Below are positions 1-64,000 of a DNA stretch of 64,000 nt, piece by piece. The stretch comes from Candidatus Woesearchaeota archaeon. Its GTDB lineage: Archaea > Nanobdellota > Nanobdellia > Woesearchaeales > GW2011-AR9. Positions within the stretch are counted from its first letter, which is position 1, and each line of letters opens with the position of its first letter. The translations under genes were made by a program, and so were the position numbers. A model generated the notes under the pieces. That model saw nothing but the letters and a program-made list of their open reading frames with translations. It was not told the origin of the DNA and searched no databases. Location: assembly GCA_018655525.1 (NCBI GenBank), contig JABIJM010000020.1, positions 1 to 64,000 of the forward strand. The letters are read 5' to 3'.

Positions 1-254
1 AAATATCCTAATATACAATTGTCATTTGGACCTGCATTAATAATATCGGACATAATTCCGTCTCCTCCAATACCAACGAGACAATCTAATCGTTTTTTTG
101 CTTCTGTGATGCATTCTTTAAAATCATCTGCAGAAGTAGTATCTAAACCAATGATTGGTGCGTTTAAAACAGCAGCTGCACCTGCAGCCATAAAACGTTT
201 TTCATAAGCATCAACGCCTCCTGAAACAGGATTCATTGCAAGTCCAATTTTCAT
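1..254 (-). CDS. Diacylglycerol kinase/NAD kinase-like protein, 3' end outside window
   Basis: Only the first 84 codons are present, because the gene runs off the left edge. The protein begins MKIGLAMNPVSGG and has a GIGGDGIMSDI motif near residue 66. The NPxSG plus GGDG pattern marks the nucleotide-binding domain shared by lipid (DAGK) and NAD kinases. The start is the ATG at 254. A TATA-like TTTTATAAAA lies about 20-25 bases upstream on this strand. GGDGI instead of the usual GGDGT is slightly atypical. The substrate cannot be decided from this fragment. Confidence 0.6.
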   Translation of the reverse strand, partial: MKIGLAMNPVSGGVDAYEKRFMAAGAAAVLNAPIIGLDTTSADDFKECITEAKKRLDCLVGIGGDGIMSDIINAGPNDNCILGY

Positions 255-360
255 AAACCTATTTGAGTGGGTCTTTTATAAAAATGTTATGGACAATCCA
301 GCGAAACATTAATAAACAAAAAACCATTCGTATTTTGTATAACTAAAAGTGGTGATTCCT

Positions 361-867
361 ATGACAAATGATAATTATGAAATTATTCCCCATCAGTTGC
401 TTTCAGATTTACAGCATGATGTTGAAGCTTTAAAGAATCAGTTAGCAAGTCCTAACACAAAGATGAATGAATTAATTCTTGAAATTGAGAGTATGAAAGA
501 GTCAGTACATGAATTAACAACAGTTTTTCAAAAGGCGTTAGAACATGTGAGAACAGATGGAGATGCATCTGCAAATTTAAGATCAATTGGTGAAAAATTA
601 GAAGCAGTTGTTTCTCAGAATGAAACAATTGCACGAGGGATGGTTGCAATTTCCGATAAGGTAGAAGAATTTGTTTCTTCAGCTGGTTCAGCCCCTTCTG
701 TTGCGCCACAACAACCGGCAAGTATGCCAACGATGCAACATTCTATGGGTGGCATGCCTCCACCTGGTCCTACTAGGACAGCACCAAGACCTACATCAAC
801 AATGCCTGATGATTTTCCTCCTCCACCACCTGGTGCGATGATGAAAAAGAAACGAGGATTATTTTAG
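361..867 (+). CDS. Coiled-coil protein with proline-rich, basic C-terminus
   Basis: I do not recognise the family. The product is about 168 residues. Residues 10-110 are heptad-rich and charged (predicted coiled coil). They are followed by a Pro/Met/Gly-rich linker and a tail PPPPPGAMMKKKRGLF with a polyproline run and a basic patch. The ATG at 361 is preferred over an in-frame GTG at 349 because GGTGAT lies just upstream. The stop at 867 directly abuts the next ATG at 868, so the two genes are very likely translated together. There is no signal peptide, so it is probably cytoplasmic. A structural or scaffolding role is only a guess. Confidence 0.75.
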   Translation: MTNDNYEIIPHQLLSDLQHDVEALKNQLASPNTKMNELILEIESMKESVHELTTVFQKALEHVRTDGDASANLRSIGEKLEAVVSQNETIARGMVAISDKVEEFVSSAGSAPSVAPQQPASMPTMQHSMGGMPPPGPTRTAPRPTSTMPDDFPPPPPGAMMKKKRGLF

Positions 868-1578
868 ATGATCCCTTTGCGGACGTTTACGTTGTTGAAC
901 ACGCTTGCGGTTGAATATCAAAGAGAATTAGAAAGTTTTAATCGTCAAGAGATTTCTAAGAAAATTAATGAGATTAAATATCTCGCTGGTCAAAAGAGAG
1001 TACCTAAATTGACCTTACGTCGTGAGATTGCTCAGTTAGAACAACGATTAAAAGGTGTTTATGAATTAGAAAAAAAAGTTTTGAAGTTGAAGAAGGTTGA
1101 AAATGTGAAAATTGGATCCTTGAAACGCCAAAACACAATTTTGAAAAAGAAACTTGTTGCTTCTAAGGATAAAAATTTACATCATAAGGTTGGAAAGTTA
1201 TCTCATTTACTTGGCGAGAATCTTGCAAGGAAGGAAATTACACGAGATGTTAAATTACAGAAAGCTGGTAAAGGTAAGAAGAAAGAAGTTGTTGAAGAAT
1301 CCTTAGGTCCAGAACCGGCTCAATTAGAATTATTGTATCACCGATTTAAAGCTGTTAAGCATGAACTTGAGCTCATGAAAGAAATGGAAAAGGATGATGA
1401 CAAAGTAAAATTAATTGAAGCTAAGATTCTATTGTTACAAGAGAAGCTGGAGAAGTTAGGGAACGGAAAACAATTTGTGATTGCTCGTGAGAATCCAAAA
1501 CATACGTTGAAAATGGATCTTCCTAAAGTTTCTGAGAAAGAGTTGCCACTTCCGCCACCACCTAAGATTGAAAGTTAG
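868..1578 (+). CDS. Coiled-coil protein ending in polyproline
   Basis: The product is 236 residues, strongly basic and acidic in alternation, with long helices (about 10-130 and 155-205) typical of coiled coil. The C-terminus ends LPLPPPPKIES, a second polyproline tail in this two-gene operon. The start abuts the upstream stop with no gap. The 3' end overlaps the convergent TrmB gene by 4 bases (1575-1578). No catalytic motif or membrane segment is seen and the family is not recognised. The shared tail suggests both proteins bind a common partner (inference). Confidence 0.75.
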   Translation: MIPLRTFTLLNTLAVEYQRELESFNRQEISKKINEIKYLAGQKRVPKLTLRREIAQLEQRLKGVYELEKKVLKLKKVENVKIGSLKRQNTILKKKLVASKDKNLHHKVGKLSHLLGENLARKEITRDVKLQKAGKGKKKEVVEESLGPEPAQLELLYHRFKAVKHELELMKEMEKDDDKVKLIEAKILLLQEKLEKLGNGKQFVIARENPKHTLKMDLPKVSEKELPLPPPPKIES

Positions 1579-2333
1579 AATTTAGTGCTTTTCTTCCAAA
1601 ACCATTCAAAATAACTTTTGAACGAATCAGCCACTTCTTGATTCACAATTTCAAATGCAAAGGCTTTGTCTGCTAATGGTAACCCAATAACTGTAATATC
1701 TTTATATCCAAGAATCCATGCAGGTGTGGTTACATCCAATGGCATTCTTCGTGCTTGACAGAATTTGAAACTATTTCTATTTTTAAGAACTTTGTTTGTA
1801 ACTTTTTGGTTATAGAGCATTTTACACTTGATTCCTAATTTTGCGCGTTTTTTGTGATCTTTTTCCCAATAAGCGTGATAATACCCTGGTTGTTCTGGAG
1901 GTAAACCAAAGAAAAAGTATTCGTCGCCTTTCTTTAATTTTTCAAAACGCTTATCGTGGACAGTCATGATTCCTTTAAAACCTTCATAAATTGTCGCTTC
2001 GCTTTTCTTAGACATGTTTTGTTTGAGAAGTAATTGTGGAAGAAGTTCTTCAACTTTCTTCTTGTTTTCATCCATCTCTTGCTTTCGTTTTTCTATGTAA
2101 TCTACAAGTTTTTTGGGTGAACTGGCTTGGAAATGTTTTGTTTTATTTTTAATGATGTATGAAACAAGTCCTTTGTCAATTAAACGTTCTAAAATTCTAT
2201 AAATAATTGATTTTGTAATACGTGATTTTTCTAAAATAGGACCAATAGTAGAAAGACCAAGTTCTAGTAGTGCTAAGTATACTTTGATTTCTCCTTCTGT
2301 TAATCCTGCTTCTTTGAGTGGCGCTATGTTCAT
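1575..2333 (-). CDS. TrmB-family transcriptional regulator
   Basis: The product is 252 residues. The N-terminal winged helix-turn-helix (about 5-75: LTEGEIKVYLALLELG, then a recognition helix around ITKSIIYRILERL and a wing) is typical of the archaeal TrmB family. A coiled linker follows, then a C-terminal effector domain (about 110-250). TrmB proteins bind DNA and usually sense sugars or other metabolites. No target can be named here. The gene is monocistronic, convergent with the coiled-coil operon. The upstream spacer (2334-2456) is shared with the divergent gene at 2457, a possible autoregulated target. Confidence 0.85.
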   Translation of the reverse strand: MNIAPLKEAGLTEGEIKVYLALLELGLSTIGPILEKSRITKSIIYRILERLIDKGLVSYIIKNKTKHFQASSPKKLVDYIEKRKQEMDENKKKVEELLPQLLLKQNMSKKSEATIYEGFKGIMTVHDKRFEKLKKGDEYFFFGLPPEQPGYYHAYWEKDHKKRAKLGIKCKMLYNQKVTNKVLKNRNSFKFCQARRMPLDVTTPAWILGYKDITVIGLPLADKAFAFEIVNQEVADSFKSYFEWFWKKSTKF

Positions 2334-2456
2334 GTTATGTTGTAAAGGAGAGTGTTATTTAAATCTTTGGTAAGGTGTACCTGCGGTGGTACACTAAGGC
2401 TAATAAAGAATTGGTTGATTACTAAAGAGTAAGAAAATCAAATAAGGATTATTAAA

Positions 2457-3482
2457 ATGACAAATAAAGATCAAAAAGAAAAAGTTAGATTATATAAAGA
2501 AACATTCAAGCAAGGCTTTCCATGCGATATTCCAAATTCAGAAAAAGGAAGGGATGAAGAACTTAGAAGACAAGCGTACCCAAATTTTGGTAGACGACAC
2601 CCCTACGATATTAAATGTTACACTGAAAATCATGAAAGAGTGACATTACGATATGGTAATTTTTTTAGACATTATGTTACAAATCTAAGAGAAATGGTCG
2701 GATATGAAGGCGCTGTTAATTTTTCTAAAATTGATGATAAAGGAATGAAGTATGAATTAGAAGCTATTAAAAGAGGAGGGGATGAAAGGAGAGAATTGAA
2801 AGATAGCAGCCAAGAGTTAAGTCTACTTAAAAGGAAAAACGAAGATTTATTTCAAGAAATTGAAAAAGCAAAAGAAGAAATAGACAATAGTGGAAAAGAT
2901 GTTGTAAGCCGCTTAGATTCTGTTTTAGATACAGTAATTTCAGATAGAGAGAGTTATCGTCCTGCAAATCCTCTTTCATTCCCTAATTTTTCAGATCATT
3001 ACACAAATAGAATTAATAATTTTTCTAAACAAATAAGAGGTGAACTAGTAAATCCGATTGGAAGAATAGATAGACGAGTAAAAAAAATCTTAGAAAACAA
3101 ACACAGAATTAATACACTAAATGAAAAATTAGATGACATAATAAATGCAAACACAATACCTAGCGCTTATAGAAGACTTCCCTACATTATGGGAATTGTA
3201 TCTCCAGAAGAACTTGATTTAGTAAGAACTGTAGGTAAGAGGACAACAATAAATCTTGAAAATACTAGAAGAGTTATAGAGTTTGGAAGATACATCGTAA
3301 ACGCCTTAGAAAGTAGGGAGTTTCATAGAGTCCAGTTAGTTGGAGATTTTCGTTATCATAAATATGTTAACGGTTCTCTAGAAAGAGAAGGAAAGGGAGA
3401 GGGGTTCTGGGGCAGATTTTGGTATGGATCCTATGATCCCAGGGTAGTCGACTTCATACTAGATGAGGAAGTAAAAAAATAA
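2457..3482 (+). CDS. Hypothetical charged, partly coiled-coil protein
   Basis: The product is 341 residues with no recognised family. Residues 100-160 and 200-235 look coiled-coil. The N-terminal third is rich in Arg, Tyr and Phe, and the C-terminus carries GFWGRFWYGSYDPR. There is no signal peptide or transmembrane segment. It is transcribed divergently from the TrmB gene across a 123-base spacer. It stops 6 bases before the convergent histone-fold gene. Its heavy AGA/ATA use resembles the other lineage-restricted small genes here more than the housekeeping genes. Confidence 0.7.
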   Translation: MTNKDQKEKVRLYKETFKQGFPCDIPNSEKGRDEELRRQAYPNFGRRHPYDIKCYTENHERVTLRYGNFFRHYVTNLREMVGYEGAVNFSKIDDKGMKYELEAIKRGGDERRELKDSSQELSLLKRKNEDLFQEIEKAKEEIDNSGKDVVSRLDSVLDTVISDRESYRPANPLSFPNFSDHYTNRINNFSKQIRGELVNPIGRIDRRVKKILENKHRINTLNEKLDDIINANTIPSAYRRLPYIMGIVSPEELDLVRTVGKRTTINLENTRRVIEFGRYIVNALESREFHRVQLVGDFRYHKYVNGSLEREGKGEGFWGRFWYGSYDPRVVDFILDEEVKK

Positions 3483-3488
3483 TTTTGG

Positions 3489-3659
3489 TTAAAGATCTCT
3501 ACCCATAACAGTCTTTCTAAGATTCTCTTTAGCACGTTTAACTGAATTTCTAATTAATTTCTCAACTTCTTGATCCAATCGTTCCATGAAGTCATTGGAC
3601 ATGTTACGCATGCCTTCTTCTTTAAGAATATCTTTTACTTGTGTTTTTGCTGTAAGCAT
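3489..3659 (-). CDS. Short histone-fold protein with truncated third helix
   Basis: The product is 56 residues starting MLTAKTQVKDILKEEG at the ATG at 3659. An upstream in-frame extension to 3860 overlaps the divergent HIT gene and is rejected. The sequence follows the archaeal histone pattern: helix 1 (QVKDILKEEG), helix 2 (SNDFMERLDQEVEKLIRNSV) and the loop RKTVMGRDL. It stops where the rest of helix 3 of a classical archaeal histone (66-70 residues) should follow. A shortened helix 3 is known in some divergent prokaryotic histone families. It probably binds DNA, but need not wrap it as HMfB does. Confidence 0.7.
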   Translation of the reverse strand: MLTAKTQVKDILKEEGMRNMSNDFMERLDQEVEKLIRNSVKRAKENLRKTVMGRDL

Positions 3660-3754
3660 GGTATTAAGGAAAATCACAATCTTTATAAAATTTGTTTTTC
3701 TTGTTATGGTTATGAATATGGATTGCGTACAACAAAAACTGGAGGTTTTTGAGC

Positions 3755-4162
3755 ATGCAAGATAAATCTTGCATATTTTGTAAGATTGTAAATGGAGAGA
3801 TTCCTGCTCATAAGGTATTTGAAGATGATGATTCTCTTGCATTCTTAGATAATAAACCACATACGAAAGGTCATACTGTTGTCATTTCTAAGAAACATGG
3901 AGAAACTGTGTTTGAATTTACCAACGATGAATTAAAGGAATTAATGATTGATGTAAAGAAGGTTATGGCTTTATTACAAGAGAAATTAAGTCCCGATGGG
4001 TTTAATGTTGGATGGAATCATAATACTGCTGGTGGTCAGGTTGTCCCACATTTACATGTTCATGTTATGCCACGGTGGAATGGAGATGGTGGTGGGAGCA
4101 TGCATTCTATTGTGAATAATCCCTCAGATGTTGAAGAAGTTGCAAAATTGTTTGAGAATTAA
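3755..4162 (+). CDS. HIT-family nucleotide hydrolase/transferase
   Basis: The product is about 135 residues, full length for an HIT (histidine triad) protein. CIFCKIVNGEIPA near the N-terminus carries the zinc-type cysteines, and the catalytic HLHVHVMPRW motif lies near residue 104. HIT enzymes hydrolyse or transfer nucleoside monophosphates (AMP-lysine, Ap4A and similar). A strong GGAGG at 3741-3745 sits 9 bases before the ATG at 3755, so this start is chosen over an in-frame TTG at 3749. It is transcribed away from the histone-fold gene and is followed by tRNA-Met. Confidence 0.9.
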   Translation: MQDKSCIFCKIVNGEIPAHKVFEDDDSLAFLDNKPHTKGHTVVISKKHGETVFEFTNDELKELMIDVKKVMALLQEKLSPDGFNVGWNHNTAGGQVVPHLHVHVMPRWNGDGGGSMHSIVNNPSDVEEVAKLFEN

Positions 4163-4221
4163 GATTATATCTTTGAAGTAGAAATATTTATATAAGAATC
4201 CCCTTATTTTCTAGATATAAC

Positions 4222-4338
4222 GGCGATGTGGTTTAGCCTGGTCAGAACGTCACGCTCATATGTGTTGAGCGATGAGACTTCGGTCGATGACTTAACTGAG
4301 TGACGTGAAAGTCGGGAGTTCAAATCTCCCCATCGCCA
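4222..4338 (+). tRNA. tRNA-Met-type (anticodon CAU) with 42-nt intron at 37/38
   Basis: Acceptor arms GGCGATG/CATCGCC pair perfectly, the D arm is GTTT/GAAC, the T arm is GGGAG-TTCAAAT-CTCCC, and the discriminator is A (4338). Anticodon stem TCACG pairs with CGTGA at 4304-4308. The loop starts CTCATA, giving CAU at 4257-4259. An intron at 4261-4302 follows position 37. CTCA/TGAG pairing flanked by three-base bulges TAT and TGA gives a bulge-helix-bulge splice site. CAU could be elongator Met or the Ile2 isoacceptor. An LAGLIDADG gene follows 83 bases downstream. Confidence 0.9.
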
Positions 4339-4351
4339 CTTTATTTCTTAC

Positions 4352-4389
4352 CACACCCCACTCGACAAGTACGGGTAGAGCTTTTAAAT
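4352..4389 (+). promoter_or_regulatory. 38-bp promoter-like element shared by both homing endonuclease genes (copy A)
   Basis: This block begins CACACCCCACT, contains GACAAGTACG and TAGAGCTT, and ends TTTTAAAT. It matches 34 of 38 positions with 29356-29393. Both copies sit 20-31 bases before an LAGLIDADG start codon, and both end in a TATA-like stretch. It lies 13 bases after tRNA-Met. It is either the common promoter of an endonuclease family or the conserved edge of the mobile unit. Confidence 0.6.
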
Positions 4390-4420
4390 GCTAAATATTT
4401 CTCATATAGAATAAATTGAA

Positions 4421-5320
4421 ATGAAAGAGATTATAGATTTAAAAAAGTACTTTCCTAAGATAATTGTCCCAAAGATAGGTGTTGATAGAGAATTAATGAG
4501 GATAGAAAATAATGACAACTATATTCTCTCCTGTACCTTTGCAAAAAAGAAAATAACAATTCCAAAGAGAATAATTCTTAATGCGAATGATTTTATTGCA
4601 ATTGGCCTATACCTAGCTGAAGGATATACAAAAATTAATAGGAAGAAGAAATATTACCACGATGGTTCTGTTACTTTTGTAGGGAGCTATAAAGAGATGA
4701 TTAATCCCATTTGCGATTTATTAGAAAAATTAAATATTTCTAAAGAGAAACTTAAGTGGAAAATTGGAATAAATGTTAACATTAAGAGAAAATTTACAGA
4801 GATTATTAAATACTGGGTTAAGAATACAAATTTGAGAGATGAAAATCTTAGAGCTAAATCAGTTTATTATACAGGAACATTAGGAAAACCCACTATAAGA
4901 TCAGGAATAAATGGTTGTGTCCATATTTTCTTTCCTTCGGTTGTGTTTAGGTCTTTCTTCCTCAATTTTATTAATTTAATTTTTCAAAACAGCCTTAATA
5001 ACAAGAATATAAAAGAACTTTCTTTAATTTTAAAAGGATTCTTTGCGGGAGATGGAAGTGTAAATTATTGTAAAAAGTATAATAGAAGGTTGATTGATTT
5101 TGCTTCAAATAATCCAGAACTGATTGGCAAACTTAAAGAAGCCCTTTCTATTATAGGAATAAGTTCAATAAAAGAAACATACCCTGAACTAGGTAAATCA
5201 AATAACAAATCCCTAAGAATATATAACAAAAAAGATTTTCTAATTTTACAAAAAAATGAAATCCCAAATTTACTTAGTTATAAGAAAAAAATATTTGATG
5301 AATTAATGAATAGCTATTAA
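4421..5320 (+). CDS. LAGLIDADG homing endonuclease
   Basis: The product is 299 residues with two LAGLIDADG-type helices: AIGLYLAEGY near residue 60 and LKGFFAGDGSV near residue 207. The acidic E and D that bind Mg2+ in each half are present, as in single-chain double-motif enzymes. The protein is very rich in Lys, Ile and Asn, more AT-biased than its neighbours, which fits mobility. It is free-standing, 83 bases downstream of an intron-containing tRNA. Some LAGLIDADG proteins act as intron maturases rather than nucleases, so activity is not proven. Confidence 0.85.
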   Translation: MKEIIDLKKYFPKIIVPKIGVDRELMRIENNDNYILSCTFAKKKITIPKRIILNANDFIAIGLYLAEGYTKINRKKKYYHDGSVTFVGSYKEMINPICDLLEKLNISKEKLKWKIGINVNIKRKFTEIIKYWVKNTNLRDENLRAKSVYYTGTLGKPTIRSGINGCVHIFFPSVVFRSFFLNFINLIFQNSLNNKNIKELSLILKGFFAGDGSVNYCKKYNRRLIDFASNNPELIGKLKEALSIIGISSIKETYPELGKSNNKSLRIYNKKDFLILQKNEIPNLLSYKKKIFDELMNSY

Positions 5321-5372
5321 GATACAAAAATATTTTAGAAACAATTAAATACTAAAAAATAATTCTTTTAAT

Positions 5373-5798
5373 GTGGCAATTAAAAAGAGGAAATTAGAAC
5401 TCAGTATTTTCATCTTATCTATTGCAGGTGTTTTATTTGCAGGATATCTTTCTGGTGTGAAATTATTCTTAGGAATTTGTTCTTTTACAGAAAGTTGTCC
5501 GTATGTTTTAGGATATCCTTCTTGTTATTATGGATTTGTAATGTTTGTTGGTCTTTTTGTAACATCATTACTTTTAATACTTAAAAAATATAAAAAAGTT
5601 GATCTTTACAAAACAATATTTGGAATTTCTTTAGCAGGAATTTTATTTTCAGGATACCTTTCAATCCAAGAGTTAGTTTTCAGTTGTCCTTTAAGTGAAT
5701 GTTCTTATGGGTTAGGTTTACCGACATGCACATATGGATTATTTGTTTACATAGGAATATTTGTATTATCCAACATCTTATTGTTTCGTAAGAAATAG
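5373..5798 (+). CDS. Four-helix membrane protein made of two VKOR-like repeats
   Basis: The product is 141 residues with four hydrophobic segments in two tandem halves. Each half has the order GYLS, a short loop with Cys, CP/C, then LGxPxCxYG (YVLGYPSCYYGF and YGLGLPTCTYGL). The spaced cysteines beside membrane helices recall vitamin K epoxide reductase/DsbB-type thiol redox proteins, but the canonical CxxC is not seen. Start is the GTG at 5373, because the ATG at 5371 is out of frame and stops after 8 codons. It stops 40 bases before tRNA-Ser. The redox role is inferred. Confidence 0.65.
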   Translation: MAIKKRKLELSIFILSIAGVLFAGYLSGVKLFLGICSFTESCPYVLGYPSCYYGFVMFVGLFVTSLLLILKKYKKVDLYKTIFGISLAGILFSGYLSIQELVFSCPLSECSYGLGLPTCTYGLFVYIGIFVLSNILLFRKK

Positions 5799-5838
5799 GG
5801 GAAATGTTTATATAGGGTCTTTTTTCTGTTCTTCTTAA

Positions 5839-5946
5839 GCCAGCGTGGCACAATCTGGTACTGCGCAAGCCTGGAATTTTGACTTCAGGTCTTCAGTGAA
5901 AGCTTGTTTCCTTCGGGATATCCCGGTTCAAATCCGGGCGCTGGCG
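5839..5946 (+). tRNA. tRNA-Ser(GGA) with 24-nt intron
   Basis: Acceptor GCCAGCG/CGCTGGC, T arm CCCGG-TTCAAAT-CCGGG, and discriminator G (typical of Ser). A long variable arm (TCC-TTCG-GGA) makes it a class II tRNA. Anticodon stem CAAGC pairs with GCTTG at 5902-5906. The loop begins CTGGAA, giving anticodon GGA at 5873-5875. The intron is placed at about 5877-5900. CTGG can pair with TCAG near the 3' site, consistent with a bulge-helix-bulge, but the exact cut is uncertain by a base or two. Confidence 0.9.
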
Positions 5947-5994
5947 CTTTTTTTTACAAAAATATAAAAAGATTCAATTCTTTATAACAATACA

Positions 5995-6147
5995 ATGATT
6001 CCAAATAATGCAAACATTCCAGAAGAAAAGCACTCGAAGGAAAAGAAGAAAAAAGATAAGAAGAATCCATTAGATCATTATCTAGATGAATTGGAATGTT
6101 ATGATGATGGATGTACACCGAATGATTTAATGTCTTCAGGTGAATAG
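5995..6147 (+). CDS. Small lysine-rich hypothetical protein (50 aa)
   Basis: The ATG at 5995 opens a 50-codon frame: lysine-rich first half (KHSKEKKKKDKK), then an acidic end with two cysteines (ELECYDDGCTP). A TATA-like AATATAAAA lies about 35 bases upstream, after tRNA-Ser. It is followed one base later by the start of another tiny gene, so the two probably form an operon. No family is recognised. Support is the promoter, the tight coupling and the lack of any competing frame. Confidence 0.5.
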   Translation: MIPNNANIPEEKHSKEKKKKDKKNPLDHYLDELECYDDGCTPNDLMSSGE

Positions 6148-6148
6148 G

Positions 6149-6265
6149 ATGGAAGTAAGAAAGTTCAAAGTAACATGTTGTAAATCTTATTCAACTACTA
6201 AAGGAAGATGTTACACATGTCCTCAAGCAAATAATAAGGATCCTGATGCAGAGGAAACCTATTAA
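6149..6265 (+). CDS. 38-residue cysteine-motif protein, FhuF C-terminus-like
   Basis: The frame runs ATG 6149 to TAA 6265. It holds the pattern CC-x9-C-x2-C-P (VTCCKSYSTTKGRCYTCPQ). A closely similar spacing of four cysteines binds a 2Fe-2S cluster at the C-terminus of FhuF-type ferric-siderophore reductases. No reductase domain is present here. It may be a stand-alone metal- or cluster-binding peptide. It starts one base after the preceding small gene's stop. Confidence 0.5.
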   Translation: MEVRKFKVTCCKSYSTTKGRCYTCPQANNKDPDAEETY

Positions 6266-6312
6266 TTTATTTCTTAAGAAAGTTTTAAAAAAAAGGCACA
6301 TATACGATTAAT

Positions 6313-7077
6313 ATGGGAAAAATCGTTGTTATAGGTGGAGGAGAAATTGGAAGACCAGGATTTCCAGTAGAAACTACTGAACTTGATAAACATACGATTA
6401 AGCTTACAGGAAAATCAAATCCAAATTTACTTTTTCTTCCAACTGCAAGTTCTGATTCTGAAGGATATGTAGATTGTGTTAGGAAACATTTCGGAGAAAC
6501 TTTGGGTTGTAATATAGATTATTTATCATTAATTAGCCAAAGATATTCACATAAAGAACTTTCTGACAGAATATTAGGAGCAAATATCATTTATGTTGGT
6601 GGAGGGAACACATTGAAGATGATGAGAAGATGGCGTTTTCTTGGTGTTGATGTATTACTTAAGAGAGCATATGAAAAAGGAACTGTTTTAAGCGGATTAA
6701 GTGCTGGTGGAATTTGCTGGTTTGATTCTGGACATAGTGATTCAATGCAAATATATGGAAAAGAAAATTGGGAATATATTAATGTTAGAGGACTTGGATT
6801 AATTAAAGGAATTCACTGTCCTCATTTTGATTCAGATACAAATGGTATAAGCAGAAAAAAAGATTTCACTAATTTTATGAAAAAGCGTTCAAAGATGGGT
6901 ATAGGCATTGATGAAAAATGTGCCATTGAATTTGTTAATGATGGATATAGAGTTATTTCTACAAATAATGATTCAAAAGCTTACAAGGTATTCAGGTTAA
7001 ATGGTGAAATTAAAATTGAAGAAATTAAAAAAAGTAATGGATTCAATCCTGTAAGTCAACTTTACGAAAAGTATTAA
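6313..7077 (+). CDS. Peptidase S51 family protein (dipeptidase E/cyanophycinase-like)
   Basis: The product is 254 residues. IVVIGGGEIG opens a class I glutamine-amidotransferase-like fold. YVGGGNT lies near residue 97 and the nucleophile elbow GLSAGGICWF places the catalytic Ser at about 130. A conserved GIHCPHFDSD follows. S51 enzymes are serine peptidases that act on Asp-containing dipeptides or on cyanophycin-like substrates. No signal peptide, so it is cytoplasmic. A palindromic TTCTTAAGAA lies upstream near 6273. The xth gene follows after 24 bases on the same strand. Confidence 0.85.
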   Translation: MGKIVVIGGGEIGRPGFPVETTELDKHTIKLTGKSNPNLLFLPTASSDSEGYVDCVRKHFGETLGCNIDYLSLISQRYSHKELSDRILGANIIYVGGGNTLKMMRRWRFLGVDVLLKRAYEKGTVLSGLSAGGICWFDSGHSDSMQIYGKENWEYINVRGLGLIKGIHCPHFDSDTNGISRKKDFTNFMKKRSKMGIGIDEKCAIEFVNDGYRVISTNNDSKAYKVFRLNGEIKIEEIKKSNGFNPVSQLYEKY

Positions 7078-7101
7078 TAGTTGTTCTTTTACATTTACAT
7101 T

Positions 7102-7854
7102 ATGAAAATTATCTCATGGAATGTAAATGGAATAAGAGCTTGTGTAAAAAAAGGTTTCTTAGATTTTATTGAGAAAGAGAAACCAGATGTTATTTGTTTA
7201 CAGGAAACAAAAGCACATCCGGATCAAGTTGATGATATGTTGGCAGAATACGAACACCATTACTGGAATTCAGCTGAGAAGAAAGGATATGCTGGCACTG
7301 CAATATTTTCTAAGGTTAAACCAATCTCAGTACTATATGGTGATGAACCCATGGATGATGATCAAGGAAGGGTTATTGCAGTTGAGTTTGAAGATTATTA
7401 TCTTGTGACAGTATATACACCAAATTCTAAACGTGGTTTGGTTGGTTTAGATAGAAGAGCGAAGTGGGACAAGGATTTCCATAAATTTATTATGAGTTTA
7501 GAGAAAAAGAAACCTGTCATTTTCTGTGGAGATTTGAATGTTGCACATACAGACATAGATTTAAAGAATTTCAAAGCAAATTATAATAAAAATGCAGGTT
7601 ACACACAGAAGGAAATTGATGGATTAGAGAGATATATTGATTCTGGGTATATTGATAGTTTCAGGGAGTTTGAAAAAGAAGGTGGACATTACACATGGTG
7701 GAGTTATATGTTTAATGCACGTGCTAATAACACTGGTTGGCGAATAGATTATTTTATGGTTTCTAAGAAGTTGAAGAATCAGTTGAAAGATGCGTTTATT
7801 CTGAAGGATGTTATGGGGTCAGATCATTGTCCTGTAGGGATTCTTCTAAAATAG
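7102..7854 (+). CDS. xth: Exodeoxyribonuclease III/AP endonuclease
   Basis: The product is 250 residues starting MKIISWNVNGIRA. The family order is intact: ICLQETKA (metal-binding Glu), GTAIFSK, YTPNS, FCGDLNVAHTDID (Asp/Asn pair), NNTGWRIDYF and the terminal GSDHCPV with the catalytic His. It nicks DNA at abasic sites in base excision repair. The ATG at 7102 is preferred over an upstream in-frame TTG at 7081, because the protein then begins exactly at the conserved first strand. Its 3' end overlaps a convergent small gene by 44 bases. Confidence 0.93.
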   Translation: MKIISWNVNGIRACVKKGFLDFIEKEKPDVICLQETKAHPDQVDDMLAEYEHHYWNSAEKKGYAGTAIFSKVKPISVLYGDEPMDDDQGRVIAVEFEDYYLVTVYTPNSKRGLVGLDRRAKWDKDFHKFIMSLEKKKPVIFCGDLNVAHTDIDLKNFKANYNKNAGYTQKEIDGLERYIDSGYIDSFREFEKEGGHYTWWSYMFNARANNTGWRIDYFMVSKKLKNQLKDAFILKDVMGSDHCPVGILLK

Positions 7855-8086
7855 AACCTCCCTTAACAGGTAAAAAATAATTGTTTGGAGCATAATTTTG
7901 TTTGATTCTTTCAAATAAATTTAAAGGAATGTCTTTACTAATGATTCTAATATTTCGATCATTAAATGCATTAGATTTTAGTAAATGAAGGGCATTATGT
8001 TGCATTACTCTCAAACCATTTTCATCAAAAAGATGATAGGATGTATTAGCTTTACCTTGTTTATATCTAATCAAATAATGAGTCAT
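7811..8086 (-). CDS. Small hypothetical protein (91 aa)
   Basis: The protein begins MTHYLIRYKQGKANTSYHLFDENG and looks like a small alpha/beta domain. No motif or membrane segment is recognised. It overlaps the 3' end of xth by 44 bases on the opposite strand, so the true C-terminus could be questioned, although no earlier stop exists. Upstream on this strand is an AT-rich divergent promoter region shared with the lipoprotein gene at 8170. Confidence 0.55.
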   Translation of the reverse strand: MTHYLIRYKQGKANTSYHLFDENGLRVMQHNALHLLKSNAFNDRNIRIISKDIPLNLFERIKQNYAPNNYFLPVKGGSILEESLQDNDLTP

Positions 8087-8124
8087 AATCCCTCTCCTTT
8101 GAAGAGCTTTAAAAAACTTCTGAA

Positions 8125-8156
8125 AACTAATTCATAATATATATAATAAATTAGTT
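8125..8156. promoter_or_regulatory. Inverted repeat around the AT-rich core of a divergent promoter
   Basis: AACTAATT (8125-8132) and AATTAGTT (8149-8156) are perfect inverted repeats separated by 16 A/T-rich bases that can serve as a TATA element. The site lies between the divergent genes at 8086 and 8170. It could be an operator occluding TATA binding, or chance symmetry in AT-rich DNA. Confidence 0.35.
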
Positions 8157-8169
8157 CTAAAATCAGTTT

Positions 8170-8610
8170 ATGAACAAAATTCAATCTTTAGCTGCAACGG
8201 TTGCATTATTATTCAACGTAGGGTGTATGACCCCTCTGGAACGTTACACTCATGAAGTTGGACATAAACCCGAGACTATTGAAGAACTTAAGAGCTATGG
8301 TAGATGGAGTGAAGGTCAAGGAGAATATCATGAAGCGATTTCTGCATATAAAGGAATCTTACAAAGATCAAATGACAATAATGATATTGCAAGGTTAGAT
8401 TTAGGTCGTGCATACATCACATGTTTAAAGGGTATTAGAAGACAGATAAGAGGTTCTTTTCCAATACGATCAAGGCCAAGTTTAATATATGAAGGAACAA
8501 AAGTTTGTATGGAGGCAGAAGAATTTATTAAAACACTTCCAGACACAAAGGAACTCTATCCTTTTGGAGAAAATATTAGATATCATTGTGATCACATCAA
8601 AAATCCTTAG
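8170..8610 (+). CDS. Putative lipoprotein with TPR-like helices
   Basis: The product is 146 residues. A short signal peptide ends in a lipobox-like LLFNVGC, with the Cys at about 19 as the lipid attachment site. The mature part has helical pairs with the TPR-like spacing GQGEYHEAISAYKGIL. It is probably anchored outside the cytoplasmic membrane. The function is unknown. Its 3' end overlaps the convergent DUF483 gene by 14 bases. It is one of at least seven signal-peptide lipoproteins in this window. Confidence 0.65.
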   Translation: MNKIQSLAATVALLFNVGCMTPLERYTHEVGHKPETIEELKSYGRWSEGQGEYHEAISAYKGILQRSNDNNDIARLDLGRAYITCLKGIRRQIRGSFPIRSRPSLIYEGTKVCMEAEEFIKTLPDTKELYPFGENIRYHCDHIKNP

Positions 8611-9205
8611 ATTTAGAAGGCCACAATAAATTCATCATTTCTTTAGCACGTTTATGATCATGAGCTGTAATAAGGTCAAGATTAACACGGGCCATTGCCA
8701 TACTTTCATGACAATCAGCATGACATGGAAAATGTGAAATCAACACACAATCTTTACCTCGTTTAGAGAGGTTTGTCCAAGGGTTAGTAGGAGGTGTTTG
8801 AAGATCTGTATTTATTTCAGAAAAATGTTTTTTGAAGTAATCAACACAGCATTCCGGATATCCTAATACCTTACCAAGTTCTCCAGGATTATTCATCATT
8901 TCATGATATGCTGCAAGCCATGATTTTTCTTCGTCCTTAGAAATGTACACAAAAAACATTCCATTTCGTTTATCTGTTTCCGGAATCCGAATACCTTTAT
9001 TGGAATACGAGGAATCATCTGCAAGAAGTACTTTAAAACGAGATTTAACAAGATATAAATGATGTTTTTTGCAATACGATTCTACTTGTGGCAATTCGTT
9101 GTCATAGAATCCTTGTCTCACAACTTGTTTAGCTCCATCTTGAAGAAATAATATTTCTTGTGCTTTTGTTTTAGATCCGAATATAAGAGAGAGCTTTTTT
9201 ATCAT
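8597..9205 (-). CDS. DUF483 family protein
   Basis: The product is 202 residues. The signature is a cysteine-rich half: LGYPECCVDYFKKHF near residue 118 and HFPCHADCHES near residue 165, which fit the archaeal DUF483 family. The spaced Cys and His suggest metal or cluster binding, but no activity is established. The upstream region on this strand contains structured RNA element copy 1 (9224-9306). A TATA-like stretch beyond it near 9330 implies that the element could be the 5' leader of this gene. Confidence 0.75.
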   Translation of the reverse strand: MIKKLSLIFGSKTKAQEILFLQDGAKQVVRQGFYDNELPQVESYCKKHHLYLVKSRFKVLLADDSSYSNKGIRIPETDKRNGMFFVYISKDEEKSWLAAYHEMMNNPGELGKVLGYPECCVDYFKKHFSEINTDLQTPPTNPWTNLSKRGKDCVLISHFPCHADCHESMAMARVNLDLITAHDHKRAKEMMNLLWPSKSKDF

Positions 9206-9223
9206 TTTAGTTTACGTATTAAA

Positions 9224-9306
9224 TTCAACTTCCAAGTTATCACGGCACGGCGCTTTAGGATTCGTTACACGAATACGCCTCAATTGGCGGTGATAACCCA
9301 GTTGAA
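9224..9306. ncRNA. Structured RNA element, copy 1 of 3
   Basis: Nested helices: P0 TTCAACT/AGTTGAA (9224-9230/9300-9306), P1 GTTATCAC/GTGATAAC (9236-9243/9290-9297), P2 GGCG/CGCC (9249-9252/9276-9279) and P3 ATTCG/CGAAT. Between P1 and P2 are the conserved bases GGCAC (5') and TCAATTGGC (3'). Copies at 12549-12681 and 15056-15153 keep these bases while the helices differ in sequence but stay paired, which is covariation. The strand is undecided. On the minus strand the element would start about 25 bases after a TATA-like box and end 18 bases before the DUF483 ATG. Confidence 0.65.
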
Positions 9307-9340
9307 CCTAATACTAATACAAAAGCTTATTAATTATAAA

Positions 9341-10027
9341 ATGATTTCTATACTCATGCCTTTACTTATTAAAGATAAAAAGATGGATGGAGTTGATCGG
9401 TTTCAGTTAATATTATCATATTTCATGCAATTAATTGTCATCATAGGAATTGTTATTTTTGCAGTGAGAGGAAATTGGGTAAGTATGGTTGCATGTATTG
9501 GCATTTTATTTCTGACATTTCTTCCTTCAATTGTGAGAAGAAAGTATAATGTCTACCTTCCTTTAGAAATTGATTTTGTTGTGATTGGATTTATTTTTGC
9601 AGCGATTTTCTTAGGAGAGATTCAGGGTTACTACACACGATTTTGGTGGTGGGATTCTTTTTTACATACTGGTTCTGGATTGTTATTGGGATTAACTGGT
9701 TTCCTTTTAATTTATATTCTTAATGAGGAGAAAAGAGTTCATGTGAAAATGAAACCTGGATTCGTTGCATTGTTTGCATTTGCGTTTGCAGTCATGATGG
9801 GTGGAGTATGGGAGATTTTTGAATTTGGTATGGATAGTTTCTTTAGTTTGAATATGCAAAGTTCTGGTTTAGTTGATACAATGTGGGATTTAATTGTTGA
9901 TACGATTGGTGCAGGAGTTATTTCATTGTTAGGTTATTTCTATTTGAAGAAAGGAAAATCGTTAATTTTTGATCGTGTGATTCACAGATTTGTAAAACGG
10001 AATCCACAGTTGTTTAAGAGAAAATAA
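9341..10027 (+). CDS. YjdF-like (DUF2238) integral membrane protein
   Basis: The product is 228 residues with about six hydrophobic segments. Diagnostic stretches are FWWWDSFLHTGSG near residue 105, GGVWEIFEFGMD near residue 160, and TMWDLIVDTIGA near residue 185. Acidic and His residues within membrane helices match the YjdF/DUF2238 family. The molecular function is not established. The ATG at 9341 is used. A longer frame reaching back to 9158 would cross the structured RNA element. A short LIKDKKMDGVDR segment precedes the first helix. Confidence 0.75.
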   Translation: MISILMPLLIKDKKMDGVDRFQLILSYFMQLIVIIGIVIFAVRGNWVSMVACIGILFLTFLPSIVRRKYNVYLPLEIDFVVIGFIFAAIFLGEIQGYYTRFWWWDSFLHTGSGLLLGLTGFLLIYILNEEKRVHVKMKPGFVALFAFAFAVMMGGVWEIFEFGMDSFFSLNMQSSGLVDTMWDLIVDTIGAGVISLLGYFYLKKGKSLIFDRVIHRFVKRNPQLFKRK

Positions 10028-10042
10028 TTCTAAATCATACTC

Positions 10043-10101
10043 ATCCTCAGGCTACTTACATATATTCCATAATGGATTTACGTTGGGGCTCATCATAGGA
10101 T
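10043..10101 (-). ncRNA. Candidate box C/D guide RNA
   Basis: On the minus strand a 59-base unit has terminal ATCC/GGAT pairing around a box C (ATGATGA, 10090-10096) and a box D (CTGA, 10047-10050) separated by 39 bases. This is the size and layout of archaeal C/D sRNAs that guide 2'-O-methylation. Internal C'/D' boxes are weak. No protein-coding frame competes. The candidate guides are the bases upstream of the D box (ATGTAAGTAGC). No target is assigned. Confidence 0.4.
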
Positions 10102-10145
10102 CTTGAGAGACTAGAGCGGACTTATGTCCACGTGTTAATTAATTG

Positions 10146-10170
10146 ATTAAAAAGAGTCTTCTTTTTTAAT
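10146..10170 (+). terminator. Terminator-like hairpin with T-run
   Basis: ATTAAAAAGA and TCTTTTTTAAT pair around a GTCT loop. The 3' arm supplies six T on the plus strand, a plausible archaeal termination signal downstream of the YjdF-like gene. A very similar A5-G/C-T6 hairpin follows the ZIP gene at 17308-17330. Confidence 0.4.
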
Positions 10171-10210
10171 TGTTTGTGGTTATTTTTGGAAAGAAAGGTT
10201 TATTTTTTGT

Positions 10211-10444
10211 CTAATAACCATCATCTTTGGTAGCCTTATAACCAAATGCATCTTCTAAACTTTTATTTAAATCTTCTGAAGTCATAATATTTCCCTCAGC
10301 TAATGCATGAGAAACGTAGTCTGGCTTCCTACTTCCCCCCAACATTGTACTGATTATAGCCCCTTCTGCTATTTCCCTATTTCTTTTTTTTACTTCTGCG
10401 GGTGTTGGAGGTTTAGGGGGCATTGGTATTTCATCTATTGACAT
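10211..10444 (-). CDS. Small proline-rich hypothetical protein (77 aa)
   Basis: The protein begins MSIDEIPMPPKPPTPAEVKKRNRE, followed by a helical region. No signal peptide, membrane segment or recognised domain is seen. It is on the same strand as, and 88 bases beyond, tRNA-Arg(CCU), with its own AT-rich upstream region. The coding call rests on codon composition and the absence of a better frame. Confidence 0.5.
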   Translation of the reverse strand: MSIDEIPMPPKPPTPAEVKKRNREIAEGAIISTMLGGSRKPDYVSHALAEGNIMTSEDLNKSLEDAFGYKATKDDGY

Positions 10445-10532
10445 GAAAGAGATAGAAGAAGGAAACTATTTAATCTTTACTGGTCTTCAAAATAAATTTA
10501 TGCCTATCTTTAAACATAAAAATAAGAAAGAG

Positions 10533-10642
10533 CGGACCTGGGAGGATTTGAACCCCCGGTCTATTCCTTGCTTCCCATAATTGAGTAGGAGGGAATCGCC
10601 TTTTCTGGTCAATAAATGATATCCAGACTGGGCCACAGGTCC
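10533..10642 (-). tRNA. tRNA-Arg(CCU) with anticodon-loop intron and D-loop insertion
   Basis: Acceptor GGACCTG/CAGGTCC, T arm GGGGG-TTCAAAT-CCTCC, discriminator G. The anticodon stem ATTCC pairs with GGAAT and the loop begins CTCCTA, giving CCU, followed by a short (about 17 nt) intron. The D stem GCC/GGC encloses an oversized loop in which TCTGG and CCAGA pair around ATATCATTTATTGA. This looks like a second intron in the D loop rather than a normal D loop. It starts 5 bases after the AsnRS stop on the same strand, so the two are probably co-transcribed. Confidence 0.85.
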
Positions 10643-10647
10643 AATAC

Positions 10648-11949
10648 TTATGGTTTGTACCGTTCCATGGTTCTAGGGAACGGAATTGCATCTTTAATGG
10701 TATCTAATCCACAGATCCATTTAATAATTCTTTCTACACCTAAACCAAATCCACCGTGTGGAACAGATCCATATCTACGTGTGTCTAGGTAGAATTCGTA
10801 TTCTTCTGGTTTCTCGCCATCATCACGTAATCGTTGTTTGATTTTTTCTAAATCATGTTCTCTATGTGATCCACCAATAATTTCACCATGTCCTTCTGGT
10901 GCAAGGAAATCACATCCTTGGACAACTTTGGGATCTTTTGGATCTTCAGTCATGTAGAAAGCTTTGACTTCTTTTGGATAATGTGTTACAATTACAGGAA
11001 CGTCATAAAGTTTTGTTAATTTTTCTTCTTCAATTGTTCTTAGGTCTTTACCCCAAGGAACATCCATTTTACATTTATCTTTCAAAATCTTTAATGCGTC
11101 TGTGTATGTCATTCGTACAAATGGTTTTTTTACTGTAGGTTCAAGAAGTTTCCAATCTCGTTCAAGAAGTTCAAATTCTGGTTTATGTTTTTCAAGAACT
11201 CTTTTAACAACAAATTTTAGTAAAGCTTCTCCATGATCTTGAATGTCTTTGAAGTCAGCCCATGCCATTTCCATTTCTGCATGCCAGTATTCTGTAAGAT
11301 GTCTACTGGTTTTTGACTTCTCTGCACGGAATGATGGTGAAATTGTATAAATTTTTTCTAATCCAAAGATTGCAGGTTCTGCATAAAGTTGCCATGTTTG
11401 TGCAAGGAATACGTCTTTCTTTCCAAAGTAATCAACATGAAATAAATCAGATCCACCTTCACATTGCACTGCTTGAAAAATTGGTGAATGGTATTCATAG
11501 AATCCTTCTCCTTTGAAGTATTCATCAATTGCGCCAAAAATGGTTGATCTAATTTTAAGAATTGCAGTCATTTTTCGTGATCGTAACCATAAATGTCTAT
11601 GATCTGCAAGGTGTTCAATAGATGTATCTTTTGTGATAGGATATTTATCAGATGCATGAACAATTTCAAGTTTATCTACTTGAACTTCAAATCCTGTTGG
11701 TGCTCTCTCGTCAGCTTTGATTTCACCAGTTAGCATGATTGAAGATTCTACTTGCAATTTGTCAATTGCATCCCATTGAGCGTCAAATTTATCGCGTTTT
11801 AAAACACATTGAATTAACTGAGTAGAATCTCGTAGAACAATGAATTTAAGTTTAGAACTACCTCGTTCTCTGTGGACCCAGCCTCGTAAAGAGACTTTTC
11901 CTGTACCTTTGTCCATTCCTTCTTGAATGGAGATGTATTTTGTTGCCAT
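10648..11949 (-). CDS. asnS: Asparaginyl-tRNA synthetase
   Basis: The product is 433 residues, normal for the archaeal enzyme. An OB-fold anticodon-binding domain (about 15-105, beginning VSLRGWVHRERGSSKLKFIVLRD) precedes a class II catalytic core. Motif 2 is SPSFRAEKSKTSRHLTEYWH and motif 3 PHGGFGLGVERIIKW. The SKTSRHL pattern and YGSVPHGG favour AsnRS over AspRS. It charges tRNA-Asn directly, so the organism need not depend only on transamidation. A tRNA-Arg gene follows immediately. TTTTTATAAAG upstream is a likely TATA element. Confidence 0.93.
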   Translation of the reverse strand: MATKYISIQEGMDKGTGKVSLRGWVHRERGSSKLKFIVLRDSTQLIQCVLKRDKFDAQWDAIDKLQVESSIMLTGEIKADERAPTGFEVQVDKLEIVHASDKYPITKDTSIEHLADHRHLWLRSRKMTAILKIRSTIFGAIDEYFKGEGFYEYHSPIFQAVQCEGGSDLFHVDYFGKKDVFLAQTWQLYAEPAIFGLEKIYTISPSFRAEKSKTSRHLTEYWHAEMEMAWADFKDIQDHGEALLKFVVKRVLEKHKPEFELLERDWKLLEPTVKKPFVRMTYTDALKILKDKCKMDVPWGKDLRTIEEEKLTKLYDVPVIVTHYPKEVKAFYMTEDPKDPKVVQGCDFLAPEGHGEIIGGSHREHDLEKIKQRLRDDGEKPEEYEFYLDTRRYGSVPHGGFGLGVERIIKWICGLDTIKDAIPFPRTMERYKP

Positions 11950-12005
11950 TATCCTATTTGTGAATGTATGTCTTTATAAAAAGGTTTTGGGTTGATTTGA
12001 AAAAA

Positions 12006-12539
12006 TTATTTGAAAACACTATAACTCATCCCATTTCCAATTGTAATAATTTCTGTATCTAATTTAGGATGTACTTGAATTCGTTCTTTAAATTCTTTAC
12101 AACCAGGAAGGTCAATATTATCTGCGATTAAGATACCTTTTTTTGAAAGGATTTTCAAACAAGGTTCTAAAACCTTGATGTATTCTTTATTTGCAAAATC
12201 TAAAAGAATCATGTCAAACTGAATCTTTTCTTGTGCAAGTTCTTCTACGTACTTCACACCATCTCCTAAAATCACATGAGCTGTGATATTAAATTCTTTA
12301 AAATTTTTCATCGCTTCTTGAACTGCGTGTGGACTTGTATCAACTGTTGTTAAGGTTGCTCCTTCTGATGCAAGAATGATACCTGAGTACCCATTTGCAG
12401 TTCCGAGTTCTAGGATTGTTTTCGGTTTATGTTGTTTTATTTTATTTAGAATCCATTTAGCTTTCTCTGGTCCAATAATTGGTACTTTTCGTTCTATTGA
12501 TTCTTGTTCAAGTTTCTTTAGTTGTTCTATAATTGTCAT
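12006..12539 (-). CDS. SAM-dependent O-methyltransferase-like protein
   Basis: The product is 177 residues. The class I methyltransferase core is clear: ILELGTANGYSGI (motif I, about 41-53), LTTVDTSPHA (ribose-binding acidic residue), VILGDGVKYVEEL and MILLDFANKEY, then KKGILIADN. It resembles small catechol/caffeoyl-CoA-type O-methyltransferases. The substrate is unknown. Structured RNA element copy 2 lies 10 bases upstream of the ATG. A TATA-like box beyond it (near 12700) puts the likely transcript start at the edge of the element. Confidence 0.85.
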   Translation of the reverse strand: MTIIEQLKKLEQESIERKVPIIGPEKAKWILNKIKQHKPKTILELGTANGYSGIILASEGATLTTVDTSPHAVQEAMKNFKEFNITAHVILGDGVKYVEELAQEKIQFDMILLDFANKEYIKVLEPCLKILSKKGILIADNIDLPGCKEFKERIQVHPKLDTEIITIGNGMSYSVFK

Positions 12540-12548
12540 TTTTTCGTG

Positions 12549-12681
12549 GTATGTACGTTCTCAGGGTAGGGCACGCCGCTGGTGATTTTGTTCATAGATT
12601 CACAAAATGCGGCTCAATTGGTTTCCGAAGGAAGCCCCAGCAACTTTGTTGCTCGTGGCGCTACCCTTACACTTGACATAT
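12549..12681. ncRNA. Structured RNA element, copy 2 of 3 (with extra hairpins)
   Basis: P0 GTATGT/ACATAT, P1 GGGTAG/CTACCC (12564-12569/12661-12666), P2 GCCGC/GCGGC (12575-12579/12609-12613) and P3 ATTTTGT/ACAAAAT. Conserved GGCAC (12570-12574) and TCAATTGG (12614-12621) are present. Unlike the other copies, 35-40 bases forming two small hairpins (TTCC-GAA-GGAA and AGCAAC-TTT-GTTGCT) are inserted after TCAATTGG. The P0-P1 internal loop shares CGTTCT and CACTTG with copy 3. It sits between divergent genes. Confidence 0.65.
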
Positions 12682-12732
12682 TAGATACCAAAATTGTAAA
12701 AATATATAAACGTTTATGCATTTTCTACAAGT

Positions 12733-13437
12733 ATGAAACATAAACATCGGTATTGGGGTTATGTTGGATTGTTAGGAGTAGTCTTAATTTTAGGTTATCT
12801 AAATTATATTGTTGATTTGAAACAATTTGCTGATCCCATTTATGTTCGTGATTTCTTATTAAGTTTTGGAGCATGGAGTTATCTTGTGTATATTGTGATG
12901 TTGCTTGCAACAATTCCATTACCAATTCCTTCAACACCTGTTGTATTAGCAGGAGGATATGTGTTTGGTACAATTCTGGGAACAATACTCTCTTTAATTG
13001 CGGGTGCTCTAGGAAGTAGTATTGCATTTCTATTAACACGTAAATATGGGAAACCTATGTTAGAAAAATTAGTGGACAAACACCACATCCTTCAATTTAA
13101 TCATATCTTCAAAAAACGAGGGACGTCAGCTGCATTTTTATCATATGCAATTCCTACGTTTCCTTCAGATGCTGTGAGTTTGATGTTAGGTTTAACAAAA
13201 ATGAGTTTTCATACATTTTTGTTGTTGTATTTTATATCTCACATTCCTAGATATTTAATTATTAATTCTATTGGAAGTGACTTCTTCCATGGATTTTCTG
13301 CAACAACATTTGTTGTCGTGATTCTTGGAATCGGATTGATCCTTGCTGCATTCTTCAGAGAAAAGTTGAAGAAGGTGTTCTTCAAAGAGCTGCATGAAGT
13401 TGAGAGAGAAGTGAAGAAGTTAGAGAAAGAAATGTAG
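12733..13437 (+). CDS. TVP38/TMEM64-family (DedA-like) membrane protein
   Basis: The product is 234 residues with 5-6 membrane segments. The central IPLPIPSTPVVLAGGYVFG stretch, then GALGSSIAFLLTRKYGK and the later YAIPTFPSDAVSLMLGLT, match the VTT/SNARE-associated domain. Family members are linked to lipid scrambling and membrane homeostasis. The charged C-terminal tail (KVFFKELHEVEREVKKLEKEM) is probably cytoplasmic. A good TATA box (AAATATATAAAC) lies about 25-30 bases upstream of the start. Confidence 0.85.
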   Translation: MKHKHRYWGYVGLLGVVLILGYLNYIVDLKQFADPIYVRDFLLSFGAWSYLVYIVMLLATIPLPIPSTPVVLAGGYVFGTILGTILSLIAGALGSSIAFLLTRKYGKPMLEKLVDKHHILQFNHIFKKRGTSAAFLSYAIPTFPSDAVSLMLGLTKMSFHTFLLLYFISHIPRYLIINSIGSDFFHGFSATTFVVVILGIGLILAAFFREKLKKVFFKELHEVEREVKKLEKEM

Positions 13438-13481
13438 TTTTTATCATAAAGACTTTTAAAATAAGTATATTTCTGGTTCAT

Positions 13482-13730
13482 ATGATTAAAGAAGATGGAT
13501 TTCCAAGAGCTTCCTGGTTAGTATCTGTTTATGCGGAAGAAGTAAAACAATATGTTCCTTTATCTAGAGCAGATTTAATAGTTGTAAGGAGAGAATACCT
13601 CCCTCGGATGTTTGAACTTGCTGTTGCTGGAGGAGAATCAAATTATTGTGATCGTGCTGCAGTTTATTCTTTAAGACAATTTTGTTGGGAGTATGGTCTT
13701 GAAAAATATGGTGTGTATTTCACTTATTAA
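13482..13730 (+). CDS. Small hypothetical protein (82 aa)
   Basis: The protein begins MIKEDGFPRASWLVSVYAEEVKQYVPLSR and is mostly helical, with two late cysteines. No family recognised. CTTTTAAAATA lies about 25 bases before the ATG and is a plausible TATA element. It ends 3 bases before the convergent EEP gene. The function cannot be inferred. Confidence 0.6.
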   Translation: MIKEDGFPRASWLVSVYAEEVKQYVPLSRADLIVVRREYLPRMFELAVAGGESNYCDRAAVYSLRQFCWEYGLEKYGVYFTY

Positions 13731-13733
13731 GAA

Positions 13734-14504
13734 TCAAACTTCAAAGTCAATCATTAAGGGTAAATGATCTGAAAACGCAAAGTGTAATACAGAATATTTC
13801 TTGATTTTTATTTGTGGTGATGTAAGGATCCAATCTAATCTCTTGGAAGGATGCCATGCTGGTTCTGTAAAAGGAATAGATTTTTTATCTAACGCGATCC
13901 TGTCTTTAAGATGCGTTTTCTTCATGAGGTCTTTCATTTCAGATTCACCGTTAAATGTGTTAAAGTCTCCCATGAGGATAACTGGATTTTTGATCTTGTT
14001 TACAATTCCAATTAATTCTTTGATTTGGAGTGCACGTGTTTTTGGCCCTAGTGCAAGATGTGCTGCGAGTAAGGTTACTTTTTTTCCTTTAATTGTAACG
14101 GTTGATTCAATCACCATACGTTTCGTACCTTCATGAAATACATGATATTTAATTTTATTAAGTGGAAATTTTGAAATAATTGCATTTGCTTGTTTATTTA
14201 AGATTGGAACATGATGGAATAATTTCAACCATCCCGTGACAGGATATTTGACTTTCTCAGCGTAATTATTCATCCCTAAACCTTCTTCAAAGAATTTCAC
14301 TTGGTCTTTTCCTCTTGCACGTAAGGAACCTGTATCAACTTCAATTAATGTTACAATATCTGGTTTGAGTTTTTTTAATTGATCCAGAATTTGTTGTTCT
14401 AATTTTGGTGGTGGAAAGAATATTCGCCAGAAAAAAAGGTATTGGTACCATAATCCTTCCATTCCTTCACAGTATTCTATATTGTAGGAAATTAGTTTCA
14501 CCAT
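13734..14504 (-). CDS. Endonuclease/exonuclease/phosphatase superfamily protein
   Basis: The product is 256 residues. KLISYNIEYCEGM at the start, VTLIEVDTG (metal-binding Glu near residue 57), LLAAHLALG, ILMGDFNTF (Asp/Asn near residue 180) and the terminal FSDHLPL give the full DNase I/EEP active-site order. An insertion with aromatic residues (LWYQYLFFWRIFFPPPK) follows strand 1 and could contact membrane or lipid. The substrate may be nucleic acid or a phospho-inositide/lipid-like phosphate. It is distinct from the Xth protein at 7102. Confidence 0.8.
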   Translation of the reverse strand: MVKLISYNIEYCEGMEGLWYQYLFFWRIFFPPPKLEQQILDQLKKLKPDIVTLIEVDTGSLRARGKDQVKFFEEGLGMNNYAEKVKYPVTGWLKLFHHVPILNKQANAIISKFPLNKIKYHVFHEGTKRMVIESTVTIKGKKVTLLAAHLALGPKTRALQIKELIGIVNKIKNPVILMGDFNTFNGESEMKDLMKKTHLKDRIALDKKSIPFTEPAWHPSKRLDWILTSPQIKIKKYSVLHFAFSDHLPLMIDFEV

Positions 14505-14575
14505 GTTATAAAGAAAGGTTTTAGGTTTATATATTCTTTGGTAATGTTTAAATAAATAAGAATGTGGTTATGATT

Positions 14576-15097
14576 ATGGTTATTCATTTTGAAAGAAGTT
14601 TACAGGACGCTTTAGAAAAAATAGGTAAACACGAATATCATGAGTTTAAGATTCATTCTTTTGAGGAAGAAGCTAAGCACGAACATGATTTGATTGAAAC
14701 ATATGGAAATGCAAAATGGGCAATTGTTGATATCTTAAATGGGAGATATGGCCTGAATGTAGATTTACAAAATTGGTTGGATCACAAAGAAGATGATGTT
14801 GCATATTTCTTAAATGAAGCTGGTTCCAATAGTTTGCATCATTCGGAATTTAAAGCACCTTATCGGTTGTGTTTATGGTTGGGTGAAAATGGATTTATGA
14901 TTTCAATAGAACAAAAAGGAAAAGGTTTTGATGCTTCTTTTGTTGATTCTCATAGAATTAAAGAGAATGAAGGTGCTGCTTTTGAATTTTATAGAAAGTG
15001 TAAAGGAGAAGTATTTTTTGATGATGAGAAGGAAACAAGAGTTATTTATTACGTAAGTGATATATCCGTTCTATGTGAGCAGGGCACGCCGCAGTAG
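14576..15097 (+). CDS. Hypothetical protein ending inside a structured RNA element
   Basis: The product is about 173 residues, acidic and His-rich in its first third, with a mixed alpha/beta second half (APYRLCLWLGENGFMISIEQKG). No family recognised. Starts at GTG 14564, ATG 14570 and ATG 14576 are in frame. The last is preferred because TTTAAATAAATA sits about 25 bases before it, giving a near leaderless message. The final residues (about 15076-15097) are encoded by the first half of RNA element copy 3, so the native C-terminus may have been replaced by insertion of the element. Confidence 0.6.
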   Translation: MVIHFERSLQDALEKIGKHEYHEFKIHSFEEEAKHEHDLIETYGNAKWAIVDILNGRYGLNVDLQNWLDHKEDDVAYFLNEAGSNSLHHSEFKAPYRLCLWLGENGFMISIEQKGKGFDASFVDSHRIKENEGAAFEFYRKCKGEVFFDDEKETRVIYYVSDISVLCEQGTPQ

Positions 15098-15153
15098 ATT
15101 TTGCAAGCAAAATGCGGCTCAATTGGCGCTGCTCACCCACTTGCTATATCACT
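15056..15153. ncRNA. Structured RNA element, copy 3 of 3
   Basis: P0 AGTGATATA/TATATCACT (15056-15064/15145-15153), P1 GTGAGCAG/CTGCTCAC (15075-15082/15129-15136), P2 GCCGC/GCGGC (15088-15092/15114-15118), and P3 ATTTTGC/GCAAAAT with an AA loop. Conserved GGCAC lies at 15083-15087, TCAATTGGC at 15119-15127, and a five-base bulge (AGTAG) between P2 and P3. The 5' half overlaps the end of the coding frame at 15097, and a TATA-like TTTTAAAG follows near 15170. No minus-strand gene lies downstream here. Confidence 0.65.
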
Positions 15154-15199
15154 CACTTCCTACAAAGAACTTTTAAAGTAAGTCCTATAATATAGAAAT

Positions 15200-15439
15200 A
15201 TGGATTTGGATGAATATTATAATCAGGTAAAGAGTTTAAGAACAAAAATTAGAACCAATACAATTGATCAAGATGTTCTTAATGAAGTTGATGGTGATGA
15301 CCCCTGTTGTTATTTCTGTTTTGAGAATCCGGGAGAATTAGTTGTTATTGATCATGAAAGGTTCCCTCTTGACAGAGAATGTTATGAATTAGCGAGAACA
15401 CATTTATATATTGCCGGCAAACCTTATGAAATGAATTAA
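15200..15439 (+). CDS. Small cysteine-containing hypothetical protein (79 aa)
   Basis: The N-terminal helix is followed by PCCYFCFENPGELVVIDHERFPLDRECYELA. The CC-x2-C cluster plus His and a later Cys could form a small zinc site. The ATG is preceded by a TATA-like TTTTAAAGTAA about 28 bases upstream. The same AAAGAACTTTTAAAGTAA motif recurs before the truD start, at 15461-15474. No family name can be given. Confidence 0.6.
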   Translation: MDLDEYYNQVKSLRTKIRTNTIDQDVLNEVDGDDPCCYFCFENPGELVVIDHERFPLDRECYELARTHLYIAGKPYEMN

Positions 15440-15491
15440 TTCATGTATTCCCTCCAAAGAACTTTTAAAGTAAACTAGTTTTTTAATTTCT

Positions 15492-16409
15492 ATGTATAAA
15501 TTAAAAGTAAAACCTGAAGATTTTATTGTACGTGAAAGAAGTAATGTTAAAATCAAAGATCAAGGTAGATTTTCATATTTCAAATTAACGAAGAAAAATA
15601 GAAACACATTGGATGTTGTGAAAGAAATTGCAAAACAACTTGGTATTAAGGAGAGAGAGATTGGTTTTGCAGGAAGCAAAGATAAACATGCTATTACAGA
15701 ACAATTAATTTCTATTCCACGTAAGAAGGTTGATGTAGATGTGGATGGCGTTTCTTTAGAGTTTGTTGGACAAGGAGATAAACCGATCTCTTTAGGGGAT
15801 TTGAAGGGGAATGAGTTTGAGATCGTGATTTCAGATTATGAAGGAAAGATTGATGCTATTGATTTTAATGTGAATTATTTTGACGAACAACGGTTTTCTA
15901 AGAATAATGCAAAGGTTGGGAAACATTTGGTAAAGAAGGAATTTAAAGAAGCTTGCTCCATATTAGAATTAAAAGTAGAAGGTAATAATTTTATTGGTGC
16001 ATTAACAAAGATTCCAATTAGAATGTTACGTATGTATGTGAATGCGTATCAAAGTTATTTATGGAATGAAACAGTTGCAAAAATATTGAGTAAAAAAGAT
16101 GTTGTTAAGAAAGTTGATTATAGTTTGGGAACGTTTTTCTTTGTTAAAGAAAGAGAAGAGTTGCAAGTTCCATTGATTGGATTTGGTTCTAAGGAATTTG
16201 AAACTGATGATATTAAGGCATTAATGGAGAAGGAAGGTATTCGGTATAAGGATTTTGTGATTAAACAAATTCATCAATTGACATTGGAAGGAGAGATGAG
16301 AGATGTGTTTATTGATGTCAATGATTTTAAGGTTAATGGAAACAAAGTTTTCTTCTTTTTGCAGAAGGGATCGTATGCAACGATGGTTATTAGAAGAGTT
16401 GTAGCATAA
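15492..16409 (+). CDS. truD: tRNA pseudouridine synthase TruD
   Basis: The product is 305 residues. YKLKVKPEDFIVRE is the family N-terminus and GFAGSKDKHAIT carries the catalytic Asp at about 64. NYFDEQRF and YVNAYQSYLWNE complete the fold. TruD makes pseudouridine 13 in the tRNA D arm. At 305 residues it is shorter than many archaeal TruD proteins (about 400), so part of the insertion domain is probably reduced. The upstream AACTTTTAAAGTAA is the likely TATA region. A ZIP transporter gene follows on the same strand. Confidence 0.92.
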   Translation: MYKLKVKPEDFIVRERSNVKIKDQGRFSYFKLTKKNRNTLDVVKEIAKQLGIKEREIGFAGSKDKHAITEQLISIPRKKVDVDVDGVSLEFVGQGDKPISLGDLKGNEFEIVISDYEGKIDAIDFNVNYFDEQRFSKNNAKVGKHLVKKEFKEACSILELKVEGNNFIGALTKIPIRMLRMYVNAYQSYLWNETVAKILSKKDVVKKVDYSLGTFFFVKEREELQVPLIGFGSKEFETDDIKALMEKEGIRYKDFVIKQIHQLTLEGEMRDVFIDVNDFKVNGNKVFFFLQKGSYATMVIRRVVA

Positions 16410-16440
16410 TTATATAAATAAGTATGATATTAATTTGATA

Positions 16441-17247
16441 ATGTCTGCTGTATTAAATACGATTATTAGTGTGGTTATTGTATCACTTGTTTCTTTAGTA
16501 GGTATTTTCTCAATTCTTTTACGAAAGAAAAACACACAGAATTTCTTGTTGTTGCTGGTAAGTTTATCAGCAGGAACCTTGTTTGGAGGTGCATTTTTAC
16601 ATCTGCTTCCTGAAGTAGTTGCAGATCATGGATTTACAATTCAAATTTCACTTTTAGTATTGGCAGGAGTTATGACATTTTTTGTTTTAGAAAAATTTAT
16701 TCATTGGGGCCATTGCCATCATCATCCTGCGTTTGATTTTTTACATTCACATCATGCTACAGATAAAAATCATCATGATCATAAGAAGAAGAATGATAAA
16801 TCTCAAATTGCAGTTTTAAATTTGCTTGCAGATGGAGTTCACAATTTCTTAGATGGTTTAGTGATTGCAGGTAGTTACCTTGTGAGTCCTGCTGCAGGAA
16901 TTGCAACAACAATTGCTGTTATTATCCATGAAGTTCCTCAAGAGATTGCTGATTTTGGTGTGTTGTTGTATGCGGGTTTGAGTAAAAAGAGAGCATTATT
17001 ATTAAATTTCGGATCAGCTGCGATTTCTATTCTTGGAGCTGTGATTGGATTATGGTTTGGTTCTAAATCAGATCTATTCATTCCTTTAATTCTTCCATTT
17101 GCAGCTGGTGGATTCCTTTACATCGCTGGATCTAATTTAGTTCCTGAGTTACATAAGAAATGTGATGTTGCAATTGAATCCTTTTGGCATTTTGTGATGA
17201 TGGTTCTTGGGATTGGATTGATGTATGGATTGACGTTTATTGGGTAG
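16441..17247 (+). CDS. ZIP-family divalent metal transporter
   Basis: The product is 269 residues with eight predicted membrane helices. A His-rich cytoplasmic loop (HWGHCHHHP, then HSHHATDKNHHDHKKK) follows helix 3. The metal-site helices LADGVHNFLDGLVIAG and IIHEVPQEIADFGVL hold the conserved H/N/D and HExxxE-like residues. It imports Zn2+ or related metals. The start is the ATG at 16441, one codon pair after an in-frame TTG. ATTATATAAATAAG upstream is a clear TATA element. A terminator-like hairpin lies downstream at 17308. Confidence 0.9.
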   Translation: MSAVLNTIISVVIVSLVSLVGIFSILLRKKNTQNFLLLLVSLSAGTLFGGAFLHLLPEVVADHGFTIQISLLVLAGVMTFFVLEKFIHWGHCHHHPAFDFLHSHHATDKNHHDHKKKNDKSQIAVLNLLADGVHNFLDGLVIAGSYLVSPAAGIATTIAVIIHEVPQEIADFGVLLYAGLSKKRALLLNFGSAAISILGAVIGLWFGSKSDLFIPLILPFAAGGFLYIAGSNLVPELHKKCDVAIESFWHFVMMVLGIGLMYGLTFIG

Positions 17248-17307
17248 AAAGACAAAAGGTTTTTAAAAGACGTATTAGTATGTAGTTCTGTGAGGTTTGT
17301 AGCTTAC

Positions 17308-17330
17308 TCAAAAAGGAGATTCTTTTTTGA
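17308..17330 (+). terminator. Terminator-like hairpin with T6
   Basis: TCAAAAAG and CTTTTTTGA pair around GAGATT, giving a run of six T on the plus strand. It lies 60 bases after the ZIP gene and 28 bases before the next tRNA. It resembles the hairpin at 10146-10170 in both sequence and position. Confidence 0.4.
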
Positions 17331-17358
17331 TTGTTCCAAATCCACTCTTACAAATTGT

Positions 17359-17506
17359 GGGCCTGTAGCATAACCTGGATATGATTCAAAACCCTACCGG
17401 AAAGTGCGGCCGAAGCATTTAATAGATGCTGCCGAAGCTTCGGACCGGTTGACTTGTTCATGGAAATGACAAGGCCGAAATCGGGGTTCAAATCCCTGCT
17501 GGCCCA
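17359..17506 (+). tRNA. Multi-intron tRNA, probably tRNA-Arg(UCG)
   Basis: Acceptor GGGCCTG/CTGGCCC has one mismatch, the T arm CGGGG-TTCAAAT-CCCTG is good, and the discriminator is A. The span is 148 bases. Anticodon stem ACCGG (17396-17400) pairs with CCGGT (17445-17449) and the loop CTTCGGA reads UCG. About 37 bases with their own hairpins lie between the 5' stem strand and the loop. A second insertion in the variable region (about 28 bases, hairpin CTTGT..ACAAG) is flanked by CGGT/GCCG pairing and bulges TGA and AAA, a good bulge-helix-bulge. The D arm is about 10 bases too long. Exact exons and the amino-acid identity need a tRNA covariance search. Confidence 0.65.
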
Positions 17507-17520
17507 CTTTTTATTTTAAA

Positions 17521-17730
17521 ATGAAATACATTGAATTAAACACGTTCTTAAACATCTCAGGAGTTGCTAGTTCTGGTGGGGGAGCGAAACAATTGATCCG
17601 TTCTGAAGCTGTGAAGGTTAATGGAGAAATTGAAACACGTAACAAAAGAAAACTTGTTGCTGGTGATAAGGTTGTTGTTGGTGGAAAGGAGTTAGTTGTG
17701 GAAGAAGAAGTTTGTCAGAAGGAAAAATGA
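17521..17730 (+). CDS. S4-domain RNA-binding protein (YbcJ-like)
   Basis: The product is 69 residues, almost entirely one S4 domain: IELNTFLNISGVASSGGGAK, then LIRSEAVKVNGEIETRNKRKLVAGDKV. This is the stand-alone YbcJ/YaaA-type RNA-binding module. The ATG lies only 15 bases after the tRNA 3' end, with no room for a separate promoter, so it is probably transcribed with the tRNA. The RNA target is unknown. Confidence 0.8.
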   Translation: MKYIELNTFLNISGVASSGGGAKQLIRSEAVKVNGEIETRNKRKLVAGDKVVVGGKELVVEEEVCQKEK

Positions 17731-17783
17731 TTGTTACTATTTAGTGAGTTAATTTTATAAAAAAGAACGATAAATAGATACTT

Positions 17784-18467
17784 ATGAAAAAAATCATTAG
17801 TATATTACTCTCATTAGCACTTTCTGGATGTTATCCCGCAGGAATGTATTCATCCCATGAACCTCAAGAATGTAAGAATGTAAAATATGAAGAAGTCGTT
17901 CAAAACGCAAAGCATGCAAATTTTGGTTTGAAGTATCATATTACAACACTTGTTCCAGAAAATAATTTAGAAAAATGTACTTACCGATCTCCTGTCACAA
18001 AAGCAGTTATGATTAAAGATGGACTTGCTCGAAAGATTGAGATGATAGATGTAGGTGCTAAGGTTTCAAATTGGAAAAGGGATCATCATCCCGCTGGTAT
18101 AATTTATGATGATGAAATGGCCGCAGATTGTACATATAATCCTCATAGATATCGTGATTGGTTTTGTAAAGGCACCAATGGAAAAAATTACACCTTACCA
18201 AATAATAACAATAAAGTTACTGAAGGAGAACTAATTACGCTTGCAGTAAAAACAATTGATTGTTTGAAAGGTAAAGGAAGTAATGTAAAGATTGATTCAA
18301 ATGAAGATATAACAAGCTGTATACAAACACCAAAAGGCAAATTACCACGACATAATCCATTAATTCCATCTGATCCTGGATTTCGTAGAGGACAAGGTCA
18401 TTTCTATAAAAAGATGGATTATGGATTTTGTTATGATGCTCGTGTTCATTGTCGTTTTTCAAAATAG
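17784..18467 (+). CDS. Cysteine-rich putative lipoprotein
   Basis: The product is 227 residues. MKKIISILLSLALSGC is a textbook signal peptide with a lipobox, and Cys16 is the anchor. The mature chain has about eight further cysteines, consistent with disulfides outside the cell, plus many His and Tyr. No domain recognised. GATAAATAGATA just upstream is AT-rich but not a clear TATA. It is one of the group of exported, lineage-restricted proteins here. Confidence 0.65.
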   Translation: MKKIISILLSLALSGCYPAGMYSSHEPQECKNVKYEEVVQNAKHANFGLKYHITTLVPENNLEKCTYRSPVTKAVMIKDGLARKIEMIDVGAKVSNWKRDHHPAGIIYDDEMAADCTYNPHRYRDWFCKGTNGKNYTLPNNNNKVTEGELITLAVKTIDCLKGKGSNVKIDSNEDITSCIQTPKGKLPRHNPLIPSDPGFRRGQGHFYKKMDYGFCYDARVHCRFSK

Positions 18468-18574
18468 TGATTATGGAATATACAGGTTTACCAAGAAACC
18501 ACTACAAATGGTTATTTCCACATGCTCAGGTATAACCCATAACTTTTATATAACCACTCTTATTCTAGTATAAA

Positions 18575-19915
18575 ATGGTCCTAGACAAGCTCGGAGATTC
18601 ATTAAAGAACACGTTAAATAAGATAACGAAATCAATGTTTGTAGATGAAAAGCTGATAAATGAGCTTGTGAAGGACATTCAACGTGCATTATTACAATCA
18701 GATACAAATGTTCAATTAGTATTCTCCTTAAGTAAAGCAATCAAAGAACGGGCTAAGGAAGATCCTCCTGCTGGTGTAACAAAACGTGAGCAGTTAGTGA
18801 AAGTTGTTTATGAAGAGTTAACAAATTTCTTAGGAAAGGAAGCGTATGAAATTAAAATTTCTAAAAAGCCTACGCAAATTATGTTGGTGGGATTATTTGG
18901 GTCTGGGAAAACAACAACTGCAGGGAAGTTAGCAAAGTATTACAAAAAACGTGGTTTAAAAATTGCAGTGATGCAAACGGATACATGGAGACCGGCAGCG
19001 TATGAACAGTTGCAACAAACTGCTGAAATGGTTGGTGTAGATTTTCTTGGAATAAAAGGAGAGAAGGATCCTGTCAATATTTATTTGTCATTTGAGAAAA
19101 AGTTAAATGATTATGATGTTGTAATTGTTGATACAGCAGGAAGAGATGCGTTATCAGAAGAATTAATTGAAGAATTGAATAAGTTACATGGGGCAGTACA
19201 AGCAGATGAGAAGTTGTTAGTTATTTCTGCAGATATTGGTCAAGCAGCACAGAAACAAGCACAGGCGTTTCATGATACATGCCATGTAACTGGTGTTGTA
19301 ATCACAAAATTAGAAGGAACTGCAAAAGGTGGTGGAGCATTATCAGCATGCGCAGTTACAGATGCAAAAATTGCATTTATTGGAGTTGGTGAAAAAGTTG
19401 ACGATTTAGAAGTATTCCATCCACAACGTTTTGTTGGACGTTTGTTAGGGATGGGTGACATTGAAACTTTATTAGAGAAAGCGAAAGAAGTCATCACTGA
19501 AGAATCTGCGAAAGATATGCAAGCAAAATTCATGAAAGGAAATTTCAATCTTGTTGACTTGTATGAACAAATGAAAGCCATGAAAAAAATGGGTTCATTT
19601 GGAAAAATTATGGAAATGATTCCTGGGATGGGTCAATTAAAGATGCCAAAAGATATGTTAAAAACTCAAGAAGGAAAGTTAGAGAAATGGAAATTCGCAA
19701 TGGATTCTATGACAAAGGAAGAGTTAGAAGAACCAGAAGTACTAGATGCTCAAAGAATTGATCGGATTGCATCTGGAAGCGGTTTGAAAATCCAAGAAAT
19801 AAGAGAATTATTAAAACAATATCGTCAAAGTAAGAAAATGATGAAGATGATGAAAGGTGAAGGCGATATTAATAAGATGATGAAGAAAATGAAGGGACGA
19901 GTTCCTGGTATGTAG
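18575..19915 (+). CDS. srp54: Signal recognition particle GTPase SRP54
   Basis: The product is 446 residues, full length. N domain (1-85); G domain with GLFGSGKT (106-113), DTWRPAAYEQL, DTAGRD and TKLEGTAKGGG; then a methionine-rich M domain (about 310-446) ending MKGRVPGM that binds signal sequences and 7S RNA. It targets nascent membrane and secreted proteins to the translocon, which suits the many exported proteins nearby. TTTTATATAACC upstream is the TATA element, about 25 bases from the ATG. The 7S RNA gene is not in this window. Confidence 0.97.
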   Translation: MVLDKLGDSLKNTLNKITKSMFVDEKLINELVKDIQRALLQSDTNVQLVFSLSKAIKERAKEDPPAGVTKREQLVKVVYEELTNFLGKEAYEIKISKKPTQIMLVGLFGSGKTTTAGKLAKYYKKRGLKIAVMQTDTWRPAAYEQLQQTAEMVGVDFLGIKGEKDPVNIYLSFEKKLNDYDVVIVDTAGRDALSEELIEELNKLHGAVQADEKLLVISADIGQAAQKQAQAFHDTCHVTGVVITKLEGTAKGGGALSACAVTDAKIAFIGVGEKVDDLEVFHPQRFVGRLLGMGDIETLLEKAKEVITEESAKDMQAKFMKGNFNLVDLYEQMKAMKKMGSFGKIMEMIPGMGQLKMPKDMLKTQEGKLEKWKFAMDSMTKEELEEPEVLDAQRIDRIASGSGLKIQEIRELLKQYRQSKKMMKMMKGEGDINKMMKKMKGRVPGM

Positions 19916-20062
19916 TTAGTGTTTATGTAAGTCTTTTTCGGGTATGGGTTTTTCTTCTCTAAATCCACATTCTTTACAATATTTGATGGTATAATATCCA
20001 TCTGGGAACTTATGTTGACCTTCGTGTAATGTACGTTTGCAGTCTGGGCAGTGTGTTAGCAT
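19916..20062 (-). CDS. Small zinc-ribbon protein (48 aa)
   Basis: The frame runs from ATG 20062 to TAA 19916. MLTHCPDCKRTL and YCKECGFREE give two CxxC knuckles 23 residues apart, a rubredoxin/zinc-ribbon arrangement. The 3' end abuts srp54 (stop at 19915) convergently. Upstream on this strand ATATTATAAATA is a strong TATA candidate. It probably binds zinc. Partner unknown. Confidence 0.65.
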   Translation of the reverse strand: MLTHCPDCKRTLHEGQHKFPDGYYTIKYCKECGFREEKPIPEKDLHKH

Positions 20063-20133
20063 GTTCTTTAGTAAAATGATATAATATTTATAGGTTTAGG
20101 TATATTTATAAATTATGAGAGAATTCTTCTTAT

Positions 20134-21186
20134 GTGGCAGATACAATTGAGGGATTTCAGAATTTAATTGGAGAACTAAAAGAAAGCCTAAAATTTTTTG
20201 AAACTGAATCCGTAGATATGGAAACAAATTTACAAAAAATACCTGCTCTTGGAAAGTATTTAATTGAAGAAGAACATAGTGGAAGTACAATTAGAAAAAT
20301 CACAAAAGTTCTTAGAAATGTATATAGAATTGTTAAAAGAATCCAAAAAGCAAGAAAAGAATTTGAAAGTAGACTTGAAGATTTAAATATAAGTATAAAC
20401 AATTTTCTTCCAGGAAGATATAGAAAAAGGTTTGTTCAAAATTCTAAAAAAATGGAAATTATTTCTAATTTTATCCTAAAGTTTTATTCAAAAAGAGGAG
20501 CATTATGGAATAATAGAAAAGATGGAGGGTTATTGCTCACCAAATTAAAAAATTCACAAAGAGGAGGAATAAGACCGCTATTAGCTGTAATTGAATCTTA
20601 CAAAACCTTAATTCTTGATGTAGAAAAAGATTTAGAGAATATTCAATTTAATTTTAATATTGATAATGTTCTAAAAACTGTAGATGCACCAGTAGATCGA
20701 ACTGTAGTGATTATTGATGCGGATTTTGCATCCAATGCAGACCATTATAGAAAAATTAGAAGAAAAATAATTCGTTTAGTTAATAATGCAACATTAGAGA
20801 TCCCTAAAACTGTACTTAAAGAAATGATCAAAATTCCAAAAAATAGAAAAGCTGCTCTTGTCAGCAAAGATTTTCGTCGTCAATTACTTAAATCAGCAAA
20901 TCTTATTTCCATAAGAAAAAATTTAACTTATGAGGATACAATTATCAATTATTGGAAAAAAACACCAAAGGGAAGTTCAAATGAAAATAAAATCAGAGAA
21001 TTTAAAAGAGGAGGAGATATTAAAATCATGTTAAGAGCATTAGAATTAGATCCTATACCTGTTGTAATTCTTTCAAATGATAATGATATATATCAAACAA
21101 TTAGAGCCATGCAGAATGCCGGAATTGCAATACACATTTCAGTCCATGCATTTCAAGATGACGGGACAATTCTTAGAGTGGCATAA
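20134..21186 (+). CDS. Coiled-coil protein with C-terminal PIN-like nuclease domain
   Basis: The product is 350 residues. Residues 1-185 are long, basic helices with coiled-coil character. From about 190 a PIN-like core appears: VVIIDADFASN (first Asp), LEIPKTVLKEM (Glu region), GGDIKIMLRALEL (Asp) and VVILSNDNDIYQTI (terminal Asp pair). These fit the four-acid metal site of PIN/NYN RNases. Start is the GTG at 20134, since the ATG at 20132 is out of frame. It is preceded by a TATATTTATAAATT promoter. The 3' end overlaps the convergent gene by 34 bases. The N-terminal architecture is unfamiliar. Confidence 0.65.
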   Translation: MADTIEGFQNLIGELKESLKFFETESVDMETNLQKIPALGKYLIEEEHSGSTIRKITKVLRNVYRIVKRIQKARKEFESRLEDLNISINNFLPGRYRKRFVQNSKKMEIISNFILKFYSKRGALWNNRKDGGLLLTKLKNSQRGGIRPLLAVIESYKTLILDVEKDLENIQFNFNIDNVLKTVDAPVDRTVVIIDADFASNADHYRKIRRKIIRLVNNATLEIPKTVLKEMIKIPKNRKAALVSKDFRRQLLKSANLISIRKNLTYEDTIINYWKKTPKGSSNENKIREFKRGGDIKIMLRALELDPIPVVILSNDNDIYQTIRAMQNAGIAIHISVHAFQDDGTILRVA

Positions 21187-21629
21187 TCTCCTTTAATAGA
21201 ATCAATTCTTTCTTTAAATGTTTGATATTTCTCACCTAAAACTTTTTCAAATTCTGCTAAAGAAGACCTGTGATAAGAAGCAGGAGTCATCATAAATTGA
21301 GAGTTATCTTCATCTTTATCAATTTGTATTAAATGATGATTTAGACTTGTTCTAACCATGACCATATTAACTTCGGAATCTTGACTCCATAAATAACGAG
21401 AAACTGCCCTTTCAAGAGGTCCACCCTTTTCATTTATTAAGGGAATAGAAGAATACATTAATTTATTGTTGTGTGGGTTTTTTTTTGACCCTACTGCAAC
21501 ATGAAATGGGCCTTCATTCATAAAGGCATTATTACGTGTGATAATATAATCTCCTTCTTTTACATCATTTAATTTTAATAGCTCATCAAATAAAATGATT
21601 CTTGAATCAATTGTAGTTGTTGTACCCAT
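21153..21629 (-). CDS. Hypothetical protein (158 aa)
   Basis: The protein begins MGTTTTIDSRIILFDELLKL. Segments such as VKEGDYIITRNNAF and GPFHVAVGSKKN suggest a compact beta-rich fold. No recognised family, signal or membrane segment. It overlaps the PIN-like gene by 34 bases tail-to-tail. CTTTTATAAAG lies upstream as a TATA element. Whether it is functionally paired with the PIN-like gene is unknown. Confidence 0.6.
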   Translation of the reverse strand: MGTTTTIDSRIILFDELLKLNDVKEGDYIITRNNAFMNEGPFHVAVGSKKNPHNNKLMYSSIPLINEKGGPLERAVSRYLWSQDSEVNMVMVRTSLNHHLIQIDKDEDNSQFMMTPASYHRSSLAEFEKVLGEKYQTFKERIDSIKGDYATLRIVPSS

Positions 21630-21683
21630 ATCATCATTTTCAGAATATCTTTTATAAAGATTTCGTCTCTTTTGAGTAAATAA

Positions 21684-22283
21684 TCAAAACTCAATGATTT
21701 TTCCAGTCTTTCCAACATTGATAACTTTTGTTGATCCAATAAGTTCTTCTATACCGTGAGTTTCATGAATGTGACCACAAATGTGGACATCTGGTTTGAA
21801 TTCTTCAATTGCTTTTCTTACTCCGCTTGATCCCCAACCTGGAATTTTCATGGAGATAATTGAATCATTTGGTTGAACATGTGTAACCATAAGTTTCTTT
21901 TTACAGTCTTTAATTGAGTTGTGAGATTGTTTGAGTGTTTGAAAAAATTGTTCTTCATTTAAAGTGTGTAAACCTACATCTCCATAACCACACCCAAATA
22001 TGCCCACATCACCAAATTTTAGGCTGTATCCATGAAGATTTTTAACTTGATATGCATCAACCATTGCATTGATTTCAGCCATCCCTTCATGATTTCCTGG
22101 GACTACGGCAACTTCTAATCCCATTTTTTTGAATGGTCCAATCATACCTTCCTTGAATTGGTCTTCATCAAAGATATCACCTGCAAGAATTACAAGATCA
22201 ACTTTTTCATCTGCACCTTTTTGAGCCATTTTTTGCATAAAGTGGCGATCGTTATGTACGTCTGAGATTGCAAGTATTTTCAT
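21684..22283 (-). CDS. Calcineurin-like metallophosphoesterase (YfcE-type)
   Basis: The product is 199 residues, the usual size of small MJ0936/YfcE phosphodiesterases. The five metal motifs are present: ISDVHND, LAGDIFD, PGNHEG, a mid His in VTHVQP, and GHIHETHG. It uses two metals to cleave phosphomonoesters or diesters. The physiological substrate is unknown. The start codon is the ATG at 22283. GACTTTATAAAC upstream serves as TATA and is shared back-to-back with the lipoprotein gene at 22385. Confidence 0.88.
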   Translation of the reverse strand: MKILAISDVHNDRHFMQKMAQKGADEKVDLVILAGDIFDEDQFKEGMIGPFKKMGLEVAVVPGNHEGMAEINAMVDAYQVKNLHGYSLKFGDVGIFGCGYGDVGLHTLNEEQFFQTLKQSHNSIKDCKKKLMVTHVQPNDSIISMKIPGWGSSGVRKAIEEFKPDVHICGHIHETHGIEELIGSTKVINVGKTGKIIEF

Positions 22284-22384
22284 GTGATGTTAAGGATAGG
22301 ATGACTTTATAAACTTTTTGGATTGGTTACTCCAGAGTAGTTATTTTAAAAAGATTTATAAAGGATCATAAAAATAACACTTAT

Positions 22385-22948
22385 ATGAAAATAAATAAAA
22401 TTATAGGATATGTAGTAGCTGGATTAGCAGCATTAACTATTTCAAGTTGCGAAAGGGAATATACCCCAGCAAATCCAGTAGTACATGGAAATGTTGTTAC
22501 CCATGAAGATTCAAATGGAGGAATCGCAATATATCAATTTCATACTCGGAGAGATGAAGAAATCAAAGGTGCGACATTTATTAAACAATTCAAAAATGAT
22601 CGTTTCGGTCAAAAAACTTTAGCAGGTCACTATCAAGATTTAAACAAGAACGGAAAAGTTGACGAGGGAGATTTTTGCTTTGTATCCCAAGGAGAAAATT
22701 GTCAAACACCTCTTGAAGATCGTTTTGTATGTTCTACACATATTCTTAGAACAGTTCATACAGATCATCCTATGAAATACGATGCATCAAACCAATCAGA
22801 AGGTCTTACCGAAGATGGGACATATAAAACGTATACCACAGCAGGAATGTGGCATTTGCGAAATGGAGTAAGAACGCCTCATCAATCTATTGAACAAGCA
22901 AAAGATTGTATTAAAGAATGTCCTTCTAATTTATTAGAAAAACTTTAA
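22385..22948 (+). CDS. Putative lipoprotein with EF-hand-like calcium loop
   Basis: The product is 187 residues. The signal peptide ends AALTISSC, with Cys22 as the likely lipid anchor. Near residue 84, DLNKNGKVDEGD is a canonical 12-residue EF-hand/dockerin-type Ca2+ loop. Further cysteines suggest disulfides. It is followed after 15 bases by the VWA-OmpA lipoprotein gene, so both are probably one operon. TTTATAAAGG about 30 bases upstream is the promoter. The function is unknown; context suggests a cell-surface role. Confidence 0.65.
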   Translation: MKINKIIGYVVAGLAALTISSCEREYTPANPVVHGNVVTHEDSNGGIAIYQFHTRRDEEIKGATFIKQFKNDRFGQKTLAGHYQDLNKNGKVDEGDFCFVSQGENCQTPLEDRFVCSTHILRTVHTDHPMKYDASNQSEGLTEDGTYKTYTTAGMWHLRNGVRTPHQSIEQAKDCIKECPSNLLEKL

Positions 22949-22963
22949 ACTAATTTTAAAAAA

Positions 22964-24280
22964 ATGACATACAAAAATATAATTAAACATGCAATTGTAA
23001 GAACTGCAATTGGACTAACAGCCCTCTTAGGGGGATGTGATAAGGATAATGATATACCAGACGTACCTATTCCAACAATTCCTGCAGAACCTATAGAATC
23101 TCTTAAGGTTATTGGACCTATTCCTCCAAAAACATCTAAGAAATTACCAATTAAAGACAATTGTGAAGCATTAGATGTAATGATTATGTTTGATAACACT
23201 AGTTCAATGGGACCATATATTAATCAAGCTAAACAAAAAGGAATGGAAGCTCTAAACACCATACGTTCAACTTATCCAGATTCACGAATTGCAATTTCAA
23301 CAGTAGCCGATTTCGGGCATGGAGATATACCCTACGAATTAAAAACAGGATTTACCACAGACACTTCAATAGTTGGACAAGCAATTAATTCAATTAAGTT
23401 ATGTGGTGGTGGAGATGATCCTGAAGCATATTCTCATGCTATACAAAAGGCTTCAAAAGAAAAATGGAGACCAGACGCATATCGTCTTGTGATTCTTGTA
23501 GCAGATTCAGTTGCTCATGATAAAAATAAATTAAAGGCAAATGTTAAAAATTCAAATGAAACACTTGCCGTACTTACTGCAAATGAAGTGAATATCTCTT
23601 ATTGGAAAAGTGTAACACCATTTACTCTTCCTTTAGCATCTCATAAAAATTTAAATTCCTTATTATTACGTTCAATTATGATTTCATGTGGAGATTATCC
23701 AAAAATAGAATATGATACCGCTAAATGGGATCTAGATTCTGAAGATAAAAAAGAACTTGATGGGTTAGTAAAAATGCTTAAAAATAAAAAAAATATTGGC
23801 ATCCAAGTTGACGGCCATACAGATTCTGTAGGTGCAAATTTCAGAAATGATATCCTTGGAATTAGGAGAGCAAAAGGAGTCGCAGCATACCTGAATTCTA
23901 AAGGAATTAAAACTGCTGCTGCAAGTTATGGAGAAGTAAAACCTCTTTGTACTACTGAAACAGAAGATTGTAAACAACTTAATAGAAGGTCACATTTATA
24001 TCCAGTACTTCTATCACCAAAATCATCTAAATTTCCTTCAAAAATGGGAAACTTTTATTTAGCAAAAATTGATGGAGATACCGCAACATATTCATTCATT
24101 CCTACTTCTAGTAAACATTTTGGTTCTGTAATAGGGAATATGTTCAATAAAAAAGATCAAGCAAATGTATTCCATACTGTAGGACATCGTAATATTTCAT
24201 TAGATGCAGATGGAAATAACTCTGCTGGAGACCATATCCGTAAGTTTGAACCAGTATATTTGAAAGCTCGTTCAAATTAA
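22964..24280 (+). CDS. Lipoprotein with VWA and OmpA-like (peptidoglycan-binding type) domains
   Basis: The product is 438 residues. The signal peptide ends LTALLGGC (Cys25). A VWA domain follows (about 70-235) with a MIDAS-like DNTSS at 77-81. An OmpA/MotB-type domain (about 255-345) has VDGHTDSVG at 283-291, NDILGIRRAKGVAAYL, SYGEVKP and LNRRSHLY. In bacteria the Asp of GHTD and the Arg of the xRRA helix bind diaminopimelate in peptidoglycan, and both are kept here. Archaea lack murein, so this domain is out of place. A role in attachment to a bacterial partner is inferred. Confidence 0.85.
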   Translation: MTYKNIIKHAIVRTAIGLTALLGGCDKDNDIPDVPIPTIPAEPIESLKVIGPIPPKTSKKLPIKDNCEALDVMIMFDNTSSMGPYINQAKQKGMEALNTIRSTYPDSRIAISTVADFGHGDIPYELKTGFTTDTSIVGQAINSIKLCGGGDDPEAYSHAIQKASKEKWRPDAYRLVILVADSVAHDKNKLKANVKNSNETLAVLTANEVNISYWKSVTPFTLPLASHKNLNSLLLRSIMISCGDYPKIEYDTAKWDLDSEDKKELDGLVKMLKNKKNIGIQVDGHTDSVGANFRNDILGIRRAKGVAAYLNSKGIKTAAASYGEVKPLCTTETEDCKQLNRRSHLYPVLLSPKSSKFPSKMGNFYLAKIDGDTATYSFIPTSSKHFGSVIGNMFNKKDQANVFHTVGHRNISLDADGNNSAGDHIRKFEPVYLKARSN

Positions 24281-24292
24281 TTTTAGTAAAAT

Positions 24293-25210
24293 TTACCGAT
24301 TCATAAATCCAAGAAATTTCAAAGGATTTACCACTCTTCCTTTGTAATAAATATGTAAATGTAAATGAGGGTTTGTTTTGTAAGGATTTGCTGTTAATCC
24401 TGATAATCCTAATTTGGTATTGTAATTTACTTGTTGTCCTACTTTGACATTAACTCTGCTCATATGTAAATAGAGATGTACATAATCTCCAGATTTAACC
24501 TTCACTGCTTTTCCATTCCATTTCATCCACCAGCCAGTTTTAATTACAACTCCAGGAAGAATGGGATATAAAGGCGTACCAACTTTTGCATAAAAATCAT
24601 GACCTTTGTGCCTTCTACTACCTCTATTAGCACCATACAAATCAAACCGACAAGTATAATGTTGACCATTTTTCTGACTATAATTTTGTGGACTTTCTTG
24701 AGAACACCTATGAAGAACAGGTAATTTTTTTCCACCAAATGGACTTTGAAAACCTTTATTCTTGAAATTAGTAGTATTTGTTTTTTTCTTATTATCTACA
24801 ACTTTTGTAATTTTACGTTTTAGAATTACTTTAGGAATCATAATTTTCTGTCCATTCCTTACTAAAGATGGTTTTTTTAAACCATTAAATTTTGCAAGTT
24901 TTTGATAAGCTTCATTAATATCAGTTACACCATAAAACCTCAAAAGTGTTGAGATATCACAATAATGTTGTACTATTGCACCAAGATTTCGTCTGTGGGA
25001 TTCACTTGATTTTACAATTACAATTATAACATCTTCATTTTTTGCAAGTAATTCAAAGGGAAAACTTGCCAAAGTAGCACTCAATCCAGAAAGACCAACT
25101 AATTTAAGAAATCCTCTTCGACTCAGTTCTTTCGTAGCATCTACATCTGGAAGTTCAGATCCATGATATTTACCTCTTGGAAGGAACTTTTTTAGAAACT
25201 CAAAAACCAT
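24293..25210 (-). CDS. Tat-exported LysM + M23 (LytM) metallopeptidase
   Basis: The product is 305 residues. LSRRGFLKL at 29-37 is a twin-arginine signal, so it is exported folded. A LysM-like domain (about 60-125) ends NGQKIMIPK. The M23 domain (about 160-300) has the complete zinc/catalytic set: H201xxxD205, H249 in LYLHMS and the HLHLH motif at 282-286. Family members cut peptide bridges of bacterial peptidoglycan. It is convergent with the VWA-OmpA gene. TTTATAAAGG upstream is shared with the divergent gene at 25309. It is expected to be catalytically competent. Confidence 0.88.
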   Translation of the reverse strand: MVFEFLKKFLPRGKYHGSELPDVDATKELSRRGFLKLVGLSGLSATLASFPFELLAKNEDVIIVIVKSSESHRRNLGAIVQHYCDISTLLRFYGVTDINEAYQKLAKFNGLKKPSLVRNGQKIMIPKVILKRKITKVVDNKKKTNTTNFKNKGFQSPFGGKKLPVLHRCSQESPQNYSQKNGQHYTCRFDLYGANRGSRRHKGHDFYAKVGTPLYPILPGVVIKTGWWMKWNGKAVKVKSGDYVHLYLHMSRVNVKVGQQVNYNTKLGLSGLTANPYKTNPHLHLHIYYKGRVVNPLKFLGFMNR

Positions 25211-25308
25211 ATATTGATTACCTCGGTTCCACTTATAATTGTTTGTTGTCCCTTTGGAGTGAATAAAAAAGAAAGATTTATAAAGGATGAAAGGTATAAA
25301 ACAATAAA

Positions 25309-26742
25309 ATGTTAGAAAAATTGGTGAGTGATGAACGACATGAAAGTTTAGCTAGATATCACCCTTCTTCAGAAGAAGTATTTACAAATAATGACAGTTT
25401 TGATTATATAAAAAATGAAGTTCTAAATAGTGATAATCAAAAAGGTTGGAAAAAGGCTGGATTAAAAGGATTAAATGGAGCAGCTCATGCAACATATGGA
25501 TTACTTGAAGGAGTTTCACGTGTAACTGAAAGTGGGTTACGATTAGCAGGAAAAGCAGTTGAATATCTTGGAAGAAATGCAGATGATAAACTCCAAGCAA
25601 TTCAAACAGATCAATATGATGATGAGATCAATTGGCCAAAATCAATTTCACAAAATATTAGAAGTTTATATGGAAGTTTAAAAGAGGGTTTTCTTAGCGT
25701 AACTTCAACAAAAGTAAGAAACAATTTAATGGTAGGATTAGCATTGGGGATTGGACTTTATAGTGGATCTAAAATGTTACCAAATATTGAATTTTCAGGA
25801 GATGAAGATAAAATTGCAGTAGTAACTCCAGAATCATCTTTGCCTAAAACTCCAAAACCATATCCTCTTAGCCCATCTTCACCTCATAAACCTGACCCAT
25901 ATAGTACAAGTCACGGTGTTATCAGTGTAGATGAACTTGTAAAAACTTATGGAAAAGATGACGTTAGATTTGCACAAGAGACAATTAAAAGAGGAGCAAA
26001 ATTAAGAGAGCAAAACAAAACTCGTTGTCAAAGTCCTAAAGACATTTCTAATAAATGTAAAACTTTACGAGGATTACAAGCAAAATATCCAGGAAATTAT
26101 ACTGCTCATTTATTTGGTTTTTTTGATGATAACAGAGAGGTTGCAAACATCACGATGTTACGGGATGCTTACCAAAATGTAATGAAAGAAGCAAATAAAA
26201 AAGGCGTAGAATTACCATTTCATTTCGTTGCTTCAACATTAGCAAAAGAAGGTCATAGCTTAGATGTTGATAATTATAAAAGTAGCAGTACTAATGGATT
26301 TGCACAGTATGGGTTAGATACATTCGGAGATAATTATCAAACTTCAAAGAGTTTACGAACATTATTACCTAAGGGTTTTAATAAGAAATTTACGGCCCAT
26401 GCAGCAACCAATGAACTCGGTCAAGTAGTAAAAACAGCAAATTTCAATTCAAAATCTGATGCATTTCATGCATTTGTTGCAGAATTAGCATGGCGACAAA
26501 TGAACTTTACAAAAAAAGCAAAGTGTGATAGTATGCCTGAAGATCAGAAGCTGTTCTTAACTTATGAATTATACAACTGTGGACAAAATTCACTTAATAA
26601 AAAATTAAGAGCAAAGAATACGTGTAAAACTTTAGAAAAACATTTCAAAGATAAATCATTAAATAAATGTCAAGGAAATGCGCATGTTGCATTAAAAAGC
26701 GCATTATGGTTAGATCAAATGAAAGCGTTTCCAGAATCTTAA
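25309..26742 (+). CDS. Membrane-anchored protein with possible lysozyme/transglycosylase-like domain
   Basis: The product is 477 residues. A cytoplasmic-looking helical region (1-135), one hydrophobic segment (about 138-152) and a Pro-rich linker (165-200) precede a C-terminal extracellular domain with five cysteines. In that domain FVASTLAKEGHS (Glu314), then SSSTNGFAQYGLDTFGDNY, resembles the E-S-G..Q signature of SLT/lysozyme-fold enzymes. The match is weak but the context (M23 peptidase, OmpA-like domain) supports it. It is divergent from the M23 gene with back-to-back TATA boxes. Confidence 0.5.
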   Translation: MLEKLVSDERHESLARYHPSSEEVFTNNDSFDYIKNEVLNSDNQKGWKKAGLKGLNGAAHATYGLLEGVSRVTESGLRLAGKAVEYLGRNADDKLQAIQTDQYDDEINWPKSISQNIRSLYGSLKEGFLSVTSTKVRNNLMVGLALGIGLYSGSKMLPNIEFSGDEDKIAVVTPESSLPKTPKPYPLSPSSPHKPDPYSTSHGVISVDELVKTYGKDDVRFAQETIKRGAKLREQNKTRCQSPKDISNKCKTLRGLQAKYPGNYTAHLFGFFDDNREVANITMLRDAYQNVMKEANKKGVELPFHFVASTLAKEGHSLDVDNYKSSSTNGFAQYGLDTFGDNYQTSKSLRTLLPKGFNKKFTAHAATNELGQVVKTANFNSKSDAFHAFVAELAWRQMNFTKKAKCDSMPEDQKLFLTYELYNCGQNSLNKKLRAKNTCKTLEKHFKDKSLNKCQGNAHVALKSALWLDQMKAFPES

Positions 26743-27299
26743 CGTCCTTTCAGCTTCAAATCAAGCACTAAATCTTCTAATTTTCTAAGATCATACTTCA
26801 CAGAATCTACTTTACGCCTGATATCATTATTTCTGAAGTCAAATTTAAGTAATTCTCCATAAATTGCGTCTACTTCGTTTTTAATCTTCTTGACAGCTTC
26901 TACTTTGCCTTTTCCAGCTAAATAGACGGCTTTTCGTACAAGTTCACCAGGAAGGTCTGCTAAACCTAGAACGTAGTGTTCTGGGTGTACATTAAGCTCA
27001 ATAAGCTTCCCTTTCTTGACAAAATTGTAGTATAAGACTCCTTCTGCATATTCTTGGATTGCGACTTTATAACTGCCTTCAAATGCTAGTTTTGCGTTCT
27101 TTTTAGCTATCTGGTTAAGTTTCTTCTTTTCTTGTTCTATTTGTTTAAGAAGCTTAGAAGCTTGAGGCAGATCGTCTCTATGAACTGCATATATGAGTAA
27201 TTTGCTTAATTTAAGGACAACTCTGCCTTGTTTGATCAAAAGTTCTCTATCTGAGTCATATTTTTTGAATTCTTGCTGTAATTTTGTGAAATTTACCAT
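26739..27299 (-). CDS. Translin-family RNA/DNA-binding protein
   Basis: The product is 186 residues, all helical. LAFEGSYKVAIQEYAEGVLYY (first 20 residues shown in part), YVLGLADLPGELVRKAV and DFRNNDIRRKVDSVKYDL are hallmark translin/TRAX segments. Archaeal translins form octameric barrels that bind single-stranded nucleic acid and can cleave RNA. The Glu residues used by TRAX-type nuclease subunits are not evaluated here. The gene ends overlapping the convergent gene at 26742 by 4 bases. The TTATATAATTAA upstream is a promoter candidate. Confidence 0.85.
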   Translation of the reverse strand: MVNFTKLQQEFKKYDSDRELLIKQGRVVLKLSKLLIYAVHRDDLPQASKLLKQIEQEKKKLNQIAKKNAKLAFEGSYKVAIQEYAEGVLYYNFVKKGKLIELNVHPEHYVLGLADLPGELVRKAVYLAGKGKVEAVKKIKNEVDAIYGELLKFDFRNNDIRRKVDSVKYDLRKLEDLVLDLKLKGR

Positions 27300-27422
27300 A
27301 GATCTATAATATTGGAGTTTCTTTATATAATTAACTTAAATTTTGTCTATATTCCTATTTAACCACAACCTTTATAAAACAAGTCTCTTCTCACAACTAT
27401 ATTAATTGAGGTAATGTTAAAA

Positions 27423-27647
27423 ATGGAACAATCACGACCGTTAGATATGCTTAACCGAGCACGGAATAATACCGTTCTCGTAGATTTAAAAAATGGCTTA
27501 CGATACGTAGGTAAATTACAAGCGTTTGATATTCACATCAATGTCGTTCTTGAAGAAGCAGAAGAACATAAAGATGGCGAACTAAAAAGAAAGTTAGGAA
27601 ATGTATTTATTAGAGGAGATACAATCATAACAATTTCTCCAGCTTAA
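27423..27647 (+). CDS. Archaeal Sm-like protein (Lsm)
   Basis: The product is about 74 residues. RPLDMLNRARNNTVLVDLKNG (Sm1: VDLKNGLRYVGKL, then FDIHINVVL) and Sm2 (VFIRGDTIITISP) are complete. Lsm proteins form heptameric rings that bind U-rich RNA. The ATG at 27423 is chosen because GAGGT at 27408-27412 sits 10 bases before it. The ATG at 27414 would leave only one base. TTTATAAAAC lies further upstream. It is followed 11 bases later by the L37e gene, the usual archaeal arrangement. Confidence 0.95.
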   Translation: MEQSRPLDMLNRARNNTVLVDLKNGLRYVGKLQAFDIHINVVLEEAEEHKDGELKRKLGNVFIRGDTIITISPA

Positions 27648-27658
27648 GGTAAAATAAA

Positions 27659-27826
27659 ATGGTAAAAGGAACAGCAAGTATGGGTAAAAGAAGTGGGAAG
27701 AAAACTCACATCCCGTGTAAACGATGTGGCGGTTTCTCTTATCACGTTCAAAAGAAGAAATGTGCTTCTTGCGGATTTGGTGCAACTAAAACCAAACGTA
27801 AGTATGGCTGGAACAAGAAAAAGTGA
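27659..27826 (+). CDS. rpl37e: Ribosomal protein L37e
   Basis: The product is 55 residues. [30 protein letters not shown] and [10 protein letters not shown] give the C-x2-C...C-x2-C zinc finger of the large-subunit protein L37e (eL37). The frame was worked out directly from ATG 27659 to TGA 27826. It sits 11 bases after the Lsm stop, one operon. Archaea and eukaryotes have this protein and bacteria do not, so it is good evidence of the domain of life. Confidence 0.95.
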
Positions 27827-28006
27827 ACTCACTTTTTCTGGTCAGAAAATTCTTAATTTTCTTGAACAAGAAAAATACAAAGTAATTCTTTTTTATTATT
27901 AATTATAATCTGATATTATTTTTAGGTTGAATTTTTTATAGTTTTTTAGTAGTATTTTTTCTATTCGGTCAAAAAACGAAGATTAGTTTATCCAATAAAA
28001 AAGAAA
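27827..28006. other. AT-rich intergenic spacer with hairpin after L37e
   Basis: A hairpin AGAAAATT-CTT-AATTTTCT (about 27844-27862) is followed by T-rich runs, likely the end of the Lsm-L37e transcript. The rest is AT-rich with no convincing gene. Confidence 0.4.
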
Positions 28007-28537
28007 TTAATGAATTATAATAACTAGGCCTTCGAGTTCACGTAGCTGTCCAAATCCACTGCCATCTAAGTTTAAATCTCCTTTTGCAGTTGTGTAATGT
28101 CCAACTAATTTTTTAAGTAATCTTTCCTCAGCAACTTTAAGACTATTTCCACTCACTAAAATTTGATTTTTATCAAAGGAACGATCAGTATTATAATTAA
28201 AACGAAGAAAATGTTCATTTCCCCTTTGTGCATATTCTACACCAAAACTTCCAAATACATACTCACCACTAACACCATCTTTAATAACATGAGGTTCTCT
28301 TTCAAAGCCTTTATAATTTTTAGTTTCAATAAAACCATCTCCAATAAATCTCATCCTATCAGGTGATTTCCTAGATACATTATCATTATCTCGTGCTCTT
28401 AATTTAGAATATTCTCCTTCTACTTCCCTTTCTCCTGAAAGACGTCCTTTAAATGATGAATGTAAAAATATAGCCCTATAAAGTTCAACTGTTCTTGCAT
28501 TACTTGGCCTTACACCACTAATTGGTTGTGTTGTCAT
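28007..28537 (-). CDS. Hypothetical protein (176 aa)
   Basis: The protein begins MTTQPISGVRPSNARTVELYRA. The central part is beta-rich and charged (GDGFIETKNYKGFEREPHV, YVFGSFGVEY). No family, signal peptide or membrane helix recognised. TATATAATTTATTG-like DNA upstream gives a promoter. It resembles in style the other small lineage-specific genes (28007, 33606, 60514). Confidence 0.55.
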   Translation of the reverse strand: MTTQPISGVRPSNARTVELYRAIFLHSSFKGRLSGEREVEGEYSKLRARDNDNVSRKSPDRMRFIGDGFIETKNYKGFEREPHVIKDGVSGEYVFGSFGVEYAQRGNEHFLRFNYNTDRSFDKNQILVSGNSLKVAEERLLKKLVGHYTTAKGDLNLDGSGFGQLRELEGLVIIIH

Positions 28538-28628
28538 ATAATTTATTGAAGGGTTGAAATATATAAATCTTCTTGAGGTTTATTAAAAAAAAAAAAACGA
28601 TTTAGAAAAATATTAATAAATAAAAAAA

Positions 28629-29297
28629 TCACTCAGTAATCTTTTCTCTGCACGTGATTCTAAGTTGATTAAAGGTTACTTGATCACATATTTTAAGGTC
28701 ATCCTTCAGTTTTGCAACTTTTGCAATACACACCTCTGAGTTTAACTGGTTACTAATTTTCTTACATACTTCAACATCTTCAGTTGCTTGCGCAATCTTG
28801 TTGAGACAAATCCCTTGATCTGGGTTGTTAAGTATTAAACATAAACCAGCCTTATTTGTTTTTAAGGCCACGTCCATGTAACATTCCATGTACTGGATGT
28901 CATTAAAGATTTCACCACAAAATCCACCTTTCTCTTCCTCTAATGCAAATTTATTATAACAATTATCATGCCAATACACATTTTCTATTTCTTCACATAA
29001 ATTTGGATCATTTTTAGCTATAGCAATTTCTGATTCACAAAATCCTTGTGTTGTTTTATCTTTTACAAGTTTACACGCTTCAAGATTTTCACTTTTCTTT
29101 GCAAGATCTGTAACACAAGTATCTCTGACAACATCACTTTTTATTTTACTACAAGTTCCTGCGTCTAGATAACAATCATCCCTATGTGCACCTTCTAAAG
29201 CAGAACATGGATCATTTGGATCTACTGGTTCTTTGAATAATGTACATCCTGCAAAAAGGAGTGTTAATGTTAATAATAATATGATCAAATATTTCAT
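28629..29297 (-). CDS. Cysteine-repeat lipoprotein
   Basis: The product is 222 residues. MKYLIILLLTLTLLFAGC is a clear lipoprotein signal (Cys18). The mature region is built of about five degenerate repeats of 30-38 residues, each with Cys pairs and a pattern like C..I....-.C...IA....D...C (for example ICLNKIAQATEDVEVCKKI). The repeats probably form a disulfide-pinned helical solenoid on the cell surface. Function unknown. A TATA-like TTTTTAGTG region precedes the ATG, and the second homing endonuclease unit starts beyond it. Confidence 0.75.
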   Translation of the reverse strand: MKYLIILLLTLTLLFAGCTLFKEPVDPNDPCSALEGAHRDDCYLDAGTCSKIKSDVVRDTCVTDLAKKSENLEACKLVKDKTTQGFCESEIAIAKNDPNLCEEIENVYWHDNCYNKFALEEEKGGFCGEIFNDIQYMECYMDVALKTNKAGLCLILNNPDQGICLNKIAQATEDVEVCKKISNQLNSEVCIAKVAKLKDDLKICDQVTFNQLRITCREKITE

Positions 29298-29355
29298 TTT
29301 ATGTGTTTTTAGTGAAATCTGCTTTTAAGTTTTGTGGAAGTGTAGGAATATATAG

Positions 29356-29393
29356 CACACCCCACTAGACAAGTACGCATAGAGCTTATAAAT
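29356..29393 (+). promoter_or_regulatory. 38-bp promoter-like element shared by both homing endonuclease genes (copy B)
   Basis: Matches 4352-4389 at 34 of 38 positions (CACACCCCACT, GACAAGTACG, TAGAGCTT) and ends TATAAAT, a TATA box, 20 bases before the ATG at 29414. Differences are one base after CCCCACT, two bases after AAGTACG and one in the TATA. Confidence 0.6.
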
Positions 29394-29413
29394 AAAGAAA
29401 ATCTGAGAGAATT

Positions 29414-30103
29414 ATGAACCTAGGTAAAATTAATAAAATTCCCTTAAATAATATCACTGCATATTTAGCTGGTGTAATTATTGGAGATGGAAATGTCTCC
29501 AATGCATCAAAATCTAAAAAAGATAAATCAAAAGATTATAGAATTACAATTGAAGTTACTGATCTTAATTTCTTAATCAATGTTGAAAAATTAATTAAAT
29601 CAATTATAAAAACAAAAAGTACAGTAACAAAAAGATCAAAAATTAAAGAAAAAAGGAAACAATTATATTATTTTCAATTTAGAAATAAAAGTTTTTATTA
29701 CTTTCTTACAAAAGATTTGGAGATTCCAGCTGGAAAAAAGTCAAATATTGTTTTTGTTCCTAATAAAATATTAAAATCTAATGGATTATATCCTTTTTTT
29801 CTTGCTGGGGTATTTGATACAGATGGAGGAATTAGAGGAAAGACTCCTGGATTTACTTCAGCAAGTAAAAAATTAATTGATGGATTAAGTTTTATTCTAA
29901 ATGAACTTAAAATCACCCATTATTTAGATTCATGGGTTAATAAGAGATATAATCAAAGATATTATGGAATTAAGATATCGGTAAAAGATACCGACAAGTT
30001 TTTAAATGGGTTACCATCATGTAACAAAGAGAAACTTGACAAAGTTCTTGTCCATGTGGACGTGCCGGAGCGGTCAAACGGGCTGGAAGGTCTTCCGATA
30101 TAG
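29414..30103 (+). CDS. LAGLIDADG homing endonuclease running into tRNA-Leu
   Basis: The product is 229 residues with two motifs: AYLAGVIIGDGNV near residue 17 and FFLAGVFDTDGGI near residue 133. Both carry the catalytic acids. The last 16 codons are the tRNA-Leu leader and 5' half, and the stop codon lies within the tRNA intron. The natural C-terminus has therefore been lost or fused at the insertion point. It shares the 38-bp upstream element with the enzyme at 4421, but the protein is shorter and divergent. It may cut a tRNA-gene target or act as a maturase (inference). Confidence 0.85.
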   Translation: MNLGKINKIPLNNITAYLAGVIIGDGNVSNASKSKKDKSKDYRITIEVTDLNFLINVEKLIKSIIKTKSTVTKRSKIKEKRKQLYYFQFRNKSFYYFLTKDLEIPAGKKSNIVFVPNKILKSNGLYPFFLAGVFDTDGGIRGKTPGFTSASKKLIDGLSFILNELKITHYLDSWVNKRYNQRYYGIKISVKDTDKFLNGLPSCNKEKLDKVLVHVDVPERSNGLEGLPI

Positions 30104-30169
30104 GAAACCTGGCTGAGCTTAGGACCCAGTGGCTTAGTGCCTACGCAGGTTCAAACCCTGCCGTTCACA
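30056..30169 (+). tRNA. tRNA-Leu(UAG) with 30-nt intron at non-canonical position 30/31
   Basis: Acceptor GTGGACG/CGTTCAC (one G-T), D stem CCG/CGG, long variable arm (GGC-TTAGT-GCC), T arm GCAGG-TTCAAAC-CCTGC, discriminator A. Read directly, the 5' anticodon strand is CTGGA. Removing 30087-30116 gives CTGGG/CCCAG with loop CTTAGGA, anticodon UAG. Bulges GGA and GAG around a GGCT/GGCT helix, with inner AGGT/ACCT, place the cuts exactly there. The intron therefore interrupts the anticodon stem, not the loop. The upstream endonuclease frame ends inside this intron. Confidence 0.88.
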
Positions 30170-30176
30170 TCTTTTT

Positions 30177-31748
30177 TTATACACTCTTAAACAATTTCAC
30201 AACTCTTTCTTTTCCAATCTCTAAGATGAATGACGCCAATCGTGGTCCTTGATCTTTATTGATTAAGACATTATACGCTATCTTAAAGAAATCTTTAATT
30301 GGGAATTCTGAGTTTTTACATAAGATATACATCTCTTCATGTAACTCTTTATCTGTCCATTCTTTTTCACCTAGTTTTTTAGCTAATTGATGAAGAATTT
30401 CTTTTTCTTCTTTTCCAAGAGTCACTTGCGAGGTTTTTTGTATAGTAAATGTAAATTCATCTGGAGCATATTTTTTAACCCAATTGGTTGCACATTCTGC
30501 ACGTTTTCTAATACGTTTTTTATCATGCTCATTCTTAAGCTCTTTTTCAAAATATCCAATGACTTTATCTATATCAAATTCATAAATTTGTAAAAGTGTT
30601 GTTAGATGTCTAAAACTTGGTTGGTAAGGAATAGTCTTTGGAATTTTTCCAATATAACTTAATTCATATGCAACCGACATTTTGATTGTATCTTTTTCAT
30701 TGACTTTATGTTCACCATAATACACACGCTCCACTTTATCAAATTCTTCATAGATTGCAATAACATCTACATCAAATGAGATTGCAAATTCTCTATTTGG
30801 ACGAGTTCCTGCAAATAAGTATCGTGTTACTTCTGGTTCATAAATTTCAAGAACGTCTGTTAATGTTGTTACGTTTCCTGAAGAGGAAGACATTTTTCCT
30901 CCACCACCTTTAATACGAATAAAATCGTACATAACATAGGTTGGTGCTTCAAAACCATAAACTTCTTTGCAAATTTGTTTTCCTGTATCAAAACTTCCAC
31001 CCTTTGTAGAATGGTCTTTTCCACCTGGCTCAAAATCTACATTTTCATACATCCAACGCATTGGCCAATCTATTCGCCATTTTAATTTGACATTTCCATC
31101 TTTGCGAATATCTACTGTTTCGGTTGTACCGTCAGTTAATTTGTAGGAAACACCCCATTTACCGTCCCAGGTTAATTCTGTAACATCGTCAGTTCCTAAT
31201 TTTTTAGAGAATACTGCAATAGGCAACCAATCATCTGCTAAAGGGTTTTCTCTATATTGATCAATAATTTTTTTGATTTCTTTTGTATGTTCTAATGCTA
31301 TTTTGATCTCTTTAGCATATGTACCTTTCCGATACATTTTATGTTGATAAATATATTCTGGATTAATTCCAACACGTTTTACAGATTCTTCTACTGCAAC
31401 TTGGTTATGCTGTGCATAACTTTCATGTGAATCATAAGGGTCTGGTACATCTACAATTGCTTTTCGTAATTGTGCTTTAAGTTCTTCTTGTTTTGGCATG
31501 CCTTTTGGAACTTTTCTAAATACGTCATAATCATCCCAGGAATAAATAAATCGGACTTTTTTGCCTTTTTTTTCAAGAGCACGTTTCACTAAATCTACAG
31601 TTATAATTTCTCTAAAATTTCCAATGTGTACAACACCGGAAGGTGTTATTCCTGAAGCAACAGTATATGTTTCTTTATCTCCTTTTTGTCGGATGATGTT
31701 ATCTGCTGCGACATCTGTCCAATGATATGATTTTTGTTCTTTTGCCAT
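30177..31748 (-). CDS. lysK: Class I lysyl-tRNA synthetase
   Basis: The product is 523 residues. GITPSGVVHIGNF (HIGH-type motif at 41-44), SWDDYDVFRKVP and KMSSSSGNV (KMSKS-type motif) define the class I LysRS found in most archaea. The C-terminal helical anticodon-binding part is present to the end. It charges tRNA-Lys. It is convergent with tRNA-Leu and stops 8 bases from it. The gene is divergent from the PRPP synthetase gene; the TTTTATAAAC at about 31796 serves the latter and a mirrored TTATATAA the former. Confidence 0.95.
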   Translation of the reverse strand: MAKEQKSYHWTDVAADNIIRQKGDKETYTVASGITPSGVVHIGNFREIITVDLVKRALEKKGKKVRFIYSWDDYDVFRKVPKGMPKQEELKAQLRKAIVDVPDPYDSHESYAQHNQVAVEESVKRVGINPEYIYQHKMYRKGTYAKEIKIALEHTKEIKKIIDQYRENPLADDWLPIAVFSKKLGTDDVTELTWDGKWGVSYKLTDGTTETVDIRKDGNVKLKWRIDWPMRWMYENVDFEPGGKDHSTKGGSFDTGKQICKEVYGFEAPTYVMYDFIRIKGGGGKMSSSSGNVTTLTDVLEIYEPEVTRYLFAGTRPNREFAISFDVDVIAIYEEFDKVERVYYGEHKVNEKDTIKMSVAYELSYIGKIPKTIPYQPSFRHLTTLLQIYEFDIDKVIGYFEKELKNEHDKKRIRKRAECATNWVKKYAPDEFTFTIQKTSQVTLGKEEKEILHQLAKKLGEKEWTDKELHEEMYILCKNSEFPIKDFFKIAYNVLINKDQGPRLASFILEIGKERVVKLFKSV

Positions 31749-31837
31749 TGAGAGAAGTGAATGGAGGGAATTATATAAACGTTATGGGATTACTTTTATA
31801 AACCTCAATAATTTACTTATTCCTAAAAAGAGGTACG

Positions 31838-32719
31838 ATGATAATCACAAGCTGTGGAAATTCTGTAAAACTAGCAAAATCGCTCGCAAAAAAGCTTCGT
31901 GTGAAATATGTTCCTTTAGATATTGGCGCATTTCCTGATGGGGATATGTATATGCGATTTAAAGCAAAATCTTTTAAGAAAAAGAAAGTAGTCATCGTAC
32001 AATCATTTCAACCAAATCCAGACATGAGTTTATTTGATGTTATTTGGGCTGCAGAAACTGCAAAAGATATTGGGGCAAGGAAAGTAATTCTGGTCGCACC
32101 ATATCTTGCATTTATGCGTCAAGATAAACGGTTCAATTCTGGAGAAGCTGTTTCTTCTCGGATAATGGCGAAATTGTTAAACAAATCCATTGATAAAATT
32201 ATCACAATTGATCCACATTTACATAGATATAAATCATTAAAAGAGATCTTCACAATTTCAGCTAAAAAATTAACAGCAAATCCATTAATAGGTGAATTTG
32301 TGAAAAAGAAAATTAAAAATCCTGTGATTCTTGGTCCTGATTGGGAATCATATCAATGGGCAGATAAAATTGCAAGTCATGTTGGGTGTGATTCTACGTG
32401 TTTAGCAAAAACACGATTTTCTTCTAGAAGAGTAACGTCAAAAATGACGAAAAATGTTGAAATCAAAGGAAAAAATGTTGTGATTATAGATGACATTATT
32501 TCTACTGGACATACGATTATAGAAGCTGCAAAAAAAGCTAAAAAGAAAGGTGCAAAATCAATCACAGCTATTGGAGTTCATGGATTATTTGCAGAGAATG
32601 CAATTTCTAAAATGAAAAAATATGTTGATTGGATTTATACGACTAATACGATTGAACATAAAACAAGTAAGATTGATGTTTTGCCATTAGTGTTAAAAGA
32701 ATTGAAAATATTAAAATAA
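31838..32719 (+). CDS. prs: Ribose-phosphate pyrophosphokinase
   Basis: The product is 293 residues, the normal archaeal length. VIVQSFQPNPDMSLFDVIW (flexible-loop region), APYLAFMRQDKRFNSGEAVS and the PRPP loop VVIIDDIISTGHTIIEAA are intact. It makes PRPP from ribose 5-phosphate and ATP for nucleotide and histidine synthesis. The ATG lies about 35 bases after CTTTTATAAACC. The gene ends 9 bases into the convergent small gene at 32711. Confidence 0.95.
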   Translation: MIITSCGNSVKLAKSLAKKLRVKYVPLDIGAFPDGDMYMRFKAKSFKKKKVVIVQSFQPNPDMSLFDVIWAAETAKDIGARKVILVAPYLAFMRQDKRFNSGEAVSSRIMAKLLNKSIDKIITIDPHLHRYKSLKEIFTISAKKLTANPLIGEFVKKKIKNPVILGPDWESYQWADKIASHVGCDSTCLAKTRFSSRRVTSKMTKNVEIKGKNVVIIDDIISTGHTIIEAAKKAKKKGAKSITAIGVHGLFAENAISKMKKYVDWIYTTNTIEHKTSKIDVLPLVLKELKILK

Positions 32720-32995
32720 TGCTTTCTTAAGATACTTCCCTACTGTTGCTCCTTGATTCAATGCAACCAAGGATAAATATCCAGCAACAACTGCACCTCC
32801 AGCAAGTGTAGCTGCCATGCTACCATTTAAAATTTTATCAGATAAATCGGGATATTGGTGATAAAATTGTGTTTGTTCAATTGCACCATTTAAATACCAT
32901 AAAGACAAAGAACCTAAAAAAGGAGTTAATTTAAATTGTATCAAAGAATCATAAAATTTATTTTTCTCTTGTTTTGTTAAGTTATCTAGTATCAT
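32711..32995 (-). CDS. Small membrane protein (94 aa)
   Basis: The protein begins MILDNLTKQEKNKFYDSLI. Two hydrophobic stretches (about 28-42 and 60-82, GGAVVAGYLSLVALNQG) suggest a membrane hairpin. It is the last gene of a three-gene operon: its ATG overlaps the upstream stop (TAATG) at 32995. No family recognised. The 3' end overlaps prs by 9 bases. Confidence 0.55.
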   Translation of the reverse strand: MILDNLTKQEKNKFYDSLIQFKLTPFLGSLSLWYLNGAIEQTQFYHQYPDLSDKILNGSMAATLAGGAVVAGYLSLVALNQGATVGKYLKKALF

Positions 32996-33600
32996 TAGAA
33001 ACCTGGTCTTATAAATCCTTCATACATGCTTGTTTTCACACAAGACCTATACCTATTATCTGTTCTATTATCTTTGATTTTTTTGAAACCACACATCCTT
33101 TTAGAAGATTTAATACATTCTTTTTCTAATTTTGATGTTGGTCCAAAATGCAATACACTTTCACTATTTTTACGCATATTTTGAACAGTATTCACATAAC
33201 TTCTACATGCATTTATTGTGAATTCGTCACTTTGATTTTTGTAATGATTTTTTACTCTTGGTCGTTTTTTAGATTTTATAAATAACGGAGGAATTACAGC
33301 TCTTCGCTTCTTTCCAATAGAAACATTTGCATCTCTACCTGTTGCATAACCATTGTCCATTTGGCCTAACCCATGAATTCTTCCATAACCATTTCCTGAT
33401 TGATAGCCTAAGCCATCACCAAATTTTGGTGTTGACGGATTCCAAACTGGTGCTTGTTTTGCAATATAAGTTACATTAGGTTCTTCATGAGTTACAGCTG
33501 GTTTCTCAATAGATGTTTGTTTAACTTGTACTGGTGCACAAGCAATAGACATAGCCACTGCAAGTGGTGCTAATTTATGTAGTATATTTGTTAGTATCAT
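32995..33600 (-). CDS. Putative lipoprotein, basic and glycine-rich
   Basis: The product is 201 residues. MILTNILHKLAPLAVAMSIAC is a lipoprotein signal (Cys21). The mature part has a Gly/Tyr-rich segment (GDGLGYQSGNGYGRIHGLGQ) and then basic KKRRAVIPPLFIKSKKRPR and several Cys. Function unknown. It is translationally coupled to 32711 and lies 5 bases after the 33606 gene, so three products are co-expressed. Confidence 0.6.
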   Translation of the reverse strand: MILTNILHKLAPLAVAMSIACAPVQVKQTSIEKPAVTHEEPNVTYIAKQAPVWNPSTPKFGDGLGYQSGNGYGRIHGLGQMDNGYATGRDANVSIGKKRRAVIPPLFIKSKKRPRVKNHYKNQSDEFTINACRSYVNTVQNMRKNSESVLHFGPTSKLEKECIKSSKRMCGFKKIKDNRTDNRYRSCVKTSMYEGFIRPGF

Positions 33601-33605
33601 ATTAA

Positions 33606-34154
33606 TTACATCTCAACATTATGTTTATTACCATCTCTATCTACAGCGACAGCTACTCTGATCCTGGTTTCTGGAACTTGAATGTGATATTCAAATCCAT
33701 TTTTTTGAACACTTATTGTTTGAAGAGCTCTTCCTGTTGATGAATTCCAAGGATAATCTGATTGAACTTTTTGAACTGCTGCATCCAAAACACGGTAACA
33801 TTGTTCAATATCAACACGTTCCATTCCGCCTGAAAGTGTCATGAAATCTCTAGTTTCTTTTGAAGAATCTGTATATTCCCCTCGCATTCCTTGTTCAAAC
33901 CTATTGTGTTGACGTTTAGCTGTTTGATAAATATTTCTAAATGCTCTACGTCGTGTTAATTTTTCATGTTCAAATTCACTCATATCCTCTGTAATATCTA
34001 AAGCATCTCCTAACATTGGAAAAGAATGGAGTAAAGTTTCTGACACAACATATTTATCACTTCCTGGAACAGGAGTTTTTCTTCCTTCCATAATATCATT
34101 ATGCGTAGCCATAAAAATATCTCTTGCTTGAACTAATTTATCATTTATTGTCAT
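33606..34154 (-). CDS. Hypothetical protein (182 aa)
   Basis: First gene of the 34154-32711 operon. The protein is helical in its first 110 residues (MTINDKLVQARDIFMATHND), then mixed (TGRALQTISVQKNGFEYHI). No signal peptide, no recognised domain. CTTTATAAAG-type sequence upstream is a promoter. Linkage to an exported lipoprotein and a small membrane protein hints at an envelope-related role (inference). Confidence 0.6.
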   Translation of the reverse strand: MTINDKLVQARDIFMATHNDIMEGRKTPVPGSDKYVVSETLLHSFPMLGDALDITEDMSEFEHEKLTRRRAFRNIYQTAKRQHNRFEQGMRGEYTDSSKETRDFMTLSGGMERVDIEQCYRVLDAAVQKVQSDYPWNSSTGRALQTISVQKNGFEYHIQVPETRIRVAVAVDRDGNKHNVEM

Positions 34155-34229
34155 TTTGTGTGTTTACCTCTATTTAAGTATAAAATAGGAGGAATACTTT
34201 ATAAACCTTTCGTCCCTTTTAAGTAGAGA

Positions 34230-34823
34230 TTAAGCAACTCTTTTTTTCTCTATCTTTTTCACGGTTGCAATAAGGGAAGAGATCCATGTTTCTACTGTTT
34301 CAATGGTAGCATCTAAAGTAGAGATATGTTCAATAAGAGAAAGCATAAATTCTTCAAGTTGTTTAACTGAACGTCCTCTTGAAATATGTTGGTCTAAAAG
34401 CATAATCCCTGTCCTCACATTATTAAATGCATGAAATAAAAGATTCATGTGCTCTTTCAAACCTTTTCTTAATTTATCTTGGACTTCTACATAATTCTGT
34501 TGATATTCAAGTGGAACACCTACTTTTTCAAATTCCTTATTTAAATCATTAATATAACGATCAAGTCTAAACGAAGTTTTTGATGCAAAACGTAATTTTT
34601 CTGAAGATTCATTAATATCATTTTTTGTTTGTTTTAAAAGTAACAATTCTTGAGTCCTTAAAACTCCACTTTTATCTTTACGTTGTAAGGATTGTTGTAA
34701 ATTATTTTGAACAAGCATCAATTTTTCTAAATGTTTTTTTGCATGTCCTATATTATCTTTTAATTCATCAACATATTTAAATTCTACAGCAAGCCATTGA
34801 ATTACTTCATCTACACTACTCAT
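34230..34823 (-). CDS. Coiled-coil hypothetical protein downstream of the adenosyltransferase
   Basis: The product is 197 residues and entirely helical, with regular heptads across most of its length (KKHLEKLMLVQNNLQQSL, LDRYINDLNKEFEKVG). It overlaps the adenosyltransferase gene by 8 bases, so it is translationally coupled to it. No known partner family. A structural or regulatory role in the deoxynucleotide cluster is only suggested by position. Confidence 0.65.
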   Translation of the reverse strand: MSSVDEVIQWLAVEFKYVDELKDNIGHAKKHLEKLMLVQNNLQQSLQRKDKSGVLRTQELLLLKQTKNDINESSEKLRFASKTSFRLDRYINDLNKEFEKVGVPLEYQQNYVEVQDKLRKGLKEHMNLLFHAFNNVRTGIMLLDQHISRGRSVKQLEEFMLSLIEHISTLDATIETVETWISSLIATVKKIEKKRVA

Positions 34824-35385
34824 GCGTGTTCACCCCATTAAAATATTTGTAAATTGGTTGTTGTTCTTTAACTTCCAATTCATTGTTTGCACGTCTTGCA
34901 AGAACAAATAGTAAATCACTTAATCGGTTCACATAGCAAAGCACAGAAGGATTTACAAGATGATCATTACTTGCTTTTACTAAGACACGTTCTGTTCTTC
35001 GTGTAATAGAACAGCATAAATGTAAAAAAGAACTTGCAATAGTACCTCCAGGTAAAATGAAAGAAGTTTGAGGTGCAAGAACTTCCGCAATGTGATCAAT
35101 GTGTTCTTCTAAATCTTTAATATGTTGTTGTTGGATTTTTGGAAGGTTATAATCGGGCATATGGGAACTTGCCATATCAGAACCAACAGTAAAAAGATCG
35201 TTTTGAATTTTAGAGAGTAGTTCACGTAACTTTTCATTCTCAATAAAACATAATGTTACACCAATCACAGAATTCAATTCGTCTATAGAACCAAGTACTT
35301 CTATACGAAAATCATCTTTAGAGACTCTTGTTCCTCCATAAAAAGAGGTTTTTCCTTGATCACCTGTTTTTGTATATATTTTCAT
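34816..35385 (-). CDS. Corrinoid adenosyltransferase, PduO type
   Basis: The product is 189 residues starting MKIYTKTGDQGKTSFYGG (the ATP-binding N-terminus of PduO/ATR enzymes). VLGSIDELNSVIG, FILPGGTIASSFLHLCC, ITRRTERVLV and YVNRLSDLLFVLAR follow in family order. It transfers adenosyl from ATP to cob(I)alamin, making the cofactor of class II ribonucleotide reductases. The ATG at 35385 lies immediately after the RNR stop at 35387, so coenzyme and enzyme are co-expressed. Confidence 0.93.
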   Translation of the reverse strand: MKIYTKTGDQGKTSFYGGTRVSKDDFRIEVLGSIDELNSVIGVTLCFIENEKLRELLSKIQNDLFTVGSDMASSHMPDYNLPKIQQQHIKDLEEHIDHIAEVLAPQTSFILPGGTIASSFLHLCCSITRRTERVLVKASNDHLVNPSVLCYVNRLSDLLFVLARRANNELEVKEQQPIYKYFNGVNTHE

Positions 35386-35386
35386 C

Positions 35387-37453
35387 TTAATATCCTTCAC
35401 CTATGTTAATAACTTGATCTTCATAACTTCCATCCCTATAAATGGTGATACCTTTACATTTAGATTTCCATGCAAGAAGGTATGCTTCTTCAACATCTTT
35501 AATGGATGTTGTTCTTGGGAAGTTGATTGTTTTTGAGATGGAATTATCTACATTTTTTTGTAAGGTTGATTGCATTTTAATGTGCCATTCAGGTGCAATG
35601 TCCTGTGCTGTCACAAAAATGTCCCTTACATCTTTTGGAATTTCTTTAAATCCTTGAATACTTCCTGCTTTTGCAATTTTTCTGATTAATTCTGGTGTAT
35701 AAAATCCTCGTTCTCTTGAAACACGTTCAAAGGTTTTATCTAAATAAATTATTTCTGAATCTCCCAACACCGTTTTTTGATAAGAGATTGCAAATAGTGG
35801 TTCACAACCAGGAGAAGCATCAGCCATGATACTAATTGTTCCTGTTGGTGCCAAGGAATTACAAGTAATATTTCGCATTTTTCGTCCTGCTTTTTGATGA
35901 TCAGACCCATGCCATGCGGAACATACACCACGTTGTTCAGCAAGTTTAGAGGACATTTCGTAGGTTGTAGTTTTAATAAAACTCATCAATTTTTCTGCAA
36001 ATTCTAAACCTTTATCTGAATCATATTTTAAACCTAATTTTATTAAACAATCTGCAAACCCCATCATTCCCAAACCAAATTTTCTAGAACGTTTTGTTCG
36101 TTCTTCAATAATTTTAAGAGGATAACTATTCATATCTATGACATTATCCAAAAAGTGAACTGCAGTTTTGATTGTTTCATAAAGATCATCCCACAATATA
36201 TCCTTTTTTTCTTGATCTACAAATTTGTTTAAGTTTAATGATCCAAGTACAACACCTTCATATGGAAGAAGTGGCGCTTCACCACATTGATTTGTTGTTT
36301 CAATTTCTCCAAGATGTGCTGCTGGATGTTTTCTATTAATTTCGTCAATAAAAATTAATCCTGGATCACCTGTTTTCCATGCATTCTGTGTGATCATAGA
36401 AAAAACATCTCGTGCTCGGAGTTTACCATGATTTTTTCCGGTTTTAGGATCTGCAATCATATAGTCCCTATCAGCTTCAACTGATTTCATAAATCTATCA
36501 GTTACTCCTACAGAAATGTTGAAGTTTTTAAGAGATCGTTTATCACGTTTTGATTCTATGAAACGAATGATATCTGGATGATCAACACGAAGGACTGCCA
36601 TGTTTGCACCTGGCCGGATTCCTCCCTGTATGATTGCACCGAATGCTTTATCAAAAACCTTCATAAATGCAATGGGACCAGCTGCAACACCTTGTCTTCT
36701 ACCAACAGAATCCATTCTTGAACGTAAACGTGAGAATGAAAAGCCAGTTCCTGCACCACGTTGATGAATCAAAGCCGCATCTTTAAGGGTTCCAAAAATT
36801 CCCTCCATCGTATCATTAATTGGAAGAACAAAACAAGAAGAAAGTTGTTGTGTTTTTGTCCCTGCATTTTTTAAAGTGGGAGAATTAGGCATGAATTTTA
36901 ATTCAGACATTACTTCAAAAAACCTTTTTTGGTAATCTTTAATTTCTGTTTCTGTTGCATTATAATGTTTATCAGCTTGTGCAACATTTTTCGCAACACG
37001 TTGTAACATCTGCTGCGGCGTTTCAATTAAACTACCAAATTCATCTTTTTGAAGATATCTTCTCTCTAAAATTCTTAATGCTTGATGTGAAAAATTTAAA
37101 CTTTCTTGAGATTCTTCTGTTCCAAGAATTAATGCTGACGTTTTTCTTTGCTCATCTTTTTTATGTCTGTGAAGAATATATGCTTTTGCGATTTTAACAT
37201 GCCCACGCTCTATAAGAACTTCTTCTACCAAATCTTGAACTACTTCAGCAGAAGGGACACCTTCTTTATGGCGTGCTTTGAGGTAGGTAAGGACATCATT
37301 TGCTAATGCCAAAGATAAAGAACGATCTGCTTGATTTACGGTAAGAGAAGCCTTAAATATTGCATCTGCAATCTTGACAAGATCAAATTTAACAACTTTT
37401 CCACTACGTTTTTTTATATCTTTAAGTTCTGTAATTTTCTGTGAGTCTTGCAT
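35387..37453 (-). CDS. nrdJ: Adenosylcobalamin-dependent (class II) ribonucleotide reductase, short form with ATP-cone
   Basis: The product is 688 residues. An ATP-cone (about 14-100, VVKFDLVKIADAIFKAS) is followed by the reductase barrel. SPTLKNAG, LSSCFVLP (Cys208), the finger-loop NQCGEAPLLPYEG (389-401, radical Cys and Glu), and LAPTGTISIMADASPGCEP are in place. It reduces ribonucleotides using a B12-derived thiyl radical. No C-terminal CxxC is visible after GITIYRDGS, which is unusual, since class II enzymes normally re-reduce the active site with such a pair. A TATA-like AAATATTTAAAC lies upstream. Confidence 0.93.
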   Translation of the reverse strand: MQDSQKITELKDIKKRSGKVVKFDLVKIADAIFKASLTVNQADRSLSLALANDVLTYLKARHKEGVPSAEVVQDLVEEVLIERGHVKIAKAYILHRHKKDEQRKTSALILGTEESQESLNFSHQALRILERRYLQKDEFGSLIETPQQMLQRVAKNVAQADKHYNATETEIKDYQKRFFEVMSELKFMPNSPTLKNAGTKTQQLSSCFVLPINDTMEGIFGTLKDAALIHQRGAGTGFSFSRLRSRMDSVGRRQGVAAGPIAFMKVFDKAFGAIIQGGIRPGANMAVLRVDHPDIIRFIESKRDKRSLKNFNISVGVTDRFMKSVEADRDYMIADPKTGKNHGKLRARDVFSMITQNAWKTGDPGLIFIDEINRKHPAAHLGEIETTNQCGEAPLLPYEGVVLGSLNLNKFVDQEKKDILWDDLYETIKTAVHFLDNVIDMNSYPLKIIEERTKRSRKFGLGMMGFADCLIKLGLKYDSDKGLEFAEKLMSFIKTTTYEMSSKLAEQRGVCSAWHGSDHQKAGRKMRNITCNSLAPTGTISIMADASPGCEPLFAISYQKTVLGDSEIIYLDKTFERVSRERGFYTPELIRKIAKAGSIQGFKEIPKDVRDIFVTAQDIAPEWHIKMQSTLQKNVDNSISKTINFPRTTSIKDVEEAYLLAWKSKCKGITIYRDGSYEDQVINIGEGY

Positions 37454-37501
37454 TGAAAGATTAAGAAGAAAGGATGTTTAAATATTTATTGGAATGAGAA
37501 A

Positions 37502-40500
37502 TCAATTTAACTTCTTTTTATGAAGACGATGAATTGTAGCTCCTAAAGCCACTACTAGAACTAAAGTGAAGAGAATCACCCAGACTATTGTAAAAGAAAC
37601 ACCTTCTCCAACAAAGTTATCAAGGATTGCACAGCCAACACCAAGTGGGCATCCACCTTTCTTTTCTTCAGCGGTTTCTTCAGAATTTTTAGAAGAAGGT
37701 AGTGACTTCAGTTGTTGGGATTGTTCCCCTATATTAGGTAAAGTAGCTTCTACTAAAACTTCATCTTTTTTTGGAGGAAGACTTCCGCCACCACTACTAG
37801 AAGAACTGCTTGAATCAGAAGTATCTGTTGCTGCTGCTGCCGCTGCTGTAACCACAACCGTATCAGTTGTATTTAAAGAATCAAAGTTTGTTCCAGAACA
37901 ATTTACATCCCATGTAAATGTTCCCGCAGTTGTGAATGCAGAAGTGTTATATTCCCACCGTTCATCCCCACTATAATTAAATTCCATTGACACATTGCTT
38001 ACACTAATATCGGCAATAGTAATATTACATCCTGCATTTGTAAAAGAAGAGGTAATAGCTGTATCATCAGAGCTATTAGTATAGTTTGCATAAAAACCAA
38101 TTAATGTGTTGACTCTTTTCGTCGTTGTATCTGTATCGTCTGTGATGTTAAGTTGAGCTGTTGATCCAGAAACATAACTTGAAAATGAATCTGCAGTCAC
38201 ATTAACATGAGTAGCATTATGTGGAACACAAGTAACTGTATTTGTAACATCAAAACAAATAGAAACATCATCATTACATTTCCAGACTACATCACAATTC
38301 CCTCCAGGGCTGGGTAGTGTCATAGTAAAATTATCTACACCAAGTTGTTGTTGCATTTGTTGCCAGGTACTTGAATTCATAGAAAAGAAATCTCGTCCAG
38401 CAAAATCTCCCGCTAGAGCCTTTGAAGAGTTAAAGGCATTATCAAAATTAAAGCTAGCTGCACGCGCAAAATCAACGCCAGTGAAAGTAATTCCATTAAA
38501 ACCTAATTCCACATTCTTCAAAGAATTTAATGAAAGTCCAGTATTTTCATCATAATCAACAAACCCAGCCCCTAAATTAACTGTCATATTATAGCCGGTG
38601 ACTCCAGAAAAATTAAATGCAAGTTCAGTTTGATTGGATTGAGTGGTAAAATTAAGACAAGAACTAATATATCTATTATCTGCTTGATCAGTAATATTCA
38701 TTTTATAAAAATAAGTTGTACTGTTTTGTAAGGAGGAATCAATGGTAGTATTATCAATATAAATAAAGTGAGTTGAGATGTGATTATTTGATGATGAAAG
38801 AGTGGCATTTCGCTGTGCTTCATCACAGGTACTATTAAGATCGTAATAAATTACTTCACCAAGAACTGGCTCCGTTGCTACAAATCCAATATTTGCATGA
38901 TCATAATCTGTGGTAACTTGACTATTTTTTATTTGTGGAGACTTTGTATCAGATCCCGGATCATAGGAGTTACTACAAGCGGGATCGATGAAACAATCTT
39001 CATCATCACAATCTGTACTTCCATCAACATCATTATCTACATTATCAAAACAAGAATACTCTTGTTTGACAAAATTATGTCCTGGATCGAAGGAAGAGTC
39101 ACATTGATCGGGATTATTGATACAATCTGGAGGGAAAGCATCCATCCAACCGCCATCTCCTAAGACCCCATTACCATCCCCATATTCAAATGATGCAGAA
39201 TCTTCATGACAAAAAGCTCCATAAGGTCCTTCAGTTTCCCAAAGACATAATTTAGAACTAGCACCACACGCAAACTCAGTAACACATATATCACAAAATG
39301 TGTTACAATCAAAATTATCTTGGTTTGGGAAACATCCGTTATTATAAGAATCATAAGTGCAACCAGCAGCAATACATGCAGAAGAATCTCCTTGATAATC
39401 ACCACATCCAACTACACCTGTTATATTTGATTCAAAAATTGTAATGTTAATTGAACTGGTAGTAGCACTAATAGATTGATTACTTGTTACATTAGCAAAT
39501 GCGGAAAAGAAGTGTTTGTTTGATGATGAATCAGCAGTTGCATTCATATTCCAAGAAACAAGTTGGGATTCACCAGAATTTAAGGTTACATTTGATGGAT
39601 TACTTGAATTAACATAATAGGGGTTAGCGCCAATTGTACCATTAACTAAACCAGATTTACTTACAGCTTCATCACCGCCTGCAAAGAAAGAATTTGTTAA
39701 ATCAAAAATTGCAGCAGCAGAAGTAGCACAGCCACTATCTCCTTCAACACAAGTGCAATTACTTGCTGTTACAGCATCATTGCCATTCCTTTGGTAACTA
39801 GGACAATAATAATCATCCCCAAGTAATACATTTGTACATTGACCTGTTCCAGCACCAAGTGGAGTTCCATCACAACCTCCATCAATAATGACGGTTTTTG
39901 TTTCCGAAGCACAACCAAAAATTTCATTAGCCCATTCCGTACTACCAAACCCAAACAAGTCATTACATGCATTTGTACAACTAAGCGTATCCGGGTCACA
40001 ACCAAAGATAGAATCTAAACTAACATTAATTTCTCCACAGTCAGCATCATTACAAGATACGTTGACAGTGAAGGTTGTAAAAAGATTTTTATTAAAATTA
40101 ACATTTGTATTTGGCGTAACCAAGTTAATTCCAATAGTTGCAGGTGTTGGAAGAATTTCAGTTCCAACTATGATTAGATTATTACCATTATTTCCAACAG
40201 AAGTGACATTCAGAGTAACAGAATAATTGTTTGATACACCACTTGCAACTGTAAGTTCAATATCCGAGGTTCCACCACCAACAACATTAGTTAGGGTAGT
40301 GACATTAGACGAAGCTATATCTGCATTACTACTATTGATTACTGAAACTAAATAACTATCAGTATTGGTTCCAGAATTTGTGAGTGTGATGGAGTAGGAT
40401 GCAGAAGATGAATTAATAATTGATTGATTGAAAGGTTGTGAGAGTGAGAAAGCATAAGGAGTAGTAATTGTAAGATTAATTGGACTTGTGGTCGCACTTA

Positions 40501-41998
40501 TATCTGTATTGGTGGTTGTATTTGCAAATGAAAAGATAGGATAAAGTGTTGAAGCAAAATCAGCCGTTGCATTTAGATACCATGTAACCAATTGCGAATC
40601 ACTTGGGTTTAAAGTTATTGTGGAGGGATTAGTTGAATTAAGGTAAAACGGAGAAGTTCCAGTGATATTACTTATCAAACCAGCAGAATTACCACTTGCA
40701 AAAAATTCATGTGTTAAATCAAAACCTGTTGCATTAGAAGAACCAGTACAACCACTTCCTCCGTCCTGACAACCACAATCATCCGATGTAACACCAGAAT
40801 TACTGTTTCTCTCATAACTAGGACAAAAATAAGTATCATCTACCGGAGCAACAAGTGCACATTGACCTGTCCCAGCACCAAGAAAAATATCACATTGTGA
40901 ATCAACAAAAATGACATCAGATGCAGAAGCAGAGCAAGCAAAAGCTCCATCCCAAACCCATCCACTAGTATCTGCACTATACAAACCATCACAAGCATTT
41001 GTACAACTCAAAATATCAGGATCACAACCAGAGGTACGTTCCAAACTCACATTAACTTCACCACAATCAACAACATCACAACTCACATTTACGGTAAAAT
41101 TTGTTAAAACATTTTGTGTGAAATTAGCATTGCCAGTTGGGCTTACTAAACTAATTGATACATTTGCTAATTGAGGATTTACTTCTGTTCCAATTGTGAT
41201 ATTATAACTTAATGAGGTATTTCCTTCAGAAGTAACATTCACCATCACAGAATAATTATCGGGTGTATAACTTCCTACTATAAGAAGAATATCCGAAGCA
41301 CCGGCACTACTAATATTTTCTATTAAAGTTGTATTTATTGATGCAAAATCTGCATCATCAATATTAAGAGAGGTAAGGGTATAATTATCTTGGCTAGTTC
41401 CATCGTTCGTCAAAGTAATAGTATAAGTAGCAACCGTATTATTTCTAATAGATTGATTTGCAGGTTGAGATAAAGAGAACGTAAATGGAGTGCCACCATC
41501 ACCAGCTCCTGCAAAGAATTCATGTGATAAATCAATAAAATCTGAAGCTGTCCCACATGGCCCATCAAATTCAAAACAAACACAATCGCCATTTACAACA
41601 GCAGAATCACCATTTCTTTCATAACTTGGACATTGATACAGTGCGATGGAACCCGTTGCAATTTCTGCACATTGTCCCGCTCCAGGTGTTGCCGCTGGAG
41701 AAATCCCACAATCAGCATTGCCTAAAATGAAAGCCCCTTCTGTATTTGCCTCAAAACATTGACCCAAGTCAGGACCCCATGAAGTTACAGGTAAACCAAT
41801 AAATAAATCATCACAGGTAACTGTACAATCAGCACCATCAGGGTTACAACCAGAGATTACATTTATTGAATAAGAATCTTCATTAACACCAATCACTGCT
41901 CCAGTAATAGAAACATCTGAAAAAACATAAACTGTAAAAACAGCTAGAAAAATAACAACTACAAATAGATACACCCCTTTATTATTTCCCTCAAACAT
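37502..41998 (-). CDS. Giant cell-surface protein with three Cys-rich repeats
   Basis: The product is 1498 residues. An N-terminal hydrophobic segment (VYLFVVVIFLAVFTVYVF) and a C-terminal anchor helix followed by HRLHKKKLN flank a Thr/Ser/Asn-rich exterior with dozens of N-x-S/T sites. Three modules repeat: a Cys-rich unit starting GC(D/N)PD and ending in L(S/T)..FFA(S)G, alternating with CARDB/NEW1-like beta domains (PxNQSI..). A DCDDEDC-type segment lies near residue 1000. A Ser-rich stalk with TDTSDSSSSSSSGGGS precedes the C-terminus. It is probably a glycosylated adhesin or S-layer-like protein. It sits between the two RNR genes with no functional reason visible. Confidence 0.8.
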   Translation of the reverse strand: MFEGNNKGVYLFVVVIFLAVFTVYVFSDVSITGAVIGVNEDSYSINVISGCNPDGADCTVTCDDLFIGLPVTSWGPDLGQCFEANTEGAFILGNADCGISPAATPGAGQCAEIATGSIALYQCPSYERNGDSAVVNGDCVCFEFDGPCGTASDFIDLSHEFFAGAGDGGTPFTFSLSQPANQSIRNNTVATYTITLTNDGTSQDNYTLTSLNIDDADFASINTTLIENISSAGASDILLIVGSYTPDNYSVMVNVTSEGNTSLSYNITIGTEVNPQLANVSISLVSPTGNANFTQNVLTNFTVNVSCDVVDCGEVNVSLERTSGCDPDILSCTNACDGLYSADTSGWVWDGAFACSASASDVIFVDSQCDIFLGAGTGQCALVAPVDDTYFCPSYERNSNSGVTSDDCGCQDGGSGCTGSSNATGFDLTHEFFASGNSAGLISNITGTSPFYLNSTNPSTITLNPSDSQLVTWYLNATADFASTLYPIFSFANTTTNTDISATTSPINLTITTPYAFSLSQPFNQSIINSSSASYSITLTNSGTNTDSYLVSVINSSNADIASSNVTTLTNVVGGGTSDIELTVASGVSNNYSVTLNVTSVGNNGNNLIIVGTEILPTPATIGINLVTPNTNVNFNKNLFTTFTVNVSCNDADCGEINVSLDSIFGCDPDTLSCTNACNDLFGFGSTEWANEIFGCASETKTVIIDGGCDGTPLGAGTGQCTNVLLGDDYYCPSYQRNGNDAVTASNCTCVEGDSGCATSAAAIFDLTNSFFAGGDEAVSKSGLVNGTIGANPYYVNSSNPSNVTLNSGESQLVSWNMNATADSSSNKHFFSAFANVTSNQSISATTSSINITIFESNITGVVGCGDYQGDSSACIAAGCTYDSYNNGCFPNQDNFDCNTFCDICVTEFACGASSKLCLWETEGPYGAFCHEDSASFEYGDGNGVLGDGGWMDAFPPDCINNPDQCDSSFDPGHNFVKQEYSCFDNVDNDVDGSTDCDDEDCFIDPACSNSYDPGSDTKSPQIKNSQVTTDYDHANIGFVATEPVLGEVIYYDLNSTCDEAQRNATLSSSNNHISTHFIYIDNTTIDSSLQNSTTYFYKMNITDQADNRYISSCLNFTTQSNQTELAFNFSGVTGYNMTVNLGAGFVDYDENTGLSLNSLKNVELGFNGITFTGVDFARAASFNFDNAFNSSKALAGDFAGRDFFSMNSSTWQQMQQQLGVDNFTMTLPSPGGNCDVVWKCNDDVSICFDVTNTVTCVPHNATHVNVTADSFSSYVSGSTAQLNITDDTDTTTKRVNTLIGFYANYTNSSDDTAITSSFTNAGCNITIADISVSNVSMEFNYSGDERWEYNTSAFTTAGTFTWDVNCSGTNFDSLNTTDTVVVTAAAAAATDTSDSSSSSSSGGGSLPPKKDEVLVEATLPNIGEQSQQLKSLPSSKNSEETAEEKKGGCPLGVGCAILDNFVGEGVSFTIVWVILFTLVLVVALGATIHRLHKKKLN

Positions 41999-42077
41999 CT
42001 ATAGTTAGGAAAATTTTAGACTTTATAAATATGACGTATTATAATAGGCGAGGATAAGAAGAAAAATAAAATAAAAA

Positions 42078-45000
42078 TCAACTACATCCTGTAGTCTCAC
42101 CACACACCTCACAAAGCATGCAAGTTCCATTCTGTCGCATCTGGGATGCACCGCAGGATCTGCATTTCTCCTTTTCATCTTTTGAATCTATTGTTTTAGT
42201 TACAACTGGTTTTTTTACGATTCCAACATCTTCAAACTCTAATAAGAATTCTCTGAGTTCATTTAACACTGGATGTCCATCTGCAGAAAGAAGTTTCTCC
42301 GCAATAAGATGTGAAGACATCCCTTGAGATAAGCTAAAGTTCACAGCATTGACAACTGTGTCCAATAAAACTTTTTGCGCAGGGATTAATTCTTCCATTG
42401 TATATGAAACTTCTTTTAACCTACTTTTATCTTCACGTCCTTTCAGTTCTAACTTTCGTGGACCTACTTTAACTCTCTTGATCACATTATTAATAACAAG
42501 AATACCAACTTCTTTTTCTTCTAAAGGAGTCTCAAAGATTTCTTTAAGTTGTACATTTCCTTCTAAGGTTGAGTTCAAAGGTTGGGAGAGTTTACATCCA
42601 TCTCTGTAAAGAGCGGTTGCTTTGGTCCCCATTTTCCATGCATCGTAATATGCTTGTTTAATTTGATCTACAGTCCAGTCTGTTGGCATGTTAATCGTTT
42701 TTGAAATTGCACCGGAGATAAATGCTTGTGCTGCTGCAAGCATTTTCAAATGCCCATAAGGATGGATGTACCGCTGGCCTTTTTTTCCACATTTGTTTGC
42801 ACAATCAAAAATTGAAAGATGTTCTTCTTTCAAATGAGGTGCACCTTCAAGAGTCATTGTTCCACAAATGTATTCATTAGCTTCTGAGATTTGTTGTTGA
42901 GAGAATCCCAAGATTTCTAAAAGGTCTCCTTCTTTCCCTTGCATTAATTGATTGTATAAATCTTCACCAATTGTCCATTGGTTAAGCACATGACGAATAT
43001 CCATGTTGCTTCCAAGTTGTTTTTCAATATTAACTATTGCTTCTCCCGTGATTCCTTTTGCAGAAAGTGTTTGTGCATTAATATGCGGGCTTCCATTTAA
43101 TGAAGCACGTCCTAAACAATATTTGATAATTGAATCTATTTCAAATTCTGAATATCCTAATTTTCTTAATGCTCCTGGCACAGATGAATTTACAATTTTA
43201 AAGAATCCACCACCAGCTAATTTTTTGAATTTAACGATAGCATAATCTGGTTCAACACCCGTTGTATCGCAGTCCATGACCAAACCTATAGTTCCAGTAG
43301 GTGCAAGAACAGTTGTTTGTGCATTCCTATACCCATATTTTTCTCCAAGAGAAAGTGCTTTGTCCCATGCATCATGTGCAGTTTCCAATAAAGCCTTCGG
43401 GCAGATTTCTTGATCAATTGATTGAGGTAAGACCTCTAATTGTTCATAATCGGTGTTATTATACGCTGCTCGTTTATGATTCCTGATAACTTTCAACATA
43501 TGTTCTTTATTTTTTTCATACATTTGGAAAGGTCCAAGAATTGATGCCATTTCTGCAGAGGTTGCATAAGAATCTCCAGTCATGATTGCTGCCATTGCAC
43601 CTGCATATACACGACCTTCCTCACTATCGTATGGGATGCCTTGTAACATCAGCAAAGTTCCAAGATTTGCATATCCTAATCCTAATGTTCGGAATTGAAA
43701 ACTTTTTATTGCAATTGGATCTGAAGGAAATTGTGCCATAAGTACAGAAATTTCTAAAGTTGTTGTCCACAATCTAATTGCATGTCTATAACCTTCAATA
43801 TCAAATCCTTGTTCTGGTGTGTAAAATTTTACAAGATTAATTGATGCTAAGTTACATGCTGTATCATCTAAAAACATGTATTCAGAACAAGGATTACTTC
43901 CATTGATTGGTCCGTCTTCAGGACAGGTATGCCATTCATTGATTGTAGTATTATATTGTAATCCAGGATCTGCAGATGCCCATGCGCAATATCCGATGTC
44001 ATCCCATAATTTTGATGCAGGCATTGTTTCCATAACTTCTCCTGATCTTCTTGCAGTTAAATTCCATTCACGTCCTTCGTCTAATGCTTTAAAGAATTCA
44101 TTTGGAATTCTGATTGAGTTGTTTGAATTTTGACCTGAAACAGTAAGGTACGCTTCTGATTCATAATGTGTGTCAAATTCTTGGAGAGGTAATTCATAAC
44201 CTTGTTTTGCAAGATCTAATGCACGAACCATATAGTTTACAGGGATATTATCTTTTGCTGCTTGTTGTAAAAGTTTCTTAACCTCTGGATTTTGTAAAGG
44301 ATTTTCCTGTCCTTTAGATAATTGAACTATTTTAGATAATCTTTTCTTCAAAGTTTTACTTCCTGCAACGAGACCTGCAACTTTTTCTTCTTCACGAACT
44401 TTCCACCAAATGAAATCTTGAATTTCAGGATGGTCTAAATCAAGAGAACACATTTTAGCCGCTCTTCGTGTTGTACCACCAGATTTTATACTTCCTGCTG
44501 CTGTGTCAAATATTTTAAGGAAACTCATTAAACCTGAAGAAGTTCCACCACCAGATAATGTTTCTCCTTTGCCCCTAATTTTAGAAAAATTACTTCCTGT
44601 ACCAGATCCGTACTTGAAGATTCGTGCTTCTCTTGTAAGTAAGGAAAAAATTCCCCCATCTGTTACAAGGTCGTCATTTACTGACTGAATAAAACACGCA
44701 TGAGGTTGTGATCTGGTGTATGCATCTTTGGAATATTCCAATTTTCCGGTGACTGGATCTACATAACTATGTCCTTGTGGAGGTCCTGTTAATCCATATG
44801 CAAAATTTAATCCGGTTGTAAACCATTGCGGAGAATTAGGTGCTGCAGATTGGTTAATAACCATATAAGTCATTTCATCGTAAAAAATTTGTGCGTCTTC
44901 AGAAGATGCGAAGTATCCATATTTTTCTCCCCAGTTTCTCCAACATCCTGCTAATCTATGTGCTACTTGTTTAATGGAATTTTCAGATCCTGTGATGACT

Positions 45001-45272
45001 TTTCCGTTTTCGTCTAATAGGAGATCTCCTTTTTCGTTCCTTAGGGGAACACCTGCTTTTCTGAAATATTTCTGTGCAAGAATATCTGTTGCAACTTGTG
45101 ACCAGAAGTTTGGAACTTCTACATCATGCATCTGGAATACCATAGAACCATCAGGGTTCTTGATTTCAGAAGTACGAGATTCATATGTGAACATATCTTC
45201 TGGGTTTACACCTTCTTTTGTAAAGTATCGTGGGATTTTAAGTCCTTGTTTCTGTGTTGTCATTGTTTCCAT
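42078..45272 (-). CDS. nrdJ: Vitamin B12-dependent ribonucleotide reductase, long form
   Basis: The product is 1064 residues. PQWFTTGLNFAYG, GSGTGSNFSKIRGKGE, SGGTTRRAAKMCSLDLDHPE and NPCSEYMFLDDTACNLASINL are landmarks of the large class II subfamily. The TSCPD-type C-terminal region and a tail with CRSCG, CMLCEVCG and a final Cys provide the redox cysteines missing in the shorter enzyme. Start ATG 45272 has GAGGT 7 bases upstream. It begins 5 bases after the NrdR stop, forming an nrdR-nrdJ operon. Confidence 0.93.
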   Translation of the reverse strand: METMTTQKQGLKIPRYFTKEGVNPEDMFTYESRTSEIKNPDGSMVFQMHDVEVPNFWSQVATDILAQKYFRKAGVPLRNEKGDLLLDENGKVITGSENSIKQVAHRLAGCWRNWGEKYGYFASSEDAQIFYDEMTYMVINQSAAPNSPQWFTTGLNFAYGLTGPPQGHSYVDPVTGKLEYSKDAYTRSQPHACFIQSVNDDLVTDGGIFSLLTREARIFKYGSGTGSNFSKIRGKGETLSGGGTSSGLMSFLKIFDTAAGSIKSGGTTRRAAKMCSLDLDHPEIQDFIWWKVREEEKVAGLVAGSKTLKKRLSKIVQLSKGQENPLQNPEVKKLLQQAAKDNIPVNYMVRALDLAKQGYELPLQEFDTHYESEAYLTVSGQNSNNSIRIPNEFFKALDEGREWNLTARRSGEVMETMPASKLWDDIGYCAWASADPGLQYNTTINEWHTCPEDGPINGSNPCSEYMFLDDTACNLASINLVKFYTPEQGFDIEGYRHAIRLWTTTLEISVLMAQFPSDPIAIKSFQFRTLGLGYANLGTLLMLQGIPYDSEEGRVYAGAMAAIMTGDSYATSAEMASILGPFQMYEKNKEHMLKVIRNHKRAAYNNTDYEQLEVLPQSIDQEICPKALLETAHDAWDKALSLGEKYGYRNAQTTVLAPTGTIGLVMDCDTTGVEPDYAIVKFKKLAGGGFFKIVNSSVPGALRKLGYSEFEIDSIIKYCLGRASLNGSPHINAQTLSAKGITGEAIVNIEKQLGSNMDIRHVLNQWTIGEDLYNQLMQGKEGDLLEILGFSQQQISEANEYICGTMTLEGAPHLKEEHLSIFDCANKCGKKGQRYIHPYGHLKMLAAAQAFISGAISKTINMPTDWTVDQIKQAYYDAWKMGTKATALYRDGCKLSQPLNSTLEGNVQLKEIFETPLEEKEVGILVINNVIKRVKVGPRKLELKGREDKSRLKEVSYTMEELIPAQKVLLDTVVNAVNFSLSQGMSSHLIAEKLLSADGHPVLNELREFLLEFEDVGIVKKPVVTKTIDSKDEKEKCRSCGASQMRQNGTCMLCEVCGETTGCS

Positions 45273-45277
45273 TTTAT

Positions 45278-45709
45278 CTACCTCATTGATTGTATTTCTT
45301 TTTCTAGTATTTGTGGGTCTTCAATTCCTTTGTAGACCGTTGCATATCTTAGATATGCCATTTTATCATCTTTTTTTAATTCTTGAAGGATGAATTTTCC
45401 AATGTGAATTGTTTTTATAGGATTTGATTTCTTGTTGAGAATTTTTCGTTGTACTTTTGTTGCTAAAGATTTAATGAGTTGAGATTCCACTTTCCCATAT
45501 GCAGGTTTGATACTTCGTTCAATCTTTTCTAAATCAAATTCTTGAATTCGTCCATCCTTTTTTTGAACTTTCAGATTGAATTCTGCACGCTCATATGTTG
45601 TGAATCTGTTGTTGCAAGAAAGACATTCTCTTCTTCGTCTTAGAGTATCATCTACAATTCTTGATTCTAGAACTTTTGTGTCATTGTTGTTACAAAATAG
45701 GCAATACAT
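45278..45709 (-). CDS. nrdR: Transcriptional repressor NrdR
   Basis: The product is about 143 residues. The zinc ribbon MYCLFCNNNDTKV...LRRRRECLSCNNRFTTYER and the ATP-cone (KVQKKDGRIQEFDLEKIERSI onwards) are complete. NrdR senses ATP/dATP and represses RNR genes by binding paired 16-bp boxes. Two tandem ATGs (45712, 45709) are possible. The second fits the AGAGG ribosome-binding site and the family start. Likely autoregulated through the boxes at 45788-45834. Confidence 0.93.
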   Translation of the reverse strand: MYCLFCNNNDTKVLESRIVDDTLRRRRECLSCNNRFTTYERAEFNLKVQKKDGRIQEFDLEKIERSIKPAYGKVESQLIKSLATKVQRKILNKKSNPIKTIHIGKFILQELKKDDKMAYLRYATVYKGIEDPQILEKEIQSMR

Positions 45710-45715
45710 CATCAA

Positions 45716-45787
45716 ACCTCTTTAAAGTTACACAACAGAAAGCATTGCTTTCTGAGCATCACCACAAAACTTCTTTGTAGTGATAAA
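45716..45787 (-). other. Hairpin-rich nrdR leader
   Basis: Between the boxes and nrdR are two strong inverted repeats: CAGAAAGC-ATT-GCTTTCTG (about 45736-45754) and ATCACCACAAA..TTTGTAGTGAT (about 45757-45783). They lie within the expected 5' leader. They could affect translation or mRNA stability. No coding frame. Confidence 0.4.
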
Positions 45788-45834
45788 ACGCTAGATGTAG
45801 TGTTTTAAGCATGCACTTTTGTTTTATCTAGTGT
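45788..45834 (-). promoter_or_regulatory. Two NrdR-box-like sites upstream of nrdR-nrdJ
   Basis: Read on the minus strand, box 2 (45788-45803) is ACACTACATCTAGCGT, a near palindrome close to the NrdR consensus ACACWATATMTWGTGT. Box 1 (45819-45834) is ACACTAGATAAAACAA, with a good left half only. They are separated by exactly 15 bp, the spacing typical of NrdR box pairs. The TATA-like AAATATATTTAAATCG (about 45861-45876) lies just upstream, so bound NrdR would cover the transcription start. Confidence 0.65.
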
Positions 45835-45950
45835 TAAGATGATGAAGAAGAAATGTGCGATTTAAATATATTTTAGTTTTTTGATGTGTATTTTGGAGTG
45901 GTTGTTTTGAAAAGGGATATTTTTTAAAGATTTATTATTTTCTTAATTGC

Positions 45951-46466
45951 ATGATTGAATTAATCCTCAAAAGTCTGTACTTCTTTCTTCCCGCATATTT
46001 TGCAAATATGGCGCCAGTTTTTGTGAAGAAAATTCCTTTCTTAGACAGACCTATTTGGACTAAGAAACTTGGAACGCATAAAACATGGAGAGGCGTTGTT
46101 TCTGCAGTTGTATTTGGAGGATTCGTTTTCTGGTTACAAAAAGTCGCATATGTTGCTGGATTCAGAAGTTTAGCAGTAATTGATTATAGTGATTTTTCTA
46201 TTGTGTTAGGATTATTGTTAGGTTTCGGTGCAATCTTTGGAGATGCGGTGAAGAGTTATTATAAACGGATAGCAGAGATCAAGGAAGGAAACCCATGGCC
46301 CGTGTTTGATCAGATCGATTTTGTTGTTGGAGGGTTGGTGTTTAGTTGGTTTGTCTATGTTCCGCAAGCAGAAGTTGCATTGATTGTTTTGGTGTTAAGT
46401 CCTTTATTACATTTCTTAATTAATTATTGTGGGTATTTATTAGGGATTAGAAAAGTCAAGTATTAG
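45951..46466 (+). CDS. carS: CDP-archaeol synthase (CarS)
   Basis: The product is 171 residues with about five membrane helices. YFANMAPVFVKKIPFLDRPI, LGTHKTWRG and FGAIFGDAVKSYYKR followed by PWPVFDQIDF match the DUF46/CarS family. It activates digeranylgeranylglyceryl phosphate with CTP, the archaeal counterpart of CDP-diacylglycerol synthesis. The TATA-like TTTTTTAAAGATTTATT precedes the start. The 3' end overlaps by 4 bases the convergent phosphatidyltransferase, its likely downstream partner in ether-lipid synthesis. Confidence 0.93.
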   Translation: MIELILKSLYFFLPAYFANMAPVFVKKIPFLDRPIWTKKLGTHKTWRGVVSAVVFGGFVFWLQKVAYVAGFRSLAVIDYSDFSIVLGLLLGFGAIFGDAVKSYYKRIAEIKEGNPWPVFDQIDFVVGGLVFSWFVYVPQAEVALIVLVLSPLLHFLINYCGYLLGIRKVKY

Positions 46467-47020
46467 TTTATTTTCTTTATTACATGTTGTAATTGCATTA
46501 CTAACGAATAGACAGCTACAACACCTGCTGTTAAATATCCAATAATAAGTAATGTTGTTTCGTAAGGAAAGCCAGGAAAGGTTGCAACTGCTAAAACTGC
46601 CAATGAAGATGTTCTAAGGTACCATGTAGGATAATCTCTTGTTACGTGGAAGAAGATTGCGATTGCATAGAGTCCTGCAATGATATAAGGATAGAAATCC
46701 AGTAAATAATAACCTAATTTAATCAATAATAATACGGCAATAAAATTATCTGTGATGAGATCAAAGTATTTCCCTGTAATCGTTTCTTTGGTTCGTCTTG
46801 CTAAGACACCATCAAATCCATCAAGAATTAAATGTGAGATGCCGAAGATGATAAAGTAGACATAATTATCAAATAGAAAGTAGACTGAAAGTAATCCCGA
46901 GATTAAAGATAAGGTTGTTAACATGTTTGGCGTAACACCAAGTTTTAGTAAGAATGACGAAATTGGTCCTAGGTACTTGCTCCGTGAATGTCTTGAAGAT
47001 TCTACAATTTTCTGAAACAT
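46463..47020 (-). CDS. CDP-alcohol phosphatidyltransferase (archaetidyl transferase)
   Basis: The product is 185 residues with six membrane helices. The signature D-x2-D-G-x2-A-R-x8-G-x3-D-x3-D is exact (DGFDGVLARRTKETITGKYF, then DLITD). It attaches a polar head group (inositol phosphate, glycerol phosphate or serine) to CDP-archaeol. The head group cannot be read from sequence. Location next to carS supports archaeal lipid synthesis. Upstream TATATATAAAG is a promoter element. Confidence 0.9.
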   Translation of the reverse strand: MFQKIVESSRHSRSKYLGPISSFLLKLGVTPNMLTTLSLISGLLSVYFLFDNYVYFIIFGISHLILDGFDGVLARRTKETITGKYFDLITDNFIAVLLLIKLGYYLLDFYPYIIAGLYAIAIFFHVTRDYPTWYLRTSSLAVLAVATFPGFPYETTLLIIGYLTAGVVAVYSLVMQLQHVIKKIN

Positions 47021-47087
47021 AGAGAAATATATATAAAGTAGAACTATAAAAAGGTAATGTTGGTTCTGGTGTCCATAATACTATAAA

Positions 47088-47366
47088 ATGACTGAAAAAT
47101 TATACCAAGTAGAAACGGAAAAGGCAATCGCGAAGATTAAGGAAGTTGAAGCGAAAACTGTATGTATTCAACTACCTGATGGGATGAAACCGTATGCGAA
47201 TGAAATTGAAGCTGAATTAGTTCGTGCAACAGGTGTAAGAGTTTTAATTTGGTTGGGAAGCAATTTTGGTGCATGCGACATCCCTTTAGGTTTAGAAAGA
47301 ATGAAGGTTGATCTTTTGATTAGTTGGGGACATAATAAGTTTGTTAAGAGGGTAGAAGGATGGTAA
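47088..47366 (+). CDS. dph2: Diphthamide synthase Dph2, N-terminal fragment
   Basis: The product is 92 residues covering the first domain. VCIQLPDGMKPYANEIE and LGSNFGACDIP supply the first of three cluster-binding Cys. It ends ISWGHNKFVKRVEGW and stops at 47366. The next frame, starting at 47360, continues exactly with the following Dph2 strand. A whole Dph2 (about 340 residues) would result if one base were added near 47360. Dph2 uses a 4Fe-4S cluster and SAM for the first step of diphthamide on elongation factor 2. Confidence 0.85.
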   Translation: MTEKLYQVETEKAIAKIKEVEAKTVCIQLPDGMKPYANEIEAELVRATGVRVLIWLGSNFGACDIPLGLERMKVDLLISWGHNKFVKRVEGW

Positions 47367-48115
47367 ATGTATTATTCTTAGATGCACCGTACTCTGGAAA
47401 AGTGGAATTATGTCAAGAGACCTTAGATTATATTACAAAATTCAAAAAAGTAGCATTATATGCGTCCGTACAGTTTGTTGGTAAATTGGAAAGAGTTGAA
47501 GAACAATTGAAAGAAATTGGCGTTGAGTTTGTAACCTCTAAAGCTGATAGAACATCTGTGAAATCTCAATTATTAGGATGTGATAGCTATCATGATTCTT
47601 TACGTTTAGAAGATGATTTTGACGCGTACCTGTATATTGGTGATGGAAAGTTTCATCCGCTTGCGTTAGTCTATGGTCAAAAAGATTTGAAAGAAATGAA
47701 AGAGATTGTACGAAATGATCCTCTTCAAGAGAAGATGTTTCTTATGGGCGTTGATGAGATTGCAGGCATTCTGAGAAAGTATAGAGGGTCTTTAGTGAAA
47801 TTTTTATCTAAGAGTGTTGTTGGTGTGATTGTCACAATCAAACCAGGTCAAGAGCAATTTCGTCCTGCATTAGCGTTAGAAGAAAAGTTTCCAGACAAGA
47901 AATTTCATTATTTTATTGACAATAATGTGTCATTTGACCAATTAGAGAATTTCAATTTTATTGATACGTGGATTAATACATCATGTCCTCGCGTTGGATT
48001 TGACGACCAAGAGAAGTTTCAGAGAGGGGTTGTAAATTTGAATGATGCGTACTTTGCTGCTGAGATATTGGCCAAAGGTAGTGTTTTAAACAGAGTGTCA
48101 AAAAAGAAAAATTGA
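47360..48115 (+). CDS. dph2: Diphthamide synthase Dph2, C-terminal fragment
   Basis: The product is 251 residues beginning MVNVLFLDAPYSGKVEL. It carries the second and third cluster Cys in SQLLGCDSYHD and NTSCPRVGFDD. Its ATG lies within the end of the N-terminal fragment (GGATGGTAA), a 7-base overlap that would allow translational coupling or frameshifting. The two parts could associate as separate chains, or the break could be an indel in a near-homopolymer (GAAGGA|TGG). Both parts otherwise look intact and under selection. Confidence 0.85.
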   Translation: MVNVLFLDAPYSGKVELCQETLDYITKFKKVALYASVQFVGKLERVEEQLKEIGVEFVTSKADRTSVKSQLLGCDSYHDSLRLEDDFDAYLYIGDGKFHPLALVYGQKDLKEMKEIVRNDPLQEKMFLMGVDEIAGILRKYRGSLVKFLSKSVVGVIVTIKPGQEQFRPALALEEKFPDKKFHYFIDNNVSFDQLENFNFIDTWINTSCPRVGFDDQEKFQRGVVNLNDAYFAAEILAKGSVLNRVSKKKN

Positions 48116-48144
48116 TTATTAATACAATATACTCCCTTCATTCT

Positions 48145-48194
48145 GTTCAATTTCTTTTTTGAACACGCCAGTATTCCATTATTGATGGAATACT
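48145..48194. other. Two hairpins between dph2 and the H1-like gene
   Basis: GTTCAA/TTGAAC (48145-48164), then a perfect 10-bp hairpin AGTATTCCAT-TATTG-ATGGAATACT (48170-48194). No long T-run follows. It may be a transcript end or an operator-like palindrome for the gene at 48311, whose TATA (GGTTTAAATAC) lies just downstream near 48225. Confidence 0.4.
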
Positions 48195-48310
48195 CAGCGT
48201 TTAAGCACGACAAAAAAGAAAGGTTTAAATACTTATTTTATTTCTTCTACGTCAGAAAACAGAGATTAGTTAACACAATTACAAAAAAACAAGAAAAAGA
48301 GGGATATAAA

Positions 48311-48793
48311 ATGGCAGCACAAGTTGTAGCAAAAGTCGGTGTAAAAAAAGAAAAAGGATGGCTATACTTCTTAGATAAAAACGGAAACGTTTCAGCAGCA
48401 GAAATGAGTAGAGCTGGTCGAAAGAAAGGAAGAGCTAAAAAGAAAGTAGTAGCAAAAGTTGGTGTAAAGAAAGAATCTGGATACCTATACTTCATTGATA
48501 AGAAGGGAAATGTTGCACGAGCTAAAATGGCACGTGGAAGAAAAAAAGGTAAAAAGAAAGTAGCTAAGAAGAAAAAAGTTGCGAAGAAGAAACCAGCTAA
48601 GAAAAAAGCGGCTAAAAAGAAACCAGCTAAGAAAAAAGTAGCTAAGAAGAAGCCTGCTAAGAAAAAAGCACCTGCTAAAAAGAAGAAAGTAGCAAAAAAG
48701 AAACCAGCTAAGAAAAAAGCACCGGCTAAGAAGAAAAAAGTTGTAAAGAAAAAAGCAGCTAAGAAGAAGCCAGCTAAAAAGAAAAAGCGGTAA
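48311..48793 (+). CDS. Lysine-rich histone H1-like protein with two N-terminal repeats
   Basis: The product is 160 residues. Two copies of a ~30-residue beta-type motif (VAKVGVKKEKGWLYFLDKNG and VAKVGVKKESGYLYFIDKKG, each followed by NV..A.M and RGRKKG-like) precede a tail of about 80 residues of PAKKK/VAKKK repeats, the composition of eukaryotic H1 tails and of bacterial H1-like proteins. It is expected to bind DNA non-specifically. The ATG at 48311 is preferred over an upstream frame start because AAGAGGG sits 9 bases before it. The opposite strand shows a Phe/Ala-rich shadow frame. Confidence 0.8.
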   Translation: MAAQVVAKVGVKKEKGWLYFLDKNGNVSAAEMSRAGRKKGRAKKKVVAKVGVKKESGYLYFIDKKGNVARAKMARGRKKGKKKVAKKKKVAKKKPAKKKAAKKKPAKKKVAKKKPAKKKAPAKKKKVAKKKPAKKKAPAKKKKVVKKKAAKKKPAKKKKR

Positions 48794-48866
48794 ATTTCTT
48801 TAATTTTATTTTTTTTTATTTTATATTTTCTATATATTTTTAAATAAGTGATGTTTCTCATAATAA

Positions 48867-49130
48867 ATGGCAGATAAACATCTTAATGATTTAGTTTTAG
48901 AGATAGGTGATGCAGGTGGAGAAAAAAGAATTCAAGTATCTAGTTCCAAAATGGGTTCTGGAATTGGTCTTATAACACACCAATCCATAAAAGAACCGGG
49001 GATAGAGATACTATTTGGGGAAGGATATGCACATAGAAGGTTAGAGTCCTCCGCAAATGGAAATGGATATGCATTAGCAGAATTAACAGATAAAGGTTAC
49101 ATATTATATGAAGAGCTACAAACTCCCTAA
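48867..49130 (+). CDS. Small hypothetical protein overlapping dus (87 aa)
   Basis: MADKHLNDLVLEIGDAGGEKR, then beta-like segments ending GYILYEELQTP. No family recognised. The ATG follows TTTTTAAATAAGTGATG, a good TATA at about 25 bases. The 3' end overlaps the dus start by 23 bases, so the two may be co-translated. Confidence 0.55.
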   Translation: MADKHLNDLVLEIGDAGGEKRIQVSSSKMGSGIGLITHQSIKEPGIEILFGEGYAHRRLESSANGNGYALAELTDKGYILYEELQTP

Positions 49131-50076
49131 ATTCGCAAGTAAAGCATTCTTTGCTCCAATGGCAGGTGTTAGTGATCCTGCATTAAGGTTAGTATGTAAA
49201 GAACTAGGCGCTGGTCTCGTTGTTACGGAATTTGTGAATGTACATGCGATTTCTGCAAAAGAAAAACAATTAGGAGCAGATAGAATCATGGAGTTTGTTG
49301 AGTTTTCTGAAAAAGAGAGACCATTATCTGTGCAATTGTTTGGATCTGATTTGAAGAAGATAGAAGAAGCTGTTAAAGTTGTGACAAAACATTTTGATTT
49401 GATTGATTATAACATGGGCTGTCCTGCGCCACATATCACTTCAGAAATGGCATGTAGTGCTCTGTTACAAGAACCTGAGTTGACACGTAAGATCTTTAAG
49501 ACGTTGGTTAAGCATTCTACTGTGCCTGTTTCTGTGAAGATTAGATCTGGGATTTCATCACCTGACAAGTATTTAGAAATTGGTAAAATAGCAGAGGAAG
49601 AAGGTTTGGCTATGATTACATTACATCCACGAACTGTGAAACAAGGATACTCTGGGAAATCCGATTGGACCTTGATTAAGAAGTTGAAAGAATCTGTTAA
49701 GATTGCTGTATGTGGTAATGGTGATATTGAAACTCCAAAAGATGCTGCACGTATGTTGAAAGAAACAGGTTGCGATTATGTGATGATTGGTAGAGCGGCA
49801 GCAAAGAATCCTTTTATCTTTAAGCAGGTGAATCAGTATATAAATACTGGAAAGTATTCTAAGATTTCAGAAAGAGCAAGGTTGAAGTATTTCTTTAAGT
49901 ACGTTGAATATACGAAGAAGTATAAGAACATCAAAGTTTCTTCCATTAGAATGCAAGCAATGAATTTTAGTAAAGGATGTGTAGGTGGGAAAGAGTTACG
50001 TGGAGCTTTGATTCCTGTGAAGACGCTTGATGGGATTGAAGCTTTGATGAAGAAGTTTTATAATGGGTTGGCGTGA
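49108..50076 (+). CDS. dus: tRNA-dihydrouridine synthase (DusB-like)
   Basis: The product is 322 residues. FFAPMAGVSDPALRLVCKELG (first 20 shown in part), SVQLFGSD, DYNMGCPAPHI with catalytic Cys105, VSVKIRSG, LHPRTVKQGYSG and VCGNGDI are FMN- and tRNA-binding motifs. It reduces uridines in the D-loop of tRNA. Given that several tRNAs here carry D-loop insertions, their removal should precede or affect this step (inference). It lies in a short operon after the 87-aa gene. Confidence 0.92.
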   Translation: MKSYKLPKFASKAFFAPMAGVSDPALRLVCKELGAGLVVTEFVNVHAISAKEKQLGADRIMEFVEFSEKERPLSVQLFGSDLKKIEEAVKVVTKHFDLIDYNMGCPAPHITSEMACSALLQEPELTRKIFKTLVKHSTVPVSVKIRSGISSPDKYLEIGKIAEEEGLAMITLHPRTVKQGYSGKSDWTLIKKLKESVKIAVCGNGDIETPKDAARMLKETGCDYVMIGRAAAKNPFIFKQVNQYINTGKYSKISERARLKYFFKYVEYTKKYKNIKVSSIRMQAMNFSKGCVGGKELRGALIPVKTLDGIEALMKKFYNGLA

Positions 50077-50143
50077 ATATATATCGTTGATATTTAATAT
50101 TCTTTTCCACAAATTTATTAAACTTTCATCCTACCTAAAACAC

Positions 50144-50770
50144 ATGGATTATGATAAAAAATTAAGAAAAGCGTCAAGGTTAGTTCATAGAATCAATAAT
50201 TTTCCTTCAGATAATAGATTAGTTCAAACCTTAGAAGCTATTGAATTCACTAAAGAGTTATATGATTCTCATAGAACACCGGAAACCGTTGATATTCTAG
50301 TATCTGCCATATGTCATGCTAATAATTTTGAAGCAGCTGCAAAATTATTAGATGAAGAATTAGAAAGATTCCCAGATGCTAGTGAACTTCATTACGATGT
50401 AGCAGAAATTCATTTAGCTCTTTATCATCAAAGTGAACCAAAAAATCTTGATTTCTTATTAATAGCAAAAAATCACATTAAGCAAGCTGGCAATCTTTCA
50501 CCAAGAGATGGACGATTTCATATGACTCTTGCCGATATTTATTGGTATGAAAGGAAAGAGATTGGTTCTTTTATAGAATATAAAAAAGCTGAAAGAAAGT
50601 TAAGTTTTTCACACTCAACCCCATTCACTGAAACATCAAGAAAAAAACATTTAGCAAATGCAAAAAAAGCAATGAAAGGTATTCAAGAACTTAGAGGACC
50701 GATCCTTACCTCTAAATACTGGCCAATGGGAGATGGTAGATATCATGACATGGGAATACTTGGTAGGTAA
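50144..50770 (+). CDS. TPR-like helical repeat protein
   Basis: The product is 208 residues starting MDYDKKLRKASRLVHRINNF. An upstream extension to 50063 overlaps dus and lies before an AAATTTATTAAAC promoter, so it is rejected. Repeated helix pairs (NNFEAAAKLLDEELERFPD, LTLADIYWYERKEI-like) are TPR-type. No signal peptide. Probably a cytoplasmic adaptor. Partner unknown. Confidence 0.65.
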   Translation: MDYDKKLRKASRLVHRINNFPSDNRLVQTLEAIEFTKELYDSHRTPETVDILVSAICHANNFEAAAKLLDEELERFPDASELHYDVAEIHLALYHQSEPKNLDFLLIAKNHIKQAGNLSPRDGRFHMTLADIYWYERKEIGSFIEYKKAERKLSFSHSTPFTETSRKKHLANAKKAMKGIQELRGPILTSKYWPMGDGRYHDMGILGR

Positions 50771-50835
50771 AGTATTTTCAACATGTCTAAAATTTTAGTG
50801 CATAAAAATATAAACTCATCCACTTTCTCAGAGAG

Positions 50836-51318
50836 ATGGATTACTTTGCACACATTGCCTGGAGTTACATTCTCTTCAATAAAACAAAGAAGCCATTCTA
50901 TGCAATTTTGTTTGGAGTTCTTCCAGACTCTCTTTCTTGGTTATTTTTTACAATCTATCTTTTATTTAAAGGAGAATCATTTCAGCAAGCTGCTGGAGGT
51001 ATTCCAGATTGGGTGTTTACCTTATACAACATATCCCATAGTATGTTTACATTTCTTTTAGTATTGGGTATTGTATATTTAATCTGGAGAAAAATTCCAA
51101 TTTATATCTGGGCATGGCCTATTCACATCTTAATAGATATTCCTACACATACGCGAGAGTTTTTGCCTACTCCATTCCTATGGCCGGTTTCTGAATGGGT
51201 TTTTCCAGGGATTAGTTGGGGCACACCTTGGTTTATGTTTACCAATTGGACTATTATTACATTTGTCCTTATTTCACTTTATATTTTAAAGAAGAGGAAA
51301 AAGAATACAATAATTTAA
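50836..51318 (+). CDS. YdjM-like (DUF457-type) membrane protein
   Basis: The product is 160 residues with four hydrophobic segments. MDYFAHIAWSYILF, FGVLPDSLSW, HSMFTFLLV, PIHILIDIPTH and TPFLWPVSEW resemble the membrane-bound metal-dependent hydrolase family YdjM/DUF457, with His/Asp residues that could bind metal. Activity not established. It ends one base before the convergent protease gene. Confidence 0.7.
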   Translation: MDYFAHIAWSYILFNKTKKPFYAILFGVLPDSLSWLFFTIYLLFKGESFQQAAGGIPDWVFTLYNISHSMFTFLLVLGIVYLIWRKIPIYIWAWPIHILIDIPTHTREFLPTPFLWPVSEWVFPGISWGTPWFMFTNWTIITFVLISLYILKKRKKNTII

Positions 51319-51319
51319 C

Positions 51320-53509
51320 CTACTTTTTACAATTTGTTTTATACAAGATACATGGTCCACAAGGATTCTTTTGACAATACTCTCCATCGGGAGGAAGAAT
51401 TGATTCATATCTCTTTCTTGCTTTTTCTTCCATCCAGGTTGGAGGGTTAACATTCATAACTCTATCATATTCCAATTGTGCTAAATTAGGATGACGTCTA
51501 GCTTGTTCAGGAGGAAGTTCAGAATAGGTTGCAGAAACTTCAGGAAAATTTTTAAAACCGTAAGTAAACGAGTAAGGGTATAATCCTGTTTTTCTTTTAA
51601 TTAAATTTTCATAACGCTGACCATATTCTTCTGCTCCTTTTCTCTTCTTTAAACCATTTCCCAAATAATGAAGATTATAAGATAATGCTTTTTTTTCTCC
51701 TAATTCTAATTTAGCAAAATTGACCTTTCTTGATCCTTTAAAAGAATTAACATCTTGTTGTAATCTCTTAAATTCTGGATCCTCTGATAATTCTCTACCT
51801 ATCTTCAACAATTCTTGATTATATAAATCACTAAGTTTAGGAGGTAATTTATCCTTGGAGATACTATTTACATCAGAAGAATATTTATCCGATACATATA
51901 TATCTACAACATGAACAAATTCATGATCTAAAGTTTGCAACACATTATGTCCCCTACCAGGTTTATCATTTCTAGTTGCAGAATCCATCGTTCTTTCTCC
52001 GGCAGTTATCCGACCAAACCCAGCGCCAGCATTTTTTCTAGTATCAAAATAAACATTTTTTACATATTTTTCAATTCCTGGTTTTTCTCTTAACCATTGA
52101 TCCCAACCTTGGGCCATGTTAGCAGTAATTTCACGATAGTTAAAATTATAATTACGTTCATCAATATCGGGTTTATTAAATTTAATTCCAGGAAATTTAG
52201 CTTGTAAATCCGCAGTAGTTTTCATCATATTAACATCAATAGAATCAGAAACTTCCAATCCCTGTGACCTTTTTAACACAGGTTCTCCTTCAATAAGATG
52301 TTCAAACCGGTTTGATGAACTGGTTCTGAACACATCTTCCAAGTTTCCTTTTGAAACAAGTTCAAAAGCAACACTATTCCTATCGTCAATTACACCTTCA
52401 TAATTAAATAAATTTTGAGGAAGTTTAACATTAAGTTCTTTTCCGACAGCTATATCTAATCTACCAGTTTCAATCTTAACATTACCACCATCATGATTAT
52501 GTTTAACTAAAGGCGTTTTTCCAGATGAAGCTCTTGACTCTACTTTTAAACTATCACCGTTTGTGACAGTTATTTCCATTGTATCTTTTTCACTGGGAAC
52601 CAATTTTGGTGGTTTAGTTGAATAATCTCTCTTAACCATATTAAATAATTTATTTCCTGGCTGAGGAATTACTTTAACAGTATTATCTGTTGTCGATTTA
52701 ATGTCTAAATGATTATTTGAAATAGAAACATAATTTCCAGAAGATTTTTTAGTTGAGTCAAGGTAAATGTTAATTGGTTCTTTTCCAGCTACAATATTAT
52801 AATAACCTACCTGAGCGGTAGTTCCTGGTTTAACAAAAGCTTGGCCATTTTTAAAACTAAGTTGTTGAACAGTATAGGTTTCACCACGTTTAGTTTTATA
52901 ATCAATATCTTTAGTTAAAGTAAAACTGTCTTGTTTAGTAACGGTTTTTTCATTAATGGTTGCTGGTTTTAAAACCTGAATCACACCATTTTCATCAACT
53001 GTTATTTCCCACTCTTTTTTTCCTTCAAGTTGAAAACTCCCTTCTTTAGATTTTAGAATCCCATTTTCTATTTTTGCTTCTTTCCCTAAACTAACAACCA
53101 TTACACCGGTCTTAGATTTAATTGCTTCCCTTGCTTTAGCTTCATCAACGTCATTGACCAAATCACCAATTTTTTCTAAATCGTAACTGATTTGTTCAGC
53201 AGTTAGTTGTTTACCTTTTCCTGATAGGATAGCTTTAGCACTATCAACCTTTTCTGCATATTCTGAAGGAATATTATTCAAATTTAAGGAGGGGTTATTA
53301 TAATCAATCTTATCAAAATCAACATTTTTCCAATCCGTGATTGTAGCATAATCTCCTTGAGCATAATTGAAATTATTGGGGTTGTCAGGATTAAAAGTAT
53401 TTTGATCAATTACTGGATTAGGGGTAGAAGTATCATGATTAGTAGCAATTATAGAAATACTTACCAAAATAATAATAAGTACAAACATTAATATTTTATT
53501 CAATTTCAT
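51320..53509 (-). CDS. Exported zinc metalloprotease-like protein
   Basis: The product is 729 residues. A signal peptide (MKLNKILMFVLIIILVSISIIA) leads a long extracellular region. TLDHEFVHVVDIY contains HExxH (529-533), and a later PEVSATYSELPPEQ supplies a candidate third-ligand Glu, as in gluzincin/zincin peptidases. The N-terminal 450 residues are beta-rich and could form a propeptide or binding region. The gene overlaps the upstream pilin-like gene by 4 bases (translational coupling). It is probably secreted or surface-attached, with unknown substrate. Confidence 0.7.
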   Translation of the reverse strand: MKLNKILMFVLIIILVSISIIATNHDTSTPNPVIDQNTFNPDNPNNFNYAQGDYATITDWKNVDFDKIDYNNPSLNLNNIPSEYAEKVDSAKAILSGKGKQLTAEQISYDLEKIGDLVNDVDEAKAREAIKSKTGVMVVSLGKEAKIENGILKSKEGSFQLEGKKEWEITVDENGVIQVLKPATINEKTVTKQDSFTLTKDIDYKTKRGETYTVQQLSFKNGQAFVKPGTTAQVGYYNIVAGKEPINIYLDSTKKSSGNYVSISNNHLDIKSTTDNTVKVIPQPGNKLFNMVKRDYSTKPPKLVPSEKDTMEITVTNGDSLKVESRASSGKTPLVKHNHDGGNVKIETGRLDIAVGKELNVKLPQNLFNYEGVIDDRNSVAFELVSKGNLEDVFRTSSSNRFEHLIEGEPVLKRSQGLEVSDSIDVNMMKTTADLQAKFPGIKFNKPDIDERNYNFNYREITANMAQGWDQWLREKPGIEKYVKNVYFDTRKNAGAGFGRITAGERTMDSATRNDKPGRGHNVLQTLDHEFVHVVDIYVSDKYSSDVNSISKDKLPPKLSDLYNQELLKIGRELSEDPEFKRLQQDVNSFKGSRKVNFAKLELGEKKALSYNLHYLGNGLKKRKGAEEYGQRYENLIKRKTGLYPYSFTYGFKNFPEVSATYSELPPEQARRHPNLAQLEYDRVMNVNPPTWMEEKARKRYESILPPDGEYCQKNPCGPCILYKTNCKK

Positions 53510-54270
53510 TTTGTCGCGAAGCGTAGACGAACATTTTCATTGTTTATCAAATAATTTTTATTTTCAATCTCAAATATGGAAGTATCATTTTCATTAGAAA
53601 AAATGTTTACCACCATGTCATTTTCAAAAGCTAGATTAGAGAAGCAAGTTAAACAAATTACTTCTTTATCTTGATTTTCAATTATTTTTCTTGCCATGAT
53701 AATATTTTGATGAAAGTCAGGTGCAGGAGTAGATATAATGAAATTGAAAAGTTGAGTGGTTGACGATCCTTTAGAAAAGGTAAGAGGATAATTTGTACGA
53801 ATAATGATCTTCTTTGAAGTTAAAGTTGCTTTACTCTGTGGCTTTTCTTCAGAGATTTTGTATCCTTGATTTTGAAAAGAGGTGAAATTATCCATACAAT
53901 AATTTAACATAGCATCAACATATTTAGCTATTTCATTCGCGATTGTTTGATTTGAAGGAATAAGGTCTTTATCATTCAAAGAATAATAGGGAACATTATC
54001 AAATAAATTTTCTGTAGATTTTTCTGGGAGGATGAAGTACCCTCCTGAATAACTATTTGCTAAGATGGCAGCTTCGGTGGTACTTAGAATACATGAATGA
54101 ACATATTCTTTTATTGAATCTTCAAATAAAATATTTTGTAATTCATTTTCTTCATTTAATTTAACTTCCTGGGTAGCTAGGTAAGAGTTCAAATAAATAA
54201 GGGCAAGTGCAAACATTAGTAAAGCAATTCCTAATATAATGAATACTGTAACTTGTCCTCTTTTTTGCAT
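53506..54270 (-). CDS. Pilin-like exported protein
   Basis: The product is 254 residues. MQKRGQVTVFIILGIALLMFAL is a class III/type IV prepilin-like N-terminus: basic residues, G-Q-V-T at the processing site, then a hydrophobic helix. The globular part has Cys pairs (CILSTTEAAILANSY, CLTCFSN). Related KRGQVTVFII proteins are common in Woesearchaeota/Pacearchaeota-like genomes and may form surface filaments. The ATG of the protease gene lies inside its last codons. Confidence 0.7.
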   Translation of the reverse strand: MQKRGQVTVFIILGIALLMFALALIYLNSYLATQEVKLNEENELQNILFEDSIKEYVHSCILSTTEAAILANSYSGGYFILPEKSTENLFDNVPYYSLNDKDLIPSNQTIANEIAKYVDAMLNYCMDNFTSFQNQGYKISEEKPQSKATLTSKKIIIRTNYPLTFSKGSSTTQLFNFIISTPAPDFHQNIIMARKIIENQDKEVICLTCFSNLAFENDMVVNIFSNENDTSIFEIENKNYLINNENVRLRFATK

Positions 54271-54318
54271 AATAGAAAATAAGTTTATTAGAATATTTAA
54301 ATATGACTATTTAATTAG

Positions 54319-55317
54319 TTAAAGAAGCTTCTTTAATTCCTTGACTGCATGTTCAATGTCATCACTATTTATTTCTGCATCAAATGTCTTTTGTTTTAAG
54401 GTATGACTATAAAGAGGATCATAATAGAATTCTAATAAAATCTTTGCAGCAGTATGATAATCTTGATTATCAATACTTTTAGCTATTTTTTCTTTGTTTT
54501 CTTTGCTTATCAGTTGTCTTAAGGAAAGGGCAATTTCTTTAATTTTGATAATGTTTTCTTCATCTTTAAGATATTCTTCAACTGCAACATTAGCACGTTG
54601 ATTTAAACTTCCTGTGATTAAAATGTTTTTTCCTTTCATAAATTTCTTCCAAAGAGTTTCTGGAATAATAAGGTCTCCGATTCTTCTTCCCTCACCTTCA
54701 ACAAAAACAACCTTCTCCGTATTCAATTTTTCTAATCTTCGTAATAAGAGGTTCTCAAATCTCTTTTGAGTATGTGGATTTAACCCTACGCCACCAAAAA
54801 GGCTGGAACGATGTTGGGCTAATCCTTCAACATCTAAAGAATTTTCAAAATGTGTTAAGATTTTTGTTTTACCTGTGCAAGTCAATCCCCATAACATAAT
54901 TAATTGAGGTTTAAAATCATAATTATATAATCTATCTCTAACATATTCTCTAAATGATTTATAACCACCCTTCAATTGTATTGCATCGTACCCCAATGCA
55001 TTGAGTAATGCGACAGCAGCCCTACTTCTCATCCCTCCTCTCCAACAATTAATGATGATTTTTTGATTCCTATATTGATTAATTTGTTTCATGAATGTAG
55101 GTAATTTTTGAGCAAACAATTCAACACCTTTATTAACAGCATCTTCCCGAGAAACTTGTGTGTATAAAGTTCCTACTACTGCTCGTTCTTCATTTGAAAG
55201 AATTGGTACGTTAATTGCATGAGGAAGATGATCTTCTGCAAATTCTTTGGGGGTTCTGGTATCTATGAATATGTGGTTTGTCTTCAAAGCTTCTGCAACG
55301 GAAATTTTTGGAATCAT
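54319..55317 (-). CDS. mnmH: tRNA 2-selenouridine synthase (MnmH/SelU)
   Basis: The product is 332 residues. Rhodanese domain (1-130, IDTRTPKEFAEDHLPHAINVP) with catalytic Cys91 in NCWRGGMRS; then a P-loop domain with LWGLTCTGKT (144-151) and the HRSSLFGG, EGEGRRIG segments. MnmH replaces sulfur with selenium at tRNA wobble uridine 34, via a geranylated intermediate. This is the fused bacterial layout. Methanococcus encodes the two domains separately. TTTAAATATGAC upstream of the neighbour and an AATATATT element here provide promoters. Confidence 0.9.
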   Translation of the reverse strand: MIPKISVAEALKTNHIFIDTRTPKEFAEDHLPHAINVPILSNEERAVVGTLYTQVSREDAVNKGVELFAQKLPTFMKQINQYRNQKIIINCWRGGMRSRAAVALLNALGYDAIQLKGGYKSFREYVRDRLYNYDFKPQLIMLWGLTCTGKTKILTHFENSLDVEGLAQHRSSLFGGVGLNPHTQKRFENLLLRRLEKLNTEKVVFVEGEGRRIGDLIIPETLWKKFMKGKNILITGSLNQRANVAVEEYLKDEENIIKIKEIALSLRQLISKENKEKIAKSIDNQDYHTAAKILLEFYYDPLYSHTLKQKTFDAEINSDDIEHAVKELKKLL

Positions 55318-55364
55318 TTATTGTTTTCCTGAATATATTATTTTGATGTTTTTCCTCATTGGAA

Positions 55365-55604
55365 TTAATTAACTCCATACTTTTTTTCAGATTCTTTGAA
55401 AGTGTTTTGTTCCCGTAATTCAAGCATATAGGATTCCTCCCTATAATGTTTATGCATAGCTAAAACTAATATGGTCCCAGCTGCTAAACCACCCATAAGA
55501 TATTCGGCAGGTGATAAGATTTGCTTAATGACCGGAACTTTTCGTATGGTAGAATAACCATTACACATTAGTTCTAAACTTCCTATGATACATTGTTTTA
55601 CCAT
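55365..55604 (-). CDS. Small single-helix membrane protein (79 aa)
   Basis: The protein begins MVKQCIIGSLELMCNGYSTIRKV. One hydrophobic segment (about 33-50, EYLMGGLAAGTILVLAMHKH) is followed by a charged cytoplasmic or external tail. No family recognised. It lies 47 bases upstream of mnmH on the same strand and might be co-transcribed. TTTAATTAGCATATTTATGG precedes the ATG. Confidence 0.5.
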   Translation of the reverse strand: MVKQCIIGSLELMCNGYSTIRKVPVIKQILSPAEYLMGGLAAGTILVLAMHKHYREESYMLELREQNTFKESEKKYGVN

Positions 55605-55680
55605 AAATATGCTAATTAAATAACCTTTTTTTAAACCTTTGTGAGATAAATTTATAACTACCCCACATTTAAAAGCAAAT

Positions 55681-56382
55681 ATGGAAGAAAAACCGATTCA
55701 ACTGCATCGTGTACAGAAGCTTATGAGTAATTATGGATATTGCTCTAGAAGGAAAGCCGAAGAGATTATCCAAGATGGAAGAGTAAAGGTAAATGGGAAA
55801 CCAATCACAATTGGTGATAAGGCAACTGAAGAAGATGAAATTATGGTTGATAATAAACCGATCAAGAAGGAAAGAAAAGTATATTATATGTTAAACAAGC
55901 CCACAAAATGTGTTACGGCATTAACTGATGATAAGTATGAAACAGTTATGGAACATATTAAAGTTAAAGAGAGAGTTTTTCCTGTAGGGAGATTAGATTA
56001 TTTTACGTCCGGATTATTATTATTTACAAATGATGGAGATTTTGCAAACAAAATTACACATCCATCAAATGAAATTAAAAAATCATATGTTGTAAAATTA
56101 AACAGACCTATAGATGAGCAAGATAAGAAATCACTTCAAAAAGGAATCAAGTTAGAAGATGGAAAAACAAGTCCTGCTAGACTTAAGATTCTTGGTCCTC
56201 AGATGGCTGAGATTACAATTCATGAAGGAAAGAATAGAATTGTTCGTAGAATGTTTGAAGCACTTGGTTTTAAATTGTCATTTCTTGAAAGAGTTAAAAT
56301 TGGAAAATTAGATCTTGGAAGTTTACCTCCTGGAAAGTTCAAGGTTTTAAGTAAAAGAGAAAAAGAATTGATTTTTAGTTGA
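55681..56382 (+). CDS. Pseudouridine synthase, RsuA/RluB family
   Basis: The product is 233 residues. An N-terminal S4 domain (about 8-55, RVQKLMSNYGYCSRRKAEEI) leads the RsuA catalytic domain with VGRLDYFTSGLLL (catalytic Asp106), GKNRIVRRMF and a C-terminal LPPGKFKVLS. It modifies rRNA uridine in bacteria. The family is rare in archaea, which suggests transfer from bacteria. It follows an A/T-rich promoter (TAAATTTATAAC). Confidence 0.9.
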   Translation: MEEKPIQLHRVQKLMSNYGYCSRRKAEEIIQDGRVKVNGKPITIGDKATEEDEIMVDNKPIKKERKVYYMLNKPTKCVTALTDDKYETVMEHIKVKERVFPVGRLDYFTSGLLLFTNDGDFANKITHPSNEIKKSYVVKLNRPIDEQDKKSLQKGIKLEDGKTSPARLKILGPQMAEITIHEGKNRIVRRMFEALGFKLSFLERVKIGKLDLGSLPPGKFKVLSKREKELIFS

Positions 56383-56447
56383 ATTCTTTAAAAAGGATTA
56401 ATTTTCTAACCGCAAGGTTTTTATAAGAAATTTATTTAGTTATATCT

Positions 56448-57500
56448 ATGGTGATTAAAGAGGTTCCGGTGGGCACACTGCGTATTAAGGCACATGACCT
56501 TCGTGTGTATGAAAAAACGCAGAAGTCGTGGAAACTCTCTTCTAATAAATTATCTAATGCTTTACAGACGATACATCTCTTTGATGGGCATAAGGAATTT
56601 GATACATTAATTGATCAAAAGAATCCTAGATTCATGAAAGGTATGTTGTTACCTAATGGAAAAACTTCCGGTGCTCGTGTGAATATTCTCCCGAATGGTG
56701 AAACGTTAGAGAAAGCATATTCTTTATTTGCACCGAATTTAAAAATACACGATCAAGATTCACACGACCATTGGGATGTCCTTTACAAGAATGCTGGAGG
56801 TACATTTTCATATGTGTACACTTTAGAAAAACGGGCAGCTCATCGGAAACAGAAGTATAAGAAAGTTGAGAGGTTTGATAAAGTCCATATGAAACTTTTA
56901 ACAAACGTAAAAAGTGCGTTACGGAACAAATCAGATACAATGGCGGTTCCAATGTATACATTATTAACCACACATATGCGTATTGGAAATGAAACTTATT
57001 ACAAAACACATAATCATAAAGGTCTTACAACTTTAAAGAAGGAAGATATTTCTGTGAAAGGTAAGAATGTCATGTTTAATTATGTTGGAAAAGATGGTGT
57101 CCCGATTCAAATTAATAAGAGGTTTGGAGATGATTATGTTAAAAGATTGAAAGGTGCTTTGAAGGCTACGAAGAAAGGAGAGTTTGTTTTTAGAAATAAA
57201 AGAACAGGACATCCTTTAGGGGATGTTTATTTTAGAAAAGCATTCAAACGATATTGCGGTCAAGAATTCTATCCACATATTGTGAGATCACATTTTGCAA
57301 CATCGCAAGTTAAAAGTTTCTTAAGTGCAAATAGAAAGCCTGCAAAGAGTGTGATGAAAGAGTTTTTATTTTCTGTTGCTAATGAACTCGGACATAAAAA
57401 GTTTAGTAAGAAGAATCAAGCATGGGAAGATTCATATGCTGTGACGTTGAATTCTTATGTTCATCCTGAGTATATTAAGAAAGTTCGTAAGTTTCTGTGA
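56448..57500 (+). CDS. DNA topoisomerase IB
   Basis: The product is 350 residues, close to bacterial/poxviral TopIB size. The active-site set is visible: Arg178 in THMRIGNE, Lys215 in NYVGKDG, Arg280 in HIVRSHFATS and the nucleophile Tyr337 in LNSYVHPEY. It relaxes supercoils through a 3'-phosphotyrosine. It lacks the long N-terminal region of the eukaryotic/thaumarchaeal enzyme. TTTTATAAGAAAT lies about 35 bases upstream. It is convergent with the nuclease-helicase pair downstream. Confidence 0.88.
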   Translation: MVIKEVPVGTLRIKAHDLRVYEKTQKSWKLSSNKLSNALQTIHLFDGHKEFDTLIDQKNPRFMKGMLLPNGKTSGARVNILPNGETLEKAYSLFAPNLKIHDQDSHDHWDVLYKNAGGTFSYVYTLEKRAAHRKQKYKKVERFDKVHMKLLTNVKSALRNKSDTMAVPMYTLLTTHMRIGNETYYKTHNHKGLTTLKKEDISVKGKNVMFNYVGKDGVPIQINKRFGDDYVKRLKGALKATKKGEFVFRNKRTGHPLGDVYFRKAFKRYCGQEFYPHIVRSHFATSQVKSFLSANRKPAKSVMKEFLFSVANELGHKKFSKKNQAWEDSYAVTLNSYVHPEYIKKVRKFL

Positions 57501-57502
57501 AT

Positions 57503-57847
57503 TTATTCTAAACACCAAAAACCACGTTGATATCTTCTAAGCGTAAAATCTTCTACATTTAAAGAAAGGTCATTTGTTCCACAAAGAAGATATATTGAAG
57601 CGTTAGGATTGTATCCACGATAAGCCTGAAATTGTTTTGTTAAAAATTTTCCCATGAGACCATGATGTGACTTTACTTCAATAAGAGCTTGCTCTCGTTC
57701 AAAGCCTTCAAGAAGAATATCTATTTCACCTTTAGGAAAATAAATACCAGTTTTTGTTTTTTTGACAGGAAAACCAATTTGTTCTTTAAAATAATCTAAA
57801 TTATCACAAAATATTCCCACAACCCTATCATGATACAATGCTTTCAT
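57503..57847 (-). CDS. PD-(D/E)XK-like nuclease protein (114 aa)
   Basis: The product is 114 residues. KGEIDILLEG (Glu41/Asp43) and ALIEVKSHHG (Glu57, Lys59) form the PD-(D/E)XK signature, followed by LTKQFQAYRGY with the supporting Gln. Such folds occur in nucleases that pair with UvrD-type helicases. It lies 8 bases after the UvrD stop on the same strand, so the two are probably one operon and may act together in DNA repair. Confidence 0.7.
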   Translation of the reverse strand: MKALYHDRVVGIFCDNLDYFKEQIGFPVKKTKTGIYFPKGEIDILLEGFEREQALIEVKSHHGLMGKFLTKQFQAYRGYNPNASIYLLCGTNDLSLNVEDFTLRRYQRGFWCLE

Positions 57848-57855
57848 ACAATCAC

Positions 57856-59982
57856 CTAACTATTCACGATCCTGAGGATCTCATCACCATACAATTGGAT
57901 CTTTCTCGGACCTAATCCAAAGATGTTGTGTAATTCATTTTTGTTAATGGGTAAGTCTGAAGATAGTTGTTCTATGGATTTGTCGTTGAGAACCATGTAT
58001 GCCGGTACTTCTTTGATTTGAGACATTTCCCTTCGCCATTCTCGTAAGGCTGCATAAATCTGTGTTTCGTTTTTTGTTTTTGAAGTAAATTTGTTGAGTT
58101 TTGCAATAGGATTTACGAATTCCTCTCCTCCTAAGAATTTACGGCTTTCTTTATCTATGAAAGGTGTTAAGGATTTTCCTGTGTATGAAATGTAAAGTTG
58201 TTGTTTTGCTCTTGTGACTGCAACGTAGAATAATCTTCTCTCTTCATCCATTTTGTCGTACTTTTGAAGGTTTAAAGATTCAATTACAGGATGATCTGAA
58301 ACTTTACAAGGGAAGTACATGGAATTACTTCCTAGGACAAAGACAAGTTCTGCTTCCAATCCCTTGATTGCATGAATGGTTGCAAGGGTGATATATCCTT
58401 GCTTAACTTCAGCTGCTTTGGTTTCATCTGTTTTTAGAATATGAGGAATCTTTTTTTCATGTAATTTTTTGGAAAGGTCAGCAAGTTGTTTGTTGGTTCT
58501 TGCAAGTACAAAAATTTCATTATTTGGAAATTTTGATTGTGCTATTTCTCTTGCAACAAAATTGTATTCTTCATCCATTCGTGAGAAGTTGAAAAGTTTT
58601 GCTTCTGGTGTCGTGAAACTACTTGAAGGAATTCCTGCTTCTTGATCTGCGATGTTCATCTTTTTCACAACTTTGTTTGCTAAGCCTACAATGTTTGGAT
58701 GAGATCTATAATTCTGTTTTAAGACAATTGTTGTTGAATCTGGATCTTCATTGAAATCTAAGATGTAATTAATTCTACTACCTCTCCATCCAAAGATTGC
58801 TTGACGCGGATCTCCAACTGCAAAGATGTTTGGAGGATTGAGTAGTTTAAGAAGAGCTATTTGTATTGCATTAACATCTTGATACTCATCTACAAGAATG
58901 TGATCAAATTTTGGGATGAGGTTAGGGAAATTTTCAAAGATTGTGATTGCATCTTTCACTTGATCAGAATAATCACGAAGATGTTGTTCTTTCATGATTG
59001 TCAGAATGTTCTGACATGTATCGTGAAGTATTTTAGCATTGTTTTTTTCTTTGTATTGTGACATCTCTTTATAGAATGGATTTATTTCTTGTCGTTCTGT
59101 TTTATAATGATCAATGACATGGAAGCAATCATTTACAAAAGAGAATAGAAGTCGGTCTTGAGATTTAATTTTTCTTTGACCTGTTGTGAAGTAAATATCT
59201 GCAACACCTGAAAAACTTAAGCCAATTTGTTTAAGCGCTTGTGTGACTAATTTAATCCTATCTGAATATTTGATAATTTTACTTCTTTCTTTATAGATTA
59301 AATTCCAGTTTTGTTGAATAATTTTTTCTGCAAATGAATTAAATGTATGGATATTTACATTATGTACTTGAAGTTGTGCAAGACGTTCTTCCATCTCTAT
59401 TTTTGCTTTCTTTGTGAAGGTGATCGCAAGAACTTTTTCTGGTTTTGTGGATTTAAATTTACAGAGAAATTCAATTCTTTTGGTGAGGACAGTTGTTTTT
59501 CCAGATCCTGCACCTGCAACACATAATAATTTTTTTGATTCTGAGATGATAGCTTTTGATTGTTCCGGATTAAATTGTTTGATGAAAAAGGATAATGAAT
59601 TAATAATTTGATTTTCTTGATCTGAAACAGGTTCAGAATTAAATTCTAACTTGACTTCTTCTTTTTTGGTGAAACCTTTTGGATCTTTCAGTTCTTGTCT
59701 TCCTTTGTCAGAAATGTCAAGAACTTTAATCCATCTGTTTGTAGGAAGTTCTCTGTAAATGAGAAATCCCTGTTCTAATAAAGATTTTATTAACATTGCA
59801 AGTTGATCTTTTGTTTGATCAGAAAATAATCCAAAGTTTGTTGTCTTTTGAAGGTTTGACTTTTTGACTCTTGGATTAGATTCATTTCCTTGAAGAACTT
59901 GTATGAGAAGGTTCATTCCCATATTGAAAGGGAGATTTCTGATTGTTTCTAAGACTTTGAGATAAATTGACACCACCACCAT
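57856..59982 (-). CDS. UvrD/Rep superfamily I helicase with RQC-like and HRDC-like domains
   Basis: The product is 708 residues from the ATG at 59982. A longer frame to 60027 would translate the structured leader. Residues ~10-105 resemble the winged-helix RQC domain of RecQ (LAMLIKSLLEQGFL, LDISDKGRQEL). Then the SF1 motor: CVAGAGSGKTTV near residue 160, ITFTKKA, HILVDEYQDVN, VGDPRQAIFGWRGS, KQNYRSHPNI, TIHAIKGLEAELV and YVAVTRAK. The C-terminal ~70 residues (LREWRREMSQIKEVPAYMVL) are HRDC-like. It unwinds DNA 3'-5' in repair. RecQ accessory domains on a UvrD motor are unusual in archaea. Confidence 0.9.
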   Translation of the reverse strand: MVVVSIYLKVLETIRNLPFNMGMNLLIQVLQGNESNPRVKKSNLQKTTNFGLFSDQTKDQLAMLIKSLLEQGFLIYRELPTNRWIKVLDISDKGRQELKDPKGFTKKEEVKLEFNSEPVSDQENQIINSLSFFIKQFNPEQSKAIISESKKLLCVAGAGSGKTTVLTKRIEFLCKFKSTKPEKVLAITFTKKAKIEMEERLAQLQVHNVNIHTFNSFAEKIIQQNWNLIYKERSKIIKYSDRIKLVTQALKQIGLSFSGVADIYFTTGQRKIKSQDRLLFSFVNDCFHVIDHYKTERQEINPFYKEMSQYKEKNNAKILHDTCQNILTIMKEQHLRDYSDQVKDAITIFENFPNLIPKFDHILVDEYQDVNAIQIALLKLLNPPNIFAVGDPRQAIFGWRGSRINYILDFNEDPDSTTIVLKQNYRSHPNIVGLANKVVKKMNIADQEAGIPSSSFTTPEAKLFNFSRMDEEYNFVAREIAQSKFPNNEIFVLARTNKQLADLSKKLHEKKIPHILKTDETKAAEVKQGYITLATIHAIKGLEAELVFVLGSNSMYFPCKVSDHPVIESLNLQKYDKMDEERRLFYVAVTRAKQQLYISYTGKSLTPFIDKESRKFLGGEEFVNPIAKLNKFTSKTKNETQIYAALREWRREMSQIKEVPAYMVLNDKSIEQLSSDLPINKNELHNIFGLGPRKIQLYGDEILRIVNS

Positions 59983-59991
59983 AAAAAAGAA

Positions 59992-60100
59992 CCTAGTTGG
60001 GTTGCTTGTATATTGGGTATTCCTCACCGGCCGTGTGCAAACTTAGTTGCTGGTCGTTAAAGACAATGTGGTCACAGGGACCTAAGCTATACCAACTAGG
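59992..60100 (-). ncRNA. Structured 5' leader or small RNA upstream of the helicase gene
   Basis: Ends pair as a perfect 9-bp helix CCTAGTTGG/CCAACTAGG (59992-60000/60092-60100). Inside are GTATA/TATAC, CTTAG/CTAAG and a GGTC-ACAGG-GACC hairpin, consistent with a multi-helix junction. On the minus strand a TATA box (CTTATAAACCC, about 60120-60130) lies about 25 bases before its 5' end, and the helicase ATG comes 10 bases after its 3' end. It is therefore best read as a leader. A plus-strand T6 run (60104-60109) also fits an independent RNA. Confidence 0.5.
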
Positions 60101-60221
60101 CAGTTTTTTGAGAATTAAAGGGTTTATAAGTTTTTTGGAGAGTTATCGTGGTTTACGAATATTTCATTGAAGTCATTATAACACAACAATACTTATTAAT
60201 GGGTCGTTCATCGTTTCTTTC

Positions 60222-60506
60222 ATGAGTTTATATGTAAGCATTGTAAAAAAAGCAATTGTTATGGGAGGGCTTATTGCCATCCTAAGTGGTTGTGATTCTG
60301 AAAGTGTCAGTGGTTGTTATCAAGGTTCCGGTGAGTGTCAGCCTGTAACAGAAAAGAATGTTTGTCACACACAGGAATTAAGTGATTGTCTTGATAATCA
60401 TGTTAAAAGTTGTGGAAGTGATTCTGAGTGTATTTCTCTTTGTAAGAAGAAATGTAGTGAATATATCCTCCCTGGCTGTGAGTTAACACCTTACGGTGTT
60501 CAATAA
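60222..60506 (+). CDS. Small cysteine-rich lipoprotein
   Basis: The product is 94 residues. The signal peptide ends LIAILSGC (Cys24 anchor). The mature 70 residues have ten cysteines (for example SCGSDSECISLCKKKC), so probably a compact disulfide-knotted exported domain. No family recognised. TTATTAATGGG upstream is AT-rich. It is convergent with the gene at 60514, separated by 7 bases. Confidence 0.65.
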   Translation: MSLYVSIVKKAIVMGGLIAILSGCDSESVSGCYQGSGECQPVTEKNVCHTQELSDCLDNHVKSCGSDSECISLCKKKCSEYILPGCELTPYGVQ

Positions 60507-60513
60507 AGAATAA

Positions 60514-61038
60514 TTAAAGTTGGAACTTTCTCTTCTTCTTGTATCGGTGATTACCTTCAATCAATGTATATGAAGTAAATTCAAGATGAGATTTTACTTT
60601 AGGTGTTTGAACGTAAGCAACTTCAACTAATAATTTTCGGTTATGTGGGATTCTCTCCTCAGCATCAAGAATACCTTCTAACAGATTAGCTTCAGGACTT
60701 CCCGGATTAATGAAATTAGCTTTTATTGTCTCCTCGTGATTTATTAAATATCCTCCATTACGACGACTATAAGAAAGAACTCTGTTTGGAAATTTGCTGT
60801 TAGAATCTGCGATGTATTCAGCACATAAGAGTGAATTAAGAATTCTTTTATCACGAATAGATTCTTGTTGAAACATTTTACGAGCCTGTGTTGGACTACA
60901 CCAACGTTCACCGTTGTAATCATCATCGTGAGATTTATTATTATCTTGATTTATTGATCTTAAACCCTGACTAAGAGAAGTATTATGGCGAGCTGGGTTA
61001 CGTTCATTTAATTTCATTATTGTTGCTAAATCTTCCAT
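60514..61038 (-). CDS. Hypothetical protein (174 aa) from mirrored promoter
   Basis: The protein begins MEDLATIMKLNERNPARHNTSL. It is charged and Asn-rich, with a C-terminal basic tail (HRYKKKRKFQL). No recognised domain, signal or membrane helix. Expressed from the left half of the symmetric promoter at 61070-61215, so it is presumably co-regulated with the divergent gene at 61222. Confidence 0.6.
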   Translation of the reverse strand: MEDLATIMKLNERNPARHNTSLSQGLRSINQDNNKSHDDDYNGERWCSPTQARKMFQQESIRDKRILNSLLCAEYIADSNSKFPNRVLSYSRRNGGYLINHEETIKANFINPGSPEANLLEGILDAEERIPHNRKLLVEVAYVQTPKVKSHLEFTSYTLIEGNHRYKKKRKFQL

Positions 61039-61069
61039 TTTTTAATACTTATAATAAAACCACTATTGG

Positions 61070-61215
61070 GATTAAAAATAGAAGGTTTCTTTATAATATA
61101 TTTTCATATATATCTTAAGAATTTGGGTGTAGGTGAGATAGTTGGGAAAATATGAATCACTTATTCTTAAGATATATATGTGATAAGTTTATTAAAAAAA
61201 GTTCTATTTTTAATC
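61070..61215. promoter_or_regulatory. Mirror-symmetric divergent promoter with nested inverted repeats
   Basis: Outer arms GATTAAAAATAGAA (61070-61083) and its exact complement (61202-61215). Inner 18-bp arms CATATATATCTTAAGAAT (61105-61122) and exact complement (61163-61180). Each side has the same 21-bp spacer between arms, containing TATA-like DNA (TTTATAATATA on the left, TTTATTAAAA on the right). The centre is 40 bp. Both divergent genes thus have identical promoter-proximal boxes, as expected for joint control by one factor. Confidence 0.6.
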
Positions 61216-61221
61216 ACAACA

Positions 61222-61458
61222 ATGTATAAGGTAATTGATATTAAAGTTCAAACAAAAGGAAGTTATATTAGTCCAGACGTAGATAGAAAGAGTAATAATT
61301 ATAAAAATGATTTACTGTTAGACGATTCCTTATCTTGTTTCCCAAACTTGAGGGAAATAATAGACAAACATGATTATAGTTTACGTATTCTCTGTGATAT
61401 TGCAGATGAATTTCCTAGACTATTTCCGGAGTTAGTTGAAATGTTATATCACCGATGA
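61222..61458 (+). CDS. Small hypothetical protein (78 aa)
   Basis: The protein begins MYKVIDIKVQTKGSYISPDVDR. The C-terminal half is helical with Leu/Phe-rich faces (FPNLREIIDKHDYSLRILCD). An upstream extension to 61180 enters the promoter repeat and is rejected. No family recognised. Divergent partner of 60514 through the symmetric promoter. Confidence 0.55.
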   Translation: MYKVIDIKVQTKGSYISPDVDRKSNNYKNDLLLDDSLSCFPNLREIIDKHDYSLRILCDIADEFPRLFPELVEMLYHR

Positions 61459-61536
61459 TTTCTTAGAACGTGTGAAGAAAATATATTTTATTATCAATCA
61501 ACTTCTAACTCAAATTTAAGTATCATAGAAAAGAAG

Positions 61537-61677
61537 CGCCCCCGCCGGGATTTGAACCCGAGTCACTGCCTGTCTTCGTGAGAAGGCCTCAGAAATCTGA
61601 GATTTCTCGCGCGAAAGGGCAGTATGATAGTTTATCCCTGATTCCAGAAAAATCAGTCCGGACTACACTACAGGGGC
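61537..61677 (-). tRNA. tRNA-Glu(UUC) with anticodon-loop intron and D-loop insertion
   Basis: Acceptor GCCCCTG/CGGGGGC, T arm TCGGG-TTCAAAT-CCCGG, discriminator G. The anticodon stem CTGCC pairs with GGCAG and the loop begins CTTTCG, giving UUC. The intron (about 40 bases) carries a 7-bp hairpin AGAAATC/GATTTCT. The D loop, normally like AGTCCGGA..CTATCAT, has about 26 extra bases forming the hairpin CTGATT-TTTCTGG-AATCAG, a probable second intron. CTTTTTAAA near 61710 is the promoter on this strand. Confidence 0.88.
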
Positions 61678-61735
61678 GTATTTATGCTCAAACAAGTCCC
61701 CTTTAAAAAGATTTCTGAAGATACACCTATTTTTC

Positions 61736-61800
61736 CTTTCGTAAACTGCAGTCACTAGCGTTCGGGAGTTTACTCAGTTCCTTTCGTAAACCTTATAAAC
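61736..61800. repeat. Short direct/inverted repeat before the retropepsin-like gene
   Basis: TTTCGTAAAC occurs twice (about 61737-61746 and 61782-61791). GTAAACT and AGTTTAC also pair around 19 bases. It lies between the tRNA-Glu promoter and the TATA (CCTTATAAAC, about 61793) of the gene at 61822. It may be an operator pair. Confidence 0.35.
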
Positions 61801-61821
61801 ATACTTAGCCCCCACTTAAAT

Positions 61822-62175
61822 ATGAGTGAAAGGGTGGTTTTAGGACTTATTGAAAATATTGTTCTTCTAAATAATAATCAAGAAGAAAAGGTTACAGCTA
61901 GGATTGATACAGGTGCAACAACGTCTTCTATTGATCTGAATTTAGCTGAAAAATTAGGTCTTAAAGTTTCAGATAAGGAAAAAATTGTGAAATCTGCTTC
62001 TGGTATTGAAAAGAGACACATGGTTTTTGCACGGGTAAAAATAAAAGATTTAATGATTGAAGATTATTTTACATTAGCTGACAGACACCATATGACATAT
62101 TCTGTTTTGATTGGTCAAAATATTTTAAAACAAGGTGAATTTATTGTAGATCCTTTAAAGGAGGAAAATCAATGA
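61822..62175 (+). CDS. Retropepsin-like aspartic protease (RimK-associated, PF05618-type)
   Basis: The product is 117 residues. TARIDTGATTSSID has the aspartic protease D-T-G at 29-31. VIGQNILKQGEFIVDP matches the C-terminal half of the small retropepsin-like domain often annotated as ATP-dependent zinc protease. The stop overlaps by 4 bases the start of the RimK-like ligase, a pairing seen in other prokaryotes. It may process the ligase's glutamylated product or partner (inference). Confidence 0.85.
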   Translation: MSERVVLGLIENIVLLNNNQEEKVTARIDTGATTSSIDLNLAEKLGLKVSDKEKIVKSASGIEKRHMVFARVKIKDLMIEDYFTLADRHHMTYSVLIGQNILKQGEFIVDPLKEENQ

Positions 62176-63266
62176 AGGCTGCGTTAATATCTTTAGGAAG
62201 TAAAAGTTCTATGATGGCAGCGGATGCGATGAAGAAGTATTTTGATGAAGTTGATATGATTCAACTTCGTGATATTGAAGTGAGTTTAGGAAAAGAAAGT
62301 GATATTCTTTATCAAGGTGAACCAATGAAACAATATGATTGTGTGTTCTTGAAAGGGTCATTCAGATATGCACATATTTTACGTTCTATTGCATCAATGT
62401 TAGAAGGGAAGGTTGCATACATGCCAATTCCAGCTGATGCGTTTAGTACGGTTCATAATAAATTATTAACACATCTCATTATGCAACAACATAATATTCC
62501 GATGCCGAGAACGTATGTTTCTTCTACGGTAGAAGCTGCAAAGGAATTGTTGAATCGTGTGAGTTATCCAATTGTGATGAAATTTCCGGAAGGAACACAA
62601 GGGAAAGGAGTAATGTTTGCAGATTCTGTAAGTTCTGCTGTTTCGTTATTGGATGCATTAGTAGCATTAAATCAACCTGTAATTATTCAGGAATATGTTG
62701 AAACAGGTGGAACAGATATCCGTGCAATTGTTGTTGGTGATAAAGTTGTAGCATCTTACAAAAGAAGATCACAGAAAGAAGATAAGCGATCAAACATCCA
62801 TGCAGGTGGTTCAGGTGAACCAGTTCAATTAAGTTGGCAGGCTGCAAAAGTTGCAGTACAAACAGCAAAGGCATTAGGTGTGGACATGTGTGGTGTGGAT
62901 ATTTTGGAGAGTCCTTTAGGTCCTGTTGTGATAGAAGCTAATTTATCTCCTGGTTTACAAGGTATAAGTCAAATTTCTACAATAGACATTCCAGACGCTA
63001 TGGCACGATTCATGTATGATCAAACGAAAAAAATAGTTGATAAGTCAAGGAATGTTGGTGCGGCTGCAGTATTACGTGATATTTCTTTAGATCAACCTAA
63101 GAAAAAAGAAGGTAACGGTCATGCTATTATTTCTCCTTTGAAATTACGTGGAGATAGAATCATCTTACCTGAGTTTGTAAATAAAATGGCGAAATTTTCT
63201 GAATCTAAAGAATATTCAATTAAAGCTTCTAAAGGCAGTGTTATCATTGAAGAATTTGATATGTGA
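62172..63266 (+). CDS. RimK-family ATP-grasp ligase
   Basis: The product is 364 residues. Pre-ATP-grasp region (1-95), then ATP-grasp: IVMKFPEGTQGKGVMFADS (glycine-rich loop), VIIQEYVETGGTDIRAIVVG, the HAGGSGEP loop and VIEANLSPGLQGI with Mg2+ ligands Glu and Asn. Members attach Glu or other amino acids to protein C-termini or cofactors (RimK, coenzyme F420/methanopterin, LysX). Acceptor unknown. The C-terminal ~65 residues (DISLDQPKKKEG onwards) are an extension beyond the core. Confidence 0.9.
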   Translation: MKAALISLGSKSSMMAADAMKKYFDEVDMIQLRDIEVSLGKESDILYQGEPMKQYDCVFLKGSFRYAHILRSIASMLEGKVAYMPIPADAFSTVHNKLLTHLIMQQHNIPMPRTYVSSTVEAAKELLNRVSYPIVMKFPEGTQGKGVMFADSVSSAVSLLDALVALNQPVIIQEYVETGGTDIRAIVVGDKVVASYKRRSQKEDKRSNIHAGGSGEPVQLSWQAAKVAVQTAKALGVDMCGVDILESPLGPVVIEANLSPGLQGISQISTIDIPDAMARFMYDQTKKIVDKSRNVGAAAVLRDISLDQPKKKEGNGHAIISPLKLRGDRIILPEFVNKMAKFSESKEYSIKASKGSVIIEEFDM

Positions 63267-63268
63267 AA

Positions 63269-63565
63269 TTATTTCTTAGATTCTTTTTTAGCTGGTTTCT
63301 TAACTGCTTTTCTTTTAACAGATTCTACAATTACTTCTTCAATTTGTTCAGGATCTTTCCGTGGTTTGAATCCTAGAAGATAAATAATTGGAAGAAGTCC
63401 TGCTGTGTTTAATAAGAACATAACTACAAACCATCCTTTCTGATTGTGCTTACCAGCATGCCATAATGCAATGCCTTTCCAGATCATAGTCCATGCAATT
63501 AATGCAATTAATGTTAATGTAACATATCCCGGAGATTGATATATTTGATTTAAGTACCATACCAT
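63269..63565 (-). CDS. DUF5652-like two-helix membrane protein
   Basis: The product is 98 residues. Two hydrophobic helices (about 13-32 and 45-66) surround KGIALWHAGKHNQKGWFVVM, then a lysine-rich cytoplasmic tail (KRKAVKKPAKKESKK). KG..LW.A....KGWF.......N..G....IYL matches DUF5652, common in CPR bacteria and DPANN archaea. Function unknown. It ends 2 bases from the convergent RimK gene. Confidence 0.75.
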   Translation of the reverse strand: MVWYLNQIYQSPGYVTLTLIALIAWTMIWKGIALWHAGKHNQKGWFVVMFLLNTAGLLPIIYLLGFKPRKDPEQIEEVIVESVKRKAVKKPAKKESKK

Positions 63566-63663
63566 GTTGTATTTTTTAGGTTGAAGTGTATATAAAGATT
63601 GTTGTGTTTAAGTAAACTTTTATAAACAAAAACATCCTCCTATTGTCTATAAAGAGGTACTAG

Positions 63664-64000
63664 ATGAAGTTCTTAGATTGGTTCACAGGAAAGAAGAAGG
63701 TTGAAGGGAATGTTTCTGTACAGAAAGTACATCCCGAAAGTAAGATCCCTCCTCATGCAAAAGTTATGAATAATCAAGTTAAACCTGTTTCTCAACCAAA
63801 TCCTAAAACCGTGAATCAAAAGATTACAGCTCCTCTTGCAAAAATCACCGAATTTACTGGCGCAACTGGAAAGAAGAAGATTGGGTATTGGGTGATTGTG
63901 TTTATTCTTATCAACTCAATTTTAGGTTCGTCATTATTTTATCTTCCATCTCAAGGTGTGCTTAGTTCAGGTGCTGCGTCAATTATTGCATGGATTGTTT
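63664..64000 (+). CDS. Amino-acid permease (APC superfamily), 5' part
   Basis: The frame from ATG 63664 is open to the window edge (112 codons). After a charged, Pro/Gln-rich N-terminal region of about 75 residues it reads WVIVFILINSILGSSLFYLP, then a Gly/Ser-rich second helix, as in TM1-TM2 of APC transporters (substrate site at the unwound GSSLFYLP). GAGGT lies 5 bases before the ATG and CTTTTATAAAC is the TATA box. The long N-terminal cytoplasmic extension is unusual for the family. Confidence 0.8.
   Translation, partial: MKFLDWFTGKKKVEGNVSVQKVHPESKIPPHAKVMNNQVKPVSQPNPKTVNQKITAPLAKITEFTGATGKKKIGYWVIVFILINSILGSSLFYLPSQGVLSSGAASIIAWIV

Follow-up and report, generated by a model that had tools for sequence, protein, structure and literature searches.

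An open reading frame in the window, the 64,000-nucleotide stretch of DNA from a Candidatus Woesearchaeota archaeon analysed here, encodes a predicted lipoprotein in which a VWA domain is fused to an OmpA-like domain. The Asp/Arg pair that contacts diaminopimelate (DAP) in bacterial OmpA domains is, judging by alignment, kept as Asp287 and Arg302. The protein may well be a lipid-anchored adhesin that binds DAP-type murein and acts together with murein hydrolases on or against bacteria, a reading to which about even confidence is given. The domains, the fold, the binding residues, the gene neighbourhood, the recurrence in other archaea and the absence of a Mur ligase match were computed; that the protein is exported and lipidated, binds murein, works with the hydrolases and targets bacteria is inferred. 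The features of the locus are listed in Table 1.

Table 1. Features of the VWA-OmpA locus (window coordinates)
Feature	Position	Strand	Remarks
Small lipoprotein	22385..22948	+	ISSC lipobox, EF-hand/dockerin-like loop; 15 bp upstream of the VWA-OmpA gene
VWA-OmpA lipoprotein	22964..24280	+	438 aa; ATG start, TAA stop; analysed by Pfam, PDB sequence search, AF2 and Foldseek
Signal peptide with lipobox LLGGC (Cys25)	22964..23038	+	Read off the sequence; lipidation presumed
VWA domain, aa ~70-196	23171..23551	+	Pfam VWA_4, E 2.8e-8; MIDAS-like D77-N-T79-S-S81 and GGGDDPE; low AF2 confidence
OmpA-like peptidoglycan-binding domain, aa ~248-345	23705..23998	+	Asp287 at 23822-23824; Arg302 at 23867-23869
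M23 murein endopeptidase	24293..25210	-	Pfam M23, E 7.1e-22; convergent, 12 bp from the VWA-OmpA gene
477-aa protein	25309..26742	+	One predicted TM segment, then a C-terminal lysozyme/transglycosylase-like domain with an invariant Glu-Gly (E314)

Domain structure and binding residues

The fusion of the two domains in one chain, claimed in a sequence-only reading of this DNA, was borne out, both Pfam matches being above the cut-off. OmpA (PF00691) was matched at aa 252-341 with E 3.1e-13 and 50.3 bits (cut-off 27.2), and VWA_4 (PF25106) at aa 73-195 with E 2.8e-8 and 34 bits (cut-off 27). The MIDAS motif D77-x-T79-x-S81 was present when the residues of the VWA domain were checked. The short hydrophobic N-terminus ends in the lipobox TALLGGC25, so that the lipid-anchor signal proposed for the same chain was found as well; lipidation itself is presumed. 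An extension of about 90 aa follows the OmpA domain at the C-terminus. No catalytic domain was found in the protein by Pfam search, and a search of the whole 963-kb genome showed its OmpA domain to be the only one. Compared with the Pal equivalog model TIGR02802, the protein scored 62.5 bits against a cut-off of 125.35 and is thus not Pal. Calcium-loop-like motifs (DLNKNGKVDEGD, DADGNNSAGD and DKNDDGRIASAE) recur in the small lipoprotein encoded upstream, in the C-terminus of the VWA-OmpA protein and in a protein from another locus (L078:9992-10948), all of them predicted to be secreted.

The similarity of the OmpA domain to its bacterial counterparts is far beyond chance, and the matches of a PDB sequence search were OmpA-family and Pal chains. 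In A. baumannii OmpA, Asp271 and Arg286 are reported to bind diaminopimelate (PMC5974059; PMC12108004), and by alignment their equivalents are Asp287, in the GHTD motif (aa 284-287), and Arg302, in the 'RA' pair of the helix N295-D-I-L298-G-I-R301-R302-A303. Alignment to solved OmpA/Pal-type chains also assigned the arginine of this pair to Arg302. The GHTD motif and the RRA helix had been named before as the seat of the binding residues, with either Arg301 or Arg302 as the arginine; the aspartate and the helix were correct, and of the two arginines only Arg302 is equivalent. D287, N295, R302 and R341/R342 were invariant in an alignment of 59 sequences, the invariance of GHTD, N and RA being partly built in by the picking of sequences with that pattern.

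Structure prediction, which had been suggested as a check, agreed with the assignment. The OmpA fold was predicted by AF2 with a pLDDT of 94-98 over residues ~250-350. In Foldseek it superposed on Pal (2hqs, 1oap and 4g4w) with a TM score, normalised by target length, of 0.87-0.90 and an rmsd of 1.1-1.7 Å. For 3td5, a complex of A. baumannii OmpA and a murein peptide, the TM score was 0.80 and the rmsd 1.4 Å; the pocket was judged by fold match and residue alignment. A helix/strand pattern was seen in the VWA part of the model at a pLDDT of mostly 35-68, a low confidence which follows from an input alignment of OmpA rows only, with no VWA rows. A joint alignment of VWA and OmpA (A5) was discarded, as the VWA domains fell on OmpA columns.

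Genomic context and neighbouring genes

The genome is 93.6% complete, and the VWA-OmpA gene is located on one of its contigs, 83 kb long, at a distance of 22 kb from the edge. The genes around the locus are archaeal, including TruD, SRP54 and class I LysRS (assigned from translations), and a CDP-archaeol synthase is also encoded in the window (Pfam E 8.5e-32). The GC content of the gene is 0.33, the same as that of the window. A bacterial contig included by mistake during assembly could be suspected from the bacterial families OmpA and M23 and from the location of some other OmpA matches of the survey on contigs shorter than 4 kb (L002, L003). Given the depth of the gene in its contig, its position between SRP54, TruD, class I LysRS and CDP-archaeol synthase and the uniform GC content, such contamination is scarcely credible and was rejected. 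A Mur ligase central domain was not matched in this genome by a search that was positive in 12 of 14 control genomes.

Lipobox-like N-termini (GC, AC) were noted on more small proteins of the window (8170-8610, 17784-18467, 32995-33600 and 60222-60506) with little or no family match, and the genome seems to be rich in lipoproteins. Two free-standing open reading frames resemble LAGLIDADG homing endonucleases in their translation (29414-30103 and 4421-5320).

The small lipoprotein gene is probably co-transcribed with the VWA-OmpA gene; the dockerin match of its product was not significant (Pfam E 0.19). The M23 protein contains the zinc motifs HKGHD and HLHLH (HxGxD/HxH) and a Tat-type signal (TIGR01409, 19.6 bits, cut-off 16.7), together with a weak LysM-like segment that was not significant (E 0.21). 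It is encoded by the only M23 gene of the whole genome, which adjoins the only OmpA gene. For a single M23 gene to be either direct neighbour, the probability by chance is about 0.2%, based on about 1,100 genes as estimated from the genome size.

No match to the 477-aa protein was found in Pfam or, by profile, in the PDB. Its family includes proteins from three further genomes of the order (G173, G259 and G225) and one phage-contig protein; in the alignment a Glu-Gly is invariant, and the motifs GLxxF and TxxxxN-G are conserved. The best PDB matches of a low-confidence model (pLDDT 50) were to MltE, with a probability of 0.85 and E 0.37, and the protein is provisionally regarded as lysozyme-like. 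The phage relative has the same lysozyme-like domain and is encoded a few genes from a terminase-like gene on contig IMGVR_UViG_3300010160_000047 (L133:3566-4450). These proteins may represent an undescribed family of putative hydrolases common to phages and archaea. In addition, an SLT transglycosylase with an N-terminal hydrophobic stretch, predicted to be secreted, is encoded on another contig of the genome, C2 (E 1.6e-17).

Related proteins in other archaea

A full-length relative of the VWA-OmpA protein was found in none of 288 genomes of the order, in which VWA halves and OmpA halves occur apart. The same result was obtained for a genome-contig collection, where one OmpA half from Saprospiraceae was the only match, and for viral contigs, and in phage and plasmid collections nothing matched the query over 80% of its length. 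OmpA matches were present in 22 of the 288 genomes, with the DAP-binding Asp lost in most (GFASKEG), and M23 genes in 130; the hydrolases therefore do not need the VWA-OmpA protein. Across the phylum the distribution is patchy (19/371). Large secreted or membrane proteins of other genomes of the order (L013, L014, L017, L020 and L029) carry OmpA-like domains with the DAP-binding Asp replaced (GFASKEG type). Four of the five Asp-less domains entered in a tree formed one group (99/95), pointing to a distinct archaeal group.

Elsewhere in the phylum sample, eight archaeal genomes were found to encode secreted chains with both domains, all with OmpA before VWA, the reverse of the arrangement in the window. 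Two of the carriers, G237 and G013, belong to the same order as the window genome. The remaining six (G303, G296, G431, G378, G488 and G484) belong to another order of the class, 103 genomes of which gave six strong matches. The Arg was invariant in an end-to-end alignment of six of the eight OmpA-VWA proteins, and the Asp was kept in seven of the eight, the exception being G013 (GYAGPIG). A Mur ligase match was likewise absent from seven of these genomes and present in G013 (E 1.2e-10).

A murein enzyme is encoded directly next to the OmpA-VWA gene in five of the eight genomes: M23 in three, a lytic transglycosylase in one and a beta-lactamase/DD-peptidase-like protein in one. The M23 gene is located 41 bp downstream on the same strand in G303 and is convergent with no gap in G296; in G488 an M23-like gene (E 5.6e-41 against the profile of the other three) overlaps divergently and is truncated where the contig ends. 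In G237 the gene of a lytic transglycosylase lipoprotein (PDB 9udh, E 1.5e-25) lies 30 bp upstream on the same strand, and in G484 a Beta-lactamase2/DD-peptidase-like gene (PF13354, E 3.9e-9) follows directly downstream, also on the same strand. The OmpA-VWA lipoprotein gene of G013 is divergent from the gene of a 720-aa protein without Pfam match (L079:7005-9167), and no murein enzyme was found in the stretch examined around the gene in G431 and G378. When the window is included, a predicted murein enzyme adjoins the gene in six of nine cases, representing four family-level groups (f1, f70, f90 and f91), where the class of murein enzymes was broadened after the data had been seen and three of the adjacency cases come from one family. 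The M23 neighbours of G303, G296 and G488 all fall in family f90 and may go back to one event. With between 0 and 4 recognised M23 genes in each of the OmpA-VWA genomes, adjacency by chance is expected at about 1% or less per genome.

In a tree of OmpA domains, built from about 110 columns and weakly resolved, the eight archaeal OmpA-VWA proteins formed one clade (99/99). The OmpA domain of the window fell outside this clade, on a long branch in a starred group with the clade and four phage-contig sequences. This position and the reversed domain order place the protein outside the archaeal OmpA-VWA family (A9). The VWA subtype of the window protein (GGGDxPE) is also different, and taken together the three differences tentatively suggest a separate fusion with the same outcome.

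Proposed function

After export, the VWA-OmpA protein would be held by a lipid anchor at Cys25 and exposed on the surface of the archaeal cell. The OmpA domain would grip the DAP-containing stem peptide of bacterial peptidoglycan by means of Asp287 and Arg302, and its VWA domain, with a MIDAS-type metal site, would bind a protein partner or help to assemble a surface complex. With the M23 endopeptidase encoded next to it, the lysozyme-like protein and the SLT transglycosylase of contig C2, it could make up a set of tools with which the archaeon clings to a bacterial wall and breaks it open, whether to attach to a host, to prey on bacteria or to kill them. The present evidence does not distinguish between attachment, killing and the release of nutrients. 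A murein-directed role is credible because the gene lies beside murein-hydrolase genes and similar pairs occur in other archaea. The tether between archaeal membrane and murein that the sequence-only reading had proposed is plausible in this form, but not with murein of the archaeon's own. In an archaeon without a detectable Mur ligase the murein must be foreign, i.e. bacterial, and the tether would be one between organisms. Most of what is known of OmpA domains comes from diderm bacteria, whose murein is covered by an outer membrane. For binding, the wall would therefore have to be exposed, as in DAP-type monoderms, or to be laid open by a breach made beforehand, for which the hydrolases alone would not suffice.

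OmpA-like domains can serve other ends in archaea, the Asp having been lost in G013 and in most of the order. The domain could have been captured from bacteria and now bind to the archaeon's own envelope, be it the S-layer, a glycan or a protein, as structural support. The varied architectures of the Asp-less domains in the same order, the loss of the Asp within the OmpA-VWA family in G013 and the patchy distribution across the phylum are all in line with such a role. It is nevertheless rather unlikely, as the window protein keeps both binding residues and NxxLxxxRA, which neither neutral drift nor a new ligand would require, murein enzymes are repeatedly adjacent, and no Mur ligase was found in the genome. 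The tight gene pairing, with same-strand neighbours in G303, G237 and G484, would also suit a protein that localises or activates the M23 and lysozyme-like enzymes on the archaeal surface. Murein binding would then merely position the complex, for nutrient release or killing and not for attachment, and archaeal hydrolases with binding modules do kill bacteria (PMC12352652). Physical contact between the proteins would have to be presumed, and the M23 gene of the window is on the opposite strand and hence not co-transcribed; this explanation is considered unlikely.

A recent acquisition from bacteria or phages, without any particular role in the archaeon, would agree with the tree position of the OmpA domain, not within the archaeal OmpA-VWA clade but in a loose grouping with phage and bacterial domains, and with the lack of a full-length relative in the 288 genomes of the order. 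The GC content, equal to that of the window, speaks against it, and the lipoprotein format, the intact reading frame and the pairing with M23 argue for a function, making an acquisition of this kind highly improbable.

The murein-binding adhesin remains the preferred reading. In a wider and more doubtful form, several small host-dependent archaeal lineages might independently have built a lipid-anchored adhesin for DAP murein from OmpA and VWA domains, which with murein hydrolases would be an attachment and entry device for bacterial hosts and would explain in molecular terms how archaea live on bacteria. Few surface proteins have been proposed by which DPANN-type archaea might use bacteria as hosts or prey. 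Should the protein bind bacterial DAP murein through the two residues of its known ligand-binding pocket, these archaea could be tied to bacteria by mechanism and not by co-occurrence.

Comparison with known systems

VWA and OmpA are also encoded together in the FtsZl1/VWA/OmpA gene clusters, as separate proteins of an operon for membrane remodelling that also contains FtsZ-like and GTPase genes (PMC2875224). In the window the two domains are fused, and none of the genes of that operon was seen. Genes of GH23 lytic transglycosylases have been described in Woesearchaeota and read as a sign of predation in the part of PMC9723730 consulted. Both cases concern small archaea with murein-cutting enzymes, whereas a binding or tether protein is not described in that part of the paper. 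A separate non-catalytic OmpA-VWA lipoprotein beside murein enzymes was not found in the literature searched, the coverage of which is incomplete.

The protein shares its lipobox, the OmpA fold and the DAP-binding Asp/Arg pair with Pal and the OmpA C-terminal domains of diderm bacteria. It differs from these by the added VWA domain and the C-terminal extension of about 90 aa, and by its occurrence in an archaeal cell in which no murein pathway was detected and an outer membrane is not expected. Archaeal peptidoglycan hydrolases that kill bacteria have been published, and Nanoarchaeota are rich in them (PMC12352652). As is proposed for the present case, proteins of murein-less archaea are aimed at bacterial murein; in both, M23 domains occur and the distribution is patchy. 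Only chains with both binding and catalytic domains were considered in that survey, the text of which does not mention OmpA, and the VWA-OmpA protein does not combine the two. In contrast to those hydrolases, the binding domain of the window is carried by a separate, non-catalytic protein that is predicted to be lipid-anchored.
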